Positions 1 to 64,000 of a stretch of DNA of 64,000 bases are shown piece by piece. Made by a program: the position numbers and the translations under genes. The stretch is from Streptomyces sp. NP160 (GTDB lineage: Bacteria; Actinomycetota; Actinomycetes; Actinomycetales; Quadrisphaeraceae), in NCBI RefSeq assembly GCF_006335115.1, contig NZ_VDMJ01000004.1, positions 62,001 to 126,000 of the forward strand. Direction: 5' to 3'. The notes under the pieces are model-generated. The model did no database searches, was not told where the DNA came from, and saw only the letters and a program-made list of their open reading frames with translations. Numbering within the stretch: position 1 is the stretch's first letter; each line of letters begins with the position of its first letter.

Positions 1-2
1 GT

Positions 3-110
3 GCGGCTCGGCCGGGCGGGCATGACGTCGTCCTCCTGGCCCTCGTGAGCAGCGGGTTTGCCGTGGTGGCGATCGGGGCGGTACTCCTTGATCTCCACGA
101 GCTGAGGTGA
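3..110 (+). CDS. C-terminal fragment of a membrane protein, probably a transporter (partial)
   Basis: An open frame enters from the left edge and stops with TGA at 108-110. The last 35 residues contain one hydrophobic stretch of about 20 residues (LLALVSSGFAVVAIGAVLL) followed by a short charged tail (DLHELR), which looks like the final transmembrane helix of a transporter. The next gene begins only 9 bases after the stop, and that gene is an iron-siderophore binding lipoprotein, so this may be the end of a siderophore exporter or permease. Too little is visible to name the family. Confidence 0.45.
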   Translation, partial: AARPGGHDVVLLALVSSGFAVVAIGAVLLDLHELR

Positions 111-121
111 GGCTAACCTAT
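103..121. promoter_or_regulatory. IdeR/DmdR-type iron box
   Basis: The 19-base sequence TGAGGTGAGGCTAACCTAT matches the actinobacterial iron-box consensus TTAGGTTAGGCTAACCTAA at 16 of 19 positions. It lies immediately before, and touches, the ATG at 120 of a FecB-type siderophore-binding lipoprotein. It also covers the upstream gene's stop codon and the Shine-Dalgarno-like GAGGTGAGG. Iron-dependent repression of the lipoprotein gene is the natural inference. Confidence 0.75.
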
Positions 122-1226
122 GCGCAACGAGCCCTCGGGCCGCCCGTCCGTCGTCCCCGCGTGGAGGCTGGGCGTCGCTGCCGCGGCGGCCGCCGCCCTG
201 CTCGCCGGCTGCGGCGGGGGAGCCCTCAGCGGCTCGCAGGCCGGGGCGCCCGCAGCCGGGGCGTCCGACGCCGCCGCGTCGCCGTCGTCGTCCGTGCCGG
301 ACAACGAGGCCGGCGCCACGGGGCAGCACGTCGTGTCGCGGACCATGGCCGACGGCATGGGGTCCACCCAGGCGGACGGCGTCTTCCCGCGCACGGTCGC
401 CCACTACCTCGGCACCACCGAGGTGCCGGCGGCGCCGCAGCGCATCGCCGTGGTCTCCACCGGCCAGCTCGACGCGCTGCTCACCCTGGGGCACGTGCCG
501 GTGGCCGCGACCGTGGCGGAGTCCAACGCCCTCGTGCCCGAGTACCTGGCGCAGGCGTTCACGCAGGACTCCGCTGCGCTCGGCGCCATGGCCAGCACCG
601 GCACCCGCACCGAGCCCGACGTCGAGGCGATCGCCCAGGCCGGGCCCGATCTCATCCTCATCAACTCCACGCGCGGCAAGGACTACTACGCGGCGCTGTC
701 CGCGATCGCGCCGACCGTGGTGACGCTCGGCAACGGCGTGAACTGGAAGAGCGACTTCCTGCTGCTCGCCGACGCGCTGGGGCAGGAGGGCGACGCGCAG
801 GAGGTCCTCGACGGGCTCCACGCCGACGCCGACGCCTACGCCGTCGCCCTGCCCGCCGGGCAGCCGGCGCCGACGGTGTCGTTCCTGCAGTCCACCGGAG
901 ACCGCACCCGGATCATGGGGCTGCCGTCCTTCACCGGCGGCGTCGCCGAGGACCTCGGCCTGGGGCGCCCGGCCTCGCAGCAGTTCGACGAGACCTCCCA
1001 GGACATCAGCGCCGAGCAGCTCGACCTCGCCGACGCCGACTGGGTCTTCTTCGCGGCCGCCGGCGACGGCGCGCAGCTCGTCCAGGGCTCGGCGCTGTGG
1101 CCCGGGCTGTCCGCGGTGCAGGCCGGGCACGCCGTGGAGGTGCCGCTGGAGCCCTTCTACCTCAACGCCGGCCCGACCGCTGCGCGCCTGGTGCAGGACA
1201 CCCTGACCACGACCGTGACCCCCTGA
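120..1226 (+). CDS. iron-siderophore ABC transporter substrate-binding lipoprotein
   Basis: This 368-residue protein has a lipoprotein signal peptide: basic start, hydrophobic alanine-rich core and a lipobox LAGC with the acylated cysteine at residue 31. The mature part is a FecB/BtuF-type periplasmic-binding domain (PF01497 family). It includes the typical opening PQRIAVVSTGQLDALLTLG and a later DLILINS strand. Proteins of this type capture ferric siderophores outside the membrane and pass them to a FecCD permease. The gene sits directly behind an iron box, which supports iron regulation. No FecCD permease or ATPase lies downstream, so any transporter partners are upstream or elsewhere. GAGGTGAGG, 7 bases before ATG 120, supports this start. 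Confidence 0.9.
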   Translation: MRNEPSGRPSVVPAWRLGVAAAAAAALLAGCGGGALSGSQAGAPAAGASDAAASPSSSVPDNEAGATGQHVVSRTMADGMGSTQADGVFPRTVAHYLGTTEVPAAPQRIAVVSTGQLDALLTLGHVPVAATVAESNALVPEYLAQAFTQDSAALGAMASTGTRTEPDVEAIAQAGPDLILINSTRGKDYYAALSAIAPTVVTLGNGVNWKSDFLLLADALGQEGDAQEVLDGLHADADAYAVALPAGQPAPTVSFLQSTGDRTRIMGLPSFTGGVAEDLGLGRPASQQFDETSQDISAEQLDLADADWVFFAAAGDGAQLVQGSALWPGLSAVQAGHAVEVPLEPFYLNAGPTAARLVQDTLTTTVTP

Positions 1227-1236
1227 CCAGCTCTGC

Positions 1237-1270
1237 CTCTCCCGCACCCTCCGCGGAGAGTGCGGGAGGG
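1237..1270. terminator. bidirectional hairpin terminator between convergent genes
   Basis: CTCCCGCA at 1239-1246 pairs with TGCGGGAG at 1261-1268, and flanking bases extend the stem. The inner CTCCGCGGAG is itself palindromic. It lies between the stop of the binding-protein gene (1226) and the stop of the opposite-strand photolyase-like gene (1279). Confidence 0.6.
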
Positions 1271-1278
1271 CGGGGGTG

Positions 1279-2571
1279 TCAGCGGGCGCGCTGGGAGCTG
1301 CGGCCCCGGCTGCCGCCGCTCCTGCCGCGGTTCCCACCGGCGTGGCTCCGGTCCGCCCAGGCGCTGAAGGAGCGCAGCGAGCCCGAGCCGGGACGGCGCA
1401 GCCACGGCCACGGGTGCAGGGCGACGACGTCGAGCGCGGCCGAGCGCTTCTTCCACCCCGGCACGTACGTCCACGTGGTGGCCAGCCGTCGTCCTGACAG
1501 CTCTGCGACCGGGTCTGCGAGGTGCACCTCCAGCTCGCCCGAGGAGCCCAGCTCGGCCAGGGCCTCGGCGAGGAACACCAGCCGCTTGCCCGACAGCGCC
1601 AGCGCGGCGAGCAGCGGCTCGTCGAAGACGAACACCGCGGGCAGGTCGGGGTGGGCGGCCAGGGCCGGGTCGTCGGTGCCGAGGGACTCCGCGGTCAGCC
1701 ACACGGCCTCCGGCTCACCGGTCAGCAGCGGCTCGGTGGGCCCGCCGTCGGTGGGGCCGCCGCCCAGGTCCGCCGGTCCGTCGACCTTCGCGCCCGACTG
1801 CGCCTCGGGCCAGTCCTGCACCGGGCAGGCGTCGCGCAGCGCGCAGCGGGCGCACAGCTGCGGCGCGCGCTTCTCCACCTGCCAGCGGCTGAAGCCGTAG
1901 ACCTTGCCGGTCCCCATCCCCGCGGCCCACTGCCAGCCGACGCGGTTGGCGGCGCGGGAGCCGTCGAGGAGGTTGCGGTACATCCGCTGCTCGCCCTCGC
2001 GCCAGTCGGCGCCGGCGCGCACGGCCCACTGGGACGCCAGCCACATGCGGGTCTGGTTGACCAGCCAGCCGTCCTCCACCAGCTCGCCCACGGTGGCGTC
2101 CATGCACGCCATCTCCCGCGGCCACGGGTCACCGCTCCACGTGCTGCCCGCGCTCCCCGGCACCGGCACCGGGGTCTCGAAGCGCAGCGGCGCCCCGTTG
2201 GCCTTCCCCACCCGGGCGTAGAGGTGGCGGGAGTACTCCTGCCACATCAGCTCGTCGCGGAACTTCTCCCGGTCGCGGTAGGGCGCGTCGCCGACGGCCT
2301 CCCACACGGACGGCAGCGTGAGCAGGCCGTGCCGGATGTACGGCGACAGGCGGGAGGCGCCCCGGCTGGACTCGGGCAGCACGTTGCTGCGCCTCGCCGC
2401 GTAGCCGGTGACGTCGAGGGCTGCCAGCGCCGCGTCCGCCGCCGACTGACCGCCGCGGACGGAGGAGGCGCGGACGTCGTCGCTGGCGAGGTGGCCCAGG
2501 TGCTCGCGCACCCACGCCACCACCTGCGCCCTGTCGTCGCTGCGGTCGACCGGGGGAGTGGGCAGGCGCAC
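1279..2571 (-). CDS. photolyase/cryptochrome-family FAD-binding protein with antenna-like region at the C-terminus
   Basis: The first 250 residues are the FAD-binding helical domain of DNA photolyases. Recognisable pieces are RLSPYIRHG (74-82), KFRDELMWQEYSR (103-115), VNQTRMW (171-177) and GWQWAAGMGTGK (212-223). Cysteines C156, C240, C243 and C249 have a spacing (84, 2, 5) that recalls the four [4Fe-4S] ligands of FeS-type bacterial photolyases. No alpha/beta antenna domain precedes the FAD domain. Instead residues about 288-405 resemble a shortened one (DDPALAAHPDL, AVFVFDEPLL, RLVFLAEAL), so the usual domain order is reversed. The GTG start at 2571 has GAGGG about 8 bases upstream. Repair activity is inferred only from family. 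Confidence 0.75.
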   Translation of the reverse strand: MRLPTPPVDRSDDRAQVVAWVREHLGHLASDDVRASSVRGGQSAADAALAALDVTGYAARRSNVLPESSRGASRLSPYIRHGLLTLPSVWEAVGDAPYRDREKFRDELMWQEYSRHLYARVGKANGAPLRFETPVPVPGSAGSTWSGDPWPREMACMDATVGELVEDGWLVNQTRMWLASQWAVRAGADWREGEQRMYRNLLDGSRAANRVGWQWAAGMGTGKVYGFSRWQVEKRAPQLCARCALRDACPVQDWPEAQSGAKVDGPADLGGGPTDGGPTEPLLTGEPEAVWLTAESLGTDDPALAAHPDLPAVFVFDEPLLAALALSGKRLVFLAEALAELGSSGELEVHLADPVAELSGRRLATTWTYVPGWKKRSAALDVVALHPWPWLRRPGSGSLRSFSAWADRSHAGGNRGRSGGSRGRSSQRAR

Positions 2572-2648
2572 CTGATCACCCTCGCCGATCACCTGTCCGA
2601 CGGCGACCCGACGGCGGCCCGACGGCGGCCCGAGCGCCGGTGCCCGGC

Positions 2649-3788
2649 TCAGCAGCGGTGCGCGCGCCGCGCCTCGCGGTAGGAGGCCCACACGGCGTGC
2701 CCGGACACCGCCAGGTGCAGCGCCTGCGACCGGCGCCGGGGGCTGAGCAGCGTGAACTCCGTGGCCGTGCGCACCTGCGAGCTCCAGCGCAGCTTGGCCT
2801 GGTTGGGCCCGCAGGAGAGGTCGAACACGCGGTGCCCGGCCGCGCGCGCGTCCTCCACGGCCACCGACTGCAGGTGGGTGACGGCGGAGTACGGCCACGC
2901 CCGCTCGGCCACGCCGGACAGCGAGCTGTAGCTGGCGGTGTCGGTGTGCAGCACCAGGAGCGCCGCCTCGACGGTCCCCTCGAGCGCCAGCTCGTAGACG
3001 CTGACGGCCTTGCGGCGCGCCATGCGGCCCACCACGTCGTGCAGGAGGTCGAGGACCCGGGGGTCGAGCAGCACGTCGGCGTGCACGGGCCGGCCGTCGC
3101 GCAGGCCCGCCCGCGAGCCGTGCAGCACCGCCAGCCGCGCCAGCGCGCCACCCACCTCGGCGGGGTCGGTGGTGCGCGTCACCGACCACCGGTCGGCACC
3201 CAGGTCGCGGGTGAGGCGGTTGCGCGCCCTGCGGAACGACTCCTTGAGGTTGCGCCGGCCGGCGTAGACGTCGTCCACGGTGAGGTCCACCTCGACGTTG
3301 CCCCTGGTGCGGCGCTGCTGCACCGTGAAGGACCAGTCCGGCAGCCACTCCGGCTCCAGCCACGGCGCGCCCGAGCCGCCGCCCAGCAGCAGGTGCGCCC
3401 AGTCCCAGTCGGCGTGCTCGGCGCACAGCGCGCGCACCACCGCGCGGGTGGCGTCGCGCTCCAGGCCCTGCGCGGTGAGCAGCCCCGGCAGCTCGTAGGG
3501 GCCGACCCACACGTCACCGGTGCCCACGGGCTGCACGGCGCGGGCCAGGCCGCGGCCCACCGAGCGCAGGTAGGACGGCGCCACGCCCACCAGCCGGTCG
3601 CCGGAGCGCACCTCCACCACGAAGGGGGTGTGCCTCGTGTCGTGCACGAAGCGCTCCAGCCACGGCAGCGCCCAGTCGGGCCCGGTGAACGGGTTGGTCG
3701 CCCCGGAGGTCTCGTGGAGGGACTGCCACTCGGCCGCCAGGGCCCTCACGGCCGGCAGCTCGCGGTGCACCGTCGTCTGCAGCTCCAC
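2649..3788 (-). CDS. GNAT/FemAB-like N-acetyltransferase (Acetyltransf_6)
   Basis: The predicted protein has 379 residues and resembles the BioF2/CelD-like acetyltransferase group (PF13480). It has an opening RALAAEWQSL...TNPFTGPDWALPW that is typical of this group, a central VDLTVDDVY...LKESFRRARNRL basic helix, and a C-terminal GNAT core (YELALEGTVEAALLVLHTD, then FDLSCGPNQAKLRW). Such enzymes transfer acyl or aminoacyl groups in capsule, wall or lipid modification; the substrate here cannot be read. The start is uncertain: GTG 3788 or GTG 3770 are both possible and neither has a strong ribosome binding site. The next gene is divergent. Confidence 0.75.
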   Translation of the reverse strand: MELQTTVHRELPAVRALAAEWQSLHETSGATNPFTGPDWALPWLERFVHDTRHTPFVVEVRSGDRLVGVAPSYLRSVGRGLARAVQPVGTGDVWVGPYELPGLLTAQGLERDATRAVVRALCAEHADWDWAHLLLGGGSGAPWLEPEWLPDWSFTVQQRRTRGNVEVDLTVDDVYAGRRNLKESFRRARNRLTRDLGADRWSVTRTTDPAEVGGALARLAVLHGSRAGLRDGRPVHADVLLDPRVLDLLHDVVGRMARRKAVSVYELALEGTVEAALLVLHTDTASYSSLSGVAERAWPYSAVTHLQSVAVEDARAAGHRVFDLSCGPNQAKLRWSSQVRTATEFTLLSPRRRSQALHLAVSGHAVWASYREARRAHRC

Positions 3789-3899
3789 GGACTGGGCATC
3801 GGGCGCACGCCGTCCCGGCTGGAGCCGCGCGCGTCCTGCCGGGTGACGGCGCGCCCCGGTCCGTGCTCCCGGGGGCCGTCCGTGCCGATCACCACGGGC

Positions 3900-5462
3900 G
3901 TGAGGGTCGCCGTCGTCGGCGCCGGTCCGTCCGGCCTGTCCACCGCCGCCGTGCTGACGGCGTGCGGGCACGACGTCGTGCTCTTCGAGGCCGCGCCCGA
4001 CCTCGGCGGGGTGTGGAGCGCCACCCGCGCCTACCCCGGGGTGGCCACCCAGGACGACCGCACCTCCTACGCCTTCTCCGACACCCCCATGCCCGCCGAC
4101 CTGCCCGACCACCCGAGCGGCGAGCAGGTGCGCGCCTACCTGCACGGCTACGCGCGCAGCAAGGGCCTGCTGGAGCGCCTCCACCTCGACACCCGCGTGG
4201 TCGCCGCCGAGCCCACCGCCGACGGCTGGCGCGTCACGACCACCGGACCCCAGCCGCGCACCGGGACGAGGACGACGACGACGCACGCCGTCGACTGGCT
4301 CGTCGTGGCGGGCGGGGTCTTCTCCGCGCCCCACGTGCCCGACTGGCCCGGCCGCGAGCAGTACGAGGCCGCCGGCGGGAGAGTGCTGGAGCCCACCCGG
4401 CTCGGCGACGGCGCCGCGCTCGCGGGCCGGCGCGTCGTGGTGGTCGGCTGGGGCAAGACCGCGTGCGACGTGGCCGTGGCCAGCGCGGCGACGGCCGCGT
4501 CGACCACCGTGCTCGCCCGGGCGCTGCGGTGGAAGGTGCCCAGGCGCCTCGCCGGCGGACTCACCTTCCGCCACCTGCTGCTGACCCGGGCCGGGGAGCA
4601 CCTGCTCGCCCCGCGCCGCGACACCCGCACCCGTCGCGCGCTCGCACTGGCCGGGGCGCCCGTGCGGCGCACGCTGACCCGGCTGCTCGGTGAGCACGTC
4701 GCCCACCGCTGCGGGCTGCGCGAGCTCGGGCTGCTGCCGTCGGTGCCGCTGCCGCACACCGACAGCCTCGTCACCGACGGCTTCTTCGAGGCCGTGCGCG
4801 CCGGTCGGGTCGCGGTGCGGCGCGAGGCGTCCGTGCGCGAGCTGGTGGTGGTCGACGGCGAGCCGCACGTGCTGCTCGCCGACGGGCAGCGGCTGCCCGC
4901 CGACGTCGTCGTCGCCGCCACCGGCTTCGACCAGGACCTCTCGCTGCTCTCGCCGGCCGTGCGCGGCGCGCTGCTCGACGACGACGGGGTCATGGCCCTC
5001 GACCGCCGGATCCTCCCGCTGCGCGTGCCGCGGCTGGCGTTCGCCGGGTGGGGCAACACCTACCGCAGCCCGCTCACCGCCGAGGTCGGCGCGGTGTGGC
5101 TGGCGGCGCACCTGGCGGGGGAGCTGCGGTCGCGCCGCCGCGCCGACGTGGAGCGCGAGGCCGAGAGGTACCACCTCACGCACCGCCAGGCCGCCGCGCA
5201 CGGCGAGCCGCAGCTGCCGAGCGGGTCCTTCGCCGCGCTCGACCAGCTGCTGTCGGACCTGCGGCTCCCGCTGCCGCGGCGGGTCCGCTGGCGGCAGTGG
5301 ACCCGGCCGCTCACGCCGGACACCTACGCCCACCTGCTCCCGGCCCTGCAGCGCCGCCTCGTGGCGAGGGGGCTGCTCGACGCCTCCGTGCCCCGTCCTC
5401 GGGTGGGGGAGCGGGCGGACGTCCCGGCTGGCACCGGTCGCAGGTCCACCACCGCCGTCTGA
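3900..5462 (+). CDS. flavin-containing monooxygenase / FAD-dependent oxidoreductase
   Basis: A 520-residue two-dinucleotide-domain flavoprotein. The N-terminal FAD fingerprint GAGPSG is at residues 7-12, followed by DLGGVWSATRAYPGV, the GG(V)W element of flavin monooxygenases. A second Rossmann motif (VVVVGWGKTACDVA) near residue 180 would bind NAD(P)H. A late ATGFDQD is the conserved motif before the C-terminal FAD contacts. Family members insert one oxygen atom into soft nucleophiles or ketones; the substrate is unknown. The gene is monocistronic, divergent from the GNAT gene and convergent with the exonuclease gene. The GTG at 3900 fits the domain start. Confidence 0.85.
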   Translation: MRVAVVGAGPSGLSTAAVLTACGHDVVLFEAAPDLGGVWSATRAYPGVATQDDRTSYAFSDTPMPADLPDHPSGEQVRAYLHGYARSKGLLERLHLDTRVVAAEPTADGWRVTTTGPQPRTGTRTTTTHAVDWLVVAGGVFSAPHVPDWPGREQYEAAGGRVLEPTRLGDGAALAGRRVVVVGWGKTACDVAVASAATAASTTVLARALRWKVPRRLAGGLTFRHLLLTRAGEHLLAPRRDTRTRRALALAGAPVRRTLTRLLGEHVAHRCGLRELGLLPSVPLPHTDSLVTDGFFEAVRAGRVAVRREASVRELVVVDGEPHVLLADGQRLPADVVVAATGFDQDLSLLSPAVRGALLDDDGVMALDRRILPLRVPRLAFAGWGNTYRSPLTAEVGAVWLAAHLAGELRSRRRADVEREAERYHLTHRQAAAHGEPQLPSGSFAALDQLLSDLRLPLPRRVRWRQWTRPLTPDTYAHLLPALQRRLVARGLLDASVPRPRVGERADVPAGTGRRSTTAV

Positions 5463-5485
5463 CCTCCGAGTCGTGGCGCCAGCAG

Positions 5486-5520
5486 GCGCAGCGGACCGGA
5501 GGCGCCGACTGACGCTGCGC
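5486..5520. terminator. putative bidirectional hairpin between convergent genes
   Basis: GCGCAGCG (5486-5493) and CGCTGCGC (5513-5520) are perfect complements with a 19-base loop. They lie in the 58-base gap between the monooxygenase stop and the exonuclease stop on the other strand. Confidence 0.4.
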
Positions 5521-6510
5521 TCACCAGGCGCGGACGCGGGCCGGGCGCAGGTCGACCACCGCGGGCCGGTCGTGGGTCGCGAGCTGCGACGTCTCGATGA
5601 GCACCGCCGCGGTGGCGGTGTCGGCCACGGGTGTGCCGAGCTCGAGGGCGCGGGTGGCCTTGCGGGTGCCGGAGTGCACGTCGTCGGTGACGAGCAGCGC
5701 CGTGCGCCGCGAGACGGCGCTCGTCACACGCAGCCCGCGCTGGCGGCAGCGCGCCTCCAGGAGGGCGCGCACGTCCGGGTCCCCGCCGGTGAAGACGACG
5801 GCGTCACCTTCCGACAGCCCCGGCAGCCCCGACAGCGCCCCCTGTTCTGATAACGGCACCGGGCGTGGTGCTCCGACCGACGCAGCGACAGCGGCGCCCC
5901 GACGCCGGAGCGCGGGCGGGTGCGGTGGCACCGGGACGGCGGGCCAGACCGTCGTCGCCGCCCGCCGCAGGAGGTCGGCGTGCGCACCAGGCCCTGCGGA
6001 GCGCAGGTAGCTGGCGAGCAGGCCGGCGGTGGCCCGCGCGTCCCCGAGGGCGGAGTGGGCGCCGGTCAGGCGGACGCCGGCGGCCGCGCAGCAGTCGGCG
6101 AGCTTGCGCCGGAGCAGGTGCGGCAGGTGGCGGCGGCTCTCGGCGAGCGTGCACAGCTGGGCGACGTCCGGCATGACCACGCCGGCGCGCTCGAGCTCGG
6201 CGCGCAGGAACGGCACGTCGAAGCCGGCGTTGTGCGCGACCACCACGCGCCCGGCCAGCACCTCCACCAGCGCGGGCGCGACGTCGGCGAAGCGGGGGGC
6301 CGAGCGCACGTCGGCCGGGCGGATGCCGTGGACGTGCGTGGCGCCCACGGTCGGGCGGCCGGGGTGCACCAGCGTCGACCACTCCGCGCCGGCGGTGCCG
6401 TCGGGGGCGACGTGGACGACGGCCACCTCCACGACGCGCTCGGTGCGCGGGGAGAAGCCCGTGGTCTCGAGGTCGAGCACGGCGAAGCCAGCTGTGCCGG
6501 GGAAGTGCAC
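5521..6510 (-). CDS. DEDDh 3'-5' exonuclease (DnaQ-like) with C-terminal BRCT domain
   Basis: The 329-residue protein starts with an exonuclease domain. The DLETTG motif supplies D13 and E15, HNAGFD supplies D98, and HSALGDARAT supplies H152 and D157, so all DEDDh residues are present. A proline-rich linker (about 185-225) leads to a BRCT domain at about 235-306 (VVFTGGDPDVRALLEA...VSRRTALLVTDD). This arrangement is known for actinobacterial DNA polymerase III epsilon-subunit-like proteins thought to act in repair or processing and not as the replicative proofreader. BRCT domains mediate protein or phosphopeptide contacts. Confidence 0.88.
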   Translation of the reverse strand: MHFPGTAGFAVLDLETTGFSPRTERVVEVAVVHVAPDGTAGAEWSTLVHPGRPTVGATHVHGIRPADVRSAPRFADVAPALVEVLAGRVVVAHNAGFDVPFLRAELERAGVVMPDVAQLCTLAESRRHLPHLLRRKLADCCAAAGVRLTGAHSALGDARATAGLLASYLRSAGPGAHADLLRRAATTVWPAVPVPPHPPALRRRGAAVAASVGAPRPVPLSEQGALSGLPGLSEGDAVVFTGGDPDVRALLEARCRQRGLRVTSAVSRRTALLVTDDVHSGTRKATRALELGTPVADTATAAVLIETSQLATHDRPAVVDLRPARVRAW

Positions 6511-6569
6511 CCCGTCACGCTACGTGCTCTCCTCACCCGCCCGAACCACTCCTGGACGGCGTAGCGGCC

Positions 6570-7967
6570 TCAGGCCGACGCCGCCGCGCGCACGGCGGCG
6601 ACGGAGCGGCGGACGTCATCGGCGTCCGTGGCGGCGTTGCTCACCGAGATCCGCATGACGTCCCGCCCCTGCCAGCGCGAGCCCGACATCCACGCCTCCC
6701 CGCCGGCGAGGAGGCGCTGCGTCACCGCGCGGGTGCGCTCGTCGTCCTCGAAGGCGAGGCAGACCTGGGTGTAGACGACGTCGTTGAGCACTGTCGCGCC
6801 CGCGACCGTGGCGAGGCCGTCGGCCAGGGCACGGGCGTTCTCGGCGAGGCCGCCGACCAGCCGGGCCACCCCGCCAGAGCCCAGCGCGCGCAGGGCCGCC
6901 CAGACGGGCACCCCGCGGGCCCGGCGCGAGAGCTCGGGGACGTGGTCGAGCGGGTCTCCGGCGCCGGTCGCATCTGCCACGAGGTAGCTCGTGTGGACCC
7001 CCATCGCCCCTCGCAGGTCCGCCGCTCCGCGCACCACCGTGATGCCGCAGTCATAGGGGGTGTTCAGCGTCTTGTGGGCGTCGGTGGTCCAGGAGTCGGC
7101 GTCCGCCACGCCGTCGACGAGGTACCGCAGCGAGGGGCACGCCGCTGCCCAGAGCCCGAAGGCGCCGTCGACGTGCACCCAGGTCGCCCCGCGCGTCCGC
7201 CGGTCGCGCACCGCCGCGATGGCCTCGGCGAAGGGGTCGAACGCGCCCGAGTGCAGGTTCCCGGCCTGCAGGCACACCACGAGCGGTGCCTCCTCGGGCA
7301 CCTGCGCCAGCGCCTCGCGCAGCCCGGCCACCTCGAGCCGGCCCTGCTCGTCGGCAGCCACGGCGGTGGGCCGCCCCAGACCGAGGTAGCGCAGCGCCAG
7401 GTCGACGGTGTCGTGACGCTCGGCACCCACGAGGACGTGCACCGGAGGTGCTCCACCCAGGCCGCGCCCGTCGAGGTCCCAGCCGACGTCGCGCAGCACG
7501 CGGGAGCGCGCCGCCGCGAGGCAGGTGAAGTTGGAGGCGGTCGCTCCGGTCGGGAACCCGACGGAAGCACCGCGAGGCAGGTCGAGCAGCTCCAGCAGCC
7601 ATGCCGCGGCCGCCTCCTCGACGGCGGCGACGGCAGGGGTGGCGTACCTCAGACCGGCGTTCTGGTCCCAAGCGCTGACCAACCAGTCGGCCGCGAGCGC
7701 CGCGGGCAGCGTGCCGCCCATCACCCAGCCGAAGAAGCGGCCGGACTGGATGGCCATGAGCCCCGGCTCGGCCGTGGTGGCGAGCTCGTCCACCACCTGG
7801 TGCGCGGGTAGGCCCGTCGCAGGCAGCGGCCCCCCGAAGGCGGGTGCCAGGTGGTCGGCCGTGGCGCGAGGACCCACGGGACGGTCTCCCACCTCCTCGA
7901 GCCAGCGCTGCGCGTGCCCGGCCGCTGCCTGCAGCGCTGGTCGGTAGTCCTCGACGTCCATCGCCAT
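6570..7967 (-). CDS. PLP-dependent decarboxylase (group II amino-acid decarboxylase family)
   Basis: A 465-residue fold-type I PLP enzyme of the pyridoxal-dependent decarboxylase family (PF00282). The Schiff-base lysine is K299 in TDAHKTLNTPYD, and the PLP-nitrogen aspartate is D267 in WVHVDGAFG. The PLP phosphate/ring loop is seen in FPTGATASNF (138-147). Likely reaction is decarboxylation of an aromatic or acidic amino acid to an amine; the substrate cannot be assigned. The ATG at 7967 is preceded by GAGGG. It is separated by 59 bases from the exonuclease gene downstream and may be co-transcribed with it. Confidence 0.85.
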   Translation of the reverse strand: MAMDVEDYRPALQAAAGHAQRWLEEVGDRPVGPRATADHLAPAFGGPLPATGLPAHQVVDELATTAEPGLMAIQSGRFFGWVMGGTLPAALAADWLVSAWDQNAGLRYATPAVAAVEEAAAAWLLELLDLPRGASVGFPTGATASNFTCLAAARSRVLRDVGWDLDGRGLGGAPPVHVLVGAERHDTVDLALRYLGLGRPTAVAADEQGRLEVAGLREALAQVPEEAPLVVCLQAGNLHSGAFDPFAEAIAAVRDRRTRGATWVHVDGAFGLWAAACPSLRYLVDGVADADSWTTDAHKTLNTPYDCGITVVRGAADLRGAMGVHTSYLVADATGAGDPLDHVPELSRRARGVPVWAALRALGSGGVARLVGGLAENARALADGLATVAGATVLNDVVYTQVCLAFEDDERTRAVTQRLLAGGEAWMSGSRWQGRDVMRISVSNAATDADDVRRSVAAVRAAASA

Positions 7968-8053
7968 GGGGCCCTCCCGCGTCGCGGCCGAGGCTAGACC
8001 CGGGGGTGTGCCAGGAGAAGGTCCTCCGCCCCCTCCTCTCGGCCGGGCCGCGC

Positions 8054-8439
8054 TCAGGTGAACAGGCAGAAGGGGTGCCCGTCCGGGTCCCGCATCACCG
8101 GACGTCGTCCTGGGGCTGGAACGGGTCGAGCTGCGCGCCCACCCCGAGCGCCCACGCGACGGCGGCCTCGAGGTCGTCGACGAGGACGTCGAGGTGCGCG
8201 GTCGCGTGCTGCGCCCCCGGCTCGCTCGGCCACGTGGGCGGGGTGAAGCACCGGTCGCTCTCGAAGCTGAGCACGGGCCCCGGGTCGGAGCCCGCCGGGC
8301 GCACCTGCGCCCAGCCGGGCTCGTCCGTGGTGACCGGCTGGCCGAGCAGCCGGGAGTAGAAGGCCGCCAGGCGCTGCGCGTCGGAGGCGGCGAGCGTCAC
8401 CGAGGTGACGCGCAGGCGGGGGCGGTCGTCGTCGTCCAC
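8054..8439 (-). pseudogene. VOC (glyoxalase/bleomycin-resistance fold) protein, frameshifted near its C-terminus
   Basis: From ATG 8439 the frame reads a normal VOC domain (TSVTLAASDAQRLAAFYSRLLG...HLDVLVDDLEAAVAWALGVGA) and stops at 8095 after QPQDDVR. The missing C-terminal strand is present in the next frame as VMRDPDGHPFCLFT, ending at 8054, which is the usual end of this family. One extra G (CGGTG to CGGGTG, near 8096-8099) would restore a 128-residue protein. The terminal strand carries a metal ligand in many VOC enzymes, so the short product would probably be inactive. A sequencing deletion in a G run is equally possible. Confidence 0.8.
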
Positions 8440-8449
8440 CTCCCGAGGT

Positions 8450-8467
8450 TGTCACCTGGCGGTGACA
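8450..8467. promoter_or_regulatory. inverted repeat in a divergent promoter region (possible operator)
   Basis: TGTCACC (8450-8456) and GGTGACA (8461-8467) are perfect arms with a 4-base spacer. They lie just upstream of the VOC gene and about 75 bases before the divergent UBP zinc-finger gene. The binding protein is unknown. Confidence 0.35.
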
Positions 8468-8540
8468 GCTGCCCCCTTGACGCCTGCGACCGTCTGGCCG
8501 TTGATGGGCAGGCAGCGTCGCTGGAGGACGAGGAGGACCC

Positions 8541-8909
8541 GTGCCGGTCGAGTGGGACGACGAGCCAGTGATCGACCCGGAGGCCGCACCGAGCGGCGAG
8601 GGCTGTCTGGAGTGCCGGATGGCGCAGCCCCCGGGGTGGTGGTTCCACCTGCGGCGGTGCGCGGCGTGCGGGCACGTCGGGTGCTGCGACTCCTCCCCGG
8701 CCCAGCACGCCACCGCCCACGCGCGCTCGACCGGGCACCGGGTGGTGCAGAGCTTCGAGCCCGGCGAGGACTGGATGTGGGACTACCGCGACGAGACCTA
8801 CGCCCGCGGCCCGCTGCTGCGCGAGCCGCGCAGCCACCCCGCCGACCAGCCCGCGCCCGGACCGGCCGGGGCGGTGCCGCCCGACTGGCAGCAGCGGCTC
8901 CACGCGTGA
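8541..8909 (+). CDS. UBP-type zinc finger domain protein
   Basis: This 122-residue protein is almost entirely a ubiquitin-hydrolase-type zinc finger (PF02148). Visible metal-ligand elements are CLEC, RRCAACGHVGCCD, and a series of histidines in QHATAHARSTGHRVVQSFEPGEDWMW. The C-terminal quarter is proline-rich. The bacterial function of this finger is unknown because free ubiquitin is absent. The GTG start is preceded by a strong GGAGGACGAGGAGG. Its stop overlaps the next gene's GTG (GTGA), so the two are co-translated. Confidence 0.85.
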   Translation: MPVEWDDEPVIDPEAAPSGEGCLECRMAQPPGWWFHLRRCAACGHVGCCDSSPAQHATAHARSTGHRVVQSFEPGEDWMWDYRDETYARGPLLREPRSHPADQPAPGPAGAVPPDWQQRLHA

Positions 8910-9835
8910 GCCACGACGCGTGGCCCGCGCTGCGCGTGGACGACTGGGCGCCCACGCGCGACACGCTGCACATGATCACCCAGGTGGTCGGGAAGGTGCG
9001 CCTCGCGCACGCGCCGCTGGTCAACCACTGGTGGAACAGCGCCCTGTACGTCACCGCGCGCGGCCTGACGACGTCGGCGGTGCCCGTGGGCGGCGGCGTC
9101 GTCGACCTGGAGCTCGACCTGGTCGACCACGAGCTCGTGGTCAGGAGCAGCACCGGCGAGCGCCGGCGGGTGGGGCTGCGGGCGCGGCCGGTGGCCGACT
9201 TCTACGCCGAGCTCCTCGTCGTCCTGGACGCCCTGGGGATCGACCCGCCGCGCCAGCCGCGGCCCAACGAGGTCGACCCGTCGATCCCGTTCGCCGACGA
9301 CCGCGTGCACTTCGCGTACGACCCCGACGCCGCGCACCTGTTCTGGCGCCAGCTGGTGTCCGCCGACCGCGTGATGGGCCGGTTCCGGGCGCGGTTCAGC
9401 GGGAAGGTCAGCCCGGTGCACTTCTTCTGGGGGTCGATGGACCTCGCGTGCACGCGCTTCTCCGGCCGCACCGCGCCCCAGCACCCCGGAGGAGCGCCGA
9501 ACTGCGGTGACTGGGTGATGGTCGAGGGGTACTCCCATGAGCTCAGCAGCTGCGGCTTCTGGCCCGGGGGAGGCGAGGAGGGCGCCTTCTACGCGTACGC
9601 CTACCCCGAGCCGCCCGGCTTCCAGGAGGCCGCGGGGCTGCCGGACGGGTCGGCCTACAGCGTCGAGGGGGGCCAGTACCGGCTGCCGTACGAGGCGGTG
9701 CGCACCGCAGCCGACCCTGACGCAGCCCTCATGGCGTTCCTGCAGCGCACCTACGAGCTGGCCGCCGACGGCGCCGGGTGGGACCGGGCGGCCCTCGAGG
9801 TGGACCCCGACCGGTGGCGGCACCGGTCGGGCTGA
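8906..9835 (+). CDS. DUF5996 family protein
   Basis: A 309-residue cytosolic protein that I recognise as the DUF5996 family. Conserved-looking pieces are WPALRVDDW, TRDTLHMITQVVGKVRLA, HWWNSALYVTARGLTT, SPVHFFWGSMDLACTRFSGR and SHELSSCGFWPGG. It has no signal peptide or membrane segment, and no enzymatic function is established. The GTG start at 8906 overlaps the stop of the UBP zinc-finger gene by four bases. The two form an operon, perhaps with a shared function. Confidence 0.85.
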   Translation: MSHDAWPALRVDDWAPTRDTLHMITQVVGKVRLAHAPLVNHWWNSALYVTARGLTTSAVPVGGGVVDLELDLVDHELVVRSSTGERRRVGLRARPVADFYAELLVVLDALGIDPPRQPRPNEVDPSIPFADDRVHFAYDPDAAHLFWRQLVSADRVMGRFRARFSGKVSPVHFFWGSMDLACTRFSGRTAPQHPGGAPNCGDWVMVEGYSHELSSCGFWPGGGEEGAFYAYAYPEPPGFQEAAGLPDGSAYSVEGGQYRLPYEAVRTAADPDAALMAFLQRTYELAADGAGWDRAALEVDPDRWRHRSG

Positions 9836-9839
9836 GCCG

Positions 9840-10775
9840 TCAGCAGACGGCCGCCGCTGCGTCGCGCTGCCCGGGCAGGTGCACGCGGGGTGCGGACACC
9901 GCGGCGTAGAGCTCCGGGCGGCGGTCGCCGAGCAGGTCGCCCAGGGCGCCCGCACGCCGGTTCCGCGAGGCGCGCAGGTCGACGTCCGCCCACGCCGTCG
10001 CCGTCCCCGGACCGGCCTCGGCGAGCACCCACCCGTCGGCGCCCACCACGCAGGTGCCCTCGGTCCAGTCCACGCCGCGCTCGCGCCCGGTGCGGTCGCA
10101 GCAGACCACGGCGAGGTGCCCGGCGCGCGCGGCCGCCATGGCCACGACCTGCCCGATCGGCCGCTCGCCGGCCGGGCGCGGCCCGAGCGCCCAGTTGGTC
10201 GGCACCGCGAGCAGGTCGGCGCCGGCCAGGGTGGCGGTGCGCACCCACTCCGGGAAGCCCAGGTCGTAGCAGATGACCGTGCTGATGCGCCCGTGCGCGG
10301 TCTCGACCACCGGCGGTGCGGCGTCACCGGGCGTGAAGACCAGGCGCTCGGCGTCCCACAGGTGCGCCTTGCGGTACACCGCCCGCACGCCGGACCCGTC
10401 CACGACGGCGGCGCTGTTGTGGACCCGGCCGTCCTCGCCGAGCTCGCAGAACCCACCGACCACCACGGCACCGGGGCGCCGCCGGCAGGCGGCCGCCCAC
10501 CCGTCCAGCACGGCGCTGTCGGCGCGGACCGCCACCGAGCGGGCCTCGGCGGCGTCCGCCAGGCCGTAGCCGGAGGTGGCGAGCTCGGGCAGGACGACGA
10601 CGTCGGCTCCGGCGTCGAGCGCGTCGGCGATCGCCGTCGTCGTCCTGCGGGTGTTCCCCGGCAGGTCGAGCAGGGCCGGCGCGAGCTGGACGGCCGCGAC
10701 GCGCGCCGTCGTCGCTGGTGGGCGGTGCAGGGACCTGTCCGCAGCGGTGGGCTGGGAGGGGAGCGGGAGGCTCAC
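9840..10775 (-). CDS. nitrilase-superfamily carbon-nitrogen hydrolase (paralogue 1)
   Basis: A 311-residue amidohydrolase of the nitrilase superfamily with the complete Glu-Lys-Cys triad: E64 in VVLPELATSGY, K136 in YRKAHLWD and C169 in ICYDLGFPEW. It would hydrolyse an amide or carbamoyl bond, or less likely a nitrile. GTG 10775 is chosen because AAGGAG lies 6 bases upstream. A longer start at 10790 has no such site. It is very similar over its whole length to the gene at 18643-19482, including identical stretches around the lysine, so the two are recent paralogues or a duplicated function. It ends 4 bases from the convergent DUF5996 stop. Confidence 0.88.
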   Translation of the reverse strand: MSLPLPSQPTAADRSLHRPPATTARVAAVQLAPALLDLPGNTRRTTTAIADALDAGADVVVLPELATSGYGLADAAEARSVAVRADSAVLDGWAAACRRRPGAVVVGGFCELGEDGRVHNSAAVVDGSGVRAVYRKAHLWDAERLVFTPGDAAPPVVETAHGRISTVICYDLGFPEWVRTATLAGADLLAVPTNWALGPRPAGERPIGQVVAMAAARAGHLAVVCCDRTGRERGVDWTEGTCVVGADGWVLAEAGPGTATAWADVDLRASRNRRAGALGDLLGDRRPELYAAVSAPRVHLPGQRDAAAAVC

Positions 10776-10886
10776 GGCGAGCTCCTTCACGGCGTCGCGC
10801 GGCGGTGGTGAGCGGAGGCTAGGGCCGCGCGGACCCGCAGCGGTGGATGCGCGCCGAGGTGCCGTGAGGAGCCGGCGGCGCGGGGC

Positions 10887-11498
10887 TCAGGTGGTGTCCA
10901 CCTCGGCGGCCCACACGACGTCGTCGTCGACCTCCACCACCACCTGCACCAGGTGGCCGCGGCCGGTGAAGCGGTAGACCGGAGCACCGGTCGGGCAGGC
11001 GAGCGAGGCGGGCTCCTGCCCGGCGAGGCCGACGTCGAGGTGCGCCGGCCGCAGGCAGCTGAGGACGACGACGTAGCGGGCGCCCCGCTCGGTGAGCATC
11101 ACCGGCAGCGGTGCGCTGCCGCGGTGGGCGTCCGCCGGCACCACCACGGTGAGCGGGGAAGCGTCGCGGACCCGGGCGACGGCGGTGCGCTCAGCGGTCC
11201 TGGCGTCCACCCACGGGCCCGGGGCCGGCTGCGCGGCCACGGCGAGGTCCGCGGCGGGACGGGCGGCGACCCCGGCCACGGGCGGTGGCGGCGGGAGGAG
11301 GCCGCCGAGGACGACGGGAGCCAGGACCACCAGCACGACGGCCTCGACGAGACGCCGTGGCCAGGGGTGGTGCCGGTCAGCGGCCGCCGGCACGGCGCTG
11401 TCGGCGCTGCCGGGGCTACCGGGGCTGTCGGCGCAGGGGCAGGGCGCGTCGAGGTCGACGAGCAGGACGTCGACGTCCTCGTCCGCCCTCCGGGCCAT
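10887..11498 (-). CDS. hypothetical single-pass membrane protein
   Basis: I do not recognise a family. The 203-residue product has an acidic N-terminus (ADEDVDVLLVDLDAP), a proline/aspartate-rich segment, one clear transmembrane helix near residues 55-75 (LVEAVVLVVLAPVVLGGLL), and an extracytoplasmic domain of about 125 residues. The tail domain includes VYRFTGRGHLVQVVVEVDDDVVW. ATG 11498 fits. A GTG 15 bases earlier is an alternative. It is divergent from an exported AMIN-like protein. Confidence 0.55.
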   Translation of the reverse strand: MARRADEDVDVLLVDLDAPCPCADSPGSPGSADSAVPAAADRHHPWPRRLVEAVVLVVLAPVVLGGLLPPPPPVAGVAARPAADLAVAAQPAPGPWVDARTAERTAVARVRDASPLTVVVPADAHRGSAPLPVMLTERGARYVVVLSCLRPAHLDVGLAGQEPASLACPTGAPVYRFTGRGHLVQVVVEVDDDVVWAAEVDTT

Positions 11499-11624
11499 CG
11501 CCCACGGTCTCACGCCCCGCGGGTGATCGCCGACCCTCCACCGGTCGCCCGGGCGGTGCTGCGAGGGGTGTCGGGGGCGGCGTGTCGAGGTTGCACTGCG
11601 TGACGAAACGGGTACCACCACGGC

Positions 11625-12224
11625 ATGGACGCGTGGCGTTCGCGAGGAGGCGCAGCGGCGGTCTTCCAGCACCGGCGCCAGCGGCGCGTGCGGCGGGTGC
11701 TGGCCTCGGGGAGCTGCTGCGCGGCGCTCGTGCTGAGCAGCGCCGTGGGGCTGCCGGGCGCGGCTGACGCGGCTGCCGCGCAGGCCCGTCCGGCGCCCGT
11801 GGCGGCAGCGGTCCTGACGTCCCCGGCGCACCCGACCGTCACCGGGGTGCGCACCGGCCGGCACACCGGCTTCGACCGGGTGGTCATCGACTTCACCGGC
11901 GGCGTCCCCCAGCACCGCGAGCGCTGGCTGCCGCGCGGTGAGCGGCTCCGGGCAGACGGCAGCGGTCGCGTGGTCCCGCTGCAGGGCGACCGCGTGCTGG
12001 AGGTCGTGATCACCGGCGCCGACCGGTTCCAGGCGGCGCGCAGGACGGCCCCGAAGCTGCCCGCGGTCCGCTCGACCTACCTGTCGCCGAGCTTCGAGGC
12101 GACGGTGCAGGTGGGCGTCGGGGTGCGGACCGCGGACGGCTCGAGGGGCCGCGTCGTGCGCGTTGTCGAGATCCACGGGGAGCACCCGCGGCTCGTCATC
12201 GACATCGCCCACCCGCGGCGCTGA
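11625..12224 (+). CDS. exported AMIN-like domain protein
   Basis: The 199-residue product has a basic N-terminus (HRRQRRVRRVLAS), a hydrophobic core and an ADAAAA cleavage-type region near residue 50. The mature part looks like the actinobacterial AMIN-like domain: GVRTGRHTGFDRVVIDFTG, then YLSPSFEATVQVGVGVRT and a closing HPRLVIDIAHP. Domains of this type are beta-rich and are thought to bind cell-wall polymers or other envelope components. No catalytic residues are evident. Confidence 0.7.
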   Translation: MDAWRSRGGAAAVFQHRRQRRVRRVLASGSCCAALVLSSAVGLPGAADAAAAQARPAPVAAAVLTSPAHPTVTGVRTGRHTGFDRVVIDFTGGVPQHRERWLPRGERLRADGSGRVVPLQGDRVLEVVITGADRFQAARRTAPKLPAVRSTYLSPSFEATVQVGVGVRTADGSRGRVVRVVEIHGEHPRLVIDIAHPRR

Positions 12225-12278
12225 CGGCGCGGGCGGCCCCTGCCGAGCTGACCGCTCCTGAGCTGACCGCTGCTGAGC

Positions 12279-12398
12279 TCAGGCGTCCTCGTCGAGGCGC
12301 TGGTCGAGCAGGGCGTCCAGGGCGCGCCGGCCGTCGTGGCGCGACTCGGCGTAGCAGGACCTGGCCCAGGCCAGGGCGAACTCCTCGGGCGTCGGCAT
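12279..12398 (-). CDS. small conserved-looking protein (39 aa)
   Basis: A short frame encodes a 39-residue protein beginning MPTPEEFALAWARSCYAES and ending in LLDQRLDEDA. It is preceded by GGAGGAG at a good distance from ATG 12398, which is the main evidence that it is real. It is predicted helical and acidic, with no recognisable domain. It lies between the AMIN-like gene and the secreted nuclease gene. Confidence 0.5.
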   Translation of the reverse strand: MPTPEEFALAWARSCYAESRHDGRRALDALLDQRLDEDA

Positions 12399-12543
12399 GG
12401 TGGCTCCTCCTGGCTCGCGGCTGGCTGGTGCCCGCGATGGTGGGGGGCGCTGCCGCGCGGTGGTGGGAGGCGTGCCGAGTGACACGCGATGGTGACCCGG
12501 CCGTAACGCCGCGATCTGCACGGCGGCGGGCTCGGCGGCGGTC

Positions 12544-13677
12544 TCAGCGGCCGAGGAGGTTGACCCCGCGGCTGCCAGCACCGGCGCGCTGGCCGGTGTC
12601 CCACCCGGAGTACCAGGCCGGGGCGCCGCCGGAGCGGTAGACCACCACGTTGCCGTCGGACTGGGCGCGCAGCGTGGAGCCGCCGTCGCCCCAGGTGTAC
12701 GCGTGCCACAGCACCCGCCCGTCGCGGGCGTAGATGACGGCGTTGCCGTCGGCCTGGAGCGTGAAGCGAGCACCGGGGTTGCCGTAGGTGCCGGCGTGCC
12801 ACAGGGGCCGGTAGTCCGGTCCGTAGGCGACGAGGTTGCCGTCGGCCTGGAAGGCCAGGCCGTAGCGGCCGTTGGGCGCCATGAGCCACTGCCCGCCGCT
12901 CATCGACTGCCCGGCGGACAGGCGGGAGCCGAGGTTGGTGGCGCCGCCGCCCTGGTTGCCGCCCTGGTTGCCGCCCTGGTTGCCGCCCTGGTTGCCGCCG
13001 GGGGCGGGCACGGACGCCTTGGCCGGGACCTCCACGGGGGAGGAGCCGCACGAGGGCAGGAAGGACGCCAGGGCGTCGCGCTCGGCCGCGTCGACCGAGA
13101 GGTTCCAGCGGTACTTGATCTGCACCTGCTCGATGGCGAAGCGGCAGACGGCCTGCTGCCCGGCCGAGGGGCGCCAGCGGGCGAAGTCCTTGTCTCCCTT
13201 GGCCTGGTTGGACGCCGACGACACGGCGACGAGGGTGGGGGCGAAGTCGAGGTCGTTGGCGTAGGCCCGGCGCTGGTCGTCGTTCCAGTTCCGCGCGCCG
13301 GAGCGCCAGGCCTGGGCGAGGGCGACCGCGTGGTCGACCTCGAAGTCGGCGATGTTCGTGGTGGTCGCGCCGTCGTAGTAGGAGACCCAGTTGCCCTGGA
13401 GGCTGCACGAGCCGCCCTGGCGGACAGGAACCGTCGACTCCTGCTTCAGCACCTCGCGCCGGGTGTTGCACCCGTCGCCGTTGGCGTCGATCCCCTCCTC
13501 GAAGCGAGCGCGCTCGTAGGCCGGGGAGTTGTTCTCCGGCTCCACGACGAGCTGGCGCAGCAGGTCCGTGGGCAGCGCCGTGGCCGCGGAGGCGGGCGCC
13601 GCCCCGGCGACCAGACCGGCGCCCGCGAGGACTGCGGTGCCGGTGGCGGCGAGGAGTCGACAGATCGAGTGGTGCAC
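12544..13677 (-). CDS. secreted HNH nuclease (DUF1524-like) fused to a bulb-type mannose-binding lectin domain
   Basis: A 377-residue exported protein. The signal peptide ends near AAPASAAT (residues 25-33). Residues about 40-210 form an HNH endonuclease: the catalytic pair is in FEVDHAVALAQAW (D115, H116), with NDLDFAPTLVAVS and SNQAKGDKDFARW (N157, K160) completing the motif. Four cysteines (C70, C91, C178, C210) could form disulfides. Four GGNQ-type repeats (228-244) link to a lectin domain with three QxDGNxVxY mannose-site motifs at 277-285, 308-316 and 339-347. It probably degrades extracellular nucleic acid, with the lectin targeting glycans. An antagonistic toxin role is possible but unproven, and no immunity gene is recognised. 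Confidence 0.88.
   Translation of the reverse strand: MHHSICRLLAATGTAVLAGAGLVAGAAPASAATALPTDLLRQLVVEPENNSPAYERARFEEGIDANGDGCNTRREVLKQESTVPVRQGGSCSLQGNWVSYYDGATTTNIADFEVDHAVALAQAWRSGARNWNDDQRRAYANDLDFAPTLVAVSSASNQAKGDKDFARWRPSAGQQAVCRFAIEQVQIKYRWNLSVDAAERDALASFLPSCGSSPVEVPAKASVPAPGGNQGGNQGGNQGGNQGGGATNLGSRLSAGQSMSGGQWLMAPNGRYGLAFQADGNLVAYGPDYRPLWHAGTYGNPGARFTLQADGNAVIYARDGRVLWHAYTWGDGGSTLRAQSDGNVVVYRSGGAPAWYSGWDTGQRAGAGSRGVNLLGR
12951..12998. repeat. four tandem 12-base repeats encoding the GGNQ linker
   Basis: The unit CCTGGTTGCCGC occurs four times in perfect tandem inside the nuclease-lectin gene. It encodes the flexible linker between the two domains, and unit number may vary by slippage. 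Confidence 0.85.
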
Positions 13678-13845
13678 GAGCGCCCCCCAGAGCTCATGCC
13701 GGCGCCAGTGCCGGCTGTGCGCGATCCGTGCCCGCTGTCTTCAGGTCCGCGGAGTCACGCTGGGCCACATCCTGCACCCACGGAGCACGGTGGCTGCGCG
13801 GGGAGCCAGCGGGGTGAGGGAGCCGCGTCTGCCACAGTCCCCGCT

Positions 13846-14316
13846 GTGCCTGGTCGAGCGCTCGTCCGGTCCGAGGACGTCCTCCCGCGGGCGCTCGCGG
13901 CGCTGGCCGGAGAGCGTCTCCGGCTGGAGCGCTCCGGGGTGACCGGTGAGCTGAGGCTCGTCGGTGGGTCGTCGATGCCGGGCCTGCTGACCCACGGGGA
14001 CGTCGACCTGCTGCTCCGCGTCGAGCCCGACGCCTTCCAGGCAGTGACCGACCAGCTCCGGCGGCTGCACCCGCCGCGCCGCGAGGACCTCTGGACGGAC
14101 CAGATGTCCCTGTTCCTCGTCGACACCGCCGTGCCCGTCGAGCTGGCTGCCGTCCCGGTCGGGTCAGCGCAGGACGCCCACTTCGTGGGCGCCTGGGACC
14201 GCCTGGCGGCGAGCGCTGAGCTCCGCGAGCGGTACAACGCGCTGAAGGTGCCGGCCGACGAGGACTACGAGGTCCGGAAGGCGGCCTTCTTCGCCGACGT
14301 CGCGGCGAGTCCCTGA
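13846..14316 (+). CDS. GrpB-like/nucleotidyltransferase-fold protein
   Basis: The 156-residue product has the nucleotidyltransferase-like signature LVGGSSMPGLLTHGDVDLLLRV, with the G-S and D-x-D pattern of this fold (DVD). A tail RYNALKVPADEDYEVRKAAFFADV resembles GrpB/UPF0157 proteins. Its substrate is unknown. GTG 13846 is chosen because it gives the full domain, but no clear ribosome binding site is visible. It precedes the four-carbon acid sugar kinase by 44 bases on the same strand. Confidence 0.65.
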   Translation: MPGRALVRSEDVLPRALAALAGERLRLERSGVTGELRLVGGSSMPGLLTHGDVDLLLRVEPDAFQAVTDQLRRLHPPRREDLWTDQMSLFLVDTAVPVELAAVPVGSAQDAHFVGAWDRLAASAELRERYNALKVPADEDYEVRKAAFFADVAASP

Positions 14317-14360
14317 CCCGCCGCGGAGGCGGCGTCCGCAACAGCGGGGAGGGTGGGCGG

Positions 14361-15725
14361 GTGCCTGGGCCTGCTCCGGTGCCGGTCCGGGTCGGCGTCG
14401 TCGCCGACGACCTGACCGGCGCCGCCGACACTGCGGTGCAGTTCGTCGCGTCCGGGTGGGCCGCGGTGCTGGACCTGCCGGGGGGATCCTCGCCGGGGAG
14501 CTCCTCGCCGGGCGGAGGGCCGGCGGATGCACCGGACGGCGTCTTGGCGGTCTCCACCGACGCCCGGGCGCTGGGCGAGGGCGCCCGCGCGGTGACGGCA
14601 GCAGCGGTGCGCGGGCTGCGCGAGCGGGGTGCCGCGCATCTGTACCTCAAGGTCGACTCCACCCTGCGCGGCTCCGTGGCCGCTCAGGTCGCCGGTGCGC
14701 TGGACGCGTGGGACTCCGGCGACGCACGCGGCGGGCGGGCTGTCGCCGTCGTCTGCCCGGCCTACCCGGCGATGGGCCGCACCGTGGTCGACGGTGTGGC
14801 GCTGGTCGACGGTCGGCGGCTCGAGGAGGGCCCCGCCGGGCGCGACCCGGTGACCCCGGTCGCCACGTCCGTGCTCGGCGAGCTGCTTCCGGGTGCCGTG
14901 CACCTCGGACGCCCCGGGACCGGACCGTCGGAGCGCGCGGGTCGTGCGCTGCTGGACGCCGTCCTCGCAGCCTCCGGAGGCGACACGGGGGTGCGGGTGG
15001 TGACGGTGGACGCGGCCGACGACGCCGACCTCGCGGTCGTCGCTGCCGCGGTCGCCGCCGGCGGCCCGGCGCTCGTGCCGGTCGGCTCTGCGGGTCTGGC
15101 CGGCGCGCTGGCGAGGTGCTGGCCGCGGACGTCCGCGCCGACCGCCGAGTCTTCGCGGCCACCGCACGCCGCGGTGCGCTCTGCGGGTGCGGTGCTGGTG
15201 CTGGTGAGCTCCCTGCACGACGTCGCGCGAGAGCAGGCCGACGTGCTCCGCGGCGGATGGTCCGGCTCGGTGACCCACCTGGCGCCCACCCACGCCGACC
15301 TCGCCGACGACGCGGCCCGCGCCCGGTGGCTCGCCACCGCCGACCGGCCGCCGAGGCCCGACCTGCTGGTGCTCACCGCGCCTCCCGAGCCCGCCGGGGC
15401 TGCTGCCGCTCCCGGCGTCGCCACCGCGCTGGCCGACGCCGTCGCCGCTCTGCACGGGCGGGAGCCGCTGCGCGCCGTCGTCGCGGTCGGCGGTGACGGG
15501 GCCGAGGCGCTGGTGCGGCGCTGGGCAGCCACGGGCCTGTCGGTGGCCGGGGCGCTCGCCGAGGGCGTGCCGCACGGGGTGCTCATCGGCGGCGTCTCGG
15601 ACGGCCTGCCGCTGGCCACCAAGGCCGGAGGCTTCGGGGCGCCTGGCACGCTGCTCGACGTCGTCCAGAGGCTCAGCCAGAAGCACACGGACCAGCTCGC
15701 GGACCCCAGGAGGGACCAGCCATGA
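14361..15725 (+). CDS. four-carbon acid sugar kinase (DUF1537 family)
   Basis: A 454-residue kinase of the DUF1537 family, which phosphorylates D-threonate, D-erythronate and related four-carbon acids. The N-terminal substrate domain opens with VGVVADDLTGAADTAVQF, and LKVDSTLRGSV is a conserved acid-sugar-binding element. The C-terminal nucleotide-binding domain contains VAVGGDGAEALVRRW and ends with KAGGFG. It overlaps the following pdxA-like gene by four bases (ATGA). This kinase plus PdxA2 pair is the known catabolic module in which D-threonate 4-phosphate is oxidised and decarboxylated to dihydroxyacetone phosphate. The exact sugar acid is inferred. Confidence 0.88.
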   Translation: MPGPAPVPVRVGVVADDLTGAADTAVQFVASGWAAVLDLPGGSSPGSSSPGGGPADAPDGVLAVSTDARALGEGARAVTAAAVRGLRERGAAHLYLKVDSTLRGSVAAQVAGALDAWDSGDARGGRAVAVVCPAYPAMGRTVVDGVALVDGRRLEEGPAGRDPVTPVATSVLGELLPGAVHLGRPGTGPSERAGRALLDAVLAASGGDTGVRVVTVDAADDADLAVVAAAVAAGGPALVPVGSAGLAGALARCWPRTSAPTAESSRPPHAAVRSAGAVLVLVSSLHDVAREQADVLRGGWSGSVTHLAPTHADLADDAARARWLATADRPPRPDLLVLTAPPEPAGAAAAPGVATALADAVAALHGREPLRAVVAVGGDGAEALVRRWAATGLSVAGALAEGVPHGVLIGGVSDGLPLATKAGGFGAPGTLLDVVQRLSQKHTDQLADPRRDQP

Positions 15726-16765
15726 CCACCCCCGTGCTTGCGGTGACCGTCGGCGACGTCGCCGGCATCGGCCCGGAGATCACCGCCAAGGCGCTCCTGC
15801 GCCACGACGAGCTGCGCCAGCGGTGCGCCCCGGTGGTCCTGGGCGACGTCGAGGTGCTGCGCCGCGCTGTCGTCGCCGCCGGTGGCGACTCCGACGCCGT
15901 CCGGCAGCTGGACGACCCGCGCGCCGCGACGAACGAGCCGGGCACCGTGGAGGTGGTGCAGGTCGGCGACCCGATGCCGCAGGTGCCGCTCGGCGAGCTC
16001 AGCGAGGTGGCCGGCGACGGCGCCTACCGCTTCGTGGTGGCCGCCTGCGACCTCGCCAAGCGCGGTGCCGTCGACGCCATCGTCACCGCCCCGCTCAACA
16101 AGGCCGCCATGCACGCCGCGGGCCACCGCTTCCCCGGGCACACCGAGCTGCTCGCGCACGAGTTCGGCGTGAAGAGCTACAGCCTCGTGCTGTCCGCGGG
16201 AGACCTGTACCTGTTCCACCTCACCACGCACGTCTCGCTGCGCCAGGCCATCGACGACGTCACCCCCGAGCGCACCGAGGCGGTGCTGCGGCTGGCCGGT
16301 GCCTTCACCCGCACCCTGGGACGTCCGGACGACGAGGTCGCCCTGGCCGGCTTGAACCCGCACGCGGGGGAGTCGCGGCTGTTCGGTGACGAGGACGCCC
16401 ACGTGCTGGCACCCGCCGTCGCCGCTGCCCGCGCCCGCGGCATCAACGCGGTCGGCCCGATCCCAGCCGACGCGCTGCTGCCCGCGGCCGTCAAGGGGCG
16501 GTACCGGATGGTCGTCGTCTGCTACCACGACCAGGGCCACGCGCCGTTCAAGGCGGTGTACGGAGACCAGGGCGTCAACATCACCGTGGGGCTGCCGGTG
16601 GTGCGGGTGTCGGTCGACCACGGGACGGCGTTCGACATCGCTGGCACCGGCGTCGCGCGAGAGGCGAGCCTGGTGCTGGCCTGCGAGCGGGCCGCGGCGC
16701 TGGCGCCGGGGTGGGACGAGGTGTGGCGCGCGTCGCAGGAGGCCGCCGACCAGCTGTCGAGCTGA
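15722..16765 (+). CDS. pdxA2: PdxA2-type 4-phospho-D-threonate / 4-phospho-D-erythronate dehydrogenase
   Basis: A 347-residue PdxA-family NAD-dependent dehydrogenase. The start VGDVAGIGPEITAK is typical. GHRFPGHTELLAHEFG carries one metal-ligand histidine region, and YHDQGHAPFKAVYGDQGVN carries the conserved metal and phosphate-binding segment. In PdxA2 branches the substrate is 4-phospho-D-threonate or erythronate and not the vitamin B6 intermediate. Translational coupling to the DUF1537 kinase makes that assignment strong. No transporter or regulator for the module is adjacent. Confidence 0.88.
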   Translation: MTTPVLAVTVGDVAGIGPEITAKALLRHDELRQRCAPVVLGDVEVLRRAVVAAGGDSDAVRQLDDPRAATNEPGTVEVVQVGDPMPQVPLGELSEVAGDGAYRFVVAACDLAKRGAVDAIVTAPLNKAAMHAAGHRFPGHTELLAHEFGVKSYSLVLSAGDLYLFHLTTHVSLRQAIDDVTPERTEAVLRLAGAFTRTLGRPDDEVALAGLNPHAGESRLFGDEDAHVLAPAVAAARARGINAVGPIPADALLPAAVKGRYRMVVVCYHDQGHAPFKAVYGDQGVNITVGLPVVRVSVDHGTAFDIAGTGVAREASLVLACERAAALAPGWDEVWRASQEAADQLSS

Positions 16766-16848
16766 CCCGCCCATCGCCGCCGACCGTCCCCGCGACGACC
16801 GAGGAATCCAGCGCCGCATCGGCTGAGCCGACCGGTCTGGTGTAGTGC

Positions 16849-16865
16849 CCTGCTGCGCGAGCAGG
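16849..16865. terminator. short hairpin between convergent genes (weak)
   Basis: CCTGCT (16849-16854) and AGCAGG (16860-16865) form a 6-base-pair stem in the 126-base gap after pdxA2. No T-run follows on either side, as is common at this G+C. Confidence 0.3.
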
Positions 16866-16891
16866 TCGGCGCGGCGAGCCGCAGGATCTCA

Positions 16892-18443
16892 TCAGGCCGT
16901 GAGGCTCTGCCGGTACTCGACCGCCTCGGCCACCTCCTCGAAGGTGAGGAGGTCGCCACTCAGTTCAGCGAGGTGCGCCTTGGCCTGGGCCGGTGTCGCG
17001 TGGAAGAACTCCCGGCGCAGGTTGACCTTGTTCACGCGCTGCTCCGCGAGCCTCGCATGCATGGCGGCCTCGATGCCCACCGCGTCGTTCGAGAAGAACA
17101 GCGCGTGCACGTCGAAGTTGAAGGGGACCGAGGCGTCGGAGAGTTCCTTGATGCGGTCCATGGGCTCCAGCCGCCGGGTCATGCCGACCTTGACCATGCT
17201 GTCGCCGAAGGCCCCCCATGTTCGAGATGACGTAGACGTAGCCCGCTCGGACGTTCGCTGCTCGGTAGTCGACGTCCTCGATCGCTCTCTCGAGGTCCTC
17301 GACCTGCTCGCGCAGGCGCGCAGCACCTTCAGCGTCTCCCTTGGCCTCGAGCGCCGCGAGCGCGTTCGCGTAGTGCTGCTTCTCCTTCAGGAGGCGGTCG
17401 CGCTCGCGATCCAGTTCCTGCTGGGCCTTGCGCTCCTCGCGCAGCCGCTCCTTCTCCTCGCGCTCGCGCGCCTTCTCCTCTGCCTGCAGCTCGATGAAGT
17501 CCGCAGTCAGCTCCAGCTCCTGGACGCGGAGTCGGTGGTACCCGGGCGAGATGCGGATGCTCATGCTGCGGCCCAGCCGTTCGATGGTGGTGACCACCTT
17601 CTCCAGGCGCTCCACGGACGAGTCGAGCTTGTACGGCTTCATCGTCCGGGCGAGGTCGTCGGCCTCGGCGTTGTAGGCGCGGAGCATGAGCTTGGAGATG
17701 TCGTTGACCATGGTGCGGCCCTTGGCGGCTGAACCGTTGACCTGCCAGTTGGTGGTCGCCGACACCGCACCGCCGTCCCGGCGGGTCATGGCCTTGGCCT
17801 GGTCCTGGATGCGCTTCAGCTCCGCCTGGTGGGCGACCGAGTCACCCAGCCGGTGCCGGTAGGAGTAGATGCCGGCTTCCTGGAGGATGGCCAGGTCCTC
17901 GGTCTGCACGATGTGCTGTTCCAGGTCCGCCTTGCGGCGCGCGAGCTCTTCGACCTCGTGCTCAAGGACGGCGACCTTGCGCTGCTGGATGTAGCCGGCC
18001 TTCTCGGTCTCCTCCGCCAGGCGGTGCTGGTGAGCCGCCAGCTCCTCGGCTGACCGGGCGGTCAAGGCTGCGACTTCCGTGGACAGCTCGTCGCGACGTC
18101 GTTCGAGTTCGACGATGTCGAGCACGCCCAAGCGGTCGAGTTCCGCCCGCAGCTGGTCGACCTCCTGGGCGAGCGACCTCGCCGCCTTGCGGGCGCCGAA
18201 GAAGCCGACCTTGTGGTCTCGAGCGGCCGGTGCCTCAACCCCTTCCGCATCGGGAGCCGGAGCAGTGGTCATCGTCGGCGGTGGCGGAGAAGCGGGCTCT
18301 CGGTGAAGCGTCGCTGCGTCGTCGACGAAGAGGGGCCATCCCTGCGGTGGCGGCGGCCAGGACGGGTCCGGACGCCAGCCCGGCGGCGGCTCCCACCCTG
18401 CCGGCGGCCGGGGCCAGTTCGGTGGTGGGTTGAAGCGCGCCAT
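16892..18443 (-). pseudogene. DUF4041 / T5orf172 (GIY-YIG-like) coiled-coil protein, frameshifted in a G run
   Basis: From ATG 18443 the frame encodes a proline/tryptophan-rich start, long coiled coils (LAQEVDQLRAELDRLG; EKAREREEKERLREERKAQQ) and the DUF4041 core. It reaches the T5orf172 start AGYVYVISNMG. The rest of that domain (FGDSMVKVGMTRRLEPMDR...EFFHATPAQAKAHL) is in another frame ending at 16892. The shift falls in a run of six G (17211-17216 on the opposite strand); one fewer G would give a protein of about 516 residues. T5orf172 domains are GIY-YIG-like nucleases common in phage and defence settings. One sampled 60-base line (17221-17280) is about 62% G+C, so acquisition is plausible. 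Slippage-based switching or sequence error are alternatives. Confidence 0.8.
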
Positions 18444-18480
18444 GGGTCCCCCAGGTGTCTGTCCGCGCCACCGCGGCAGT

Positions 18481-18510
18481 GGAGGGGCTGCGTGGTCTTC
18501 ACAGCCCTCC
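18481..18510. terminator. hairpin downstream of the nitrilase operon / upstream of the DUF4041 gene
   Basis: GGAGGGGCTG (18481-18490) and CAGCCCTCC (18502-18510) pair with one bulged G. The hairpin lies in the 199-base gap between the nitrilase stop and the DUF4041 start. I see no gene in that gap. Confidence 0.35.
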
Positions 18511-18642
18511 GCCAAGCAGTGTCGACAGAGCTCGACTCGCCGGGGACGCGTTTGGCCGACTCCGGTGGGCTTCGTCCACCGAAGGGGAACGAAGCCCAGG
18601 GACGTCGCAAGGCGAACTTTCTCGATCGTCGAGGGGGTGGGG

Positions 18643-19482
18643 TCAGAGGGTGGGTGAGATCGCTCTGTAGAGGTCGGGGCGGCGGTCGTCCATGAGGTGC
18701 GCGTGCTCGGTCACCCGCTTGTCCCGCGACGCCGCCAGGTCGAGGTCGGCCCACGCCACCCCGGTCCCGGTGCCCACTTCGGACACCACCCAGCCGTCCG
18801 CGCTGACGACGCTCGTCCCCTCGTTCCAGTCCACCCCGCGCTCGGTGCCGCTGCGGTCGGCGCAGGCGATCGCCACGTGGTTCACGCGCGCCGCCGCCAT
18901 CGCGATGACCACCTCCGGCACCCGCTCCCCATCGGGCCGCGGCACGAGCGGCCAGTTGGTCGGCACGGCGATGAGGTCCGCCCCGGCCAGAGCGGCGGTG
19001 CGGGTCCACTCGGGGAACTCCAGGTCGTAGCAGACCATCACGGCGATCCGCCCGTGCGCGGTGTCCACCACGGGCGGCGCTGCCGAGCCGGGGGTGAAGA
19101 CGAGCTTCTCCCGGTCCCACAGGTGCGCCTTGCGGTAGACCGCCCGCACGCCGCTGGCGTCGACCACGGCGGCGCTGTTGTAGAGCAGCCCGTCGTCGCC
19201 AAGCTCGCAGAACCCGCCGACCACCACGGCTCCGTCGCGCCCGGTGCAGGCAGCCGCCCAGGCCGCGAAGACGCCGTGGTCGGGCTGCACCGCCACCGTC
19301 CGCGCCTCTTCAGGCGAGGAGAACACGTACCCGGACGTCACCAGCTCCGGCAGGACGACGACGTCCGCGCCGTCCGCCACCGCCGCCCGCACCGCCGCCA
19401 CCGACATCTCGGCGTTGGCGGGCAGGTCGGCGATGGCGGGAGCCAGCTGGCACGCCGCGACCCTCGTCGTCGTCGAGCTCAT
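18643..19482 (-). CDS. nitrilase-superfamily carbon-nitrogen hydrolase (paralogue 2)
   Basis: A 279-residue amidohydrolase with the full triad: E46 in VVLPELVTSGY, K118 in YRKAHLWD and C151 in VCYDLEFPEW. Its ATG overlaps the stop of the APC permease gene by four bases. It therefore belongs to the operon histidinol-dehydrogenase-like enzyme, permease, hydrolase. That context suggests it opens an amide or nitrile bond in an imported nitrogen compound. It closely resembles the solitary nitrilase at 9840-10775 but lacks that protein's N-terminal extension. Confidence 0.9.
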   Translation of the reverse strand: MSSTTTRVAACQLAPAIADLPANAEMSVAAVRAAVADGADVVVLPELVTSGYVFSSPEEARTVAVQPDHGVFAAWAAACTGRDGAVVVGGFCELGDDGLLYNSAAVVDASGVRAVYRKAHLWDREKLVFTPGSAAPPVVDTAHGRIAVMVCYDLEFPEWTRTAALAGADLIAVPTNWPLVPRPDGERVPEVVIAMAAARVNHVAIACADRSGTERGVDWNEGTSVVSADGWVVSEVGTGTGVAWADLDLAASRDKRVTEHAHLMDDRRPDLYRAISPTL

Positions 19483-20915
19483 GACTGCGAGCGTTCCAGG
19501 TTGTCGCGGACCCGGCCGGCGAGCCCGGGCGCGAAGGAGATCGCCGCTCCGACCACGAGCCACGCGAGCACCACCCACGGGAACCAGGAGTAGGGCGCGT
19601 CGAGGCCGACGGCGTTGCGGTAGATCGTGTAGATGACCAGCGCGAGACCGAGCACCGGCACCACCACCTGCCACGTCGGTGCCTTCTTCGCGCCCCGGAA
19701 GAACAGGAAGCGGATGGCGCCGGCGGTCGCCAGCACGTAGGCGACGAGCAGCGCGATGGTCCCGATGGTCAGCGCGTAGAAGGTGGCGTTCAGCGCACCG
19801 GAGCGCACGGTCAGCCGCTCGATGACGACGACGACGAGCGCCAGCCCACCGGCGACCGCCAGCGCCGTGCTCGGGGCGCCAGTGGGGGAGAGGCGGGCGA
19901 TGCCGCGCGAGCTGCCGGAGTCGCGGCCGAGGGCGTAGAGGATGCGGCCGGCCGCCGAGACGGTCCCGAGGAAGATGGCGAAGAGGCTGACGATGGCGGC
20001 GATGGTGAGCAGGTCGCCGAGCCAGGCGCCGACGTAGGCGCGGCCGAGGTCGTTGTAGGGGGCGGCGGCGCCGGTGAAGGTGGTGACGCCCTGCTCGTCG
20101 GTGCCGTAGCCGAGGGACTGCGCGACGATCGACAGCAGGTAGAACGCCCCGACCACCGCGATCGCGATCTTCAGGGCGCGGGGGATGTCGCGCTTGGGGT
20201 GCTCGGTCTCCTCACCGAGCGCGGCGGCGCCCTCGAAGCCCGCGAACGCCAGGAAGCCGAACACGGCGGCCGCGGCGATGACGGCGACGCCGGTCCCGCT
20301 GGGCAGGCTGAGGAAGTCCCAGCTGAGCTCGCGACCCTCGGGGGCTGTGCCCGTGCCGAGGCGCACGAGGATGACCACGCTGAGCAGCGTCACGAGCGCC
20401 ACGCCGACCAGCTCGGCGATGAGCAGCGACCGCGTGATGACGTGCACCTCGCGCCGGGACAGCAGCGCCACGAGGGCGAGCACGACGACGAAGACGATCG
20501 CGTAGTCGATGCTGAAGCCGGCACCGAGGCTAGCGAGCAGCTGGTCGAGGAAGAAGCCGATCTCGATGCCCGAGCCGGCGCCGATGGTGACGTAGGCGAA
20601 GAACAGCGCCCACCCGGCGAGGAAGCCGGCGCGCGGGCCGAGCGTCACGCCCACCAGGGCGTAGACCGAGCCGGTGTGGGAGATGTGGCGCGACAGCTTC
20701 ACGAAGCCGTAGGCGACCAGCGAGACGGCGATGAGCGCGAAGACGAAGGCCCACGTCGCGCCCGGGCCGAGGATGTTCGCGGCGCCGGCGCCGAGCAGCG
20801 CCATGACGCCGACCGGGCCCATGAGGCCGATGGAGAAGGCGGCGGCGTCGGCGACCTTGAGCTCGCGCTTGAGACCACCGCCCGTCGTCGTGGGAGGTGT
20901 GGTGGTGCTGGACAT
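19479..20915 (-). CDS. APC-family amino acid/amine permease
   Basis: A 478-residue permease of the amino acid-polyamine-organocation superfamily with about 12 hydrophobic segments. The first helix motif FSIGLMGPVGVMALLGAG and the helix 6 region FGFLAFAGFEGAAALGEET are characteristic. EETEHPKRDIPRAL is the conserved cytoplasmic loop. It would import an amino acid or amine by proton symport. The gene sits between the histidinol-dehydrogenase-like gene and the nitrilase and overlaps the latter (ATGA), so it probably supplies the substrate of both enzymes. Confidence 0.9.
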   Translation of the reverse strand: MSSTTTPPTTTGGGLKRELKVADAAAFSIGLMGPVGVMALLGAGAANILGPGATWAFVFALIAVSLVAYGFVKLSRHISHTGSVYALVGVTLGPRAGFLAGWALFFAYVTIGAGSGIEIGFFLDQLLASLGAGFSIDYAIVFVVVLALVALLSRREVHVITRSLLIAELVGVALVTLLSVVILVRLGTGTAPEGRELSWDFLSLPSGTGVAVIAAAAVFGFLAFAGFEGAAALGEETEHPKRDIPRALKIAIAVVGAFYLLSIVAQSLGYGTDEQGVTTFTGAAAPYNDLGRAYVGAWLGDLLTIAAIVSLFAIFLGTVSAAGRILYALGRDSGSSRGIARLSPTGAPSTALAVAGGLALVVVVIERLTVRSGALNATFYALTIGTIALLVAYVLATAGAIRFLFFRGAKKAPTWQVVVPVLGLALVIYTIYRNAVGLDAPYSWFPWVVLAWLVVGAAISFAPGLAGRVRDNLERSQS

Positions 20916-20978
20916 CGCGGGGCCCCCAGGGGTCTCTGCAGGTCTTCAGGGAATGGCAGTGCGTCGTGGAGGGAGGGG

Positions 20979-22298
20979 TCAGGCGTCCCAGCGGGCGGTG
21001 CGCAGGGTGGCGGTCGCGCTGTGGGCGGCCATGCCCTCGGAGTCGGAGATGACCTGCACGGCCCTGGCCAGCAGCGGCGTCGCCTCCTTCGTCACGCGCT
21101 GGTAGGTCAGCGGCTTGAGGAAGCGCGAGACCGACAGGCCGGCGCTGTGCTTGGCGCCGCCAGCGGTGGGGAGCACGTGGTTGGTGCCGGCCATGCCCTT
21201 GTCGGAGTACGCGACCGTGGAGGCCTCCCCGATGAAGAGGGAGCCGTAGTTGCGCAGCCGGGCGTGGTACCAGTCGTCGTCGGCGGTCTGGACCTCCAGG
21301 TGCTCGGGGGCGAGGTCGTCCATGAGGGTGGCGGCGGTCTCGCGGTCGTCGGCGACGAGCACCGAGCCGAAGTCGCGCCAGGCCGGTCCGGCGATGTCGC
21401 GGGTGGCAAGCGTGGCGAGCTGCTTCTCGATCTCCGCGACGACCGCGACGCCCAGCTCGCGTGAGGTGGTGACCAGCGCGGCGGGAGAGGTGGGGCCGTG
21501 CTCGGCCTGGCCGAGCAGGTCCGCGGCGACGAGCACCGGGTCGGCGGTCTCGTCGGCGATGACGGCCACCTCGCTGGGCCCGGCGGGCAGGTCGATGGCC
21601 ACGCGGCCGAACAGCTGCCGCTTGGCCTCGGCGACGTAGGCGTTGCCCGCGCCGACCAGCATGTCGACGGGACCGTCACCGACCAGGCCGAACGCCATCG
21701 CGGCGAGCGCCTGCACGCCGCCGAGCACGAAGACCCTGTCGACGCCGGACACGTGCGCGGCGTAGACGACCGCCGGGTTCGCCTTGCCGTCCGGCTGGGG
21801 CGGGGTGCAGGCGACGACGTCGCCGACGCCAGCGGCCTTCGCGACGCCGACCGTCATGAACGCGCTCGCGGTCAGCGGGAACCGGCCGGCGGGCAGGTAG
21901 GCGCCGACGCGGCCGACGGGGATGTAGCGGTGTCCGACGACGAGGCCCGGCTCGAGCTCGGTCTCGACGTCGACGAGGTGGCTCCGCTGGACCTTCGCGA
22001 AGGCCTGGGTGCGGCGGGCGCCGAGCTCGATGGCCTCGCGGAGGTCACGGGGGAGCGCGTCAGCGGTCTTGGCGATGTCGGAGGGGGAGAGCTCGACGTC
22101 GCGGCCGTCCCAGCGGTCCAGCTCCGCGGCGTGCTTGAGCACGGCGTCCATGCCCCCCGCCTCGATGTCGAGCAGCATCTGGCGGACGCGGCTGGCGACG
22201 GCGGGGTCGTGCTGGGCGGGCGGGGCGTCGACGGCGGGAGCCTTCAGGGTGGTGAAGCGGCCGGCGAGGGAGGTGAGGACAGCAGGCGTGGAGAGCAC
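20979..22298 (-). CDS. histidinol dehydrogenase-family NAD-dependent dehydrogenase (probably catabolic)
   Basis: A 439-residue HisD-family enzyme. Family elements include RVGAYLPAGRFPL, GGVQALAAMAFG, AGNAYVAEAKRQLFG, DLPAGPSEVAVIAD, the zinc-site segment LLGQAEHGP and the catalytic DLAPEHLEV. Its position with an APC permease, a nitrilase and a divergent LysR regulator, and without other his genes, argues for a catabolic alcohol dehydrogenase of the HisD/HpsN group and not histidine biosynthesis. The start at 22298 gives a normal N-terminus. The permease gene follows after 63 bases. Confidence 0.85.
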   Translation of the reverse strand: MLSTPAVLTSLAGRFTTLKAPAVDAPPAQHDPAVASRVRQMLLDIEAGGMDAVLKHAAELDRWDGRDVELSPSDIAKTADALPRDLREAIELGARRTQAFAKVQRSHLVDVETELEPGLVVGHRYIPVGRVGAYLPAGRFPLTASAFMTVGVAKAAGVGDVVACTPPQPDGKANPAVVYAAHVSGVDRVFVLGGVQALAAMAFGLVGDGPVDMLVGAGNAYVAEAKRQLFGRVAIDLPAGPSEVAVIADETADPVLVAADLLGQAEHGPTSPAALVTTSRELGVAVVAEIEKQLATLATRDIAGPAWRDFGSVLVADDRETAATLMDDLAPEHLEVQTADDDWYHARLRNYGSLFIGEASTVAYSDKGMAGTNHVLPTAGGAKHSAGLSVSRFLKPLTYQRVTKEATPLLARAVQVISDSEGMAAHSATATLRTARWDA

Positions 22299-22331
22299 GT
22301 CGGCGACGGTAGGGAGACACGCATCACCAGG

Positions 22332-22351
22332 ACAAGAGGGCGACGTCTTGT
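22332..22351. promoter_or_regulatory. LysR-type operator candidate (ACAAG-N10-CTTGT)
   Basis: ACAAG (22332-22336) and CTTGT (22347-22351) form a perfect interrupted dyad. It lies in the divergent region between the HisD-like operon and the LysR gene. Spacing and position fit the LysR recognition site class. Confidence 0.55.
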
Positions 22352-22387
22352 ATGAAGCACAGGGTTGACCTGTGGATACTGGCGCTC

Positions 22388-23278
22388 GTGACGTTGGTGC
22401 AGCTGCGGGCGTTCTTGGCGTCGCTGAGGACGGGGAGCTTCACGGGCGCGGCGCGCGAGCTCGGCATGACGCAGGCGTCGGTGTCGGAGCTGGTGCGCCG
22501 GCTGGAGGAGGAGTCCGGCGGCGAGCTGTTCGTCCGCGGGGCACGCCGGCTGGTAGTGACGGCGGCGGGTCGTGAATTGGCGCCGTACGCGGAGCAGGCG
22601 GTGACGGCTGCCGACGCTGGGGCGCGAGCGGTCGCGGCGCTGGGGGCGCTCGGTGGTGGGACGGCGTCGTTCGGGCTGCTGCGCAACGCCGACCACTACG
22701 CACTGGCCGGACTGGTGGAGCAGTTCCACACGCGCTACCCCGCGGTGCGGGCGAGGTTCGTCGGGCAGAACTCGGTGGAGGTGGCGGCCTCCGTGGTCTC
22801 CGGTGAGCTCGAGGCGGGGCTCGCCGTGCTGCCCGTCGACGACGACGGGTTGGACGTGGTGCCGCTGCTGCGCGACGAGGTGCTGTGGGTGAGTGCTGAC
22901 CCGGCGCGGGCGGCGAGACCGGTGTCGATCGCCGACGTGGCCGCGGCGCGGTTGGTGCTCTACGACGCGCATTACGGCTGGCGCGACCCCACCCGCCGCC
23001 AGCTGGCCGAGAGGGCGCAGCTGGCGGGGCTGTCGCTGGAGGCGAGCATCGAGGTGGAGCACGTCGAGACGGCCCTGCGGCTGGTGGCGCGGGGGCTGGG
23101 GGACACGTTCGTGGCGCGGGCGGTGACGCAGTCGGCGGTGTTCCCCGAGGGGCTGCGCGTGGTGCCGTTCGCGGAGCCGCTGTACGACACGGTGGCGCTG
23201 GTCAGCCGCCGGGGCGCCGTGCTGTCACCGGCGACGAGGGAGATCGCTCGCATGGCCAGGGAGATGCTCGGCGCCTGA
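22388..23278 (+). CDS. LysR-family transcriptional regulator
   Basis: The 296-residue protein has the N-terminal LysR helix-turn-helix (LVQLRAFLASLRTGSFTGAARELGMTQASVSELVRRLEEE). A C-terminal substrate-binding domain follows (from about residue 85). I chose GTG 22388 because the protein then begins with the usual MTLVQLRAFL. The ATG at 22352 would abut the operator-like dyad directly. It is divergent from the HisD-like/permease/nitrilase operon, the classic arrangement for a LysR activator. The inducer is probably the pathway substrate or an intermediate. Confidence 0.88.
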   Translation: MTLVQLRAFLASLRTGSFTGAARELGMTQASVSELVRRLEEESGGELFVRGARRLVVTAAGRELAPYAEQAVTAADAGARAVAALGALGGGTASFGLLRNADHYALAGLVEQFHTRYPAVRARFVGQNSVEVAASVVSGELEAGLAVLPVDDDGLDVVPLLRDEVLWVSADPARAARPVSIADVAAARLVLYDAHYGWRDPTRRQLAERAQLAGLSLEASIEVEHVETALRLVARGLGDTFVARAVTQSAVFPEGLRVVPFAEPLYDTVALVSRRGAVLSPATREIARMAREMLGA

Positions 23279-23280
23279 CG

Positions 23281-25170
23281 TCAGCGGATCAGTTGCCTGA
23301 ACGCCTCGCGGGTCTCTTGATCCACCGAGTAGAGGACCGTCCCGACCATGCCGCGAGTGAGGAGCACCTTGTAGGTGTTCCGGACGAGGCGATCAAAGGC
23401 GGTGTCGTCGACGGACTTGGCGCTCCGGTACATCGGGTCCTTGTTCGCCGACCGCACCGTGGTGAACCGCCCGTCGCGCCACACCAGATCTGGCCCAAGG
23501 ATGACGCCGGACCAGTCGTACTCGAAGCCCTGAGCCGTGTAGACGCAGCCGACCTGGCTGAATCCGCCGTCCTCCGTCGCCCAGAGGGGAGACGGAGGCG
23601 CTTCGCCGACGCGGCGCTCGCCCTTGGCGTTCCACGGTCGAGCCCACGATCCGATCCGCACGTCGGGTACCAGCTGCCCGTCGACCGGATCGGACCACGG
23701 CCAGCAGTAGCCGGCCGCCATCCGGGCGCTGTAGCCGGGCTTGCCGTCCCGCTCTCGCCGCTTCTCGGCGAGGAACGCCTCCATCTCCTCGGGTGAGTCG
23801 GCCACTCTGACCTCGAACGGTGAGAGGTCATCCCCGGTCCACGGCACCGGTCCGCCTTCGCGGAGACCGAGCACACGCAGGACCCAGTCGAGGTAGACCT
23901 GTGATCCGCCGCACCGGAACTGGCCATCGAGGTTGACGTGCACCACCTCGAAGTTGGCCGCCTCGGCGTGCGACGTGATCTCGTGCAACGAACCCATCTC
24001 GCCGGGGCGAACCACCTGGTGCTCGTCGAGGAGGAAGACCGGCACGCGCGCGGCAGCCAACAACTCGTCGACCTGCGCCTTTCCTGTCCGATCTTGTGCA
24101 CGGGTCCACCGGTTCGCCGAGGTCTGCCGGATGCGGTGCGCCTCGTCAAGGATCAGGACGTCCAAGCCGTTCTTCTCGGCGGTCATGAAGTCGTTGAAGT
24201 ACTTGAAGAGCTTCTGGGTCCGCGTCGAGCCCCGGCCGACCACACGTCGCATGGTCTGCGTGAAGGACTGCGAGCCCGTGGCGTGGAGAACGGTGCGCTG
24301 CTCACGGGCCAGCTCCCCGAGCAGCGACAGCGCGATGACGCTCTTGCCGCTACCGGGCCCTCCGCTGACCACGACCACTCGCTTGTGGTCGGACTCACGC
24401 GCGCGGCGCACCTCATGGTGGACGAGCCGCGCGGCCAGCTCCTGCTCGTCCAGCAGCCGGAACTGCTCGCGCTCTCGCACCTCGGCGGCGGCGACGGCGA
24501 GCAGCTGCTTGCTCGGCGCCACCCGCGACCTCACCAGGTGGTCGGCGCTGGCGACACCGCTCACGCTCCCGTCGAGCCGGGACCGCAGGAAGTCCAGCCA
24601 TGAACCTCGCTCGGCCCCGGTGAAGAGCCGTCCACGAGCGTCCATGGGGTATGAGTTGAGATCGCTGACTGCGGACGGGTCGTGGGCGTTGTGGAGGTAG
24701 GCGGCGCCGACCAGGGCGTCTCGCTGATCGGCGAGCGCCACGAGGAAGTCGGTGAGGTACTCCCAGTAGCCGCGCACTTGTGCCACAGGGTGCAGCTTCG
24801 GACCGCCGGGCATGCCCGCCACGTCGACCAGGTGCGGATCTCCCTCGAAGGTGGTCGCCCGCGACCACTGCTTCAGCTCGACGACGACGTACGAAGGCTC
24901 CCGCGTCTTCGGGTGGACCCCGGCGAGGATCACGTCGGCTCGCTTGCTGGTCAGCGGCAGCGTGTGCTCCACGAGCACCTCGACCTGACCGAGCCCAGCA
25001 TCGGCGAGGTCGCGGGCTAGTACCGGCAAGCTCGAGCGCCACGACGTCTGCTCTGCCGTGGAAGCCCGGCCGAGGCGCGCGTGGAGGCCTGCTCGGATCA
25101 TCTGCTCGATGAACGAGTCTGTACCAGCGTCGAGCAGCAATGACGACGCCGATGTCCGGACCAACGGCAC
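23281..25170 (-). CDS. DUF2075-type helicase with N-terminal PD-(D/E)XK-like nuclease region
   Basis: A 629-residue protein. Residues about 60-105 contain a nuclease-like motif: D79 in SKRADVILAG and E98-x-K100 in YVVVELKQW. The helicase core has Walker A GGPGSGKS at 270-277 and a DEAH box (LDEAHRI) at 342-345. A late YTAQGFEYDWSGVI is the DUF2075/SF1 motif, and KVLLTRGMVGTVLY lies near the end. The family appears in defence islands, but no named defence system is certain. Two sampled 60-base lines of this gene are 60 and 63% G+C, well below neighbours, suggesting transfer. GGGGGAAG precedes the GTG start. It is divergent from the DUF3427 helicase 165 bases away. Confidence 0.85.
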   Translation of the reverse strand: MPLVRTSASSLLLDAGTDSFIEQMIRAGLHARLGRASTAEQTSWRSSLPVLARDLADAGLGQVEVLVEHTLPLTSKRADVILAGVHPKTREPSYVVVELKQWSRATTFEGDPHLVDVAGMPGGPKLHPVAQVRGYWEYLTDFLVALADQRDALVGAAYLHNAHDPSAVSDLNSYPMDARGRLFTGAERGSWLDFLRSRLDGSVSGVASADHLVRSRVAPSKQLLAVAAAEVREREQFRLLDEQELAARLVHHEVRRARESDHKRVVVVSGGPGSGKSVIALSLLGELAREQRTVLHATGSQSFTQTMRRVVGRGSTRTQKLFKYFNDFMTAEKNGLDVLILDEAHRIRQTSANRWTRAQDRTGKAQVDELLAAARVPVFLLDEHQVVRPGEMGSLHEITSHAEAANFEVVHVNLDGQFRCGGSQVYLDWVLRVLGLREGGPVPWTGDDLSPFEVRVADSPEEMEAFLAEKRRERDGKPGYSARMAAGYCWPWSDPVDGQLVPDVRIGSWARPWNAKGERRVGEAPPSPLWATEDGGFSQVGCVYTAQGFEYDWSGVILGPDLVWRDGRFTTVRSANKDPMYRSAKSVDDTAFDRLVRNTYKVLLTRGMVGTVLYSVDQETREAFRQLIR

Positions 25171-25334
25171 GTGGACTTCCCCCAGGGCAGCACGAAGCGA
25201 GTCGTGCGGGTGGAAGCGTGTCCAGGCATCGGCACAGCCGGTGAGGAAGCTTGTCGGGCCGCGTCACGCACGGTAGCTCGACCGGGTGATCACCGTGAAC
25301 GGATCGAAGAGGCGTTCACGTCCCCCATTGGCGT

Positions 25335-28300
25335 GTGAAGCTGCTGGGCGTGACCGCCGCGACGCCGCCTGGTGCCTACGAGGCCCTGCTCACGCAGCGG
25401 CTCCACCGGGCGCTCGAGGCCTCGGACCTCGTCGCGGAGCACGGTGCAGTCCCTGACGCGGCAGCTCCAGAGGTCCTCGCTCGCCACGTGGCCGTCGCCG
25501 TCCAGCGAGCCCTCGCCAGTGCCAAGCCCGAGAAGCGCGCCAGCCTGGTCAACCGCGTCCTCGACCTCGTCGGCGCGCCTGAGGACGACCACGTCAGCCA
25601 GATCGAGCAGCTCCTCGCCCTGCGCCTCGTCGGGCTGGGGGAGGGCTGGCCACGCCACCGCCCGGTGACGCCGCTCTCCGACGTCGCCCTGCTCACCAAC
25701 AGCCACGGCGAGCCCAACTTGGGTGCCGAGCTGCGCGCTGAGATGGCCAGCGCTGACCACGTCGACCTGCTGTGCGCCTTCGTCCGCTGGCACGGCATCC
25801 GTGTGCTCGAAGACTCCCTCACGGAGCTCGCCGAGCGCGGTCGTCCGCTGCGCGTCATCACCACCACCTACTGCGGCGCCACCGAGCGCAAGGCCCTCGA
25901 CGCACTGGTCCGCCGGTACGGCGCGCAGGTCAAGGTCCGCTACGAGACGCAGAGCACCAAGCTGCACGCCAAGGCCTGGCTGTTCCGCCGCGGGTCAGGC
26001 TTCGACACCGGGTACGTCGGCAGCTCGAACCTGTCGAAGTCGGCCCTGGTCGACGGCCTGGAGTGGAACGTCCGCATCTCCTCGGTCGCCACGCCCACGT
26101 TGGTCCGCAAGTTCGAGGCGACCTTCGACACCTACTGGAACGACGCCGGCTTCCGCGACTACGACCCCGACCGCGACGCCGAGCTGCTCGACCGCGCCCT
26201 CGTCGAGCAGGGCGGAGGGCCTAGGACCACGCTCGTCGTCCCCGTCTCTGGGCTCGACGTGCAGGCGCGTCCGCACCAGGTGGAGATCCTGGAAGCGCTC
26301 GACGTCGAGCGGACCGTCCACGACCGGCACCGCAACCTCGTCGTCGCGGCTACCGGCACGGGTAAGACCGTGGTCGCCGCGCTCGACTTCCGCCGGATCC
26401 GCGAGCAGTGGCTCGCCGAGCGGCGCGGTGAGCCGAAGCTGCTCTTCGTCGCCCACCGCAAGGAGATCCTCGAGCAGTCGCTGCGCACCTACCGCGAGGT
26501 GCTCAAGGACGGATCCTTCGGCGAGCTGCACGTCGGCGAGTACACGGCCGAGCAGTGGCGGCACGTGTTCGCCAGCATCCAGTCGCTCACCCCGCAGCGC
26601 CTCGCGCTGCTCGACCCTGACCGCTTCGACGTCGTGGTCGTCGACGAGTTCCACCACGCTGACGCCTCCAGCTACCGGCGGTTGCTCGACCACCTGCGTC
26701 CGGCCGAGCTGCTCGGGCTCACGGCGACGCCGGAGCGTGGTGACGGCATCGACGTCCGCAGCTACTTCGAGGGGCGGACGGCCTTCGAGCTGCGGCTCTG
26801 GACGGCGCTCGAGGCTGACCTGCTGTGCCCGTTCCACTACTTCGGTGTGCATGACGGCACGGACCTCACCCGCGTCGACTACGCGCGGCGGGCGGGATAC
26901 GACCTCAACGGCCTGTCCGACGTCTACACGGGCAACGACGCCCGCACCCGCATCGTCCTGAAGACCCTGCGAGACCGCGTCACTGACGTGATGAGCATGC
27001 GAGCGCTCGGCTTCTGCGTTTCTGTGGCGCATGCGCAGTACATGGCGCGGCGCTTCAGCGAGGACGGCATCCCGGCGCTCGCCGTCCACGGAGCGACTCC
27101 GGCCCACGAGCGCGAGCAGGCGTTCCGGGCGCTCAAGGACGGCGACGTGCGGTGCCTGTTCGCCGTCGACCTCTTCAACGAGGGCCTCGACGTGCCCGAC
27201 GTCGACACGCTCCTGCTGCTGCGCCCCACGCAGTCGGCGACCGTCTTCCTGCAGCAGCTCGGACGTGGTCTGCGGCGGGCGCCGAAGAAGGCGGTGCTGA
27301 CGGTGCTCGACTTCATCGGGCAGCACCGCGCCGAGTACCGCTTCGACGTGCGCTACCGCGCGCTGACCGGTGCGACCCGCTCGCAGCTGGAGGCGCAGCT
27401 CGAGCAGGGCTTCCCGTACCTGCCGCCTGGATCGCAGCTGGTGCTCGATGCGGTGAGCCAGCAGATCGTGCTGTCCAACGTGCGCTCGTCCCTGCGGATG
27501 GCGAAGGAGGAGCTGCTGGCCGACGTCCGCAGCTACGCCTCCGCCGGTCGGGTGCCGACGCTGCAGGAGTACCTCGACGACAGTGGCCGGGAGGCCGCCG
27601 ACGTCTACCGCGACCGCGGCACCTACGGCAGCTGGACCGGTCTGCTCCGTGCGGCTGGCCTGTCGACGCCGCAGGGCGGTCCGGGGGAGGCTGCGCTGCT
27701 CAAGCGGGTGGCGGCCCTGGTCCACGTCGACGACGACGAGCGCGCCCGTGCCTACGCGCGCTTCGTGGCTCCAGGCGCGGTGCCCTACGAAGAGCTGGGT
27801 GATCGCGACCAGCGGCTCGCGCGGATGCTCTTCTTCACGCTGTGGCCGAACCGCGGCGGGTTCGGCAGCTACGAGGAGGGCTTCGCCTACCTGCGGCTGC
27901 ACCCCGCGGTGGTGGCGGAGGTGCAGCAGCTGATGGCAGGGGCGGTGGAGCGGGCGCGGCACGTGCCGAGGCCGCTGGGACCGGCGCTGGCGCACCTGCC
28001 GGTGCTGAGCCACGCGACGTACCGGCGCGACGAGCTGCTCGCGGGATTCGACTACGCCGACCAGAAGCGCTCGACCGCCGGCCACGTCAGCGGGGTGGCG
28101 TGGTGCGAGCGGACGGCGGTGGACGCGCTGCTGATCAACCTGCGCAAGGACGAGCGCGCCTTCACCCCGACCACCATGTACCGCGACTACGCGCTCTCGC
28201 CGAAGCTCTTCCACTGGGAGAGCCAGAACGCGACGTCGCCGCAGTCGCCGACGGGGCGGCGGTACACCGAGCACCAGGTGGCTGGATCGCACGTCGTGCT

Positions 28301-28469
28301 GTTCACGCGTGAGGCGCCGAAGGGGGAGATGGGGACGCCGCCGTTCCTGTGCCTCGGGACTGCGGCGTACGTGGATCACCGCGGGGAGCGGCCGATGGCG
28401 ATCACGTGGAAGCTGCATCGGCCACTACCGGCCGACGTGGTGCAGGCGGCCTCGGCAGCGAGCGTCTGA
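25335..28469 (+). CDS. PLD-nuclease / DEAD-box helicase fusion with DUF3427
   Basis: A 1044-residue protein in three parts. Residues about 110-275 are a phospholipase D-like nuclease with the HxK element at H211-K213 (TKLHAKAWLF) and the following GSSNLSKSAL. A superfamily 2 helicase follows, with Walker A ATGTGKT at 339-345, DEFHH at 437-441 and the arginine finger motif QQLGRGLRR. The C-terminal third is DUF3427 (YEELGDRDQRLARMLFFTLWPNRGGF). Such proteins are often linked with anti-phage or DNA-modification loci; substrate and trigger are unknown. Its head-to-head partner is a second helicase/nuclease. The start is GTG 25335. Confidence 0.9.
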   Translation: MKLLGVTAATPPGAYEALLTQRLHRALEASDLVAEHGAVPDAAAPEVLARHVAVAVQRALASAKPEKRASLVNRVLDLVGAPEDDHVSQIEQLLALRLVGLGEGWPRHRPVTPLSDVALLTNSHGEPNLGAELRAEMASADHVDLLCAFVRWHGIRVLEDSLTELAERGRPLRVITTTYCGATERKALDALVRRYGAQVKVRYETQSTKLHAKAWLFRRGSGFDTGYVGSSNLSKSALVDGLEWNVRISSVATPTLVRKFEATFDTYWNDAGFRDYDPDRDAELLDRALVEQGGGPRTTLVVPVSGLDVQARPHQVEILEALDVERTVHDRHRNLVVAATGTGKTVVAALDFRRIREQWLAERRGEPKLLFVAHRKEILEQSLRTYREVLKDGSFGELHVGEYTAEQWRHVFASIQSLTPQRLALLDPDRFDVVVVDEFHHADASSYRRLLDHLRPAELLGLTATPERGDGIDVRSYFEGRTAFELRLWTALEADLLCPFHYFGVHDGTDLTRVDYARRAGYDLNGLSDVYTGNDARTRIVLKTLRDRVTDVMSMRALGFCVSVAHAQYMARRFSEDGIPALAVHGATPAHEREQAFRALKDGDVRCLFAVDLFNEGLDVPDVDTLLLLRPTQSATVFLQQLGRGLRRAPKKAVLTVLDFIGQHRAEYRFDVRYRALTGATRSQLEAQLEQGFPYLPPGSQLVLDAVSQQIVLSNVRSSLRMAKEELLADVRSYASAGRVPTLQEYLDDSGREAADVYRDRGTYGSWTGLLRAAGLSTPQGGPGEAALLKRVAALVHVDDDERARAYARFVAPGAVPYEELGDRDQRLARMLFFTLWPNRGGFGSYEEGFAYLRLHPAVVAEVQQLMAGAVERARHVPRPLGPALAHLPVLSHATYRRDELLAGFDYADQKRSTAGHVSGVAWCERTAVDALLINLRKDERAFTPTTMYRDYALSPKLFHWESQNATSPQSPTGRRYTEHQVAGSHVVLFTREAPKGEMGTPPFLCLGTAAYVDHRGERPMAITWKLHRPLPADVVQAASAASV

Positions 28470-28478
28470 CGCTGAGTA

Positions 28479-28724
28479 TCAGCATCGCCTGACTGCGGCC
28501 CCGGACGCAGACGACCCACGGGGCACCGGGTGGCTCGAGCCTGACGTGGTCGTGCCGCCGGGCTTCGTCACCGGAGCAGCGCGGTGAGCGCCCACCAAGG
28601 TCCCGTGCTCGTCCTCGTCGAACTGCAGCACCGGCCACTCGGCCACCACGTGCCACCGCCCGCTCGCGCTGCCGACCTCGCGTTCGAGCACCCAGCCCGT
28701 GGGTGGGCCGTCGTCGGCGGTCAC
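28479..28724 (-). CDS. hypothetical small protein (doubtful)
   Basis: An 81-residue frame from GTG 28724 reads VTADDGPPTGWVLEREVG, then WHVVAEWPVLQFDEDEHGTLVGAH, which looks like real protein sequence. The C-terminal half is low complexity. There is no good ribosome binding site and no recognised family. If it is not a gene, the stretch 28470-28769 (about 300 bases) holds nothing I can name. Confidence 0.3.
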   Translation of the reverse strand: MTADDGPPTGWVLEREVGSASGRWHVVAEWPVLQFDEDEHGTLVGAHRAAPVTKPGGTTTSGSSHPVPRGSSASGAAVRRC

Positions 28725-28769
28725 CGGACCAGCCTGGCAGCGGCTGCCCCTGCGGGGCACCATGACGTG

Positions 28770-28982
28770 ATGGCCGTGCTGCTCCTCTGCCCCGGCTGCG
28801 GGGAGCGTGAGGGCGTCCGGATGGTGCTGGGCAGTCCGAGCCCCACGGCGCGGACGCCGACCGACTGCGACGACGCCGTCGGGAGCAGCCGCCCTCTGCA
28901 GCCTCCACCGAGGCCGTGGGTCGACACGGCCTGCCGCGCGTGCGGCGCGCAGTGGTCGAGCGAGGCGAAGCCCTCCCGCTGA
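28770..28982 (+). CDS. small zinc-ribbon-like protein (70 aa)
   Basis: From ATG 28770 the frame encodes 70 residues with two CxxC pairs, C7-x2-C10 (CPGCGE) and C55-x2-C58 (CRACGAQW), separated by a proline-rich linker. This is a plausible zinc ribbon. A longer frame exists upstream but its composition there looks non-coding. Function is unknown. Confidence 0.45.
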   Translation: MAVLLLCPGCGEREGVRMVLGSPSPTARTPTDCDDAVGSSRPLQPPPRPWVDTACRACGAQWSSEAKPSR

Positions 28983-29000
28983 TCACGCGGCTACCGTGGC

Positions 29001-29594
29001 GTGGTGTCCGAGCCCGTGCCTGACCCCGAGCTGGGCGCGGCACTGGTCTCGCTCGAACTGGCCGACCTCCGACTCCGCCCGTGGTGGGCAGCGCACTGGG
29101 TGGCGGCCGGGCTCGGCGGTGAGCGCCTCGCCGAGCTGGCCGGGCTGGGCGGAGTCGAGCGCGAGGTCAGCGATCTGTGGCCTCTCGCCCTGGCCGAGCT
29201 CGGCGTCGCCACCCCTGTGGTCGGTGCCCGCCGGACCGCCGCGCCGTGGATGGCGCGGCAGGTGCTGGAGGGACGGCGTGACCTCCCGTGGCTGCAGCGC
29301 GAGCTGTGGCCCTACCGCGAGGACACCACCGACGACGACGAAGCCCTCGACGGGGTCGTCTACGCCGTCGACGAGCTGCTCGGCCTGCTGGAGCGCGCGG
29401 AGCTCGCCCGCCGCCCCCCGCGCCGGCGCCGGGGACTGCTGTGGAGGGGCCGGGTCCCAGAGGTGTCGGAGCAGCAGGAGCGCGAGTCAAGGGCGCTGGT
29501 CGACGCCGTCGTCGTCGCCCTCGCCGACGGTGGGGTGGAGGCGGCGGCCGCAGTGCTCGACGCCAGGAGCGCGGGCACTGTCGGAGGTCGCTGA
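29001..29594 (+). CDS. hypothetical protein, helical and acidic
   Basis: A 197-residue cytosolic protein with no family I recognise. Notable segments are ELADLRLRPWWAAHWVAAGLGG, LQRELWPYREDTTDDDEALDGVVYAVDELLGLLERAE, a basic patch RRPPRRRRGLLWRGR, and an alanine-rich helical tail. It starts with GTG 29001 (a second GTG follows at once). The next gene begins 13 bases later on the same strand, so they are probably co-transcribed. Confidence 0.5.
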   Translation: MVSEPVPDPELGAALVSLELADLRLRPWWAAHWVAAGLGGERLAELAGLGGVEREVSDLWPLALAELGVATPVVGARRTAAPWMARQVLEGRRDLPWLQRELWPYREDTTDDDEALDGVVYAVDELLGLLERAELARRPPRRRRGLLWRGRVPEVSEQQERESRALVDAVVVALADGGVEAAAAVLDARSAGTVGGR

Positions 29595-29607
29595 CACACT
29601 CCGCGGC

Positions 29608-30189
29608 ATGCCGAACCTCGCCGGCTCGACGGTCACGGTGTGGTCTGCGGACCCGGCGGCCCTCGCGGCCGTCAAGGCACACGTCGCGGCGCCGGCGGCG
29701 CAGAGCACCGGCCACGGGCTGCGGGCGTGGCTCCACGCGGTGGGGGAGCAGCGCGGGCGTCCGCGGGTGAGGACCACCGCCCGGGCGTTCTCCCTGGAGG
29801 CCGTCGTCCCCACCGGCATGTCGCTCGACGCCTGGGACGGGGACCGCGCCCTCGAGCTGTGGGGCACCAGTCGGCCGGAAGAGCACTCGTCCCTGGAGCA
29901 CGAGTCCGACGACCGCCTCGTCTACGAGCTCGCCACCGCCTACTCCCACCCCGCCGAGGTGTTCCGCGCGCTCAGCGCTGCACATCCGTCGGTGGTGGTG
30001 CACGCGGTGACGACCTGCGAGAGCGAGTACGCCGCCGTCGCCTGGTACGTGCGCGGTGAGGCACTCGACGAGCGGGAGCTGGAGCTCGACCTCACCGACG
30101 AGGAGTGGGAGGAGTGGGACGGCGAGTGGGACCTGCCCGCCGACTGGTCCTTCGACGCCGCGACGGCCCGGCGGCTGGCGTCCGGGTGA
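29608..30189 (+). CDS. hypothetical protein, possible Api92-like (DUF1281) fold
   Basis: A 193-residue protein with a very acidic C-terminus (DLTDEEWEEWDGEWDLPADW). The central part ELWGTSRPEEH...TAYSHPAEVFRALSAAHPSVVVHAVTTCESE...GEAL has the layout of the ferredoxin-like Api92 domain (a TxWSxP-like strand, then ALS..P, then E...G). The similarity is weak. ATG 29608 starts the plausible protein. Its stop overlaps the GTG of the NERD gene (GTGA), so they are coupled. Confidence 0.55.
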   Translation: MPNLAGSTVTVWSADPAALAAVKAHVAAPAAQSTGHGLRAWLHAVGEQRGRPRVRTTARAFSLEAVVPTGMSLDAWDGDRALELWGTSRPEEHSSLEHESDDRLVYELATAYSHPAEVFRALSAAHPSVVVHAVTTCESEYAAVAWYVRGEALDERELELDLTDEEWEEWDGEWDLPADWSFDAATARRLASG

Positions 30190-31106
30190 CCTTGTTGCCG
30201 ATCACGCGCCCGTCTGTCGAGAGTGCAGAGGTGGTGACTCCGGGGGGCCGTGCCGCGCAGCGCGTCGAGGCGATCGAGCAGCGGCTGGCGGACAAGCGCG
30301 AGCTGCTCGCGCGCACCCAGGTGGAGATCGCCAACCTCGAGACGCAGCTGCACCAGTGGGCCGCCGGTGCCGAGGGGGAGCAGCGGACGGCGGCGCAGCT
30401 CGAGGTGCTGGGCGCCGACGGCTGGGTGCTCCTGCACGACGTCCACTGGCCCGGCCGTCCGCAGGCCAACCTCGACCACGTCGCCGTCGGGCCGGGCGGG
30501 GTGGTGGTGGTCGACGCCAAGAAGTGGGCCGGACCCGTCCGCGTCACCGGTCACGTGCTGCGCGCGAGCACCTGGCGCAAGACGCGGGAGTGCGAGGCTG
30601 CCGCGCGGGCAGCGTCCGACGTCGCCTCGCTGCTGCGCCCGGAGCACCGCACGGCGGTGAGCTCCGTGCTCTGCCTCGTCGACCACGCGCTCGCGCCCAC
30701 CCCCGTGGAGGCAGGGGTGGTGGCGGTCGGTGACGCGCACCTGGCGGACCACCTGCGCTCCCTGCCCCGCCGCCTCGACGACGACGACGTCCGCGCGGTC
30801 GCCGCCCAGCTCCGCAAGCTGCTCGCCGGTGCGACGTCACCCTCGGTGCTGACAGCCTCCGCGTGGGAGCAGCGCACGGCGCCGGTGTCGGTGGCGTCGC
30901 TCGGGTCGACCTCGTCCGCTCCGACGGCCGCAGCTGCCCCGGCCTTCTCGCAGCCGAGGCGCGAGGTGGCGACAGGACGGGCGTCTCAGGAGCGGCGCGT
31001 TCGTCGTCGTCCTGCTCCGTCGAAGACCGAGTACGTGGTCACCCGCCTGGGGTTCCTCGCCGTGGTCGTCGGTGGCTTCGTCGCGTGGGTGCACGCCCTC
31101 GCCTGA
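30186..31106 (+). CDS. nuclease-related domain (NERD) protein with C-terminal membrane anchor
   Basis: A 306-residue protein. A coiled coil at about 20-60 (RVEAIEQRLADKRELLARTQVEI) precedes a NERD domain with DHVAVGPGGVVVVDAKKWAG, where the D...DxK residues of the restriction-endonuclease-like fold are intact. Residues after about 215 are a low-complexity linker, and one transmembrane helix ends the protein (FLAVVVGGFVAWV). NERD domains are predicted nucleases with little experimental characterisation. The start overlaps the previous gene by four bases. A degenerate paralogue lies at 43462-44214. Confidence 0.82.
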   Translation: MTLLPITRPSVESAEVVTPGGRAAQRVEAIEQRLADKRELLARTQVEIANLETQLHQWAAGAEGEQRTAAQLEVLGADGWVLLHDVHWPGRPQANLDHVAVGPGGVVVVDAKKWAGPVRVTGHVLRASTWRKTRECEAAARAASDVASLLRPEHRTAVSSVLCLVDHALAPTPVEAGVVAVGDAHLADHLRSLPRRLDDDDVRAVAAQLRKLLAGATSPSVLTASAWEQRTAPVSVASLGSTSSAPTAAAAPAFSQPRREVATGRASQERRVRRRPAPSKTEYVVTRLGFLAVVVGGFVAWVHALA

Positions 31107-31116
31107 GACGGCCGGT

Positions 31117-31794
31117 TCAGCTGAGGACGCTGTGCAGCACCAGCTCGCCGGCGACACCCAGCGGCAGCACCAGCAGCAGCCACGCCGCCGCTGCGCCGAC
31201 ACCTCGGGCGCGGGCGCTCCGCGCAGCCCCCGCGGTGGCGCCGAGCACCGCCACCAGGAGCGCCCCGAGCGTGCAGAACACGACGGCGTCACCGACGTAG
31301 CCGAGGTAGTAGGCGTAGGTGACTGCGCCCTCCGCCAGGAAGACCCCGCCGAGCAGCGCCGCTCCCAGCGCCGCCAGGCGCAGGGACGCCGCGCGCCGCC
31401 ACGCCCACCCGGCGAGCCCCAGCACCGGTCCACCCAGCACGCCGGTCCCGGCCCACAGCACCACCCAGAAGGGGTTCACGCCGAAACCCCTGAGGTCGGA
31501 GGTGACGTAGTAGCCGGCGACCTCCCCGAAGCACACGAGCACGCCCGCCAGCGCCGCGGCCCACGGGCGGCGTCCGAGCGCGCCCACCACGAACGCGGGC
31601 GCGACCCACGGGCCGACCGCGTTGGCCAGCCCCGCGAACGGCCACGGCAGCACGGTCTGGAGACCGGACGTCGCCGCACCCCACGCCAGCCCGACGCCGA
31701 CCGCCACGGCGAGCAGCGGTGCTGCGCGCAGGCCTGGGCGGTCAGCCGTGCTCGTCGTGGCGCGGGGAGGGCTCGTCGTGGCGGTGCCGTTCAC
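31117..31794 (-). CDS. multi-pass membrane protein (DUF6518-like)
   Basis: The 225-residue product has about seven hydrophobic segments, starting with LLAVAVGVGLAWGAATSGLQ and ending with LLLVLPLGVAGELVLHSVL. The pattern WVAPAFVVGALGRRPWAAALAG...GEVAGYYVTS resembles the DUF6518 family of actinobacterial membrane proteins. No function is known. It is convergent with the NERD gene (10 bases apart). Confidence 0.65.
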   Translation of the reverse strand: MNGTATTSPPRATTSTADRPGLRAAPLLAVAVGVGLAWGAATSGLQTVLPWPFAGLANAVGPWVAPAFVVGALGRRPWAAALAGVLVCFGEVAGYYVTSDLRGFGVNPFWVVLWAGTGVLGGPVLGLAGWAWRRAASLRLAALGAALLGGVFLAEGAVTYAYYLGYVGDAVVFCTLGALLVAVLGATAGAARSARARGVGAAAAWLLLVLPLGVAGELVLHSVLS

Positions 31795-31895
31795 GGTGCG
31801 AACGCTGCCGGGTCGACCGCTCGGCGGGCGTCAGCGCGTGGCCGGACCCCGGCGGATGGTCGTCATGCCCGGGGGTGAAGATCGGCCGCCCCGGC

Positions 31896-33398
31896 TCATC
31901 CCTGGTCGCCGGAGCGCAGGCTTCGGAAGAGGGTGACCGGGGCGCCGGCGTCGTCGTCCTGGTCCGCTGTCGTCGCGGTGATCTCCCAGGTCCGCGCGAG
32001 CAGGTCGGCGCGCAGCTCGGCGACGTCGCCGCCACGGGTCCAGCGAAGCAGCAGGCCACCGGGCTCGCCGGTCTCGGTGACGGTGAGCTCCCCGTCGAAG
32101 GCGGCGCACCGGTTGCGCCACCTCAGGACGTCGAGGAAGAGCGCCACGTGCGGCAGCGCGACGCGCTCGCGGACCTCCTCGACCGTGTAGTCGTGGCGGT
32201 TGATGGCGCGGGGGTCACCGACCGCTGCCAGGGCCTCCAGGTCGTTGCCGCCGAAGAGCGCGCCCACGTAGTAGACCTGCGGGATCCCCGGCACGAAGAG
32301 CTGGAGCACGCGGGCGAGCAGGTGGGCGTCGTCGTCGCCCAGTGCGTCGTGGAAGGTGCACATGAGCTGGTAGCGGCGTGCCTGCTGACCGCTGCGGCGG
32401 ATGACCGGCTCGCGGCCGCGGACGAGGTGGCGGCTGTCGGCGATGACCGCGCTGACGCGCTCGCTGACGAGGTCGACCTCGTCCTCGCTGAGGAGCCCGG
32501 CGACGTCGACCACGCCGATGCCGTCGTGCGTGTCGAGGGTCGTGTACTGCCGGCGGGGGCAGATGCGGAGCCAGTGCGCGAGGCGGTCGGTGCGCCCGGT
32601 CATGAGGGCGTGGAGGGTGAGCATCGGCAGGGCGAAGTCGTAGACCCACAGGCCGCGCTCGGCCATGGCCAGCTGCAGCTCGTAGCGCTCGTGGACCTCA
32701 GGGAGCACCTGCGTACCGGCCTCCCGCAGCGGCTCGGTGCCGATGTCGAAAACCCGCCAGATCTCCGGCTCCACGAAGAAGCAGCTGGTGCCGGGGCGCT
32801 TGGAGGCGTAGGCGACGGCGTCGAACCTGACGATGGGGACCAGCTGCGCGAGGCGGCCGAGGGTGCGGCGGTAGTAGGCCTGGGTGGCCTCGGCGAAGGG
32901 GTCGACGTCGACCTGCTCGGCGAAGAACGTGCTCCACAGCTGCACGTCCGTGCCGTCGGCGCGGGTGAAGGTGCGGACCGGGCCGCCCTCGCGGCGGCTG
33001 TAGAGGGCGTCCAGGTCGTCGGCGGTGGGGGAGCCGCCGGGCCAGAACTCGTCCCAGCGGATGAACATCTCGCGGTAGGGGGAGTCGTCGCCGTGGGCGA
33101 GGTAGTCCTGGAACTCGGCCGACCGGATGCTCACGTGGTTGATCATGAAGTCGGCCATGACGGTGTACTCGTCGGCGAGGCGCTCGACGTCGTCCCAGGT
33201 GCCGAAGCGGGGGTCGACGGTGTCGTAGTGGACGACGGCGAAGCCGCGGTCTCCCGAGGACGGGTAGAACGGGAGCACGTGCACCCCGCCGAAGGCACCG
33301 ACCAGCTCGCCGTCGAGCAGCTCGTGCAGCTGGCGCAGGTCTCCGCCGAGGCTGTCGGCGTAGGTGATGAGCATCGCCTCGTTGGTGACCGGCTTCAC
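31896..33398 (-). CDS. sucrose phosphorylase-type GH13 enzyme
   Basis: A 500-residue glycoside hydrolase family 13 protein, the usual length for sucrose phosphorylase. Catalytic residues align with the family: nucleophile D193 in VRFDAVAYASK, acid/base E234 in VLPEVHERYE and D292 in LDTHDGIGV. GTSCFFVEPEIW is typical of sucrose and glucosylglycerate-type phosphorylases. It would convert sucrose or a related glucoside plus phosphate to glucose 1-phosphate. GTG 33398 is chosen because the protein then starts close to MLITYADSLGG. A start at 33473 would add 25 unusual residues. No transporter is adjacent. Confidence 0.85.
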   Translation of the reverse strand: MKPVTNEAMLITYADSLGGDLRQLHELLDGELVGAFGGVHVLPFYPSSGDRGFAVVHYDTVDPRFGTWDDVERLADEYTVMADFMINHVSIRSAEFQDYLAHGDDSPYREMFIRWDEFWPGGSPTADDLDALYSRREGGPVRTFTRADGTDVQLWSTFFAEQVDVDPFAEATQAYYRRTLGRLAQLVPIVRFDAVAYASKRPGTSCFFVEPEIWRVFDIGTEPLREAGTQVLPEVHERYELQLAMAERGLWVYDFALPMLTLHALMTGRTDRLAHWLRICPRRQYTTLDTHDGIGVVDVAGLLSEDEVDLVSERVSAVIADSRHLVRGREPVIRRSGQQARRYQLMCTFHDALGDDDAHLLARVLQLFVPGIPQVYYVGALFGGNDLEALAAVGDPRAINRHDYTVEEVRERVALPHVALFLDVLRWRNRCAAFDGELTVTETGEPGGLLLRWTRGGDVAELRADLLARTWEITATTADQDDDAGAPVTLFRSLRSGDQG

Positions 33399-33481
33399 CG
33401 CTCCAGCCTCGGTGAGGTGGGGTCGTGGCGCGAACGCGCAGGTCGGGACGGGGTGTCGGTGGTGGGTGATCACATGTGGGC

Positions 33482-35965
33482 ATGGCTTCGACGTCGGTCT
33501 CGCTGCTGGAGGCGCGCGTCGCCGCGTCCCTGTGGTGGCGTGTCGCGGCGCACCCTGACGGGTACGAGCTCGACCCCCAGCTCCACGTGCTGGGCCTCGA
33601 GCAGCAGGACGAGGACGACGACGAGGGAGCCTCCCCGGCGGACGCCGCTGAGCCCGTGACCGCGCTGGCCGACGTGCAGGAGGAGGGACCGGCTGGGCCG
33701 GTGCTGCTGCCGGAGGCGTGCCTGGTCGGGGTGCGTGACCAGGTGGCGCTGGAGTGGGCGGCGCGGACCCCCGGGGTCGGTCTGGTGACAGCGGTCGAGG
33801 AGCTGTGGGCGGACCTGGCGACCGACCTCGAGTCCGCCTGCTGCCCCACCGACACCGCAGCCGCAGACAGCACCTGCACCGGGGTCTCGGACGCTGAGCT
33901 GGTGGAGGCGGTCGCGGCGTGCGAGCGCCAGATCGCGGCGCTGGCCGCGCGGCGTGACCAGCTCGCGGGGGTCTTCGCCTCCCGCCGCCAGGCTGAGGCC
34001 GAGGCTGACGTCGCCGAGGCCCGCGCGGCGAGCGCCCGTGACGGCTAGGGCCGCCCGTGGGCCACCCGGATCCGCTCCACCGCCCCCTCGGAGCTGTGTG
34101 CCCGGCTCGGCATCGGCTCGCTCGCGGCGGAGGCCCTCGTCGAGCGGGGCCTGGCAGCGGTCGGTGCTCACCGGGACGTGGCCGCAGCGATGGCCGCTGG
34201 GGCGCTGGGCGCGGGGGCGGGCTCGTGGCTGCTGGAGCAGCTGTCCGCGGTGCGCACCACCTCCTACCTGTCCGCCCTGGAACGGGAGGCGGCCGCCCGA
34301 GAGCAGACGGTCAAGGACGCCCGGGCTGCGCAGGACGCTGCCCGCGCGCAGGCCGGGCAGGCCCCGCTGACCGGTGAGGAGGTCCGCGCGCGGGCGGCGG
34401 CTGACCAGGCCCAGGTCGACGCCGAGGCTGAGGCAGCGGCTGCGGCGCACGCCGAGCAGGTCGCGGCGGCGGTGCGCCGGGAGCTGCTGGGCAAGGCCAC
34501 TGGCACCTCGGCCTGGTCGGCCGCAGGTGCCGGGCAGGACCTGGCCCAGACCGGGGAGAGCGAGGAAGAGGGCAGCGGCCGCCAGGAGCAGCCCGCGGCG
34601 TCGCGTCCGACGGCGGGTGCGGGGTTGGGGCCGAACCGGCGGGCGTGGACCAAGCGGCTGAACACCGCGGTGCACCGCGCTGACGCTGACGCTGCTCAAC
34701 GCCGCGCACTGAAGGCCCGTGCGGCGTGCTCGACCGCGCGCTGGAGCGAGCCCGACGGGCAAGCGGCGTTGCAGCTGCGCGGACCTGCGGAGGACATCGC
34801 GGTGATCACTGCGGCGATGGACGCGCGTGCCCGTCGCCGTCAGGAGCAGGCCCGCGCCGCCGAGCGCGCCGCGGCGAAGGAGCAGGGACGCCCCTTCGAG
34901 CGGGCGGCGGTGGGCAGCTTGGACCAGCACCGCATCGCGGCGCTGCGCGAGTGGGCGACCGCGGCGTTGGAGATCTCCGGAACCTCCGGGGTGGCGGGTA
35001 CGTGGTACCCGGTGGCGCGCACGGCGGCGTCCAAGCCGGTGGTGCACCTGGTGCTGCCGTGGACGGTGTTGGCCGGTGTCTCCACGATAGGGGCGCAGCT
35101 GGCCGGGTACGGCCCGGTCGGTGCGGTCGCGGCGCTGCGGATCGCGGCGGACGGGTTGTGGCGCCGGGTGCTGGCAGACCCGGTGTGTGGTGCGGCGGTC
35201 GCGGTGGAGGAGGGCGCGTGGCGGTCCTCGACGGCGTTGGCGCGGTTGGTGGGGTTGCGGTGGTGGTCCTCGACGATGCCGTCCTCGACCCGTCCTGTCG
35301 GGTTGGATCACGGCCCAGCCGGTGGGGGTGGTGGTGGGGGCAGCGCCGGGGGCGGCCAGCTGGACCACGTCCAGCCCTACGACCACGGCAACCACCCCGG
35401 CAACCACCCCGGCAACCACCCCGGCAGCCACACCGATGACCGCGCTGGTGGGTCGACGGAGGCGACGAATCTGCAGCTGCTGGCCCAGGTGGAACACCTG
35501 CTCAAGCAGACCGGCGAGCACGCCCGGCCCGGGCACGGGTGGAGCGTGGCGGTGCAGCGGACCGGACCACCCGGACCTGGCGGGACAGTGCCCGGCCCGG
35601 CGCCGGGGGACGGGGTGGTGTGGACCTCACCGACCGGGCACACCTACCGCGTCAGCCCCCAGGCGCTGCTGGACCCCGACGATGACCCCGGCACCCCTGA
35701 CGGCTCCGGCACCTGTGGCAGCACCGGCGCTTCCGGCGGGCCCGGTGAGGGTGGGTTGCCGGCGTGGGTGCACCGGCTGCTGGCCGACGTGCTGCCCGCA
35801 TGGGTGGGTTGGCCACCGGATGGACGACCCGCTCCCAGCGGGCCGCACGCAGCGGTGCCGTGGTCGCCTGACTGGACCCAGGTCGCCTTCAGCGACGTGC
35901 CACCCGATCCGGCGCCGGACGACGGTGAGGAGCCGTGCCTGTTCGACGACCTCCCGGCTGCCTGA
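33482..35965 (+). pseudogene. DUF222 / HNH endonuclease (13E12-type) interrupted by an in-frame TAG
   Basis: The frame from ATG 33482 reads a DUF222 N-terminus (VSDAELVEAVAACERQIAALAARRDQLA) and stops at TAG 34046-34048, codon 189. The same frame continues without other stops as PWATRIRSTAPSELCARLG... to an HNH region (QLDHVQPYDH, then STEATNLQLL) and ends at 35965. One base change (CAG or TGG to TAG) explains the break. The full product would have about 827 residues. These repetitive genes are often present in many copies per actinobacterial genome. A downstream restart such as GTG 34178 could make a truncated protein. Confidence 0.85.
35387..35434. repeat. tandem 12-base repeats encoding GNHP
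   Basis: GGCAACCACCCC occurs three times in perfect tandem (35387-35422) with a fourth degenerate copy. It lies between the HNH histidine and asparagine motifs of the DUF222 gene. Confidence 0.8.
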
Positions 35966-36064
35966 TGCGCCCACACGCAGGTCCCACCGGGACGAGGACC
36001 GAGGTTGTCCACAGGGGGTCCTCGTGCCGCTCACCGCGGTCTCACCGCCCGGCACAGTGCGGAC

Positions 36065-36922
36065 ATGAGCCCGCGATCACGCCGCCGCCACACGAAGTCC
36101 GCCGCTCGCCGCACCGCCGCTCGGCGGCGCCCGCGCCCGAGCATCCCGCGGCAGCGTCAGGCTCCTGAGGACGGCCACCCGCAACGGGCTGAGCCCTTCG
36201 TCTCCAACGACGACGCCCTCCTCGTGCTGCACCGCGCCGCCGAGGACCCGGCCTTCCAGCAGTTCCTCGACCAGCTCCCGCTGGTCGACCTCGTGAGCCG
36301 CTTCCTGGAGTGGGTCGGGGAGTGCGACGACCCTGACGACCTCGACGGTGAGCTCGACCCGCACACCGACCCCACCGAGGACGCCCCCCTCCCGTCGGAG
36401 GCCGCGCTCTCCGCGCGCCTCGGCGTCGCACCCATCGGGTGCACCGCCGTCGAGCGCTGGCGTGCTCGCGTGCTGTCCATGGCCTGCACGCGGTGGGGCT
36501 TGGTCTCGCTGACCGAGGAGGGGCTGGAGCGCGGCCCGGACGTCCTCGGCTGGACCGCCGTCGACCCGGAGGAACGCGCCTGGGCCCGCGCCCTCGTCGT
36601 CGCCGCGGCCGTCGAGTGCACCGCCCGCTACGTGTCCGCCCAGCACGTGCTGGGAGACCACGTCCGGCACGCCCTCGCGACGATGCTCGCGACCTCCGTC
36701 GAGGAGAACCCCTGGCCGCTCGGCCTCCTGAGCGCGCTGCGACCTGACGACCTCGTCTCCGAGCACGTGGACCGGGTCGTCCTGGAGCACGTCACCGAGC
36801 TGCGCGCGTGGGGCCTCCTCGCCGAGGGCGACGAGCTCCGCGTCGCTCCCGGCGCCGAGCCCCTGCTGCGGTCCGTCTCGGTCAACCTCCGCGCGGACCC
36901 GGTGCTCGTGCCGGCCTCGTGA
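36065..36922 (+). CDS. hypothetical protein with basic N-terminus
   Basis: A 285-residue protein with no recognised family. The first 40 residues are strongly basic (RSRRRHTKSAARRTAARRRPRP), suggesting nucleic-acid contact. The rest is acidic and helical: DDALLVLHRAAEDPAFQQFLDQLP, DLVSRFLEWVGECDDPDDLDGEL and a tail WGLLAEGDELRVAPGAEPLL. ATG 36065 begins the plausible coding part. It follows the broken HNH gene and is convergent with the SDR gene. Confidence 0.55.
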   Translation: MSPRSRRRHTKSAARRTAARRRPRPSIPRQRQAPEDGHPQRAEPFVSNDDALLVLHRAAEDPAFQQFLDQLPLVDLVSRFLEWVGECDDPDDLDGELDPHTDPTEDAPLPSEAALSARLGVAPIGCTAVERWRARVLSMACTRWGLVSLTEEGLERGPDVLGWTAVDPEERAWARALVVAAAVECTARYVSAQHVLGDHVRHALATMLATSVEENPWPLGLLSALRPDDLVSEHVDRVVLEHVTELRAWGLLAEGDELRVAPGAEPLLRSVSVNLRADPVLVPAS

Positions 36923-36937
36923 ACCGTTCCCGTCGTC

Positions 36938-37792
36938 TCAGCGGGAGGTGCGGCGAGCCAGCCGCGCCACGAGCGCCGGGTAGTGCGCCGGCACGAGGCG
37001 CACGACGGCGTCGACGAGCTTCGCGTCACGCCCGACCAGCACCCGCGGTCGACCCGCCTCGACCCCGTCGACGACGATCCGCGCCGCCTGCTCCGGCGGC
37101 ATCCGCAGCAGCTTCTCGTTGTACCGCCTCTGCTGGGCCTCCTCTGCCGCGCTCACGCGGTGGCCGGACGCCTTGGCGTGCTCCAGCGCGGACGTCGCGA
37201 TGCTCGTCCGCACCCCACCGGGGTGCACCACGGTCACGCCCACCGGCTGCCCAGCGGCGAGCACCTCCGCGCGCAGCGCCTCGGTGAAGCCGCGCACCCC
37301 GAACTTGCTCGCGCTGTACGCCGACAGCCCGCTCTGCGCCATGAACCCGTTGAGGCTGGAGATGTTGACCACGTGCCCGTCGCCGGAGGCGATGAGGTGC
37401 GGCAGGAACGCCTGCGTCCCGTGGATGACCCCGAACAGGTTGATGCCCAGCACCCGCTGGTACTCCGACCAGTCGCTCGTGAGCACAGTGCCGCTGCTGG
37501 CCACGCCCGCGTTGTTGTAGACCTGGTGGACCACCCCGAGCTCGTCGACGACGACGCGGGCGTACGCGAAGAACGCCTCCCGGTCGCTGATGTCGAGCCG
37601 CGCGGTGTGGACCTGCGCCCCGAGCGCCCGCGCGCGCTGCACGGTCTCGGCGAGCCCCGCCTCACCCACGTCGGACAGCGCCAGGCGCGCTCCGCGCTTG
37701 GCCAGCTCCAGCGCCAGTGCGCGGCCGATGCCCGACCCCGCCCCGGTCACCACGCACACCTTGCCGGCGACGCTGTTGACGGTCTTGCTCAC
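36938..37792 (-). CDS. short-chain dehydrogenase/reductase
   Basis: A 284-residue classical SDR. The NAD(P) fingerprint is VVTGAGSGIGRA, NNAG is present in VYNNAGVASSG, and the catalytic Ser-Tyr-Lys are in NISSLNGF and YSASKFG. Its GTG start overlaps the stop of the monooxygenase-hydrolase fusion by four bases. The two therefore form an operon, and the SDR probably oxidises an alcohol to the ketone used by the monooxygenase, or acts on a pathway product. Tandem residues near the C-terminus (LARRTSR) are unremarkable. Confidence 0.9.
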   Translation of the reverse strand: MSKTVNSVAGKVCVVTGAGSGIGRALALELAKRGARLALSDVGEAGLAETVQRARALGAQVHTARLDISDREAFFAYARVVVDELGVVHQVYNNAGVASSGTVLTSDWSEYQRVLGINLFGVIHGTQAFLPHLIASGDGHVVNISSLNGFMAQSGLSAYSASKFGVRGFTEALRAEVLAAGQPVGVTVVHPGGVRTSIATSALEHAKASGHRVSAAEEAQQRRYNEKLLRMPPEQAARIVVDGVEAGRPRVLVGRDAKLVDAVVRLVPAHYPALVARLARRTSR

Positions 37793-40275
37793 TGCTGCGC
37801 TCCCTCGAACTGGTCCTGGGTCGGTGCCGGCCGGGTCGGTGCCGGCGGGGTCGGTGCCGGCGGGGTCGGCGTGGCTGCTGCGGCCGCGACGTGGTCGCCG
37901 ATGAGGCCCACCAGCCGGTCGAGCAGCCCGGGCGACAGCAGGTGCCCCATCCCCGGGACCACCACGTGCCGCGCCCCGGCGATCGCCGCCGCGGTCGCGG
38001 CACCACCGCTCGGGTCGACCATGACGTCCCGGTCACCGTTGATGACGAGCGTCGGCGCGCTCACCCGCGCCAGCTCCGCCGTCCGGTCACCGCTGGCGGC
38101 GATCGCCTGGATCTGCCGCGCCGGCCCGATCCGCGATGCCGGCCCACCGCCGCGCTCCCACGCCCCGCGGGCGCGGGCCTCCTCGGCGGCCGCGTCGTCG
38201 TCGTCGAACGGGAACCCCGGGCCGGCGAGGTGGCGCATCATCGCCACGTGCCGCTGCACGGCCACCTCCACCGTGGTCGCCGGGGCGTGGCGCAGCCGCC
38301 ACAGCGTCGAGCGGGCGGGGCCACCGACGTCGGCGGCACCGGTGGTCGAGTAGATGGACGTCAGCGACGCCACCCGGTCCGGCCGGCGTGACGCCAGCAC
38401 CTGCGCGACCATCCCGCCCAGCGACTGGCCCACCACGTGGGCGCGCTGCACCCCGAGGTGGTCGAGCAGACCGACGGCGTCCGCCGCCATGTCCGCGAGG
38501 TCGTACGCGTCGGGTCGCGGGCGCCGCAGCAGCTGCCGCACCGGTCCGGGCGAGGGGGCGTCGATGCGGCTGGAGCGCCCGATGTCGCGGTTGTCGAACC
38601 TCACCACGCGCAGCCCTCGCGCCACGAGCCCGTCGACGAGGGCGGCGGGCCACGCGGTCAGGTCCTGTCCCAGCCCGGCGACGAGCAGCACCACCTCGCC
38701 CGGGCCTCCGGTGTCCCGGAAGCAGATCCGGGGCCCGGCCGGCAGCTGCACGAACCGGTCCTGCGAGGGCCGCCCGACCGCCGTGAGCTCCAGCTCGGGG
38801 TCCACCACGCTGCCCTCGCGCAGCAGGGCGACGTCGGAGTGGAAGTCCATCGACGTGGTCCACGGAGGCCGGCTGCCCTGCCGCGGCAGCTCCCCGACCG
38901 CACGCTGGATGTACCCGGCGGCGAAGTCGAGGTAGGGCCGGGTGGGCATGTCCGGGTCGGACGGGACGGGCCGCGCGGTGTCGTACCCGTGCTCGCGCAT
39001 GTGCCGCAGCAGCCGGACGAAGTGCTCGCACAGCAGCCCGACCTTGAGGGTCCAGGAAGAGTTGGTGTACCCGATGGCGAACGCCAGGTTGGGGACGCCG
39101 GACAGCATCATTCCCTTGTAGGCGAGCCGCTCCGGCAGCACGACCACCTCGCCGTCCACGGTGATCCGCGTCCCGCCGAAGATCTGCACCGCGAGCCCGG
39201 TGGCGGTGACGATGACGTCGGCCTCAAGGCGCTCACCGCTGACCAGGCGCACACCCGTGGCGTCGAAGGTGGCGATGCGGTCGGTGACCACGGAAGCCCT
39301 GCCGGAGCGGATCGCGGCGAACAGGTCACCGCTGGGGGAGGCGCACACGCGCTGGTCCCACGGGTCGTACGGCGGGTCGAAGTGCGTGCCGATGTCGTAG
39401 CCCTCGGGCAGCGCCTTCGTCACCACGCGCCGGTAGACGGCGCGGGCCGCGCGCGGGTGCTCCTGGCTGAAGCGCCACACCGCCCGCTGCTTGGCGATGT
39501 TCTTGCGCCGCGTCAGCGCCGCTCCACGCTCGTCGCCGAACCAGCGCCGCAGCCGCGCGCCGAGCGCGTCGCCGCGGGAGACGGGCATGACGTAGGTGGG
39601 GGTGCGCTGGAGCATCGTCACGTGGGCGACCTGCTCGGCGATCGCCGGCACCACCGTCACGGCCGTCGCCCCGCTGCCGACGACGACGACGCGCCTGCCG
39701 GTCAGGTCCAGGTCCTGCGGCCAGTGCTGCGGGTGGACGACGGTGTTGCCGGGCGTGGCGGCGAACCTGTCGAGGCCGGGCAGCTCCGGGGTGTACCCGG
39801 CCTCGTAGCGGTAGTAGCCGGTGCCGGCGAAGACCCAGCCGGCGGTGAGCTGGAACCGCTCCCCGGACCGCTCCTCGTCGGTGCGCTCCACCGTGACGGT
39901 CCAGCGGGCCGTCTCGCTGCTCCACGCGAGCTCGACCACGCGCTGGTGGTAGCGGATCTTCTCGTCGAGCCCGGCTTCGCTGGCCGCCTCGCGCAGGTAG
40001 CGCAGGATGCGCGGCGCGTCGGCGATGGCCTGCTCGTCCAGCCAGGGCTTGAACTCGTAGCCGAAGGTCGACAGGTCGGAGTCCGAGCGCACGCCGGGGT
40101 AGCGGAACAGGTCCCACGTGCCGCCCGAGGCGCCGCGCGCCTCGAGGACGGCGAAGGAGGTGCCGGGCAGCTCGGCGGTCAGGTAGCGCCCGGCCCCGAT
40201 GCCCGAGATGCCGGCGCCGATCACGACGACGTCGAGGTGCTCGAGCCCGACAGGGGCGTCTGGGGTCACGCTCAC
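37789..40275 (-). CDS. Baeyer-Villiger-type FAD monooxygenase fused to an alpha/beta hydrolase
   Basis: An 828-residue bifunctional protein. Residues 1 to about 535 are an EthA-like flavin monooxygenase: FAD motif GAGISG at 20-25, GTWDLFRYPGVRSDSD, VVHPQHWPQDLDLTG (Baeyer-Villiger-type signature) and the second dinucleotide motif VVVVGSGATAVT. From about 550 the chain is an alpha/beta hydrolase with nucleophile elbow GQSLGGM, aspartate in NGDRDV and histidine in GMGHLL. It could turn a ketone into an ester or lactone and hydrolyse it in one polypeptide. The tail is a PAPT-repeat. GTG 40275 is favoured. It is divergent from a PucR regulator. Confidence 0.85.
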   Translation of the reverse strand: MSVTPDAPVGLEHLDVVVIGAGISGIGAGRYLTAELPGTSFAVLEARGASGGTWDLFRYPGVRSDSDLSTFGYEFKPWLDEQAIADAPRILRYLREAASEAGLDEKIRYHQRVVELAWSSETARWTVTVERTDEERSGERFQLTAGWVFAGTGYYRYEAGYTPELPGLDRFAATPGNTVVHPQHWPQDLDLTGRRVVVVGSGATAVTVVPAIAEQVAHVTMLQRTPTYVMPVSRGDALGARLRRWFGDERGAALTRRKNIAKQRAVWRFSQEHPRAARAVYRRVVTKALPEGYDIGTHFDPPYDPWDQRVCASPSGDLFAAIRSGRASVVTDRIATFDATGVRLVSGERLEADVIVTATGLAVQIFGGTRITVDGEVVVLPERLAYKGMMLSGVPNLAFAIGYTNSSWTLKVGLLCEHFVRLLRHMREHGYDTARPVPSDPDMPTRPYLDFAAGYIQRAVGELPRQGSRPPWTTSMDFHSDVALLREGSVVDPELELTAVGRPSQDRFVQLPAGPRICFRDTGGPGEVVLLVAGLGQDLTAWPAALVDGLVARGLRVVRFDNRDIGRSSRIDAPSPGPVRQLLRRPRPDAYDLADMAADAVGLLDHLGVQRAHVVGQSLGGMVAQVLASRRPDRVASLTSIYSTTGAADVGGPARSTLWRLRHAPATTVEVAVQRHVAMMRHLAGPGFPFDDDDAAAEEARARGAWERGGGPASRIGPARQIQAIAASGDRTAELARVSAPTLVINGDRDVMVDPSGGAATAAAIAGARHVVVPGMGHLLSPGLLDRLVGLIGDHVAAAAATPTPPAPTPPAPTRPAPTQDQFEGAQQ
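37818..37877. repeat. 15-base tandem repeats encoding a proline-rich tail
   Basis: GGGTCGGTGCCGGCX repeats three times (37818-37862), and a fourth copy diverges after GGGTCGG. It encodes the (PAPT)-type C-terminal tail of the monooxygenase-hydrolase fusion. Confidence 0.75.
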
Positions 40276-40310
40276 CACACCATCCTGCGCGCCGCCGCGC
40301 CGCCACCGCT

Positions 40311-40356
40311 GCAGCACCGTGCACCGTGCAGCGCTTCTGGTGGTGCACGATGCTGC
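40311..40356. promoter_or_regulatory. long inverted repeat, probable operator of the divergent PucR/monooxygenase pair
   Basis: The arms GCAGCACCGTGCACC (40311-40325) and GGTGCACGATGCTGC (40342-40356) are complementary at 14 of 15 positions around a 16-base spacer. They fill most of the 82-base divergent region and end 2 bases before the regulator's GTG. A dimeric regulator site or a leader hairpin are both possible. Confidence 0.6.
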
Positions 40357-40357
40357 G

Positions 40358-41647
40358 GTGACCGGGGATGCGTTCGACGACGAGCCCCCCGGCGTCGTCC
40401 CCGCCACCACCGGCGGTGCGTGGCCGGAGCTGTCCGACGCCGCCAGGGAGCTCTTCCGCCGCGGCGCGCAGACCGCGCTCGACCTGCGCGCCCGGTGGGT
40501 GGAGCGGCTGCACGAGGCCTCGCTGGGGTCGGGGGCGATGCGCGCCGTGGCCGCCGACCCCGTGCTGGCGGCCGCGGTCCGCCGCACCAACGAGGCGAAC
40601 CTGCTGCAGTGGGCCACCGCCAACGTCCGCCACCCGGGCGCGCGGGTGCCCGCCGGCACCGGACCGGAGGCGCTGGCCACGGCCCGCGACCTCGTCCGCC
40701 GCGGCCTCGACCAGCGCGCCCTGGAGGCCTACCGCGCGGTGCAGGGCGTGGTGTGGCGGCAGTGGACGGCCACCTGCTTCGAGCTGACCACCGACCCGGC
40801 GCTGCTGCGCGAGCTGCTGGACGTGTCGGCGCTGTCCATCTCCACCTTCCTCGACGACACCGTCGCCGCCGTGGTGGAGCTCGTCGGCGCCGAGCGCGCC
40901 GAGCTCACCCGCGGCGCCCACGCCGAGCGCCGCGCCGCGGTGACGCTGCTGCTGGAAGGCGCACCCCTCAGCCGCGCCCGCGCTGAGGCGCAGCTCGGGT
41001 ACGGCCTCACCGGCCCGCACACCGCCGCCGTCGTCTGGACCACCGACACCGGCTCGGACCAGCTGGAGGCCGCGGCCGACGCCGTCGCCCGCGCCGCCGG
41101 CGCCGGCCGCCGGCTCACCGTGGTGGCGGGAGCCACCGCGCTGTGGCTGTGGTTGCCCGTGGCCGGCGAGGTGGCCGTGGCGGAGGTCGCAGCGCACCTG
41201 GCCGCAGGCCCCGCGCCGTCGGTCCGGGTGGCGCTCGGGCGGGCGGGGCACGACGTCGAGGGGTTCCGCCGCAGCCACCTCGACGCGCTGACCACCCAGC
41301 GGCTGCTGGCCCGGCTCACGTCCCCGCAGCAGGTGGCGCGCTACCAGGACGTCCAGCTGGTGGACCTCCTCACCCGCGACCCGGCGCGGGTCGAGGAGCT
41401 GGTGGCCGACGTCCTGGGCCCCCTCGCCGACGCGCCGCCGGAGCTGCGGGACACCGTGCTCACCCACGTCCGCGAGCTGGGCAGCGTCACGCGCACCGCG
41501 CAGCGGCTCTTCACCCACCGCAACACCGTGCTGCGCCGGCTCGCGCGCGCCGACGAGCTGCTGCCGCGACCCCTCGCCCAGGACGCGCTCGCCGTCGCCG
41601 CGGCCCTCGAGGTGCTGCGGTGGCAGGAGGACCGCTCGCTACCGTGA
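40358..41647 (+). CDS. PucR/CdaR-type transcriptional regulator
   Basis: A 429-residue protein ending in a PucR-type helix-turn-helix: LRDTVLTHVRELGSVTRTAQRLFTHRNTVLRRLARADELL. The N-terminal 200 residues are a helical sensory region (RRGLDQRALEAYRAVQGVVWRQW), and the middle a GGDEF-related-fold domain common in this family. It is divergent from the monooxygenase-hydrolase/SDR operon, and a long inverted repeat lies directly before its GTG start. It probably controls that operon in response to the substrate. Confidence 0.82.
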   Translation: MTGDAFDDEPPGVVPATTGGAWPELSDAARELFRRGAQTALDLRARWVERLHEASLGSGAMRAVAADPVLAAAVRRTNEANLLQWATANVRHPGARVPAGTGPEALATARDLVRRGLDQRALEAYRAVQGVVWRQWTATCFELTTDPALLRELLDVSALSISTFLDDTVAAVVELVGAERAELTRGAHAERRAAVTLLLEGAPLSRARAEAQLGYGLTGPHTAAVVWTTDTGSDQLEAAADAVARAAGAGRRLTVVAGATALWLWLPVAGEVAVAEVAAHLAAGPAPSVRVALGRAGHDVEGFRRSHLDALTTQRLLARLTSPQQVARYQDVQLVDLLTRDPARVEELVADVLGPLADAPPELRDTVLTHVRELGSVTRTAQRLFTHRNTVLRRLARADELLPRPLAQDALAVAAALEVLRWQEDRSLP

Positions 41648-41651
41648 GCGC

Positions 41652-41990
41652 GTGCCCGACGACCGTGCGCCGGAGGAGCAGCCCTGGGAGCTGCCCGCGC
41701 CGTACGAGCTGGAGGCACCCGTCGACGACGTCGCGCTCCTCGGCGCGGCGCTCGGCGTCGCGGCCCTGGTCCTCGTGCTGCTCGCTGCGCTGCTCCCGGC
41801 GCTCGGGCTGGTCGGGTGGCTCGTCGCCGTCACCGGGCTCGCGGTGTCCGGGCTGTCGCTGCGGCGGGGCACCCCGGGGCGGCGGGCCGCGAGGACCGGC
41901 GCGCTCCTCAGCGCGGCCGCGCTGCTCGTGGCGCTCGTGCTGGCCGTGGTGGCAGCGCTGACGGCACTGGTCCGGGTGACCGGCTCCTGA
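41652..41990 (+). CDS. small membrane protein (DUF4190-like)
   Basis: The 112-residue product has an acidic, proline-rich N-terminus and about three hydrophobic segments (LGAALGVAALVLVLLAALLPALGLVGWLVAVTGLAVSG; LLSAAALLVALVLAVVAALTALV). This layout is common in DUF4190-type actinobacterial proteins. The GTG start follows the regulator stop by 4 bases. Function is unknown. Confidence 0.6.
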   Translation: MPDDRAPEEQPWELPAPYELEAPVDDVALLGAALGVAALVLVLLAALLPALGLVGWLVAVTGLAVSGLSLRRGTPGRRAARTGALLSAAALLVALVLAVVAALTALVRVTGS

Positions 41991-42027
41991 GCCGACCGGC
42001 GCTGGGGCCGACGGGCACTGGCCGGCC

Positions 42028-42828
42028 TCAGGGGGTGGCGAGGTCCTCCACGCACGGACCGGCCCCCATGAGCTCCAGGCCCGCGAGGTCGCCGGCGGCC
42101 GGCTCGACCACGTCGGGGTTGTCCTCGGCGTACATGAGCTGCGTCGGGTCCTCGACGTGGTCGAGGCCCACCAGGTGGCCCAGCTCGTGTGCGATCACCG
42201 CTCGCACCTGGGCCTCCCCCGACCGCTCGGTGAGGATCTCCGAGAGGTCGGGGGCGTCGAGCATCACGTCACCGCTGACGTACGCGCTGCGGCCCTCGGC
42301 GTCGGTGTACGCCTGGCTGCCGGCGAGGCCGACGGTGTCGCCCTCCAGGTCGGGGATGGTCTCCTCGTCCGTCCAGGCGATGAGCACGGGCGCCCACCGG
42401 TCCTCGCCGTACTCGGCCAGCTGCGCCTCGCGCTCAGGACCGGGCTCCTCGTCGGTGGCGCCCTCGTCGACGAAGGTCAGCCCCGTCGCCGAGGAGATCA
42501 TCGCCACCGCCTCCGTGACCAGCGGCCCCACCTCGGCGGGTGCGCCGTCGAGGTGGGTGACGTAGCGGATGGGCTGGCAGGAGCTGTAGCGGATCGGCTC
42601 GCCCGTGCTCTCGTCCGTCTCCAGGACGGCGTAGCCGTCGCCCGCCGGCTCCGGCGCAGCGCCCTCGCTCGAGGGGCCGGTCGCCGTGGCGGTGGCAGCG
42701 TCTGCGGGACTGCCGGCGGGGCTGCCGGTGGGGGCGTCGGGGGCGGAGGCGGTGACGCAACCGCCCAGCCCGACGGCGGCTGACAGGACGAGGGCTGCGG
42801 CCGCGGCGCCGCGAGCGCGGGTGCTCAC
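42028..42828 (-). CDS. matrixin-like zinc metalloprotease, lipoprotein
   Basis: A 266-residue exported protein with lipobox LGGC (cysteine at residue 24), an alanine/proline-rich linker (25-65), and a metalloprotease domain. The zinc motif HELGHLVGLDH is at 214-224, and the Met-turn is QLMYAE at 230-235, the full extended HExxHxxGxxH signature. Y81-S-S-C84 and C259 might pair. It would cleave extracellular proteins or peptides close to the membrane. A divergent hypothetical membrane protein is next to it. Confidence 0.88.
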   Translation of the reverse strand: MSTRARGAAAAALVLSAAVGLGGCVTASAPDAPTGSPAGSPADAATATATGPSSEGAAPEPAGDGYAVLETDESTGEPIRYSSCQPIRYVTHLDGAPAEVGPLVTEAVAMISSATGLTFVDEGATDEEPGPEREAQLAEYGEDRWAPVLIAWTDEETIPDLEGDTVGLAGSQAYTDAEGRSAYVSGDVMLDAPDLSEILTERSGEAQVRAVIAHELGHLVGLDHVEDPTQLMYAEDNPDVVEPAAGDLAGLELMGAGPCVEDLATP

Positions 42829-42932
42829 GGGCGGAGCCTCCCACGGGCCCGCGGGGGTGCTCGGCAGAGGCCGTCCACAGGCCGGCGACCATGATCAGCG
42901 CGGGTGGGCGCGGCCTTCCTAGCCTGCCGACC

Positions 42933-43358
42933 ATGATCGACCACCAGTGCCCGCCCGCTCCTCTCCCTCAGCCTCCGCCGGCGGCGGACCGCCGCGGCCG
43001 GCGATCCCTCCGGACGGTCCTCCTCGTGGTCGGCCTCGCCGTCGGGGCTCCCGCGGTCGCCTCGCTGGTGGTGCTGGCGGTGGTCGTGACCGCCGCCGTG
43101 GTGGCCAGCGCGGTGACGGCGACCGCGGGGGGCCTTCCGGGCGCGTCCGCTCGCTCGCACCCGCCGCGGCCGCACCGCACGACGTCGCAGGACACCGCAG
43201 TCGCCGACGCGACCTGGCTGACGGCCTTCGGCGCGCCGACGGGCGACGACCCCTCGTCGGGACCGATCCGGGGTGGCGCGCGGCAGCCCAGGCCGGCCGT
43301 TCCCGGTCCATCCCCCGGCCCATCCCCGGGCCCATCTCCAGGTCATGCGCCTGTCTGA
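42933..43358 (+). CDS. hypothetical single-pass membrane protein with PSPG tail
   Basis: A 141-residue product with a proline-rich cytosolic start, one or two long hydrophobic stretches (VLLVVGLAVGAPAVASLVVLAVVVTAAVVA, split as seen) and a low-complexity extracellular tail ending in GPSPGPSPGPSPG. No family is recognised. A direct repeat CGACCATGATC (42886-42896 and 42928-42938) surrounds the start. Confidence 0.45.
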   Translation: MIDHQCPPAPLPQPPPAADRRGRRSLRTVLLVVGLAVGAPAVASLVVLAVVVTAAVVASAVTATAGGLPGASARSHPPRPHRTTSQDTAVADATWLTAFGAPTGDDPSSGPIRGGARQPRPAVPGPSPGPSPGPSPGHAPV

Positions 43359-43461
43359 CGCTGCCTGAGGGGCCAGCCGATCGGGTGGTCGTGAGCGGTT
43401 CACCACGACCGGGCCGTCGAGAGCGCTGAGGGAAAGATCGTCAGCTGCCGATGCCCGCTGC

Positions 43462-44214
43462 ATGAGCGTCGTGCCTGCGCAGGGCCCGGCGCCCGACGCA
43501 CTGGCGCGGGCGCTGGTGTCGCTCGCGGCTGCCGGCTGGACGGTGCTGCACCAGCTGCGCTGGCCCGGTCGCCTCCGCAAGCCGCTGGCCCACGTGGTGG
43601 TCGGCCCCGGCGGCGTGCTGGTGGTGGACGTCCAGCCCTGGGCCGGGGTGGTGGTCGACGAGGGCGTGCTGCGCGTCGGCCGCAGGACCAGGGCCAGGGA
43701 GTGCACGGCCGCGGTCCGGGCGGCTGCCGCCGTCGCGTCGCTGCTGCACGCCGAGCACCACGACGCCGTGCGCGCGGTGCTCTGCCTGACCGGATCGGCC
43801 ACGCCGCCGGCTCCGGAGACGGCTCCGGTCCCCGTTCCGCTGGCGGCCGGGGTGATGGTGGTGGCGGCGTGCGACCTGCACCGCTGGGCGCTGGAGCTGC
43901 CCGTCCGGCTCGACGACGACGAGGCGCACCGGATCGCCGCGCACCTGCGCTGGCAGCTCGGCGAGGCGGCCCCCACGTCTCACGCCCAGGCGCCTGGCAC
44001 CGACCCCGGGGACGGCACGGCTGACGAGGCAGCGGACGGGGCCCGCGCCGTCGTCGTCCCGCTCACCCGCCGCGCGCTGCGCGACGCGGAGCGGCTGGCG
44101 GCCCGTCAGCGACGCCGCGGCGTGCTCAGCCGTCCGTGGGCGAGCCGCGACCGGTCACCCGCGGATCACTCGCAGCCGACGCCGTCACCGTCGCGGTCGA
44201 GCTTGCGGCTGTAG
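43462..44214 (+). CDS. degenerate NERD-like protein (paralogue of the 30186-31106 gene)
   Basis: A 250-residue protein clearly homologous to the NERD protein at 30186-31106: GWTVLHQLRWPG, VVVGPGGVLVVDVQPWAG, then RECTAAVRAAAAVASLL and RLDDDEAHRIAAHLR. The nuclease residues are lost, because the paralogue's D-H becomes A-H and its DAKKW becomes DVQPW. The coiled coil and the C-terminal membrane helix are also absent. It is probably non-catalytic, perhaps a binding or regulatory relative. Its last 49 bases overlap the tail of the convergent Excalibur gene. Confidence 0.75.
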   Translation: MSVVPAQGPAPDALARALVSLAAAGWTVLHQLRWPGRLRKPLAHVVVGPGGVLVVDVQPWAGVVVDEGVLRVGRRTRARECTAAVRAAAAVASLLHAEHHDAVRAVLCLTGSATPPAPETAPVPVPLAAGVMVVAACDLHRWALELPVRLDDDEAHRIAAHLRWQLGEAAPTSHAQAPGTDPGDGTADEAADGARAVVVPLTRRALRDAERLAARQRRRGVLSRPWASRDRSPADHSQPTPSPSRSSLRL

Positions 44215-45038
44215 CCGGGGTCGCCGACGCGCACCGGCGCAGCACCGGCCGCCCGCGCCGCCGAGCAGTTGGCGTAGGTGACCGACGAACTCTGGGCGTC
44301 GTCCGCCTCGTCCTGCCCCTGCGCCGGGGCGGCCGACTCGGCCGGGGAGGCCTTGGAGGAGGCCTTCGAGGAGGTGGGTGAGGACGCCTTCGCCGCGGCG
44401 GTCTGGGCGGCCGTGAGCTGCGCCTGCAGGTCGGCGGCGCGGGCGGACGCGGCGTCCGCGGCGGACTGCGCCGCAGCCCGTCCCTGCTCGGCCTCCGCCT
44501 GGGCGGCGGCCGCGTCGGCGGCGCTGTCCTGCGCCTCGGCCATCTGCTGGTGGGCACCGGCGATGGCCGCTTCGGCCTCGGAGGCCTGCTGGAGCGCGGA
44601 GTCTGCTCGCTGGTCCGCCGCGGCGATCCGCGAGGAGCTGCCCGCACCGCCGATGCCCATGCCCACGAGCAGCGAGACCATCCCGGAGGCCGCGGCCACC
44701 GCGAGGTACTTGCGCCGGCGCCAGCGCCGGGGCTGCGCCGGCGAGGGCAGGGGACCCGGTCCGGTGGCCGGTCCCTCGCGCACCTCCGCCGTGCCGGCGG
44801 CGCCGGCGGTGACGGCGGTGACGGCAGGTGCAGCCGACCCCCGCGCGGCACGACGAGGGCGCGGCACCGCCGCCCGGGCGGTCTGGCCGCCCACGAGCGC
44901 AGCGCTCGCCGTCGCGTGGTCGCCCTGCCCCGGACGCTGCACCAGCGTCGCGTGCGGCTGCGGGGCGCGCGGCGCCGTCCTCAGGTCGATGGTGCGCTCG
45001 TCCACGTCCGCCCCCGGCTGGCCCGTCGTCGGCGTCAC
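44166..45038 (-). CDS. membrane-anchored Excalibur calcium-binding domain protein
   Basis: A 290-residue protein. A disordered cytosolic part leads to a basic patch and one transmembrane helix near residues 111-131 (YLAVAAASGMVSLLVGMGIGG). A long alanine-rich coiled coil follows (about 140-225; ADQRADSALQQASEAEAAIAG). The last 37 residues are an Excalibur domain: YANCSAARAAGAAP, then GYSRKLDRDGDGVGCE, with the DxDxDGxxCE calcium loop. Such domains occur on extracellular proteins. The GTG start has GAGGGAC upstream. Confidence 0.85.
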   Translation of the reverse strand: MTPTTGQPGADVDERTIDLRTAPRAPQPHATLVQRPGQGDHATASAALVGGQTARAAVPRPRRAARGSAAPAVTAVTAGAAGTAEVREGPATGPGPLPSPAQPRRWRRRKYLAVAAASGMVSLLVGMGIGGAGSSSRIAAADQRADSALQQASEAEAAIAGAHQQMAEAQDSAADAAAAQAEAEQGRAAAQSAADAASARAADLQAQLTAAQTAAAKASSPTSSKASSKASPAESAAPAQGQDEADDAQSSSVTYANCSAARAAGAAPVRVGDPGYSRKLDRDGDGVGCE

Positions 45039-45149
45039 CGCCGTCCCTCACGACGCTAGGGCGAGTCGAGCACCCGGTCGCGCAGCACACGCCGCGGGCT
45101 GGTCGCCCAGCAGCGGAAGTGCGCAGGCCGCCGCGGTGTTGGCACCACC

Positions 45150-45857
45150 ATGAGCAGCACGAGCAACACCGGCACGTCCAGCTCCAGCAGCACCATCGGG
45201 ATCATCGGTGCCGGGCACATCGGCTCGGCCGTCGCGCAGCTCGCGGTGGACGCCGGCCTCGACGTCGTCATCGCCAACTCCCGCGGGCCCGAGACGCTCA
45301 CCGACCTCGTCTCCGCGCTGGGCCCGCACGCCCGCGCCGCGACAGCGGACGAGGCGGCCCGTGCCGGGGACGTCGTCGTCCTGACCGTCCCGCTGAAGAG
45401 CACCACCGACATCGACCCCGAGCCGCTGGCCGGCACGGTGGTCCTGGACACCGGCAACTACTACCCGCAGCGCGACGGGCAGGTGGCCGCCCTCGACGAC
45501 GGCTCGACCACGTCCAGCGCCCTGACCCAGCAGCACCTGGCGGACAGCTCGGTGGTGAAGGTGTTCAACAACATCTACTCCGAGTCGCTGAGGTCGTTGG
45601 CCCGGCCGTCCGGCGACGCCGAGCGCACCGCCCTGCCCGTCTTCGCCGACGACGAGGAGGCGAAGGCCGTCGCCACCGCCTTCCTCGACGTGATCGGCTA
45701 CGACGCCGTGGACGGCGGCGACCTCGCCGAGAGCTGGCGCGCGGAGCCGGGGCGTCCCGCCTACGGGCTGCCCTACGCCGCGGGCGAGGACTTCACCGCT
45801 GCGAAGCCGGCCGGTGCGGACGCGGTCCGCGAGGCGCTGGCCCGCGCGGAGCGCTGA
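45150..45857 (+). CDS. NADPH-dependent F420 reductase-like oxidoreductase (paralogue A)
   Basis: A 235-residue Rossmann protein of the NADP oxidoreductase/coenzyme F420-dependent family (PF03807). The nucleotide motif is GIIGAGHIGSAVA, followed by IANSRGPETL, VVLTVPLKS, DTGNYYPQRDG and VVKVFNNIYSESL. It probably reduces or oxidises a small molecule using NADP, and a role in F420 chemistry is possible but unproven. It is closely similar to the gene at 50260-51009. The serine/threonine-rich N-terminus is not conserved. Confidence 0.82.
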   Translation: MSSTSNTGTSSSSSTIGIIGAGHIGSAVAQLAVDAGLDVVIANSRGPETLTDLVSALGPHARAATADEAARAGDVVVLTVPLKSTTDIDPEPLAGTVVLDTGNYYPQRDGQVAALDDGSTTSSALTQQHLADSSVVKVFNNIYSESLRSLARPSGDAERTALPVFADDEEAKAVATAFLDVIGYDAVDGGDLAESWRAEPGRPAYGLPYAAGEDFTAAKPAGADAVREALARAER

Positions 45858-45921
45858 TCACGCAGCGCTCGCGCACGGTCGCTGAGCGGCGTCGGTCGGG
45901 GGCTCCGCCTACTGTCGGGGC

Positions 45922-46467
45922 GTGAGCCCGCCGCCACCGCCGTGGACGTGCCAGCTGCAGGCGGTGGTGGTCCCGTCGCTGCTGCGGGCGCCGTCGCTGC
46001 GCGCCGGGGCCTTCGCCGTCGTCGACTACGAGCACACGCCGGTCGGTCCCTACCGCGAGGCGCTCACCGCGGTCGCGCTGTCAGCCCGCAGCGGCTGGGT
46101 GCCGTGGATGGTGGTCGACTCCGAGGCCTCGCGCGCCGGAGGGCGCCAGGGGTGGGGGCTGCCCAAGGAGCTCGCCGTGATCGACACCGAGGCGGGGCTG
46201 AGCAGCCGCCCGACGACGGCGAGGGTGCTCGCCGAGGGCGTCGACCTCACCGTCACCGCACGCGTCGCCGCGGGGCGCGGGGTGCCGGTCGGGCTCGCCG
46301 CCCAGCTGCGCCAGCCGCGGCGCGAGCCGGCCGCCGTGCGCTTCACCGGACGGGTGCGTCCCGCCGTCGTCGTCCTCGAGGGCACCGCGCCGCGGGGCGT
46401 GCGCCCGGGGCGGCGGCCCGGGCTCGCTCTGGCGGGGGAGCTGTGGATCGGGGCGCCGCAGGGCTGA
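45922..46467 (+). CDS. acetoacetate decarboxylase-like protein
   Basis: The 181-residue product resembles the acetoacetate decarboxylase family (PF06314), though it is shorter than the 240-250 residues of classic enzymes. DYEHTPVGPYREAL and the segment GWGLPKELAVIDTE match, and the lysine in PKELA is in the position of the Schiff-base lysine. Many short members act on unknown beta-keto or pyruvate-aldol compounds. It is not clearly linked to neighbours. Confidence 0.72.
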   Translation: MSPPPPPWTCQLQAVVVPSLLRAPSLRAGAFAVVDYEHTPVGPYREALTAVALSARSGWVPWMVVDSEASRAGGRQGWGLPKELAVIDTEAGLSSRPTTARVLAEGVDLTVTARVAAGRGVPVGLAAQLRQPRREPAAVRFTGRVRPAVVVLEGTAPRGVRPGRRPGLALAGELWIGAPQG

Positions 46468-46476
46468 CGGCGCGGG

Positions 46477-47667
46477 TCAGGTGACCGTGCAGGCCTCGTC
46501 CGAGCCGGTCACCGACGGCGTCAGCGGAGCCGACGGCGTGCTGGACGACGGCGATGGCGATGTCGACGGCGATGTCGACGGCGATGCCGAAGGCGCAGGG
46601 GTGGGCGCGGCGGCGGTCGGGTCGACGTCGTGCTCGAGGTCGCCGAAGAGGGTGCCCGCCGCGGGCTGGCTCCACAGGACGTTGGCCGTGTCGGACCTCA
46701 CCACGTCGCTGCGCGGGTGGTTGGGCACCGTGAAGAACTGCAGCTGGCTGGGGGGCAGCGACCTCACCGACTCCGCCAGCGAGGCGAGGGCGCCCAGGCT
46801 GCCGAGGCCGGAGTCGGTGGTGACCGACCTGGTGGCGGCGTCGAGGAAGCCGTACATCGCGGTGGGGTCGGTCAGCTCGCCCTCCGCCGTGCGCGCCATC
46901 GACGCGAGGAACTGCTGCTGGCGCTCGATGCGGCCGAGGTCTGAGCCGTCGCCGACGGCGTGGCGCTCGCGGACGAACGCCAGCGCCTGCTCGCCCTCGA
47001 GCCTGTGCTCGCCGGCGGGCAGGTCGAGGTCCGCCTTCGGGTCGACCACGGGCGCGGTGGTGCACACCGGCACCCCGCCCAGGGCGGTGGTCATGTCCTT
47101 GAAGCCCTCGAAGTCGACCACCACGAAGTGGTCGACGTGGACCCCCGTGGCGGCCTCGACGGTCTTGATCGAGCACGCCGCGCCGCTGGCGGTGCCGCCG
47201 TGCTCCGACCCCAGCGTGAACGCCTCGTTGATCTTGGCCTGACGGGGCGTGGTGGTGCCGTCGGAGCCGGTGCAGCTGGGGATCGACACCCACGAGTCGC
47301 GCGGGATGCTCACCGCCGCCGCCCACCTCCGGTCCGCGGACAGGTGCACCAGCAGCATCGTGTCGGACTGCGCGGTGGTCAGGCCCGCGCCGTACTCCGT
47401 GCCGGTGCCGGCGCGGCTGTCGGACCCCAGCACGAGGATGTTCTCGGCCCCCTGGGCCAGCACCGCCGGCCGGTCCCCGCCCAGCTGGGAGCTGATGTCG
47501 GCGCTGGTGATGTTGCCGTCGAGGTGCCGGTACACGCCGTACGCCGTGGCCGCGCCGCCCACGAGCACCACCGCGCCGACCGCCGCGACGGTGCGGAGCG
47601 TGCGGCGACGCCGCCGCAGCGTGCGGGCGCGCGGCGAGGCGTCCCGGGGGTGGGCGGTGGACGGCAC
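46477..47667 (-). CDS. LytR-CpsA-Psr (LCP) family protein
   Basis: A 396-residue membrane-anchored enzyme. Basic N-terminus, one transmembrane helix (about 27-47), then the LCP domain: NILVLGSDSRAG, SDTMLLVHLSADRR, VSIPRDSWVSIP, QAKINEAFTLGS, DHFVVVDFEGFKD and FVRERHA. LCP enzymes transfer glycopolymers from lipid carriers to peptidoglycan outside the cell. The C-terminus is a serine/threonine/proline tail of low complexity. It is convergent with the decarboxylase-like gene. Confidence 0.92.
   Translation of the reverse strand: MPSTAHPRDASPRARTLRRRRRTLRTVAAVGAVVLVGGAATAYGVYRHLDGNITSADISSQLGGDRPAVLAQGAENILVLGSDSRAGTGTEYGAGLTTAQSDTMLLVHLSADRRWAAAVSIPRDSWVSIPSCTGSDGTTTPRQAKINEAFTLGSEHGGTASGAACSIKTVEAATGVHVDHFVVVDFEGFKDMTTALGGVPVCTTAPVVDPKADLDLPAGEHRLEGEQALAFVRERHAVGDGSDLGRIERQQQFLASMARTAEGELTDPTAMYGFLDAATRSVTTDSGLGSLGALASLAESVRSLPPSQLQFFTVPNHPRSDVVRSDTANVLWSQPAAGTLFGDLEHDVDPTAAAPTPAPSASPSTSPSTSPSPSSSTPSAPLTPSVTGSDEACTVT
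46559..46594. repeat. 12-base tandem repeats in the LCP C-terminal tail
   Basis: GATGTCGACGGC occurs twice in tandem (46559-46582) with a third related unit. It encodes part of the SPST-type tail on the opposite strand. Confidence 0.65.
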
Positions 47668-47768
47668 GCCTCGACGCTAGGGCGCCGTGCGACCACGACC
47701 CGCCCGATCCAGCCCCGCCCCGGCAACCGCGCAGCGACCTCCCAGGTGCGGCGTCCCCGGTCAGGGCG

Positions 47769-48230
47769 TCAGGGCGTCAGGCGGCGCAGGAGGCCGGTGA
47801 GCTGGGTGCGCTCGTCGTCGCTGAGCGCCCCGAACAGCTCGGAGGCGGCCTGCGCTCGGGCGCGCTCGGCGTGCGCCACCGCCTCCCGACCCGCGCCGGT
47901 GAGGACGACGACGACGGCGCGCCGGTCGGCGGGGTCCGCCCGCCGCTCCGCCAGGCCCCGGTCGGCGAGACCGTCGACCACCTCCGTGGCCGAGCGCGGT
48001 GCGATGCGCAGCGCCGCGGCCAGCTCGGAGATGCGCACGCCCCCTCCCGCGCCGGTGTGGCCGGCGTGCGCGAGCACCCGCAGCGCGCGGGCGTGGTGCG
48101 GCGAGAGGCCCGCGGGCTCGAGGGCGGCGTGGAAGCCGCGGCGCAGACCCCGGGCGGCGCCGAGCAGCGCGTCGGCCAGCTCCGCGCTTCCCTGGTCGTC
48201 CGCGTCGGAGCGCTCGTGGCCGGGAGTCAC
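47769..48230 (-). CDS. MarR-family transcriptional regulator
   Basis: A 153-residue winged-helix regulator. The DNA-binding part is VRISELAAALRIAPRSATEVVDGLADRGLAER, and the wing is RRADPADRRAVVVVLTGAGR. It is divergent from an ABC exporter gene, and the 89-base gap contains two palindromes. This is the usual arrangement in which MarR represses itself and the exporter until a ligand binds. Confidence 0.9.
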   Translation of the reverse strand: MTPGHERSDADDQGSAELADALLGAARGLRRGFHAALEPAGLSPHHARALRVLAHAGHTGAGGGVRISELAAALRIAPRSATEVVDGLADRGLAERRADPADRRAVVVVLTGAGREAVAHAERARAQAASELFGALSDDERTQLTGLLRRLTP

Positions 48231-48241
48231 CGGGGAATGCT

Positions 48242-48259
48242 AGCGCCAGGTCTGGCGCT
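48242..48259. promoter_or_regulatory. palindrome AGCGCCAG-GT-CTGGCGCT (operator or promoter element)
   Basis: The two 8-base arms are perfect complements around a 2-base centre. It lies 12 bases upstream of the MarR start, between the divergent MarR and ABC genes. Confidence 0.5.
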
Positions 48260-48277
48260 TACCTCTTCGTGAGGTAA
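48259..48277. promoter_or_regulatory. MarR-type operator TTACCTC-N5-GAGGTAA
   Basis: A perfect 7-base inverted repeat around a 5-base spacer. It sits adjacent to the palindrome at 48242 and about 43 bases before the exporter start. Length and A/T-rich ends fit MarR dimer sites. Confidence 0.65.
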
Positions 48278-48319
48278 CCTCAGCATCGCCTCCCACCACC
48301 CGTCCCCGACCGGAAGGAC

Positions 48320-50263
48320 GTGGTCACCACGTCGAGCCCCACCCTCAGTCCCACCCTCAGTCCCCCCGTCCCCACGACCACCCCCGGGAACCCGGGCGGT
48401 CACGGCCCGCGCGGAGCCCAGCACGGGCGAGGTCCCGCGAAGACCGACCCCGCCGACCGCGAGCAGCTGCGCCGCTCACCCGTCTCCCTGCGCCGCATCG
48501 CCTCCCTCTTCGCGCCGCACCGATGGCAGGTCGCGCTCGTCGTCGTCCTGATCGTGGCGTCGTCGGTGGTGTCGCTGGCCTCGCCGTTCCTCGTCCGCGC
48601 GGTCATCGACGACGCGCTGCCGCACGCCGACGTGCGCCTGCTCGTGCTCGCCGTGGCCGGCATGGTCGCCGTCGCCGCGGTCACCTCGCTGCTCGGCGTC
48701 GTGCAGACGTGGATCTCCACCGGCGTCGGGCAGCGGGTCATGCACCGGCTGCGCACGTCCGTCTTCACGAGTCTGCAGCGGCAGTCGATGGACTTCTTCA
48801 CCCGCACCCGCGGCGGCGAGATCACCTCCCGCCTCACCAACGACATCGGCGGCATGCAGTCCGTGGTGACCTCCACGGCGACGTCGCTGGCGTCCAACGC
48901 CACCACGGTGGTCGGCACGGCCGTCGCCATGGCGGCGCTGTCGTGGCGGCTGTCCCTGCTGACGCTCGTCGTGCTGCCGCCCGCGGTGTGGCTCACGCGC
49001 CGGGTGGCGCTGCTGCGCCGCTCGATCACCTCCGCGCAGCAGCGGCGGCTCGCCGACCTGCAGCACCAGGTGGAGGAGTCCCTCAGCGTCTCCGGCGCGC
49101 TCCTCACCAAGACGCTCGGCACCGCCGGCTCCCAGGCGCAGCGCTTCGCCGACACCTCCGCCGAGCTGGTCGAGCTCGAGGTGCGCTCCTCGCTCGCCGG
49201 CCGCTGGCGCATGGCCACCATGAACGTCGTCTTCGCGGCCATCCCCGCGCTCATCTACCTCGCCGCCGGGCTGCCCGTCACCTCCGGCGGCATGACCGTC
49301 GGCACGCTCGTGGCGTTCACCGCGCTGCAGGCGGCGATCTTCAGGCCGCTCATGGGGCTGCTGGACGTGGGCGTGCAGCTCACCGCGTCGATGGCGCTGT
49401 TCAGCCGCGTGTTCGAGTACCTCGACCTGCCCGTCGACATCGCCGACCCGGAGCACCCCGTCCCGCTCGAGCCGGAGCGCGTGCGCGGCGAGGTCCGCTT
49501 CGAGGGCGTCTCGTTCACCTACCCCGGCGCCGACCGCGCCGCGCTGGCCGACGTCGACGTCACCGTGCCCGCCGGCACGTCGCTGGCGCTGGTCGGAGCC
49601 ACCGGCTCGGGCAAGTCGACGCTGGCCTCGCTCGTCGCCCGCCTCCACGACCCGTCGCGCGGTCGGGTGCTGCTCGACGGCGTGGACCTGCGCGACCTGT
49701 CCCTGGCCGCGCTCGCCTCGGTGGTCGGCGTGGTCTCCCAGGAGACCTACCTGCTCCACGCGACGGTGCGCGAGAACCTGCGGCACGCGGAGCCGTCGGC
49801 CACCGACGCCGAGGTCGAGCAGGCGGCGCGCCGGGCCCAGGTGCACGACGTCATCACCGCCCTGCCCGACGGCTACGACACGCTCGTCGGCGCCCGCGGC
49901 CACCGCTTCTCCGGCGGCGAGCAGCAGCGGCTGGCCATCGCCCGCACACTGCTGCGCGACCCGAAGGTCCTCGTGCTCGACGAGGCCACCTCGGCGCTGG
50001 ACAACACCACCGAGCGGGCGGTGCAGGCGGCGCTCGAGGAGGTCCGCCGCGGCCGGACGACCATCATGATCGCCCACCGCCTGTCCACCGTGACCGGCGC
50101 GGACAGCGTCGCCGTGCTCGACGGCGGCCGCGTGGTGGAGCAGGGCGCGCCGGCGGACCTGGCGAGCGCCGGGGGAGCCTTCGCCGCGCTCGCCGCCGCC
50201 GGTGCGCGGGCCGAGGCGGTCGCGGGAAGGTCGCTCGAGCAACCGGTGTTCGCACCCGCATGA
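48320..50263 (+). CDS. ABC exporter, fused transmembrane and ATPase domains
   Basis: A 647-residue half-transporter. The transmembrane domain has about six helices (ALVVVLIVASSVVSLASPFLV onward). The ATPase domain has Walker A GATGSGKST near residue 427, signature FSGGEQQRLAIA near 531 and Walker B VLVLDEATSALD near 551. It exports drugs or lipophilic compounds as a dimer. GGAAGGAC lies 5 bases before GTG 48320. It is controlled by the divergent MarR gene. Its stop overlaps the next gene's ATG (ATGA), so the F420-type oxidoreductase is in the same operon. Confidence 0.93.
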   Translation: MVTTSSPTLSPTLSPPVPTTTPGNPGGHGPRGAQHGRGPAKTDPADREQLRRSPVSLRRIASLFAPHRWQVALVVVLIVASSVVSLASPFLVRAVIDDALPHADVRLLVLAVAGMVAVAAVTSLLGVVQTWISTGVGQRVMHRLRTSVFTSLQRQSMDFFTRTRGGEITSRLTNDIGGMQSVVTSTATSLASNATTVVGTAVAMAALSWRLSLLTLVVLPPAVWLTRRVALLRRSITSAQQRRLADLQHQVEESLSVSGALLTKTLGTAGSQAQRFADTSAELVELEVRSSLAGRWRMATMNVVFAAIPALIYLAAGLPVTSGGMTVGTLVAFTALQAAIFRPLMGLLDVGVQLTASMALFSRVFEYLDLPVDIADPEHPVPLEPERVRGEVRFEGVSFTYPGADRAALADVDVTVPAGTSLALVGATGSGKSTLASLVARLHDPSRGRVLLDGVDLRDLSLAALASVVGVVSQETYLLHATVRENLRHAEPSATDAEVEQAARRAQVHDVITALPDGYDTLVGARGHRFSGGEQQRLAIARTLLRDPKVLVLDEATSALDNTTERAVQAALEEVRRGRTTIMIAHRLSTVTGADSVAVLDGGRVVEQGAPADLASAGGAFAALAAAGARAEAVAGRSLEQPVFAPA

Positions 50264-51009
50264 GCACCAGCACCACCGGACCCGCTGCGCCGACGAGCCC
50301 GGCCAGCCAGACCGTCGGCATCATCGGCGCCGGCAACATCGGCAGCACCGTGGCGCGCCTGGCGGTCGACGCGGGCCACCGCGTCGTCATCGCCAACTCC
50401 CGCGGCCCCGAGACCCTCGCCGACCTCGTCGCCGACCTCGGCGAGAACGCCCGCGCGGCCACGGCCGCCGAGGCCGCGCAGGCCGGCGACCTCGTCGTCG
50501 TGACCGTCCCGCTGAAGGCCTACCGCGAGCTGCCGGCCGAGCAGCTGGCCGGCAAGGTCGTCCTGGACACCAACAACTACTACCCCGACCGCGACGGCCA
50601 CATCGCCGAGCTCGACGACCACAGCGCCACCACCAGCGAGCTCGTGGCGCGCCACCTGGCCGGCGCGTCCGTGGTGAAGGTCTTCAACAACATCTTCTTC
50701 ATCGCCCTCGCGGCCCTGTCGAAGCCCGCTGGAGACCCCGACCGCGCGGCCCTGCCGATCTTCGGGGACGACGACGACGCGAAGGCCACGGCCACCCGCT
50801 TCCTCGACGGCCTCGGCTACGACGCGGTGGACGGCGGGCCCCTGGCCCGGAGCTGGCGCGCCGAGAACGGCCGGCCGGTCTACGTCTTCCCGTACGCGAA
50901 GGACGGCGACGTCGCCACGCCCGTCCCGGCGGACGCCGCGACGGTCCGCTCGCTGCTCGAGGCCGCCGAGCTGGACGACCCGGCCCAGCAGCCGAAGACG
51001 CTCAGCTGA
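50260..51009 (+). CDS. NADPH-dependent F420 reductase-like oxidoreductase (paralogue B)
   Basis: A 249-residue Rossmann protein with GIIGAGNIGSTVA, IANSRGPETL, VVVTVPLKAYREL, DTNNYYPDRDGH and VVKVFNNIFFIAL. It is closely related to paralogue A at 45150-45857. Its ATG overlaps the exporter stop by four bases, so both are expressed under the MarR-controlled promoter. It could modify the compound that the pump exports. Confidence 0.85.
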   Translation: MSTSTTGPAAPTSPASQTVGIIGAGNIGSTVARLAVDAGHRVVIANSRGPETLADLVADLGENARAATAAEAAQAGDLVVVTVPLKAYRELPAEQLAGKVVLDTNNYYPDRDGHIAELDDHSATTSELVARHLAGASVVKVFNNIFFIALAALSKPAGDPDRAALPIFGDDDDAKATATRFLDGLGYDAVDGGPLARSWRAENGRPVYVFPYAKDGDVATPVPADAATVRSLLEAAELDDPAQQPKTLS

Positions 51010-51113
51010 CGCCGGCGCCCCACGGCGACGTGAGGGCAGACGCCGTTGCGCTGACTGGGCGTAGCGGGCGCTGACCGCGTGTGAGCGCGGCGGGCCGCGG
51101 GCACTCCTGTCGC

Positions 51114-51281
51114 ATGGGAGTCGACGCGATCCGCGGCGCCGGGGGTGCAGGAGCAGCGCAGCCCGGTCTCCAGGAGGAGTACCGGGCTGCGCTGCTGGCG
51201 CGCCTGCGGGAGCGCCGCCGTCGCCGTCCTCAGCAGCAGGCTGCGAAGGACGGCGAGCGGCGCGAGCCTCCGCCCCGCTGA
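51114..51281 (+). CDS. small basic protein (55 aa), doubtful
   Basis: A 55-residue frame reads GVDAIRGAGGAGAAQPGLQEEYRAALLARLRERRRRRP and ends QQQAAKDGERREPPPR when read in pieces. It has a plausible helix (LQEEYRAALLARLRERRRRR). No family or clear ribosome site supports it. A longer GTG start lies 33 bases upstream. Confidence 0.35.
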   Translation: MGVDAIRGAGGAGAAQPGLQEEYRAALLARLRERRRRRPQQQAAKDGERREPPPR

Positions 51282-51294
51282 CGGGCCGACAGGC

Positions 51295-51702
51295 TCAGGC
51301 GGCGGAGGCCTCGACGGCGAGGTCCTCCGCGAGGGCCTGGCGCAGGTCGGGCCGCAGCGGCTCGCCCATCGCCCACAGCAGGCGGGCCGCCAGGCCGGCG
51401 GGCACCGTGCCGGTGGCCTCGCGCCGGGTCATGCCGCGGACCACGTCGTAGGGGACGTGCGCGGCCGTGGCGAGGTCCCGCAGGGCCTTCGGCCCCAGCG
51501 GACCCGCCTCCTCGAGCCACTCGGCGATGGTCTCGCGCATCGCCGCTGCGGTCACGGTGGTCCGCATGCGGTCGGACACGGGCTTGCTCGGCAGCTGCAG
51601 CTGCGACGCCGCAGGCAGCGGGCGCACCGGGGTCTCGACGGTGCGGATGGTCGTCGGCACGGTCTTGCTGGCGGTGGAGCGTCGAGTGCTCGCGGTCCTC
51701 AC
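51295..51702 (-). CDS. hypothetical DNA-binding-like protein
   Basis: A 135-residue protein. Residues about 1-45 are basic and low complexity. The rest is helical (RETIAEWLEEAGPLGPKALRDLA, then AHVPYDVVRGMTRREATGTVPAGLAARLLWAMGE) and has the feel of a small helix-turn-helix domain, though I cannot name the family. GTG 51702 is the most likely start. It is divergent from the aldo/keto reductase gene (135-base gap without visible features). Confidence 0.5.
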   Translation of the reverse strand: MRTASTRRSTASKTVPTTIRTVETPVRPLPAASQLQLPSKPVSDRMRTTVTAAAMRETIAEWLEEAGPLGPKALRDLATAAHVPYDVVRGMTRREATGTVPAGLAARLLWAMGEPLRPDLRQALAEDLAVEASAA

Positions 51703-51837
51703 CCTCTCGGCGGCCCGGTCACGGGCCCTGTCCGTCCTGTCACCTTCGTCAACAACCGTTCGTGGCCGTTCAGTCCTGCGCTGGGTGTCCCCAGGTCGCG
51801 TGCGACGTGATCTGCGCCACCTGACAGGCTGGGCCGC

Positions 51838-52893
51838 ATGGAGCAGCGAGCACTGGGACGGTCGGGGCTGAAGGTCTCGACGATGACCCTGGGGACGGCG
51901 GGCTTCGGAGGCGGCCTGGCCGCCTTCGGCAACACGCAGCTGGACGGCGCCAAGCGGCAGCTGGCGATGGCGAGGGACGCCGGCGTGACGCTGGTGGACA
52001 CCGCCGACGCCTACTCGACAGGCCTGTCGGAGGAGATCGTCGGGCAGGCCCTGGCCGGCCAGCGCGACGACTGGCTGATCGCCACCAAGGTCCGCTTCCC
52101 CATGGGGGAGGGGCCCAACGACCGCGGCCTGTCGCGCCACCACGTCATCAGCGGCTGCGAGGCCAGCCTGCGCCGCCTCGGCACCGACCACATCGACCTG
52201 TACCAGCTGCACGAGTGGGACGGTCAGACGCCCGTCGAGGAGACGCTGGCAGCGCTGCAGCACCTCGTCGACTCCGGCAAGGTCAGGTACGTGGGGGTGT
52301 CCAACTTCTCCGCGTGGCACCTCATGAAGGTGCTCGGCGCCGCCGAGCGCGACCGGCTCGTCAGGCCCGTCGCGCAGCAGATCTACTACACCCTGGAGAG
52401 CCGCGAGGCCGAGAACGAGCTGCTCCCGGCCGCCGCGGACCAGGGGCTCGGCGTGCTCATCTGGAGCCCGCTGGCGGGCGGGCTGCTGTCGGGCAAGTAC
52501 ACCCGCGGGGCCGACGGCCAGGTGGAGGGCCCGAAGGGCTCGCGCCACCTCGGTGACTGGAACGAGCCGCCGGTGAACACCCCCGACCGGCTCTTCGCCA
52601 CCATCGACGTGCTGCGCGAGGTCGCCGCGGGCCGCGGCGTGTCCGGCGCGCAGGTGGCGCTGGCCTGGCTGCTGACCCGCCCGACCGTCACCTCGGTGAT
52701 CCTCGGCGCGCGCACGGAGGAGCAGCTGGCCGACAACCTCGCCGCGGGCTCGCTGGAGCTGTCCGCCGAGGAGGTGTCCGCGCTGGAGGAGGTCAGCCGC
52801 CAGCCGCTGCAGTACCCGTACTGGCACCAGAAGATGACCGCGTCGGACCTGCTCGGTCCCGCCGACCAGGTGCTGCACCGCAACCACGCCTGA
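51838..52893 (+). CDS. aldo/keto reductase
   Basis: A 351-residue TIM-barrel NADPH-dependent oxidoreductase. Catalytic residues are visible: Asp and Tyr in [13 protein letters not shown], Lys in IATKVRF, His in LYQLHEWD. The cofactor loops GVSNFSAWH and [10 protein letters not shown] are typical of the AKR family. The substrate (an aldehyde or ketone) is unknown. A strong hairpin terminator follows. ATG 51838 gives the usual start. Confidence 0.92.
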
Positions 52894-52910
52894 CCGGCCG
52901 CGCCGCCGCC

Positions 52911-52949
52911 CGTCGTCGTCCTGCTCCGCCGGGGAGCAGGACGACGACG
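52911..52949. terminator. strong bidirectional terminator hairpin
   Basis: CGTCGTCGTCCTGCTCC (52911-52927) and its exact complement (52933-52949) form a 17-base-pair stem with a 5-base loop. It stands between the convergent aldo/keto reductase and VOC genes. Confidence 0.8.
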
Positions 52950-52962
52950 GCGGCAGCGGGGG

Positions 52963-53427
52963 TCAGCCCAGCGGGGCGGTGAGCTCGAGGTTGATGTCGT
53001 CGGGGTCCTGGATGCTCAGGACGGCCATCTCCTGCGCGGGGATCTCGATGACCTCGCCGTGCTCCACGCCGGCGGCGGCCAGCCGCGCCGAGGCGGCGTC
53101 GAGGTCGGCGCGGGAGCCGACGGCCAGGCTGATGTGGTCCAGGCCAGGGCGCTCGGGGCTGAACGTCTGGCCGCTGGCGCCGGGCACCGGGCGCAGGCCG
53201 AGGATCTGGTCTCCCAGCTCGAAGACCGCGCCGCCGAAGAGACGGTCCGGGTCCTGCGCGGCGGAAGGGTCGCTGCTGAGCTCAGCGGTCTTGTCGACGG
53301 CGGGCTCGGCACCGACCAGCGCCGTGTAGAACGCCTTCGAGCGCTCGATGTCCGTCACGGACAGGCGGACGTGGTGGATGCCCCGGGGCTGGGCCAGCGG
53401 CTGGGTGGTCTGCGTCGTGTCGCTCAC
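52963..53427 (-). CDS. VOC-family (glyoxalase-fold) protein
   Basis: A 154-residue protein with two VOC half-domains: RGIHHVRLSVTDIERSKAFYTALVG and GLDHISLAVGSRADLDAASARL. It ends with the usual metal-site strand (SIQDPDDINLELTAP). Its substrate is unknown: detoxification of aldehydes or antibiotics, or a dioxygenase, are options. GTG 53427 is chosen because GGAGGT stands at ideal distance. A longer start would add an unconserved basic tail. Confidence 0.88.
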   Translation of the reverse strand: MSDTTQTTQPLAQPRGIHHVRLSVTDIERSKAFYTALVGAEPAVDKTAELSSDPSAAQDPDRLFGGAVFELGDQILGLRPVPGASGQTFSPERPGLDHISLAVGSRADLDAASARLAAAGVEHGEVIEIPAQEMAVLSIQDPDDINLELTAPLG

Positions 53428-53477
53428 GACAGACCTCCTACCCGCCGGTGATCGAACCACACGTCCGGCCGGGGGCG

Positions 53478-54176
53478 TCAGCTCCAGCCGATCTCGCCGT
53501 CGCGGTCCAGGAAGCGGCCCGACCCGTGGCCGGGCCCCTCGGTGGCCAGGCGCACCACGGCGTCGGTGCCCTCGGTGACCGTCTGCGGTCCGCTGTGGCC
53601 GTTGAGGTCCGTGGCGGTGTAGCCGGGGTCGACCACGTTGACGCGCACGTCCGGCAGCGCCTTCGCGTACTGCGTGGTGAGCATGATGAGCGCCGCCTTG
53701 GACGCCGTGTAGGCCGGCGCCACCACGGTCGACTCGATGCGCGAGGGGTCGTGCGTGAGGCGGGTGGAGCCGAGACCGCTGGCCACGTTGATGACGACGG
53801 GGTCTGCCGAGCGGCGCAGCAACGGCAGGAACGCGCGGGTGGTGCGCACCACGCCGAGGAGGTTGACGTCGAGGACGGCGGCGACGTCGTCGGCGGACAG
53901 GTCCGGGACGTCCACGTGCGCGCCGGAGACGCCGGCGTTGTTGACGAGCACGTCGACCGCGCCCTCGTGGGCCGCGACGTCGGCGGCCGCGGCCGCCACG
54001 GACGCCTCGTCGGTGACGTCGACCTGCACGAAGCGCGCGCCGACCTCCTCGGCGGCGCGTCGACCCGCCTGCGGGTCACGGGCGCCGAGGAGCACGGTGT
54101 GGCCGGCCTCGACGAGGCGGCGGGCGGTCTCGCGGCCGAGGCCCTTGTTGGCCCCGGTGATGAAGGTGGTGGTCAT
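53478..54176 (-). CDS. short-chain dehydrogenase/reductase
   Basis: The 232-residue SDR has TFITGANKGLGRETA (cofactor), NNAGVSGAHVD, NVASGLGSTRL with the serine and YTASKAALI with the Tyr-x-x-x-Lys. A conserved AT(D)LNGHSG appears near the end. It is divergent from an MmyB-like regulator whose start is 103 bases away, a pair seen widely in actinobacteria in which the regulator controls the SDR. ATG 54176 is well placed. Confidence 0.9.
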   Translation of the reverse strand: MTTTFITGANKGLGRETARRLVEAGHTVLLGARDPQAGRRAAEEVGARFVQVDVTDEASVAAAAADVAAHEGAVDVLVNNAGVSGAHVDVPDLSADDVAAVLDVNLLGVVRTTRAFLPLLRRSADPVVINVASGLGSTRLTHDPSRIESTVVAPAYTASKAALIMLTTQYAKALPDVRVNVVDPGYTATDLNGHSGPQTVTEGTDAVVRLATEGPGHGSGRFLDRDGEIGWS

Positions 54177-54278
54177 GGCTCCACCCTGTGCGCCGGCACG
54201 GGAGGCGCACCAGGCAGCCGGTGACCGTAGGACCAGCGGTACCAGGCTCGGCGCGGCGCTCCGGGGGAGCATGGGGGC

Positions 54279-55184
54279 GTGGAGAGCGCGACCGGGCTGG
54301 GCGCCACCCTGAGGCTGTGGCGGGACCGCCTGCCGCCGTCCGCCGCCGGACTGCCCGCGCGCAGCGGCCGGCGCACCGCCGGGCTGCGCCGCGAGGAGCT
54401 CGCCGAGCTGGCGGGGCTGTCGGTGGACTACGTGGTGCGCCTCGAGCAGGGGCGGGCCACCTCACCGTCGCCGCAGGTGGCCGGGGCGCTGGCGCGGGCG
54501 CTGCAGCTGGACGACGGCGAGCGCGACCACCTCTTCCGCCTCGCCGGGCTCGCCCCGCCCTCGCGCGAGGCGGTGCCGCGCCACATCTCCCCGGGGGTGC
54601 AGCGCGCGCTGGCCCGCCTCGACGGCACGGCCGCGGTGGCGGTGTTCGCTGCCGACTGGCAGCTGCTGTGGTGGAACCGCACGTGGGCCGGGCTCTTCGG
54701 CGACCCCCTGGCCATCCCCGTGCGGTGGCGCAACTTCGCCCGCTCCGGCTTCCTCGTGCCCGGCGACGGCGACGGCGACGGCGACGGCGGCGGCCGCGCC
54801 GAGGCCGGGGTGCGGAGGCTGTCGCAGTGGCCCGTGGAGTCGGTGGACGAGGAGGCCGTGCGCGCCGCCGTGGTCGCCGACCTGCGGCGCGCCTGCGGTC
54901 GCTACCCCCGTGACCGGGCGCTGGCAGCACTGGTCCGCGAGCTGCGCGACGGCAGCGAGGGCTTCGCCGCGCTGTGGGCCACCGGCGCGGTCGGGACCCA
55001 CCGCGCGGACCACAAGGTGGTGCACCACCCCGCGGTCGGACCGACGACGCTCGACTGCGACGTGCTCACCGACGGCGACGCCGACCTGAAGATCGTCGTG
55101 ATGACGGCGGCGCCGGGCAGCGAGGACGAGAGCCGCCTGCAGCTGGCGGCGCTCGCGGGCCAGGTGGGCGCCGCCACCCCCTGA
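54279..55184 (+). CDS. XRE-family regulator with MmyB-like ligand domain
   Basis: A 301-residue regulator. The helix-turn-helix is GLRREELAELAGLSVDYVVRLEQGR (two pieces), followed by the MmyB-like domain (VFAADWQLLWWNRTWAGLFGDPLAIP, RNFARSGFLV). The last part (HHPAVGPTTLDCDVLT, LKIVVMTAAPGS) completes the typical domain. It probably represses or activates the divergent SDR gene. A GACGGC-repeat encodes an internal GDGDGDG loop. Confidence 0.9.
   Translation: MESATGLGATLRLWRDRLPPSAAGLPARSGRRTAGLRREELAELAGLSVDYVVRLEQGRATSPSPQVAGALARALQLDDGERDHLFRLAGLAPPSREAVPRHISPGVQRALARLDGTAAVAVFAADWQLLWWNRTWAGLFGDPLAIPVRWRNFARSGFLVPGDGDGDGDGGGRAEAGVRRLSQWPVESVDEEAVRAAVVADLRRACGRYPRDRALAALVRELRDGSEGFAALWATGAVGTHRADHKVVHHPAVGPTTLDCDVLTDGDADLKIVVMTAAPGSEDESRLQLAALAGQVGAATP
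54762..54785. repeat. four tandem GGCGAC units
   Basis: The hexamer GGCGAC is repeated four times inside the XRE/MmyB gene and encodes a Gly-Asp loop that may vary in length. Confidence 0.7.
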
Positions 55185-55206
55185 CCCCACCGCGGTTCGC
55201 GGGGGC

Positions 55207-55779
55207 GTGCCCGAACGGGGGAGGGCGGTGTCGGAGGCGGCGGGCAGGGTGGCGGGCGTGGCGGAGGAGACGGCCGTGCCTGCGGGGCTGGTGGTGACGC
55301 GGCCGATCGTCGTCCCGCCGGCACCCCCGCCGTCCTCGGCCGCCGCGGCGCGCACCATGCGGGCCAACCGCCGGCGCGACACCGCACCCGAGCTGGCGGT
55401 GCGCCGCGAGCTCTGGCGGCGCGGCCACCGCTACCTGGTCGACGCGACGCCGACCGGCACCAGCAAGCGGCGGCGCGCCGACGTCGTCCTGCGCGGCGGC
55501 CGCGTGGCGGTGTTCGTCGACGGCTGCTTCTGGCACTCGTGCCCCCTGCACCTGCACGTCCCGAAGGCGAACCGCGCGTGGTGGGAGGTGAAGCTGGCGA
55601 GCATCCGCGAGCGCGACGCCCGCACCGACGCCGAGCTGCTCGCCGCGGGGTGGCTGCCGCTGCGGGTGTGGGAGCACGAGGCGCCGGCCGAGGCGGTCGA
55701 CAGGATCGAAGCCGCGCTGGCGCAGCACAGCCCTCGAGGCCGCGGACCGGCTGACGACGCAGAGCGCTGGGGAGGCTGA
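55207..55779 (+). CDS. vsr: very short patch repair (Vsr) endonuclease
   Basis: The 190-residue product contains a Vsr domain at about 48-150: RTMRANRRRDTAPELAVRRELWRRG, RADVVLRGGRVAVFVDGCFWHSCP, PKANRAWWEVKLA and a closing GWLPLRVWEHE. Vsr nicks next to T/G mismatches produced by deamination of 5-methylcytosine. No Dcm-type methyltransferase gene is adjacent in the window, which is unusual. The N-terminal 45 residues are not conserved. The start could be a later codon. Confidence 0.85.
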   Translation: MPERGRAVSEAAGRVAGVAEETAVPAGLVVTRPIVVPPAPPPSSAAAARTMRANRRRDTAPELAVRRELWRRGHRYLVDATPTGTSKRRRADVVLRGGRVAVFVDGCFWHSCPLHLHVPKANRAWWEVKLASIRERDARTDAELLAAGWLPLRVWEHEAPAEAVDRIEAALAQHSPRGRGPADDAERWGG

Positions 55780-55842
55780 GTCCCGGTGGGGAGGCTGAGT
55801 GCCGCTTCCGGGGCCGGATCCGGGCGTCGGGCTCCCCACCGG

Positions 55843-55878
55843 GCGCCAGGTTCCCCACCGCGAGGCCGGACCTGGCGC
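55843..55878. terminator. hairpin between convergent vsr and diguanylate cyclase genes
   Basis: GCGCCAGGT (55843-55851) and ACCTGGCGC (55870-55878) are perfect complements with an 18-base loop. Further complementary CGGTGGGGA and TCCCCACCG copies surround it. The 131-base gap holds no gene. Confidence 0.55.
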
Positions 55879-55910
55879 AGCAGCCCCGATCGATGCGGGA
55901 GGGGGCGCGG

Positions 55911-57113
55911 TCAGGAGCTCGGCGGGACGGCGGTGCTGGGGAGGGCGACCACCGGGTCGGCCGGGAGCGTCACCACTGACCGCTCGACCGCGACCTGCGG
56001 CTGCTCCGCCTCACCGGCGACCAGGACCAGGGGCGCTCCGTGGCGCACCCGGTTGCGGCCGGCCCGCTTGGCCTCGTAGAGGGCGGCGTCGGCGTGGTCG
56101 AGCAGCCGTGCCGACAGCTCCGACGCGCGGTCGTCGGTGGTGCGCAGGGGGGCGGTGGTGCTCGCCGTGCCGAGGCTGACGGTGACGCGCGGCAGGCCGG
56201 GCTCGTCGACCTCCTCCACCGCGGCGCGCAGCCGCTCGGCCAGCCGCGTCACGCGTCCCGCCTCGCCGCGGGCGACGAGGGCGATCTCCTCCCCGCCCCA
56301 GCGGACCAGCAGGTCGTCCTCGCGGACCGCGCCGCGCAGCGCGTCGGCCACGGCCACGAGCACCCGGTCTCCGACCAGGTGGCCGTGGGTGTCGTTGACG
56401 CGCTTGAAGTGGTCGACGTCGGCGACCACCACCGACACGTGCTCGCCCGCCCGCGACGCCGCCCTCACCAGCGGTCCCACGCGCAGCGCCAGGCCGTGCC
56501 GGTTGAGCAGCCCGGTCAGCTCGTCGAGGCCGGCAGCGCGGGCCGCGGCGGCGCGCGCGGCGTCGAGCTGCTGCGCCAGCGCCCACACCACCCCCACCAC
56601 CACGGCGGGCACGGCGGCCATCGCCACCGACGCGATGAGCGTCAGCAGCGACTGCGGCTCCCACGCGGCGAAGACGAGCGGCGCGCCCAGGCACGCCAGC
56701 GCGGTCAGCGACACCAGGCCCCACCGCCGCAGGTGCATCACGCCGACCACGGGGATCGCGGACAGCACCGACGCGCTGAGCCACTGCCAGCCGAGGTCCG
56801 TCTGCACCACGCCCGAGACCGCGGTGGCCACGGCGCCGACGTGCAGCAGCACCCCGGCCTCGGCGTCGCTCACGCGACGCCGCCGCAGCAGGTGGACGAC
56901 GACGACGGCGGCCGCCGCGCAGGTGGCGGCCACCACCCCGCGGGCGATCGCCAGACCGCCACCGGAGAGGACGTCGACGGCGAGCACCAGCGCGCACGAG
57001 GCAGCGGCGAGACCCGCCAGGAGGGCGAGCACCGCGGTGCGCCACTCCAGGCGGCTCACCACCGGCCAGCCGCGCCACGTCACGCGTCCCATCATGGCGC
57101 CGGTCACCGACAC
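55911..57113 (-). CDS. membrane diguanylate cyclase (GGDEF domain, GGEEI variant)
   Basis: A 400-residue protein. The N-terminal half has about six transmembrane helices. The C-terminal GGDEF domain includes DELTGLLNRHG, ADVDHFKRVNDTHGH and a GGEEI active-site loop. A GGEEF variant is active, so GGEEI is plausible but needs testing. An RxxD inhibitory site lies exactly 5 residues before it (REDD-LLVRW-GGEEI), so product inhibition is expected. It would make cyclic di-GMP in response to an unknown membrane signal. Confidence 0.88.
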   Translation of the reverse strand: MSVTGAMMGRVTWRGWPVVSRLEWRTAVLALLAGLAAASCALVLAVDVLSGGGLAIARGVVAATCAAAAVVVVHLLRRRRVSDAEAGVLLHVGAVATAVSGVVQTDLGWQWLSASVLSAIPVVGVMHLRRWGLVSLTALACLGAPLVFAAWEPQSLLTLIASVAMAAVPAVVVGVVWALAQQLDAARAAAARAAGLDELTGLLNRHGLALRVGPLVRAASRAGEHVSVVVADVDHFKRVNDTHGHLVGDRVLVAVADALRGAVREDDLLVRWGGEEIALVARGEAGRVTRLAERLRAAVEEVDEPGLPRVTVSLGTASTTAPLRTTDDRASELSARLLDHADAALYEAKRAGRNRVRHGAPLVLVAGEAEQPQVAVERSVVTLPADPVVALPSTAVPPSS

Positions 57114-57146
57114 CTCTCCTCCACGTCCTGCGTTCGGAGGACGTCG

Positions 57147-57965
57147 CTACCCGCGGGTGGCGGCCCGGTCCACGAGGAAGCGCGGCGCGGCGCAGTCGGC
57201 CAGCACCGTCGCGGGCCAGGTCGGGTCGTAGCGGTCGGCCGCGGCCAGCCGCTCCACGGCAGCGCGCTTGCCGGCGCCGTGGCAGAGCATCAGCACGGAG
57301 CGCGACAGGTCGCGGATGGTCGCCACCCCCACGCCCACGCCGTGCCGCGGCACGTTCGCCAGGTCACCGCCGAAGCTGGGGAACGTCGCCAGGTTGTCCC
57401 GCCGGGTGGTCTCCGGCAGCTCCACCACGCGCGTCGTCGCGTCCGGCGGGGTGCCCGGCGGGTTGAAGGCCACGTGGCCGTCGGACGCGCCCGAGGCCAG
57501 GAGGAACAGGTCCACGCCACCGGCGTCGGCGATCAGCGCGTCGTACGCCGCGGGGCCGTCGGGGTGGTGCGGGTCGGGCAGCCACAGGGCGTCGTCGGAG
57601 GGACCGCGCCCGGCGCCCGCAGCGCGCTGCAGCGGCTCGAGCACCTCCTGGCGGCCGTACCGCGCGCACGAGTGCGGCGCGGCGGGGTCCTCGAGCGCCA
57701 GCCCGCCGTCGTCGTCCTGCGGCCGGCGCGGGACCAGGTACTCGTCCATGAGGACGACGACGAGCCGGCTGACGTCGAGCCGCTCCGCCGCCACGCGCCG
57801 CGCCAGCGCGGCGTAGGTGCTGGCAGGGCTGCGCCCCGTGGGGCAGCCGAGCAGGAACGCGTCAGCGCGGCGGGTCCGGGCGGCGGCGAGGCCCTCGACG
57901 ACCGCGGCCGCAGCCGCCTCGCCGAGGGCCTCGGGGGAGTCCAGGACGGTGGGCTGCACGCGCAC
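57147..57965 (-). CDS. glucosamine-6-phosphate deaminase/6-phosphogluconolactonase-family protein
   Basis: The 272-residue product has the fold of NagB/6-phosphogluconolactonase: GCPTGRSPASTYAAL, VVLMDEYLVP and SGASDGHVAFNPPG. In NagB the segment would end FNEP, and here the glutamate is proline. The reaction is therefore uncertain. TRVVELPETTRRDN is NagB-like. It may act on another phosphorylated sugar or be a lactonase. It precedes lat in the same direction but is not obviously linked. Confidence 0.72.
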   Translation of the reverse strand: MRVQPTVLDSPEALGEAAAAAVVEGLAAARTRRADAFLLGCPTGRSPASTYAALARRVAAERLDVSRLVVVLMDEYLVPRRPQDDDGGLALEDPAAPHSCARYGRQEVLEPLQRAAGAGRGPSDDALWLPDPHHPDGPAAYDALIADAGGVDLFLLASGASDGHVAFNPPGTPPDATTRVVELPETTRRDNLATFPSFGGDLANVPRHGVGVGVATIRDLSRSVLMLCHGAGKRAAVERLAAADRYDPTWPATVLADCAAPRFLVDRAATRG

Positions 57966-57974
57966 CGCCCGACC

Positions 57975-59330
57975 CTAGGCAACGAGCTGGGTGAGCACCC
58001 TGTCGAGCGCGTCGACGCCGGCGTCCAGCTCGTCGGGGGTGACGGCCAGCGACGGGCGGAAGCGCAGGCTGCGCGTGCCGCAGCCGAGCACGAGCACGCC
58101 CTCCTCCTTCAGTGCCGCGACCACGGCGCCGCGGGTGGCGGCGTCGGGCAGGTCGACGGCGCACATGAGGCCGCGACCGCGGGGGTGCGTCACCACCGCG
58201 TGGCGGGCGGCCAGGTCCTCCAGGCGCCCCAGCAGCTGGGCGCCCAGCAGGCCGGCGCGCTCCACCAGGCCCTCGGCCTCGATGACCTCGAGGATGCGCT
58301 GGGAGCGCACCATGTCGGTGAGGTTGCCGCCCCACGTGGAGTTGATGCGCGAGCTGACGGTGAAGACGTTGTCCGGCACCTCGTCCACCCGGCCGCCGGC
58401 CATGACCCCGCAGACCTGCGCCTTCTTGCCGAAGGACAGGACGTCAGGGACGACGCCCAGCTGCTCGAACGCCCACGTGGTCCCGGTCATCCCGACGCCG
58501 GTCTGCACCTCGTCGAGGACGAAGAGCGCGTCGTGGGCGTGGCACAGCTCCTTCATGAGCCGCAGGAACCGCGGGCGGAAGTGGCGGTCTCCGCCCTCGC
58601 CCTGGATCGGCTCCATGATGAAGCAGGCGATGTCGTGCGGGTGCGACTCGAAGGCCGCGCGGGCGGCGGCGAGCGCCTCGTCCTCCGCGCGCTCCACAGC
58701 GGCGTCGTCGCCGAGGCCGGTGTGCGGGGCGGGGATGCGCGGCCAGCCGAACTGCGGGAAGCGCGCGGTCTTGTTCGGGTCGGTGTTGGTCAGCGACAGG
58801 GTGTAGCCCGAGCGGCCGTGGAAGGCGCCCTCCAGGTGCATCACCTGCGAGCCCAGCGCCGGGTCGAGGCCCTTGCTCTCGTTGAGCCGGCTCTTCCAGT
58901 CGAAGGCCACCTTGAGCGCGTTCTCCACGGCCAGGGCGCCGCCGTCGATGAAGAACAGGTGCGGCAGCTCCGGGTGGCCGACCACGCGGGCGAAGGTGTC
59001 GACGAACTCCGCGAGCTGCGTGGTGTAGATGTCGGAGTTGCTCGGCTTGTGGACCGCCGTCGCGGCGAGCTTGGCGAGGAAGGCCTCGTCCTGGACCAGC
59101 CCGGGGTGGTTGGTGCCGATCGGGTTGGACGCGAAGTACGTGAACAGGTCGAGGTGCTCGCGGCCCGTGGTGGCGTCGCGCAGCCAGGAGCCGTGCGAGC
59201 CGGCCAGGTCGACGACGAGGTCGTAGCCGTCCACGAGCAGGTGCCGCGCCAGGGAGGGCAGCACCTCGTCAGCGCTGATGCAGGAGCTGGACGAGGAGGA
59301 CGCGCGGGTGGTGTGGGTGATCACGGCCAT
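57975..59330 (-). CDS. lat: L-lysine 6-transaminase
   Basis: A 451-residue class III aminotransferase of the L-lysine 6-transaminase (Lat) type. It has the Lat-like start (ADEVLPSLARHLLVDGYDLVVDL), DGGALAVENALKVAFDWK, FIMEPIQGEGGDRHF, LDEVQTGVGMTGT and the PLP-lysine region SFGKKAQVCGV. It converts lysine to piperideine-6-carboxylate precursor (aminoadipate semialdehyde). An Lrp-type regulator lies directly upstream. Confidence 0.92.
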   Translation of the reverse strand: MAVITHTTRASSSSSSCISADEVLPSLARHLLVDGYDLVVDLAGSHGSWLRDATTGREHLDLFTYFASNPIGTNHPGLVQDEAFLAKLAATAVHKPSNSDIYTTQLAEFVDTFARVVGHPELPHLFFIDGGALAVENALKVAFDWKSRLNESKGLDPALGSQVMHLEGAFHGRSGYTLSLTNTDPNKTARFPQFGWPRIPAPHTGLGDDAAVERAEDEALAAARAAFESHPHDIACFIMEPIQGEGGDRHFRPRFLRLMKELCHAHDALFVLDEVQTGVGMTGTTWAFEQLGVVPDVLSFGKKAQVCGVMAGGRVDEVPDNVFTVSSRINSTWGGNLTDMVRSQRILEVIEAEGLVERAGLLGAQLLGRLEDLAARHAVVTHPRGRGLMCAVDLPDAATRGAVVAALKEEGVLVLGCGTRSLRFRPSLAVTPDELDAGVDALDRVLTQLVA

Positions 59331-59334
59331 GGCG

Positions 59335-59349
59335 CGACTCTAGAGGTCG
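59335..59349. promoter_or_regulatory. possible Lrp-type operator upstream of lat
   Basis: CGACTCTAGAGGTCG is a near-palindrome with CGAC/GTCG arms, 5 bases before the lat start. The upstream Lrp gene suggests the regulator. The 83-base gap is the most A+T-rich stretch nearby. This is a weak call. Confidence 0.3.
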
Positions 59350-59413
59350 ATGACCCGCGAGCAAAGCCTCCGGCAGGAAGACGACCTGTGGAAGTGCCGT
59401 AGTGACGTCGAAT

Positions 59414-59863
59414 TCACTGCGGCGAGGCGCTGGCGCGCTCGAAGAAGGTCTGCAGCACCACCGTGCTGCGGGTGCGCACCGACGCCGCCTGCCGGATCCG
59501 CTGCAGGAGGTCCTCCAGGGCCCGGGGCGACGCCACCCGCGCCATGAGCAGGTAGCTCGCGTCACCGGCCACCGAGTAGCAGGCACTGATCTCCGGCAGG
59601 TGCTCCAGCCGGCGGGGCGCGTCGTCGGGCTGGGCCGGGTCGAGCGGGGTGATCTCGATGAACGCGGCCAGCGGCTGGCCCACCGCCTCCGGGTCCACCA
59701 CGGCCCGGTACCCGGTGATGACCCCCTCGGCCTCGAGGCGGCGCACCCGCGCCTGCGTGGCCGAGGTCGACAGGCCGGTCTCCCCGGCGAGCTGGGCGAA
59801 GGTGGCCCGGCCGTGGTCGCTGAGCGCGCGGACGAGGGCCAGGTCCGTGGCGTCGAGGGTCAT
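59414..59863 (-). CDS. Lrp/AsnC-family regulator, probable regulator of lat
   Basis: The 149-residue protein has an N-terminal helix-turn-helix (LALVRALSDHGRATFAQLAGETGLSTSATQARVRRLEAEGVITGY, in pieces) and a RAM effector domain (GQPLAAFIEITPL, ISACYSVAGDASYLLMARV). The lat gene follows after 83 bases in the same direction, which suggests control by lysine or another amino acid. The M16-like gene ends 11 bases upstream, so co-transcription with it is possible. Confidence 0.9.
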   Translation of the reverse strand: MTLDATDLALVRALSDHGRATFAQLAGETGLSTSATQARVRRLEAEGVITGYRAVVDPEAVGQPLAAFIEITPLDPAQPDDAPRRLEHLPEISACYSVAGDASYLLMARVASPRALEDLLQRIRQAASVRTRSTVVLQTFFERASASPQ

Positions 59864-59874
59864 GCCCGCAGAAC

Positions 59875-61419
59875 CTAGTGCCGCCCGGAGACGGCGCGGC
59901 GCATGCGCTCGACGTGCGGGGCCAGCCGGTCCAGCACCTCGGCGTGGGCGGCGCGCCCGCAGCAGTGCGGGTGCACCCAGACGTGGCACGTGTTCCGGCC
60001 CAGCACCACGACGCCGGGCCCGCCGTCCACCTCGACCACGCCGGCCACGTCCTCCCAGCGCACCTCGTGCACGCTGCCGGTCTCGTCCTGCTGGGCGATG
60101 CTGTGCTCGCCGAGCACGAGGGTGCGGTCCGCGCACGTGCGCAGCAGCCGGCGGTGCAGCGGCGGCCGCAGCCGGCGCCCGGCGGGCAGCTCGGAGACCT
60201 GCGGGCACCACGACCGCTCGGTGATCGGCGCCGCCTGCTGCGCGGAGTCCGGCAGCCGGACGCCCTCGGGGAGGACGAGCAGCGCCCGGCGCGCAGCCAC
60301 CGCCAGCCTCTCGCGCACGTCGTCGCGGGTGGTCGACGCGACCGCGGCGGCGATCCGCGCCAGCGGCGTGACGCCCTGCCGCCCCGCGGCGACGGCCTGC
60401 ACGGTCTCGCCCGCGTGGCGGAACGGCTCGTTCTCCACCACGTCCTCGTCGGTCGGGTCGACCTGGGCCGCGTACGCCTCCAGCACGCCCTCGAGCTCCG
60501 CCTGCCCCGGGCCGTTCGCCGCGAGCTCGACCAGCTGCTCCCACACCAGGGCCGCCGCCTGCCCGGCCGCCTCCTCGGGGACGTCGACGACGAGCGTGAA
60601 CACGTCACCGTCAGCGCCGTCCATGCGGTCCGACGACACCGAGAACGACAGCTCGGGGTGCTCGCGCTCGACGTCCTCCAGGCGCTCGCACAGCAGCGTG
60701 TGCGCGACGCGGACCGCGTAGTCCTCGGGCGCGAGGCCGTCGAGCAGCAGCGCCACCCCCGGTGAGGGCCCCTCGACCCACTCGGGCCCGTCGCCCAGGA
60801 GGGGCCTCGGGAAGCGGCGCGGGGCCGGGCCCCCGGGGGCGGAGGGACCACCCGCGGGCAGCGGCAGGGCCAGCCCCTCCGGCAGCGGCCCGAGGACGGC
60901 GAGCGCCGCGCGAGCGGCGGTGAAGTGCTCGCGGACGTGCGCGAGCACGTCGTCGCCGGTGTGCACCAGCGGCCCGTACCCGGGTGTGGCGAGCAGGCCG
61001 GCGCCCTCGAAGCCGTAGCGAGCGGTCCACGCCGCTGCAGCGGTGAGGTCACCACCGGCGCCGCCCTCCGTCGCGACGACGTCCTTCTCGCGGTGGAGGT
61101 GGTCCAGCGGCAGGTCGGCCAGCGCCGTGCAGATGCGGCGCAGGAAGGTGGCGACCTCCTCCGGGCGGCCGTGGGCGAAGAAGGCGGTCTCGCTGACGCT
61201 GACGCTGGCGTTCGCCTCGAGGTGGCTCTTGGGCAGCTGCGACATGGCGAGGTGCTCGACGAGGTGGGTCAGGCCGATGGTCTCGAAGGCCTCGTCCTGC
61301 CGTCCGACGCCGAAGAAGAGCGCCGCGCGGGTCTTGGACGGTCCGGGCTGGTGGAACACGCGGACGCCGTCGACCACCAGCTCGCGCACCGCGGTCTCCT
61401 GCAGCGGCTCCGCGCTCAC
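59875..61419 (-). CDS. M16 (pitrilysin-type) zinc peptidase-like protein with C-terminal PH-like region, HXXEH
   Basis: A 514-residue protein. The M16 zinc motif is complete: H52-L-V-E55-H56 in LTHLVEHL, with the third ligand candidate E118 in EKDVVATEGG. A second half-domain follows (residues about 185-390). The last 110 residues (VLGEHSIAQQDETGSVHEVRWEDVAGV...HVWVHPH) look like a bacterial PH-like domain, a fusion I do not know for M16 proteins. It overlaps the upstream paralogue by four bases (GTGA), so they are made together. No signal peptide is visible. Confidence 0.8.
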   Translation of the reverse strand: MSAEPLQETAVRELVVDGVRVFHQPGPSKTRAALFFGVGRQDEAFETIGLTHLVEHLAMSQLPKSHLEANASVSVSETAFFAHGRPEEVATFLRRICTALADLPLDHLHREKDVVATEGGAGGDLTAAAAWTARYGFEGAGLLATPGYGPLVHTGDDVLAHVREHFTAARAALAVLGPLPEGLALPLPAGGPSAPGGPAPRRFPRPLLGDGPEWVEGPSPGVALLLDGLAPEDYAVRVAHTLLCERLEDVEREHPELSFSVSSDRMDGADGDVFTLVVDVPEEAAGQAAALVWEQLVELAANGPGQAELEGVLEAYAAQVDPTDEDVVENEPFRHAGETVQAVAAGRQGVTPLARIAAAVASTTRDDVRERLAVAARRALLVLPEGVRLPDSAQQAAPITERSWCPQVSELPAGRRLRPPLHRRLLRTCADRTLVLGEHSIAQQDETGSVHEVRWEDVAGVVEVDGGPGVVVLGRNTCHVWVHPHCCGRAAHAEVLDRLAPHVERMRRAVSGRH

Positions 61420-63023
61420 GCGGCACCGTCCCCGGCCTCGGCGTGCTGGGCCGGTGCGGCCAGCTCCCGGGCGCGCTGGGCCTGTCGCAATCGCTCGACC
61501 TGCGGCGCCAGCCGGCGCAGCACCTCGTCGAAGGCCTCGCGGCCGTAGGCGTCGGGGTGCACGGGAAGACCGCACAGGTGACGGCCCACGATGCCGAGGC
61601 CCCCCTCCGAGTACGGCAGCTCGTCGACCCCGGCCACCTCGTCCCAGCGCACCACGTGCACCGCGCCGGTCTCGTCCTGCAGCGCGATGCACTCCTCGGT
61701 GACCACCAGCCGGCGCCGCGCCAGCTTCGAGCGCAGCCTGTCCAGCAGCGGCGGTCGGTGCTGGCGGCCCGGCGGCAGCGCGGGCGCCACCGCGCACCAC
61801 GACCGCTCGGCGATCGGTGCCGCCTGCAGCGCCGCGTCCGGCACGCGGAAGCCGTCGGGGACGACGAGCAGCGCCCGGCGCGCGGCCGCCGCGAGGCGGT
61901 CGCGAACCGCCTCGCGGGTCACCCCGGCCAGCCCGGCGGAGACCTCCTCCAGGGTGCGGACCCGGCCGTAGAGCGCGGTGTGGAACGCGGTGCGGAACGG
62001 CTCGGCGTCGGCGACGTCGTCGTCGGAGGCGTCCAGCTCCGCGGCGGAGCCGGTGAGGGCGTGGTCGAGCTCCGCCGGTGTCGGGCCGTTCGTCGCGAGG
62101 TCGGCCAGCTGCTCCCACACCAGGCCGGCCACCTCCGCGCCCATGCCCTCGCGGACGTCGAGGGCCACGGTGAAGACGTCGCCGTCGACCCCGTCGAGGA
62201 GGTCGGAGGAGACGGAGTACGTCAGGCCGTGGCCCGTGCGCGCGACGTCCTGGAGGCGCTCGCACAGCACGGTGCGCGCGACGTCCGCCGCAGCGTCGTA
62301 GGGCTCGAGGCCGTCCAGCAGCAGGCCGACCCCCTCCGTCGGGGCCTGGACCCACTCCGGTCCGTCGCCCAGGCGCGGCCGCGGGTGGCGGCGCGGCGCG
62401 CGCGGCGCCGTCCCGTCGGCCCGCAGCGGCAGCGACAGCCCCTCGGGGAGCGGGCCCAGCACGCCGAGGGCGGCCCGCCCGGCGTGGAAGCGCTCGGCGG
62501 CGTGGGCCAGCGCCTCCTCACCGGTCAGGACCAGGGGGCCGAGCCCGTCGGTGAGGGCCAGGCCGGGTCCGTCGAACCCGTAGCGGGCCGCCCAGGAGAC
62601 CGCCATGGTCATGTCCGCACCGACGGTGCCGTCCGCGACCAGCGCGCTCTTCTCGCGCTCGAGGCGGTCCAGGGGGAGGTCGGCCAGGGCCGTGCACACC
62701 CGGCGCAGGACGTCGCCGACCTCGTCGGGGCGGCCGTACGCGGAGAACTCGGTGTGGTCGACGGCCACGGTCACGTCCACCTCGCAGCGCGTCCTGGGCA
62801 GCTGCGCCCAGACGAGGTGCTGGACGAGGTGGGTCAGGCCGACGGTCTCGAAGGACTCGTCCCGCAGGCCGACGTCGAAGACCAGGCTGGCCCGGGTCTT
62901 GGACGGGCCGGGCCGGTGGAACACCCGCACGCCGTCAACGACCAGCTCCTGCAGGCCCGTCTGCAGGCCGTCCCGCAGGACGGCCCGCTCCTCGTGCTGC
63001 AGGTCGACCTGCTCCGCGCTCAT
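61416..63023 (-). CDS. M16-like partner protein with C-terminal PH-like region, HXXQH (probably inactive)
   Basis: The 535-residue product is a close relative of the downstream gene, with GLTHLVQHLVW: the catalytic glutamate is glutamine (H65-x-x-Q68-H69). The third ligand is replaced too (EKSALVADG for EKDVVATEG). It keeps the PH-like C-terminus (VTEECIALQDETGAVHVVRWDEVAGV). An inactive partner with an active one is the known design of some M16 heterodimers. It is 44 bases downstream of sufU. GTG or ATG 63023 is the start. Confidence 0.8.
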   Translation of the reverse strand: MSAEQVDLQHEERAVLRDGLQTGLQELVVDGVRVFHRPGPSKTRASLVFDVGLRDESFETVGLTHLVQHLVWAQLPRTRCEVDVTVAVDHTEFSAYGRPDEVGDVLRRVCTALADLPLDRLEREKSALVADGTVGADMTMAVSWAARYGFDGPGLALTDGLGPLVLTGEEALAHAAERFHAGRAALGVLGPLPEGLSLPLRADGTAPRAPRRHPRPRLGDGPEWVQAPTEGVGLLLDGLEPYDAAADVARTVLCERLQDVARTGHGLTYSVSSDLLDGVDGDVFTVALDVREGMGAEVAGLVWEQLADLATNGPTPAELDHALTGSAAELDASDDDVADAEPFRTAFHTALYGRVRTLEEVSAGLAGVTREAVRDRLAAAARRALLVVPDGFRVPDAALQAAPIAERSWCAVAPALPPGRQHRPPLLDRLRSKLARRRLVVTEECIALQDETGAVHVVRWDEVAGVDELPYSEGGLGIVGRHLCGLPVHPDAYGREAFDEVLRRLAPQVERLRQAQRARELAAPAQHAEAGDGAA

Positions 63024-63067
63024 GCGGCGGACGCTAGGTGATCACGCGCGTGCGGCGCGAGCGCCTT

Positions 63068-63550
63068 TCAGCCGGCCGAGGGGTGGGCGCGACGCACCGC
63101 GTCCTCCAGTGCCACCCACGCGAGCATCGCGCACTTGACGCGGGCGGTGAACCTCGAGACGCCGGACAGGGCGGCGGCGTCGCCGAACACCTCCTCGTCG
63201 AGCGCCAGCTTCCCCTTGGAGCGCATCGCCTCGCGGAAGCCCTCGGTGAGCCGCGCGACCTCCGCCGTGCTCGCTCCGCGCGCCAGCTCGGTGAGCATCG
63301 AGGCGGACGCCTGGGAGATGGAGCAGCCCAGGCCCTCCCACGCGACGTCGGAGACGACCTCGCCGTCGTCGTCGTCCGAGCCGCCGGCGAGGGTGGCCCG
63401 GAGGGTGATCTCGTCACCGCAGACGGGGTTGCGCTGGTGGGAGGTCGCGCTGTGGGGCGGTTCCACGGTCCCGGCCAGGTCAGCGGCGCCGACGCGGCGC
63501 TTGGAGTGGTCGAGGATCAGCTCCTGGTAGAGGGAGTCCAGGCCGGCCAC
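63068..63550 (-). CDS. sufU: SufU, iron-sulfur cluster assembly scaffold/sulfur transfer protein
   Basis: The 160-residue protein is SufU-type: LDSLYQELILDHSKRRVG, NPVCGDEITLRATL with the first zinc/sulfur cysteine, GLGCSISQASASML with the second, and RVKCAMLAWVAL with the third. It accepts sulfur from SufS. Its GTG start is 1 base after the sufS stop, so they form the end of a suf operon. Confidence 0.93.
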   Translation of the reverse strand: MAGLDSLYQELILDHSKRRVGAADLAGTVEPPHSATSHQRNPVCGDEITLRATLAGGSDDDDGEVVSDVAWEGLGCSISQASASMLTELARGASTAEVARLTEGFREAMRSKGKLALDEEVFGDAAALSGVSRFTARVKCAMLAWVALEDAVRRAHPSAG

Positions 63551-63551
63551 C

Positions 63552-64000
63552 TCAGGCCACCCCGAAGTAGGACCGGACGCCGGAGAGGGCGTCGAGGAAG
63601 ACGTCGACGTCGTCCTCGGTCGTGTAGAGGGCGGCGCTGGCGCGCGCGCTCGCCGTCGTCCCGAAGCGGCGGTGCAGCGGCTGCGCGCAGTGGTGCCCCA
63701 CGCGCACGGCGACCCCTCGGGCGTCGAGGACCTGGCCGACGTCGTGCGCGTGCACGCCGTCGACGTCGAAGGCCTGCAGCGCCACCCGCTCCACGCCCTC
63801 GGGGGCGTCTCCGAGCAGCCGGATGCCCGGCATCCCGCGCAGCCCTTCGCGCAGTCGGCGCTCCAGCGCCCGCTCGTGCTCCAGCAGCGCGGTCGCGCCG
63901 AAGCGGTCGGTGACGGCGCGCTGGTAGTCGACGGCGGCGGCCAGCGCCACCGCCTGCGAGACCGGCTGGGTGCCGGCCTCGAAGCGCTGCGGCGGCGGCA
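63552..64000 (-). CDS. sufS: SufS cysteine desulfurase (C-terminal part, runs off the right edge)
   Basis: The frame is open to the end of the window. It shows the SufS C-terminal region: FEAGTQPVSQAVALAAAVDY, then RVGHHCAQPLHRRFG, where the cysteine is the persulfide-carrying residue. SufS removes sulfur from cysteine and hands it to SufU. The rest of the suf operon would lie to the right. Confidence 0.92.
   Translation of the reverse strand, partial: PPPQRFEAGTQPVSQAVALAAAVDYQRAVTDRFGATALLEHERALERRLREGLRGMPGIRLLGDAPEGVERVALQAFDVDGVHAHDVGQVLDARGVAVRVGHHCAQPLHRRFGTTASARASAALYTTEDDVDVFLDALSGVRSYFGVA

Follow-up and report, generated by a model that had tools for sequence, protein, structure and literature searches.

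Known M16B heterodimers carry HxxEH on one subunit and R/Y on the partner, and the pair from Sphingomonas has its zinc and R/Y motifs on separate chains, according to the available part of PMC8960859. The pairs Sph2681/Sph2682 of Sphingomonas sp. A1 (3amj), in which one chain is named the active and the other the inactive subunit, and TTHA1264/TTHA1265 of Thermus (7v4y) are such heterodimers, with chains of about 400 residues. HxxEH and R/Y duties are also split in the lanthipeptide-maturing M16B pairs PttP1/PttP2, Bcn-gP1/gP2 and YmfF/YmfH, and pull-down interaction was reported for Bcn-gP1/gP2 and PttP1/PttP2 (PMC8960859, available part). In the mitochondrial processing peptidase (MPP), an inactive alpha chain is combined with an active beta chain, each about 500 residues long; the R/Y pair is absent from MPP, and its alpha chain works with a glycine-rich loop (available parts of PMC12731061 and PMC11266112).

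The window, the whole 64,000-nucleotide stretch of DNA analysed here, carries a tandem pair of genes encoding P0002 (upstream) and P0001 (downstream). The fold of the P0001 model is similar to that of Sph2681/Sph2682 and TTHA1264/TTHA1265 and the same as that of MPP. However, a PH-like tail of the model goes beyond the chains of the two bacterial heterodimers, and the MPP matches stop at model residue 401 or earlier, before this tail. R and Y are seven residues apart both in P0002 (R262/Y269) and in the lanthipeptide M16B pairs (R298/Y305), for which the available part of PMC8960859 mentions no PH-like domain, whereas the window pair has one. Unlike that of Sph2681/Sph2682 and TTHA1264/TTHA1265, the complementarity of the M16-PH pair is young and partly graded. 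Judging from their sequences, we propose with a probability of roughly 0.7 that P0001 and P0002 together make up a cytosolic zinc peptidase of the M16B type, each being one half of what would be an obligate heterodimer.

The tandem genes and their motifs

The earlier note had described two homologous genes of 535 and 514 residues. An ORF check bore out both their positions and lengths, and BLASTP of P0001 against P0002 gave 57% identity over 509 columns (E 1e-166). The features are as follows, with the basis of each in brackets.

61416..63023, minus strand: P0002, upstream M16-PH gene, 535 aa (Pfam, BLASTP, alignment)
62817..62831, minus strand: HLVQH, degenerate zinc motif of P0002 (sequence)
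62217..62240, minus strand: R...Y loop RTGHGLTY, intact predicted substrate-binding pair of P0002 (alignment)
61467..61799, minus strand: PH-like C-terminal domain of P0002 (aligned to the modelled P0001 domain)
61416..61419, minus strand: stop/start overlap of 4 bp, GTGA (sequence)
59875..61419, minus strand: P0001, downstream M16-PH gene, 514 aa (Pfam, alignment, structure model)
61252..61266, minus strand: HLVEH (H52-H56), intact zinc motif of P0001 (sequence)
61066..61068, minus strand: E118, third zinc ligand of P0001, Asp in P0002 (alignment)
60643..60666, minus strand: R...F loop REHPELSF, degraded predicted substrate-binding pair of P0001 (alignment)
59878..60210, minus strand: PH-like C-terminal domain of P0001, about residues 404-514 (structure model, fold matches)

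The GTGA overlap of P0002 and P0001 is compatible with translational coupling. The zinc site of P0001 has the first-noted HxxEH (H52-L-V-E55-H56) and E118, with E111 besides, and the note was equally right on HLVQH and the changed third ligand of P0002, which has Asp at the E118 position. By alignment, P0002 also has Asp at the N70 position. The Arg of the R/Y loop is present in both proteins; in the P0001 loop, Gly is replaced by Glu and Tyr by Phe. Pfam Peptidase_M16_C was above its cut-off in both proteins, whereas the N-terminal Peptidase_M16 profile, at 15.2 and 11.7 bits, stayed under its cut-off of 22.3 bits in the two. A different, separate gene encodes the canonical M16B of this genome. 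The genome also holds a third paralog, which has neither the zinc nor the R/Y motif.

Predicted fold, PH-like tail and family

Structures were folded for P0001 and its isolated tail, and P0002, which aligns with P0001 along the whole chain, was placed by this alignment at 57% identity. The P0001 model (pLDDT 92.2, pTM 0.91) consisted of an M16B peptidase and the tail; in its part of about 400 residues the predicted fold is that of M16B, with two homologous alpha/beta domains. Residues 11-395 matched 3hdi with Z 29.7 and 2.9 A over 365 residues, and heterodimer subunits were among the best matches (7v4y, Z 29.7; 3amj, Z 27.0). A match to 4nnz of PA0371-PA0372 was obtained at E 8.9e-18; a search of solved structures with P0001 alone gave a designed protein as its best hit (E 0.048).

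An extra C-terminal region of about 110 residues is present in both proteins, as the earlier note had stated, and its PH-like reading was upheld for the isolated P0001 domain, whose model (pLDDT 88.6, pTM 0.79) has seven strands, each at least 3 residues long, followed by a helix at the C-terminus, and matches PH-superfold entries. Among the 50 Foldseek matches listed, the best had E 0.032 and probability 0.99, with none at E <= 0.001. We take all of them to be PH-, PTB-, FERM- or GRAM-bearing entries except 7xsx_k, whose title is uninformative. The best VIA match was MTMR6 (4.4 A over 82 residues), with a Z of 7.1 that lies below the caution line of 8. The proposed HMM check succeeded in part: bPH_6 (PF10756) matched 5 of 69 family tails (best E 3.3e-5) but not that of P0001, which had no Pfam match up to E 1. 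YcxB matched one of the 69 (E 0.052), and a PH-domain profile run against solved structures gave only lectins and haemoglobins at E 0.27 or weaker. The family's tails resemble bacterial PH domains (bPH_6) but differ from them in being fused to an M16 peptidase. The net charges of the pair's two PH-like domains are +1 and +3. A hydrophobic segment after the tail is absent in the window pair and present in 34 of the 88 aligned family rows.

In a genome scan, 294 of the candidate stretches proved to be relatives, and 79 loci were kept and read. Most of these have an intact zinc site, a proportion biased by the seed pattern GxTHL[VL][EQ]HL[VA], which contains the zinc motif, and no second copy within the fetched DNA; the PH-like domain is therefore a feature of the family rather than of the pair. 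The whole-genome searches were not motif-seeded, and in two of them just part of the candidates in each genome was scored. For ten of the 79 loci (L068, L073, L076, L078, L093, L094, L099, L103, L106 and L116), gene calls did not exceed 90 bits; a six-frame reading of these gave HLVEH in 7 and HLVQH in 3. The main alignment had 88 rows, from which the canonical L041 and the fragment L035 had been dropped beforehand; L090 and L053 were included with truncated starts. Four rows repeat genomes under other ids (L059, L064, L067 and L069), and the conservation count left out one repeat partner (L043) and kept three repeats. The main tree was built without six rows, and L090 was also left out of the second tree.

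The family is mostly actinobacterial, and its signature is HxxEH-x61-E. The spacing from the second His to the ligand Glu is 61 in P0001, versus 75 in the two canonical M16B proteins measured here (that of the same genome and L041), and this shortening may explain the weak Pfam matches of the N-domain. Among the 86 rows with an intact site, the spacing was 61 in 80 and 64-65 in 6.

The tail being the family's other constant part, the pair could instead be a structural or docking unit without peptidase function, in which the PH-like domain does the work. The bc1 core proteins share this fold and turned up among the structural matches, and the third paralog of the genome lacks both motifs. We regard this as highly improbable, as the zinc site is kept in most aligned rows, the three downstream copies described below included, although the 79-locus scan favoured the motif.

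Division of the motifs between the copies

Tandem pairs from three congeneric genomes were compared. On the zinc side (positions 52, 55, 56, 70, 111 and 118), 7 of 18 cells were changed in the upstream copies and 0 of 18 in the downstream ones; at the R/Y-loop positions 252, 256 and 259, the upstream copies had 0 of 9 cells changed and the downstream ones 6 of 9. The upstream losses included HxxQH and HxxQR, and Asn70 was lost in all three, even in congener G004, whose upstream copy retains HxxEH and E118. The downstream copies kept Arg252, lost the Gly at 256, which is conserved in 89% of the family, and replaced Tyr by Phe at 259. The latter is a mild change, found in 3 of the 88 aligned rows, exactly the three downstream copies. 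A distant second pair (G229) has the same split of zinc against R/Y in the reverse gene order, also with a 4-bp overlap. Every loss at the nine functional positions follows this split in both of these independent pairs (Fisher p 0.0014 when pooled by distinct positions, sites within a pair not being independent), and the independent events behind the complementarity would number only about two. The duplication was placed inside the genus by the tree (SH-aLRT 98-100).

Because the zinc side is kept downstream and the R/Y loop upstream, this complementary degeneration predicts a heterodimer like Sph2681/Sph2682, with P0001 as the predicted catalytic subunit and P0002 as the predicted substrate-gripping, non-catalytic one. 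The two chains would face each other as a clamshell. The N-domain of P0001 would give the zinc and the catalytic Glu55, and the C-domain of P0002 would give Arg262 and Tyr269, holding the substrate in a single active site. The chamber may admit short unfolded peptides, and the PH-like domains would lie outside it, serving as surfaces for docking or assembly; what these domains do and which substrate is cut are the least certain parts of the explanation. The active/inactive pair suggested by the earlier note was therefore supported, and strengthened by the R/Y evidence, which that note did not have. All zinc-site residues tested are retained in the downstream subunit, which speaks against the note's alternative of a peptide chaperone. 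Maturation of a RiPP was also considered and rejected: LANC_like (PF05147) had no match in six congeneric genomes, in a search whose control matched 1 of 14 named genomes, so a lanthipeptide substrate class is not indicated.

P0001 might also be active as a homodimer, with P0002 as a regulatory pseudoprotease that sequesters peptides or poisons the active dimer. P0001 keeps Arg252 besides its zinc site, and Phe at 259 may still permit some activity. Moreover, the zinc site and R/Y are intact together in 75 of the 88 aligned rows, which, with most of the 79 loci showing one copy with an intact zinc site, makes homodimers probably ancestral. E73 of yeast MPP beta is presumably the Glu of HxxEH. 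By their titles, 1hr8 and 1hr9 are structures of its E73Q form with bound signal peptides, the same change of Glu to Gln as in P0002. However, this explanation leaves unaccounted for both the change of GxxY in the three downstream copies, kept in the three upstream ones, and the same split in the G229 pair, and we consider it unlikely.

Not every tandem is complementary. One in Actinoplanes cyaneus has a dead copy with neither motif beside a partner with both, and the two full tandem copies of Actinoplanes TBRC 11911 are each intact. Four Micromonospora loci have HxxQH copies without R/Y, and no adjacent partner of the HxxQH copy was found in the two of these neighbourhoods that were read.

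Neighbouring genes and the wider family

The pair does lie between sufSU and lrp-lat, as the earlier note had said, but the position looks incidental because the sufS-sufU-lrp-lat genes of congener G002 lack the pair at the junction of sufU and lrp; a function drawn from the neighbours was therefore rejected. The neighbour survey that had been suggested did not help either: by eye, ten further soluble relatives share no adjacent gene across genera, and the two Blastococcus loci L045 and L046 have adjacent genes in common with each other. Against the incidental reading, 11 of 99 loci have a cysteine-desulfurase-like gene in their fetched DNA, two of them from congeners (L025 and L026) and nine from Geodermatophilaceae. 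Six of these nine, found by BLAST, are about 30% identical to the congeners' SufS and 2.2-4.7 kb from the M16-PH gene. Since the next gene in L051 reads as MnmA, the Geodermatophilaceae gene is taken for another desulfurase.

The empty site in G002 marks an accessory locus, and P0001 is unmatched in G002 and G003. Both would fit a P0002 that is heading for loss, with the motif split arising by chance under relaxed evolution, as would the dead copy of Actinoplanes cyaneus, which is not complementary. Purifying selection acts on both copies, with dN/dS at 0.39-0.51 and 0.38-0.42. The neighbouring genes lat, lrp and sufS have lower values (0.06-0.22); relaxation could therefore account for some of the loss, and both copies also deviate from the family at other conserved positions. 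However, dN/dS is well below 1, none of the three genomes carrying the pair has a broken reading frame in it, and decay by chance would not be expected to separate the losses so cleanly in two independent pairs. It is therefore quite improbable, and the obligate heterodimer is preferred.

The earlier note knew of no described system with this architecture. No description of an M16-PH fusion was found in the literature searched, but the architecture is not unique to the locus, which belongs to a wider family. M16 clusters of Streptomyces near gyrA/ptsH and near pnp are described in PMC13118837, whose available part had no mention that we found of the one near glmS/coaA. NCBIfam YfmF_fam matched 6 of 69 family members (best E 4.3e-6). 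PADLOC gave a single match among the 69 (PrimPol, E 0.0023), which was taken as spurious, and a defence role was set aside.

Elsewhere, M16-PH members have membrane helices and a TPR-like partner, adjacent or fused; the fusion suggests that the two work together, also for the glmS-linked member of Streptomyces, which has a TPR-like neighbour. The TPR-like neighbour was present in 20 of 99 loci, all in a 37-row clade without the window pair. No homolog of it was found in the pair's own genome or five congeners, in a search that had no control and shows little. The third paralog also has a TPR-repeat gene next to it, but no homology of this gene to the TPR-like partner could be detected (hhalign probability 2.4). 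A broader reading, on which our judgement is evenly poised, is that HxxEH-x61-E and the PH-like tail mark an undescribed, mainly actinobacterial peptidase system. This would comprise soluble homodimers, membrane-anchored forms with the TPR-like protein as their dedicated partner (encoded next door or, in Actinomadura and Actinocorallia, fused) and heterodimers that arose independently at least twice. On the same evenly poised reading, the heterodimers would have arisen by tandem duplication with catalysis and grip divided, the window pair being a recent split.

These results point to a peptidase family with a PH-like domain that occurs across many groups of actinobacteria and has a TPR-like partner in one of its large clades. 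If the heterodimer reading is true, the pairs would be recent, half-finished examples of an enzyme-pseudoenzyme heterodimer evolving from a homodimer; the three congeners have gone to differing lengths in their losses, and the distant pair has reached the same outcome.

The tandem M16-PH genes and their domains

The earlier note had proposed two tandem genes for M16 peptidase-like proteins with PH-like C-termini, and both were found where it had placed them:

61416-63023, minus strand: upstream M16-PH gene (ORF, 535 aa)
59875-61419, minus strand: downstream M16-PH gene (ORF, 514 aa)

A 4-bp overlap (GTGA) joins the end of the upstream gene to the downstream gene, and the two proteins share 57% identity across 509 columns. 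The pair is preceded, at a distance of 44 bp, by a sufU-like gene and followed, after 11 bp, by the gene of an Lrp-like regulator, beyond which lies an L-lysine aminotransferase-like gene; these three names were read from the sequence alone. The pair was absent from the corresponding site of congener G002, where the sufU-lrp gap is 71 bp, and no match to the downstream protein was found in congeners G002 and G003; the locus is therefore accessory. Elsewhere in the window, two similar NAD(P)-binding reductase-like genes (45150-45857 and 50260-51009) lie 4.4 kb apart, and both products share a VGIIGAG/IGIIGAG-type start.

Pfam Peptidase_M16_C was recognised in both pair proteins (E about 1e-6), and Peptidase_M16 appeared only below cut-off. 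The downstream protein was modelled alone, using 69 family sequences (pLDDT 92.2, pTM 0.91), and M16B-fold chains spanned residues 6-399 of the model. The matching chains included 3hdi of Bacillus halodurans (Z 29.7, 365 residues), TTHA1264/1265 (Z 29.7) and Sph2681/2682 (Z 27.0). In a profile search of solved structures, the top sequence match was PA0372 of the PA0371-PA0372 heterodimer (E 8.9e-18). The spacing from the second His of HxxEH to the ligand Glu was 61 residues in 80 of 86 family rows with intact sites and 64-65 in the other 6, whereas the canonical M16B encoded in the window's genome has 75.

The tail of the downstream protein (residues 400-514) was also modelled alone (pLDDT 88.6, pTM 0.79). 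Foldseek E-values for this tail were weak among the matches listed (best 0.032, none at 0.001), with a top probability of 0.99; by title or general knowledge, we take the 50 listed matches to bear PTB, PH, GRAM or FERM domains, except 7xsx_k, whose title is uninformative. VIA-align listed mostly PH-type entries, including an MTMR6 entry at Z 7.1 (4.4 Å, 82 residues), below the caution line of 8. Pfam bPH_6 was matched by 5 of 69 homologous tails (best E 3.3e-5) and YcxB weakly by one, and neither matched the downstream tail of the window. The PH-like nature of the M16-PH tail is thus well supported, and the tail model, the structural matches and the bPH_6 hits in homologues bear out what the earlier note had read from the sequence. 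In this domain, the downstream copies of three congeneric pairs have a Cys/His-rich stretch in common, TCH-V/I-WVHPH (59961-59993 in the window), a possible metal site that the upstream copies lack. Strongly hydrophobic segments past residue 440 occurred in 34 of 88 aligned rows. No stretch of either pair protein is hydrophobic enough for a transmembrane segment, and both are therefore likely to be cytosolic.

Complementary losses after duplication

PttP1 carries an Arg and a Tyr seven residues apart, R298/Y305 (PMC8960859), and such an R/Y pair is described as binding substrate and completing the active site (PMC12731061). Because R252 and Y259 (downstream numbering) have the same spacing, they were taken, by position, as the M16 R/Y pair. 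Conservation was counted in 76 family rows, after pairs, third paralogs, damaged rows and one repeat were set aside: H52, E55, H56, E118 and R252 were 100% conserved, N70 and Y259 99%, E111 96% and G256 89%. HxxEH, E111, E118 and the R/Y pair were all present in 75 of 88 aligned rows.

The pairs of three congeneric genomes were then scored at these positions. In the downstream copies, none of 18 zinc-side cells and 6 of 9 R/Y-loop cells were changed (G256 to E, A and E; Y259 to F in all), with R252 retained throughout; Phe at 259 was confined to these three copies among the 88 rows. In the upstream copies, 7 of 18 zinc-side cells were changed (E55Q twice, H56R once, N70 to D, E and E, E118D once), and all 9 R/Y-loop cells were unchanged. 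Other conserved positions were also altered in both copy lineages, such as N170R in both, and the separation is therefore limited to functional positions.

A tree built without the nine trait columns grouped the three downstream copies (SH-aLRT 100) and the three upstream copies (98), and united both groups (100). Their sister (99) was the M16-PH gene of congener G005, which is present once and fully intact. The duplication therefore took place within the genus, starting from one intact gene whose two copies diverged afterwards. The dN/dS values were 0.39-0.51 for upstream and 0.38-0.42 for downstream copies, and 0.17-0.22, 0.15-0.17 and 0.06-0.14 for the neighbours lat, sufS and lrp. By this measure, both copies are still under constraint.

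Tandems, lone copies and a putative partner across the family

In a scan of named genomes, 294 stretches were confirmed as relatives; 79 loci were kept, 77 from Actinomycetota (by record title) and 2 from Chloroflexi MAGs. Matches of at least 190 bits occurred in 18 of 99 relatives of the window's genome (itself counted; one match in pieces), and, with a narrower profile, in 9 of 148 genomes of the evenly sampled class. A second M16-PH copy lay inside the fetched DNA at 2 of the 79 loci.

The order-level relative G229 carries two M16-PH genes (L193 3710-7374) with a 4-bp overlap and 32% identity. The first copy keeps HxxEH, N70, E111 and E118, but its R/Y positions are occupied by Trp/Val; the second keeps the R/Y pair, but H52, E55, H56, N70 and E111 are lost. 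On sequence grounds, this is an independent pair with the same zinc/R/Y split and a reversed gene order. Both proteins end in hydrophobic segments, as judged by eye. The second copy was placed, on long branches, with dead third paralogs of the window's genus, and the pair may therefore be old. When distinct positions of the two pairs were pooled, all 9 zinc-side losses fell in pseudo-copies and all 4 R/Y-loop losses in active copies (Fisher p 0.0014, indicative given that positions inside a pair are non-independent).

Other loci count against complementarity. In the Actinoplanes cyaneus tandem, the dead copy lacks both motifs and its partner shows no loss, and neither full tandem copy of Actinoplanes TBRC 11911 has lost a motif. 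Moreover, the HLVQH copies of four Micromonospora loci (L090, L093, L094 and L116) are pseudopeptidases in which no R/Y pair was found; at two of these loci the neighbouring genes were read, and no partner adjoined the copy. The third paralog of the window's genome (HLVTH, R/A) is dead on both counts; it groups within the other main clade, close to the G229 pseudo-copy and again on long branches.

Third M16-PH paralog (HLVTH/HLVAH; R/A or R/T at the R/Y positions)
G000:C132:229425-230834 (L039 8282-9979)
L040 3924-5615

In congener G004, the gene ahead of this paralog encodes a TPR-repeat protein with no detectable relation to the TPR-like protein encoded beside M16-PH in other genera. The gene of that TPR-like protein (about 310 aa; only weak Pfam TPR matches in a scan of 13 members, best E 0.004) adjoins M16-PH at 20 of the 99 loci (L077 6965-7891 and 19 further). 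In 19 it ends at most 124 bp ahead of the M16-PH start, the two genes often overlapping by 4 bp, and in L111 it is the next gene on the opposite strand. In seven Actinomadura/Actinocorallia proteins (e.g. L080 1673-4132), a domain fused after the tail aligns with the TPR-like protein end to end (hhalign E 2.2e-32, 303 columns); this gene fusion suggests an M16-PH/TPR-like partnership in that clade. The partner is absent from the clade of the window's pair.

A cysteine-desulfurase-like gene near M16-PH in nine Geodermatophilaceae loci (L051 4639-5826 and eight further) recalls sufS near the pair in the window's genus. However, the six genes compared share about 30% identity with SufS and lie 2.2-4.7 kb from M16-PH; they are therefore probably another desulfurase, close by chance.

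A putative one-site heterodimer

The pair is best read as an M16B heterodimer with a single working peptidase site, like Sph2681/2682 and PttP1/PttP2. The downstream chain would supply zinc and Glu55, the upstream chain would supply Arg262/Tyr269 (positions 252 and 259 in downstream numbering), and the PH-like domains may have a role in assembly or docking. In the literature searched, no description of the M16-PH architecture was found, and a term search of the main text of a recent M16 review (PMC12731061) returned neither 'pleckstrin' nor 'actinobact'. Active/inactive M16B pairs and the R/Y rule are already known.
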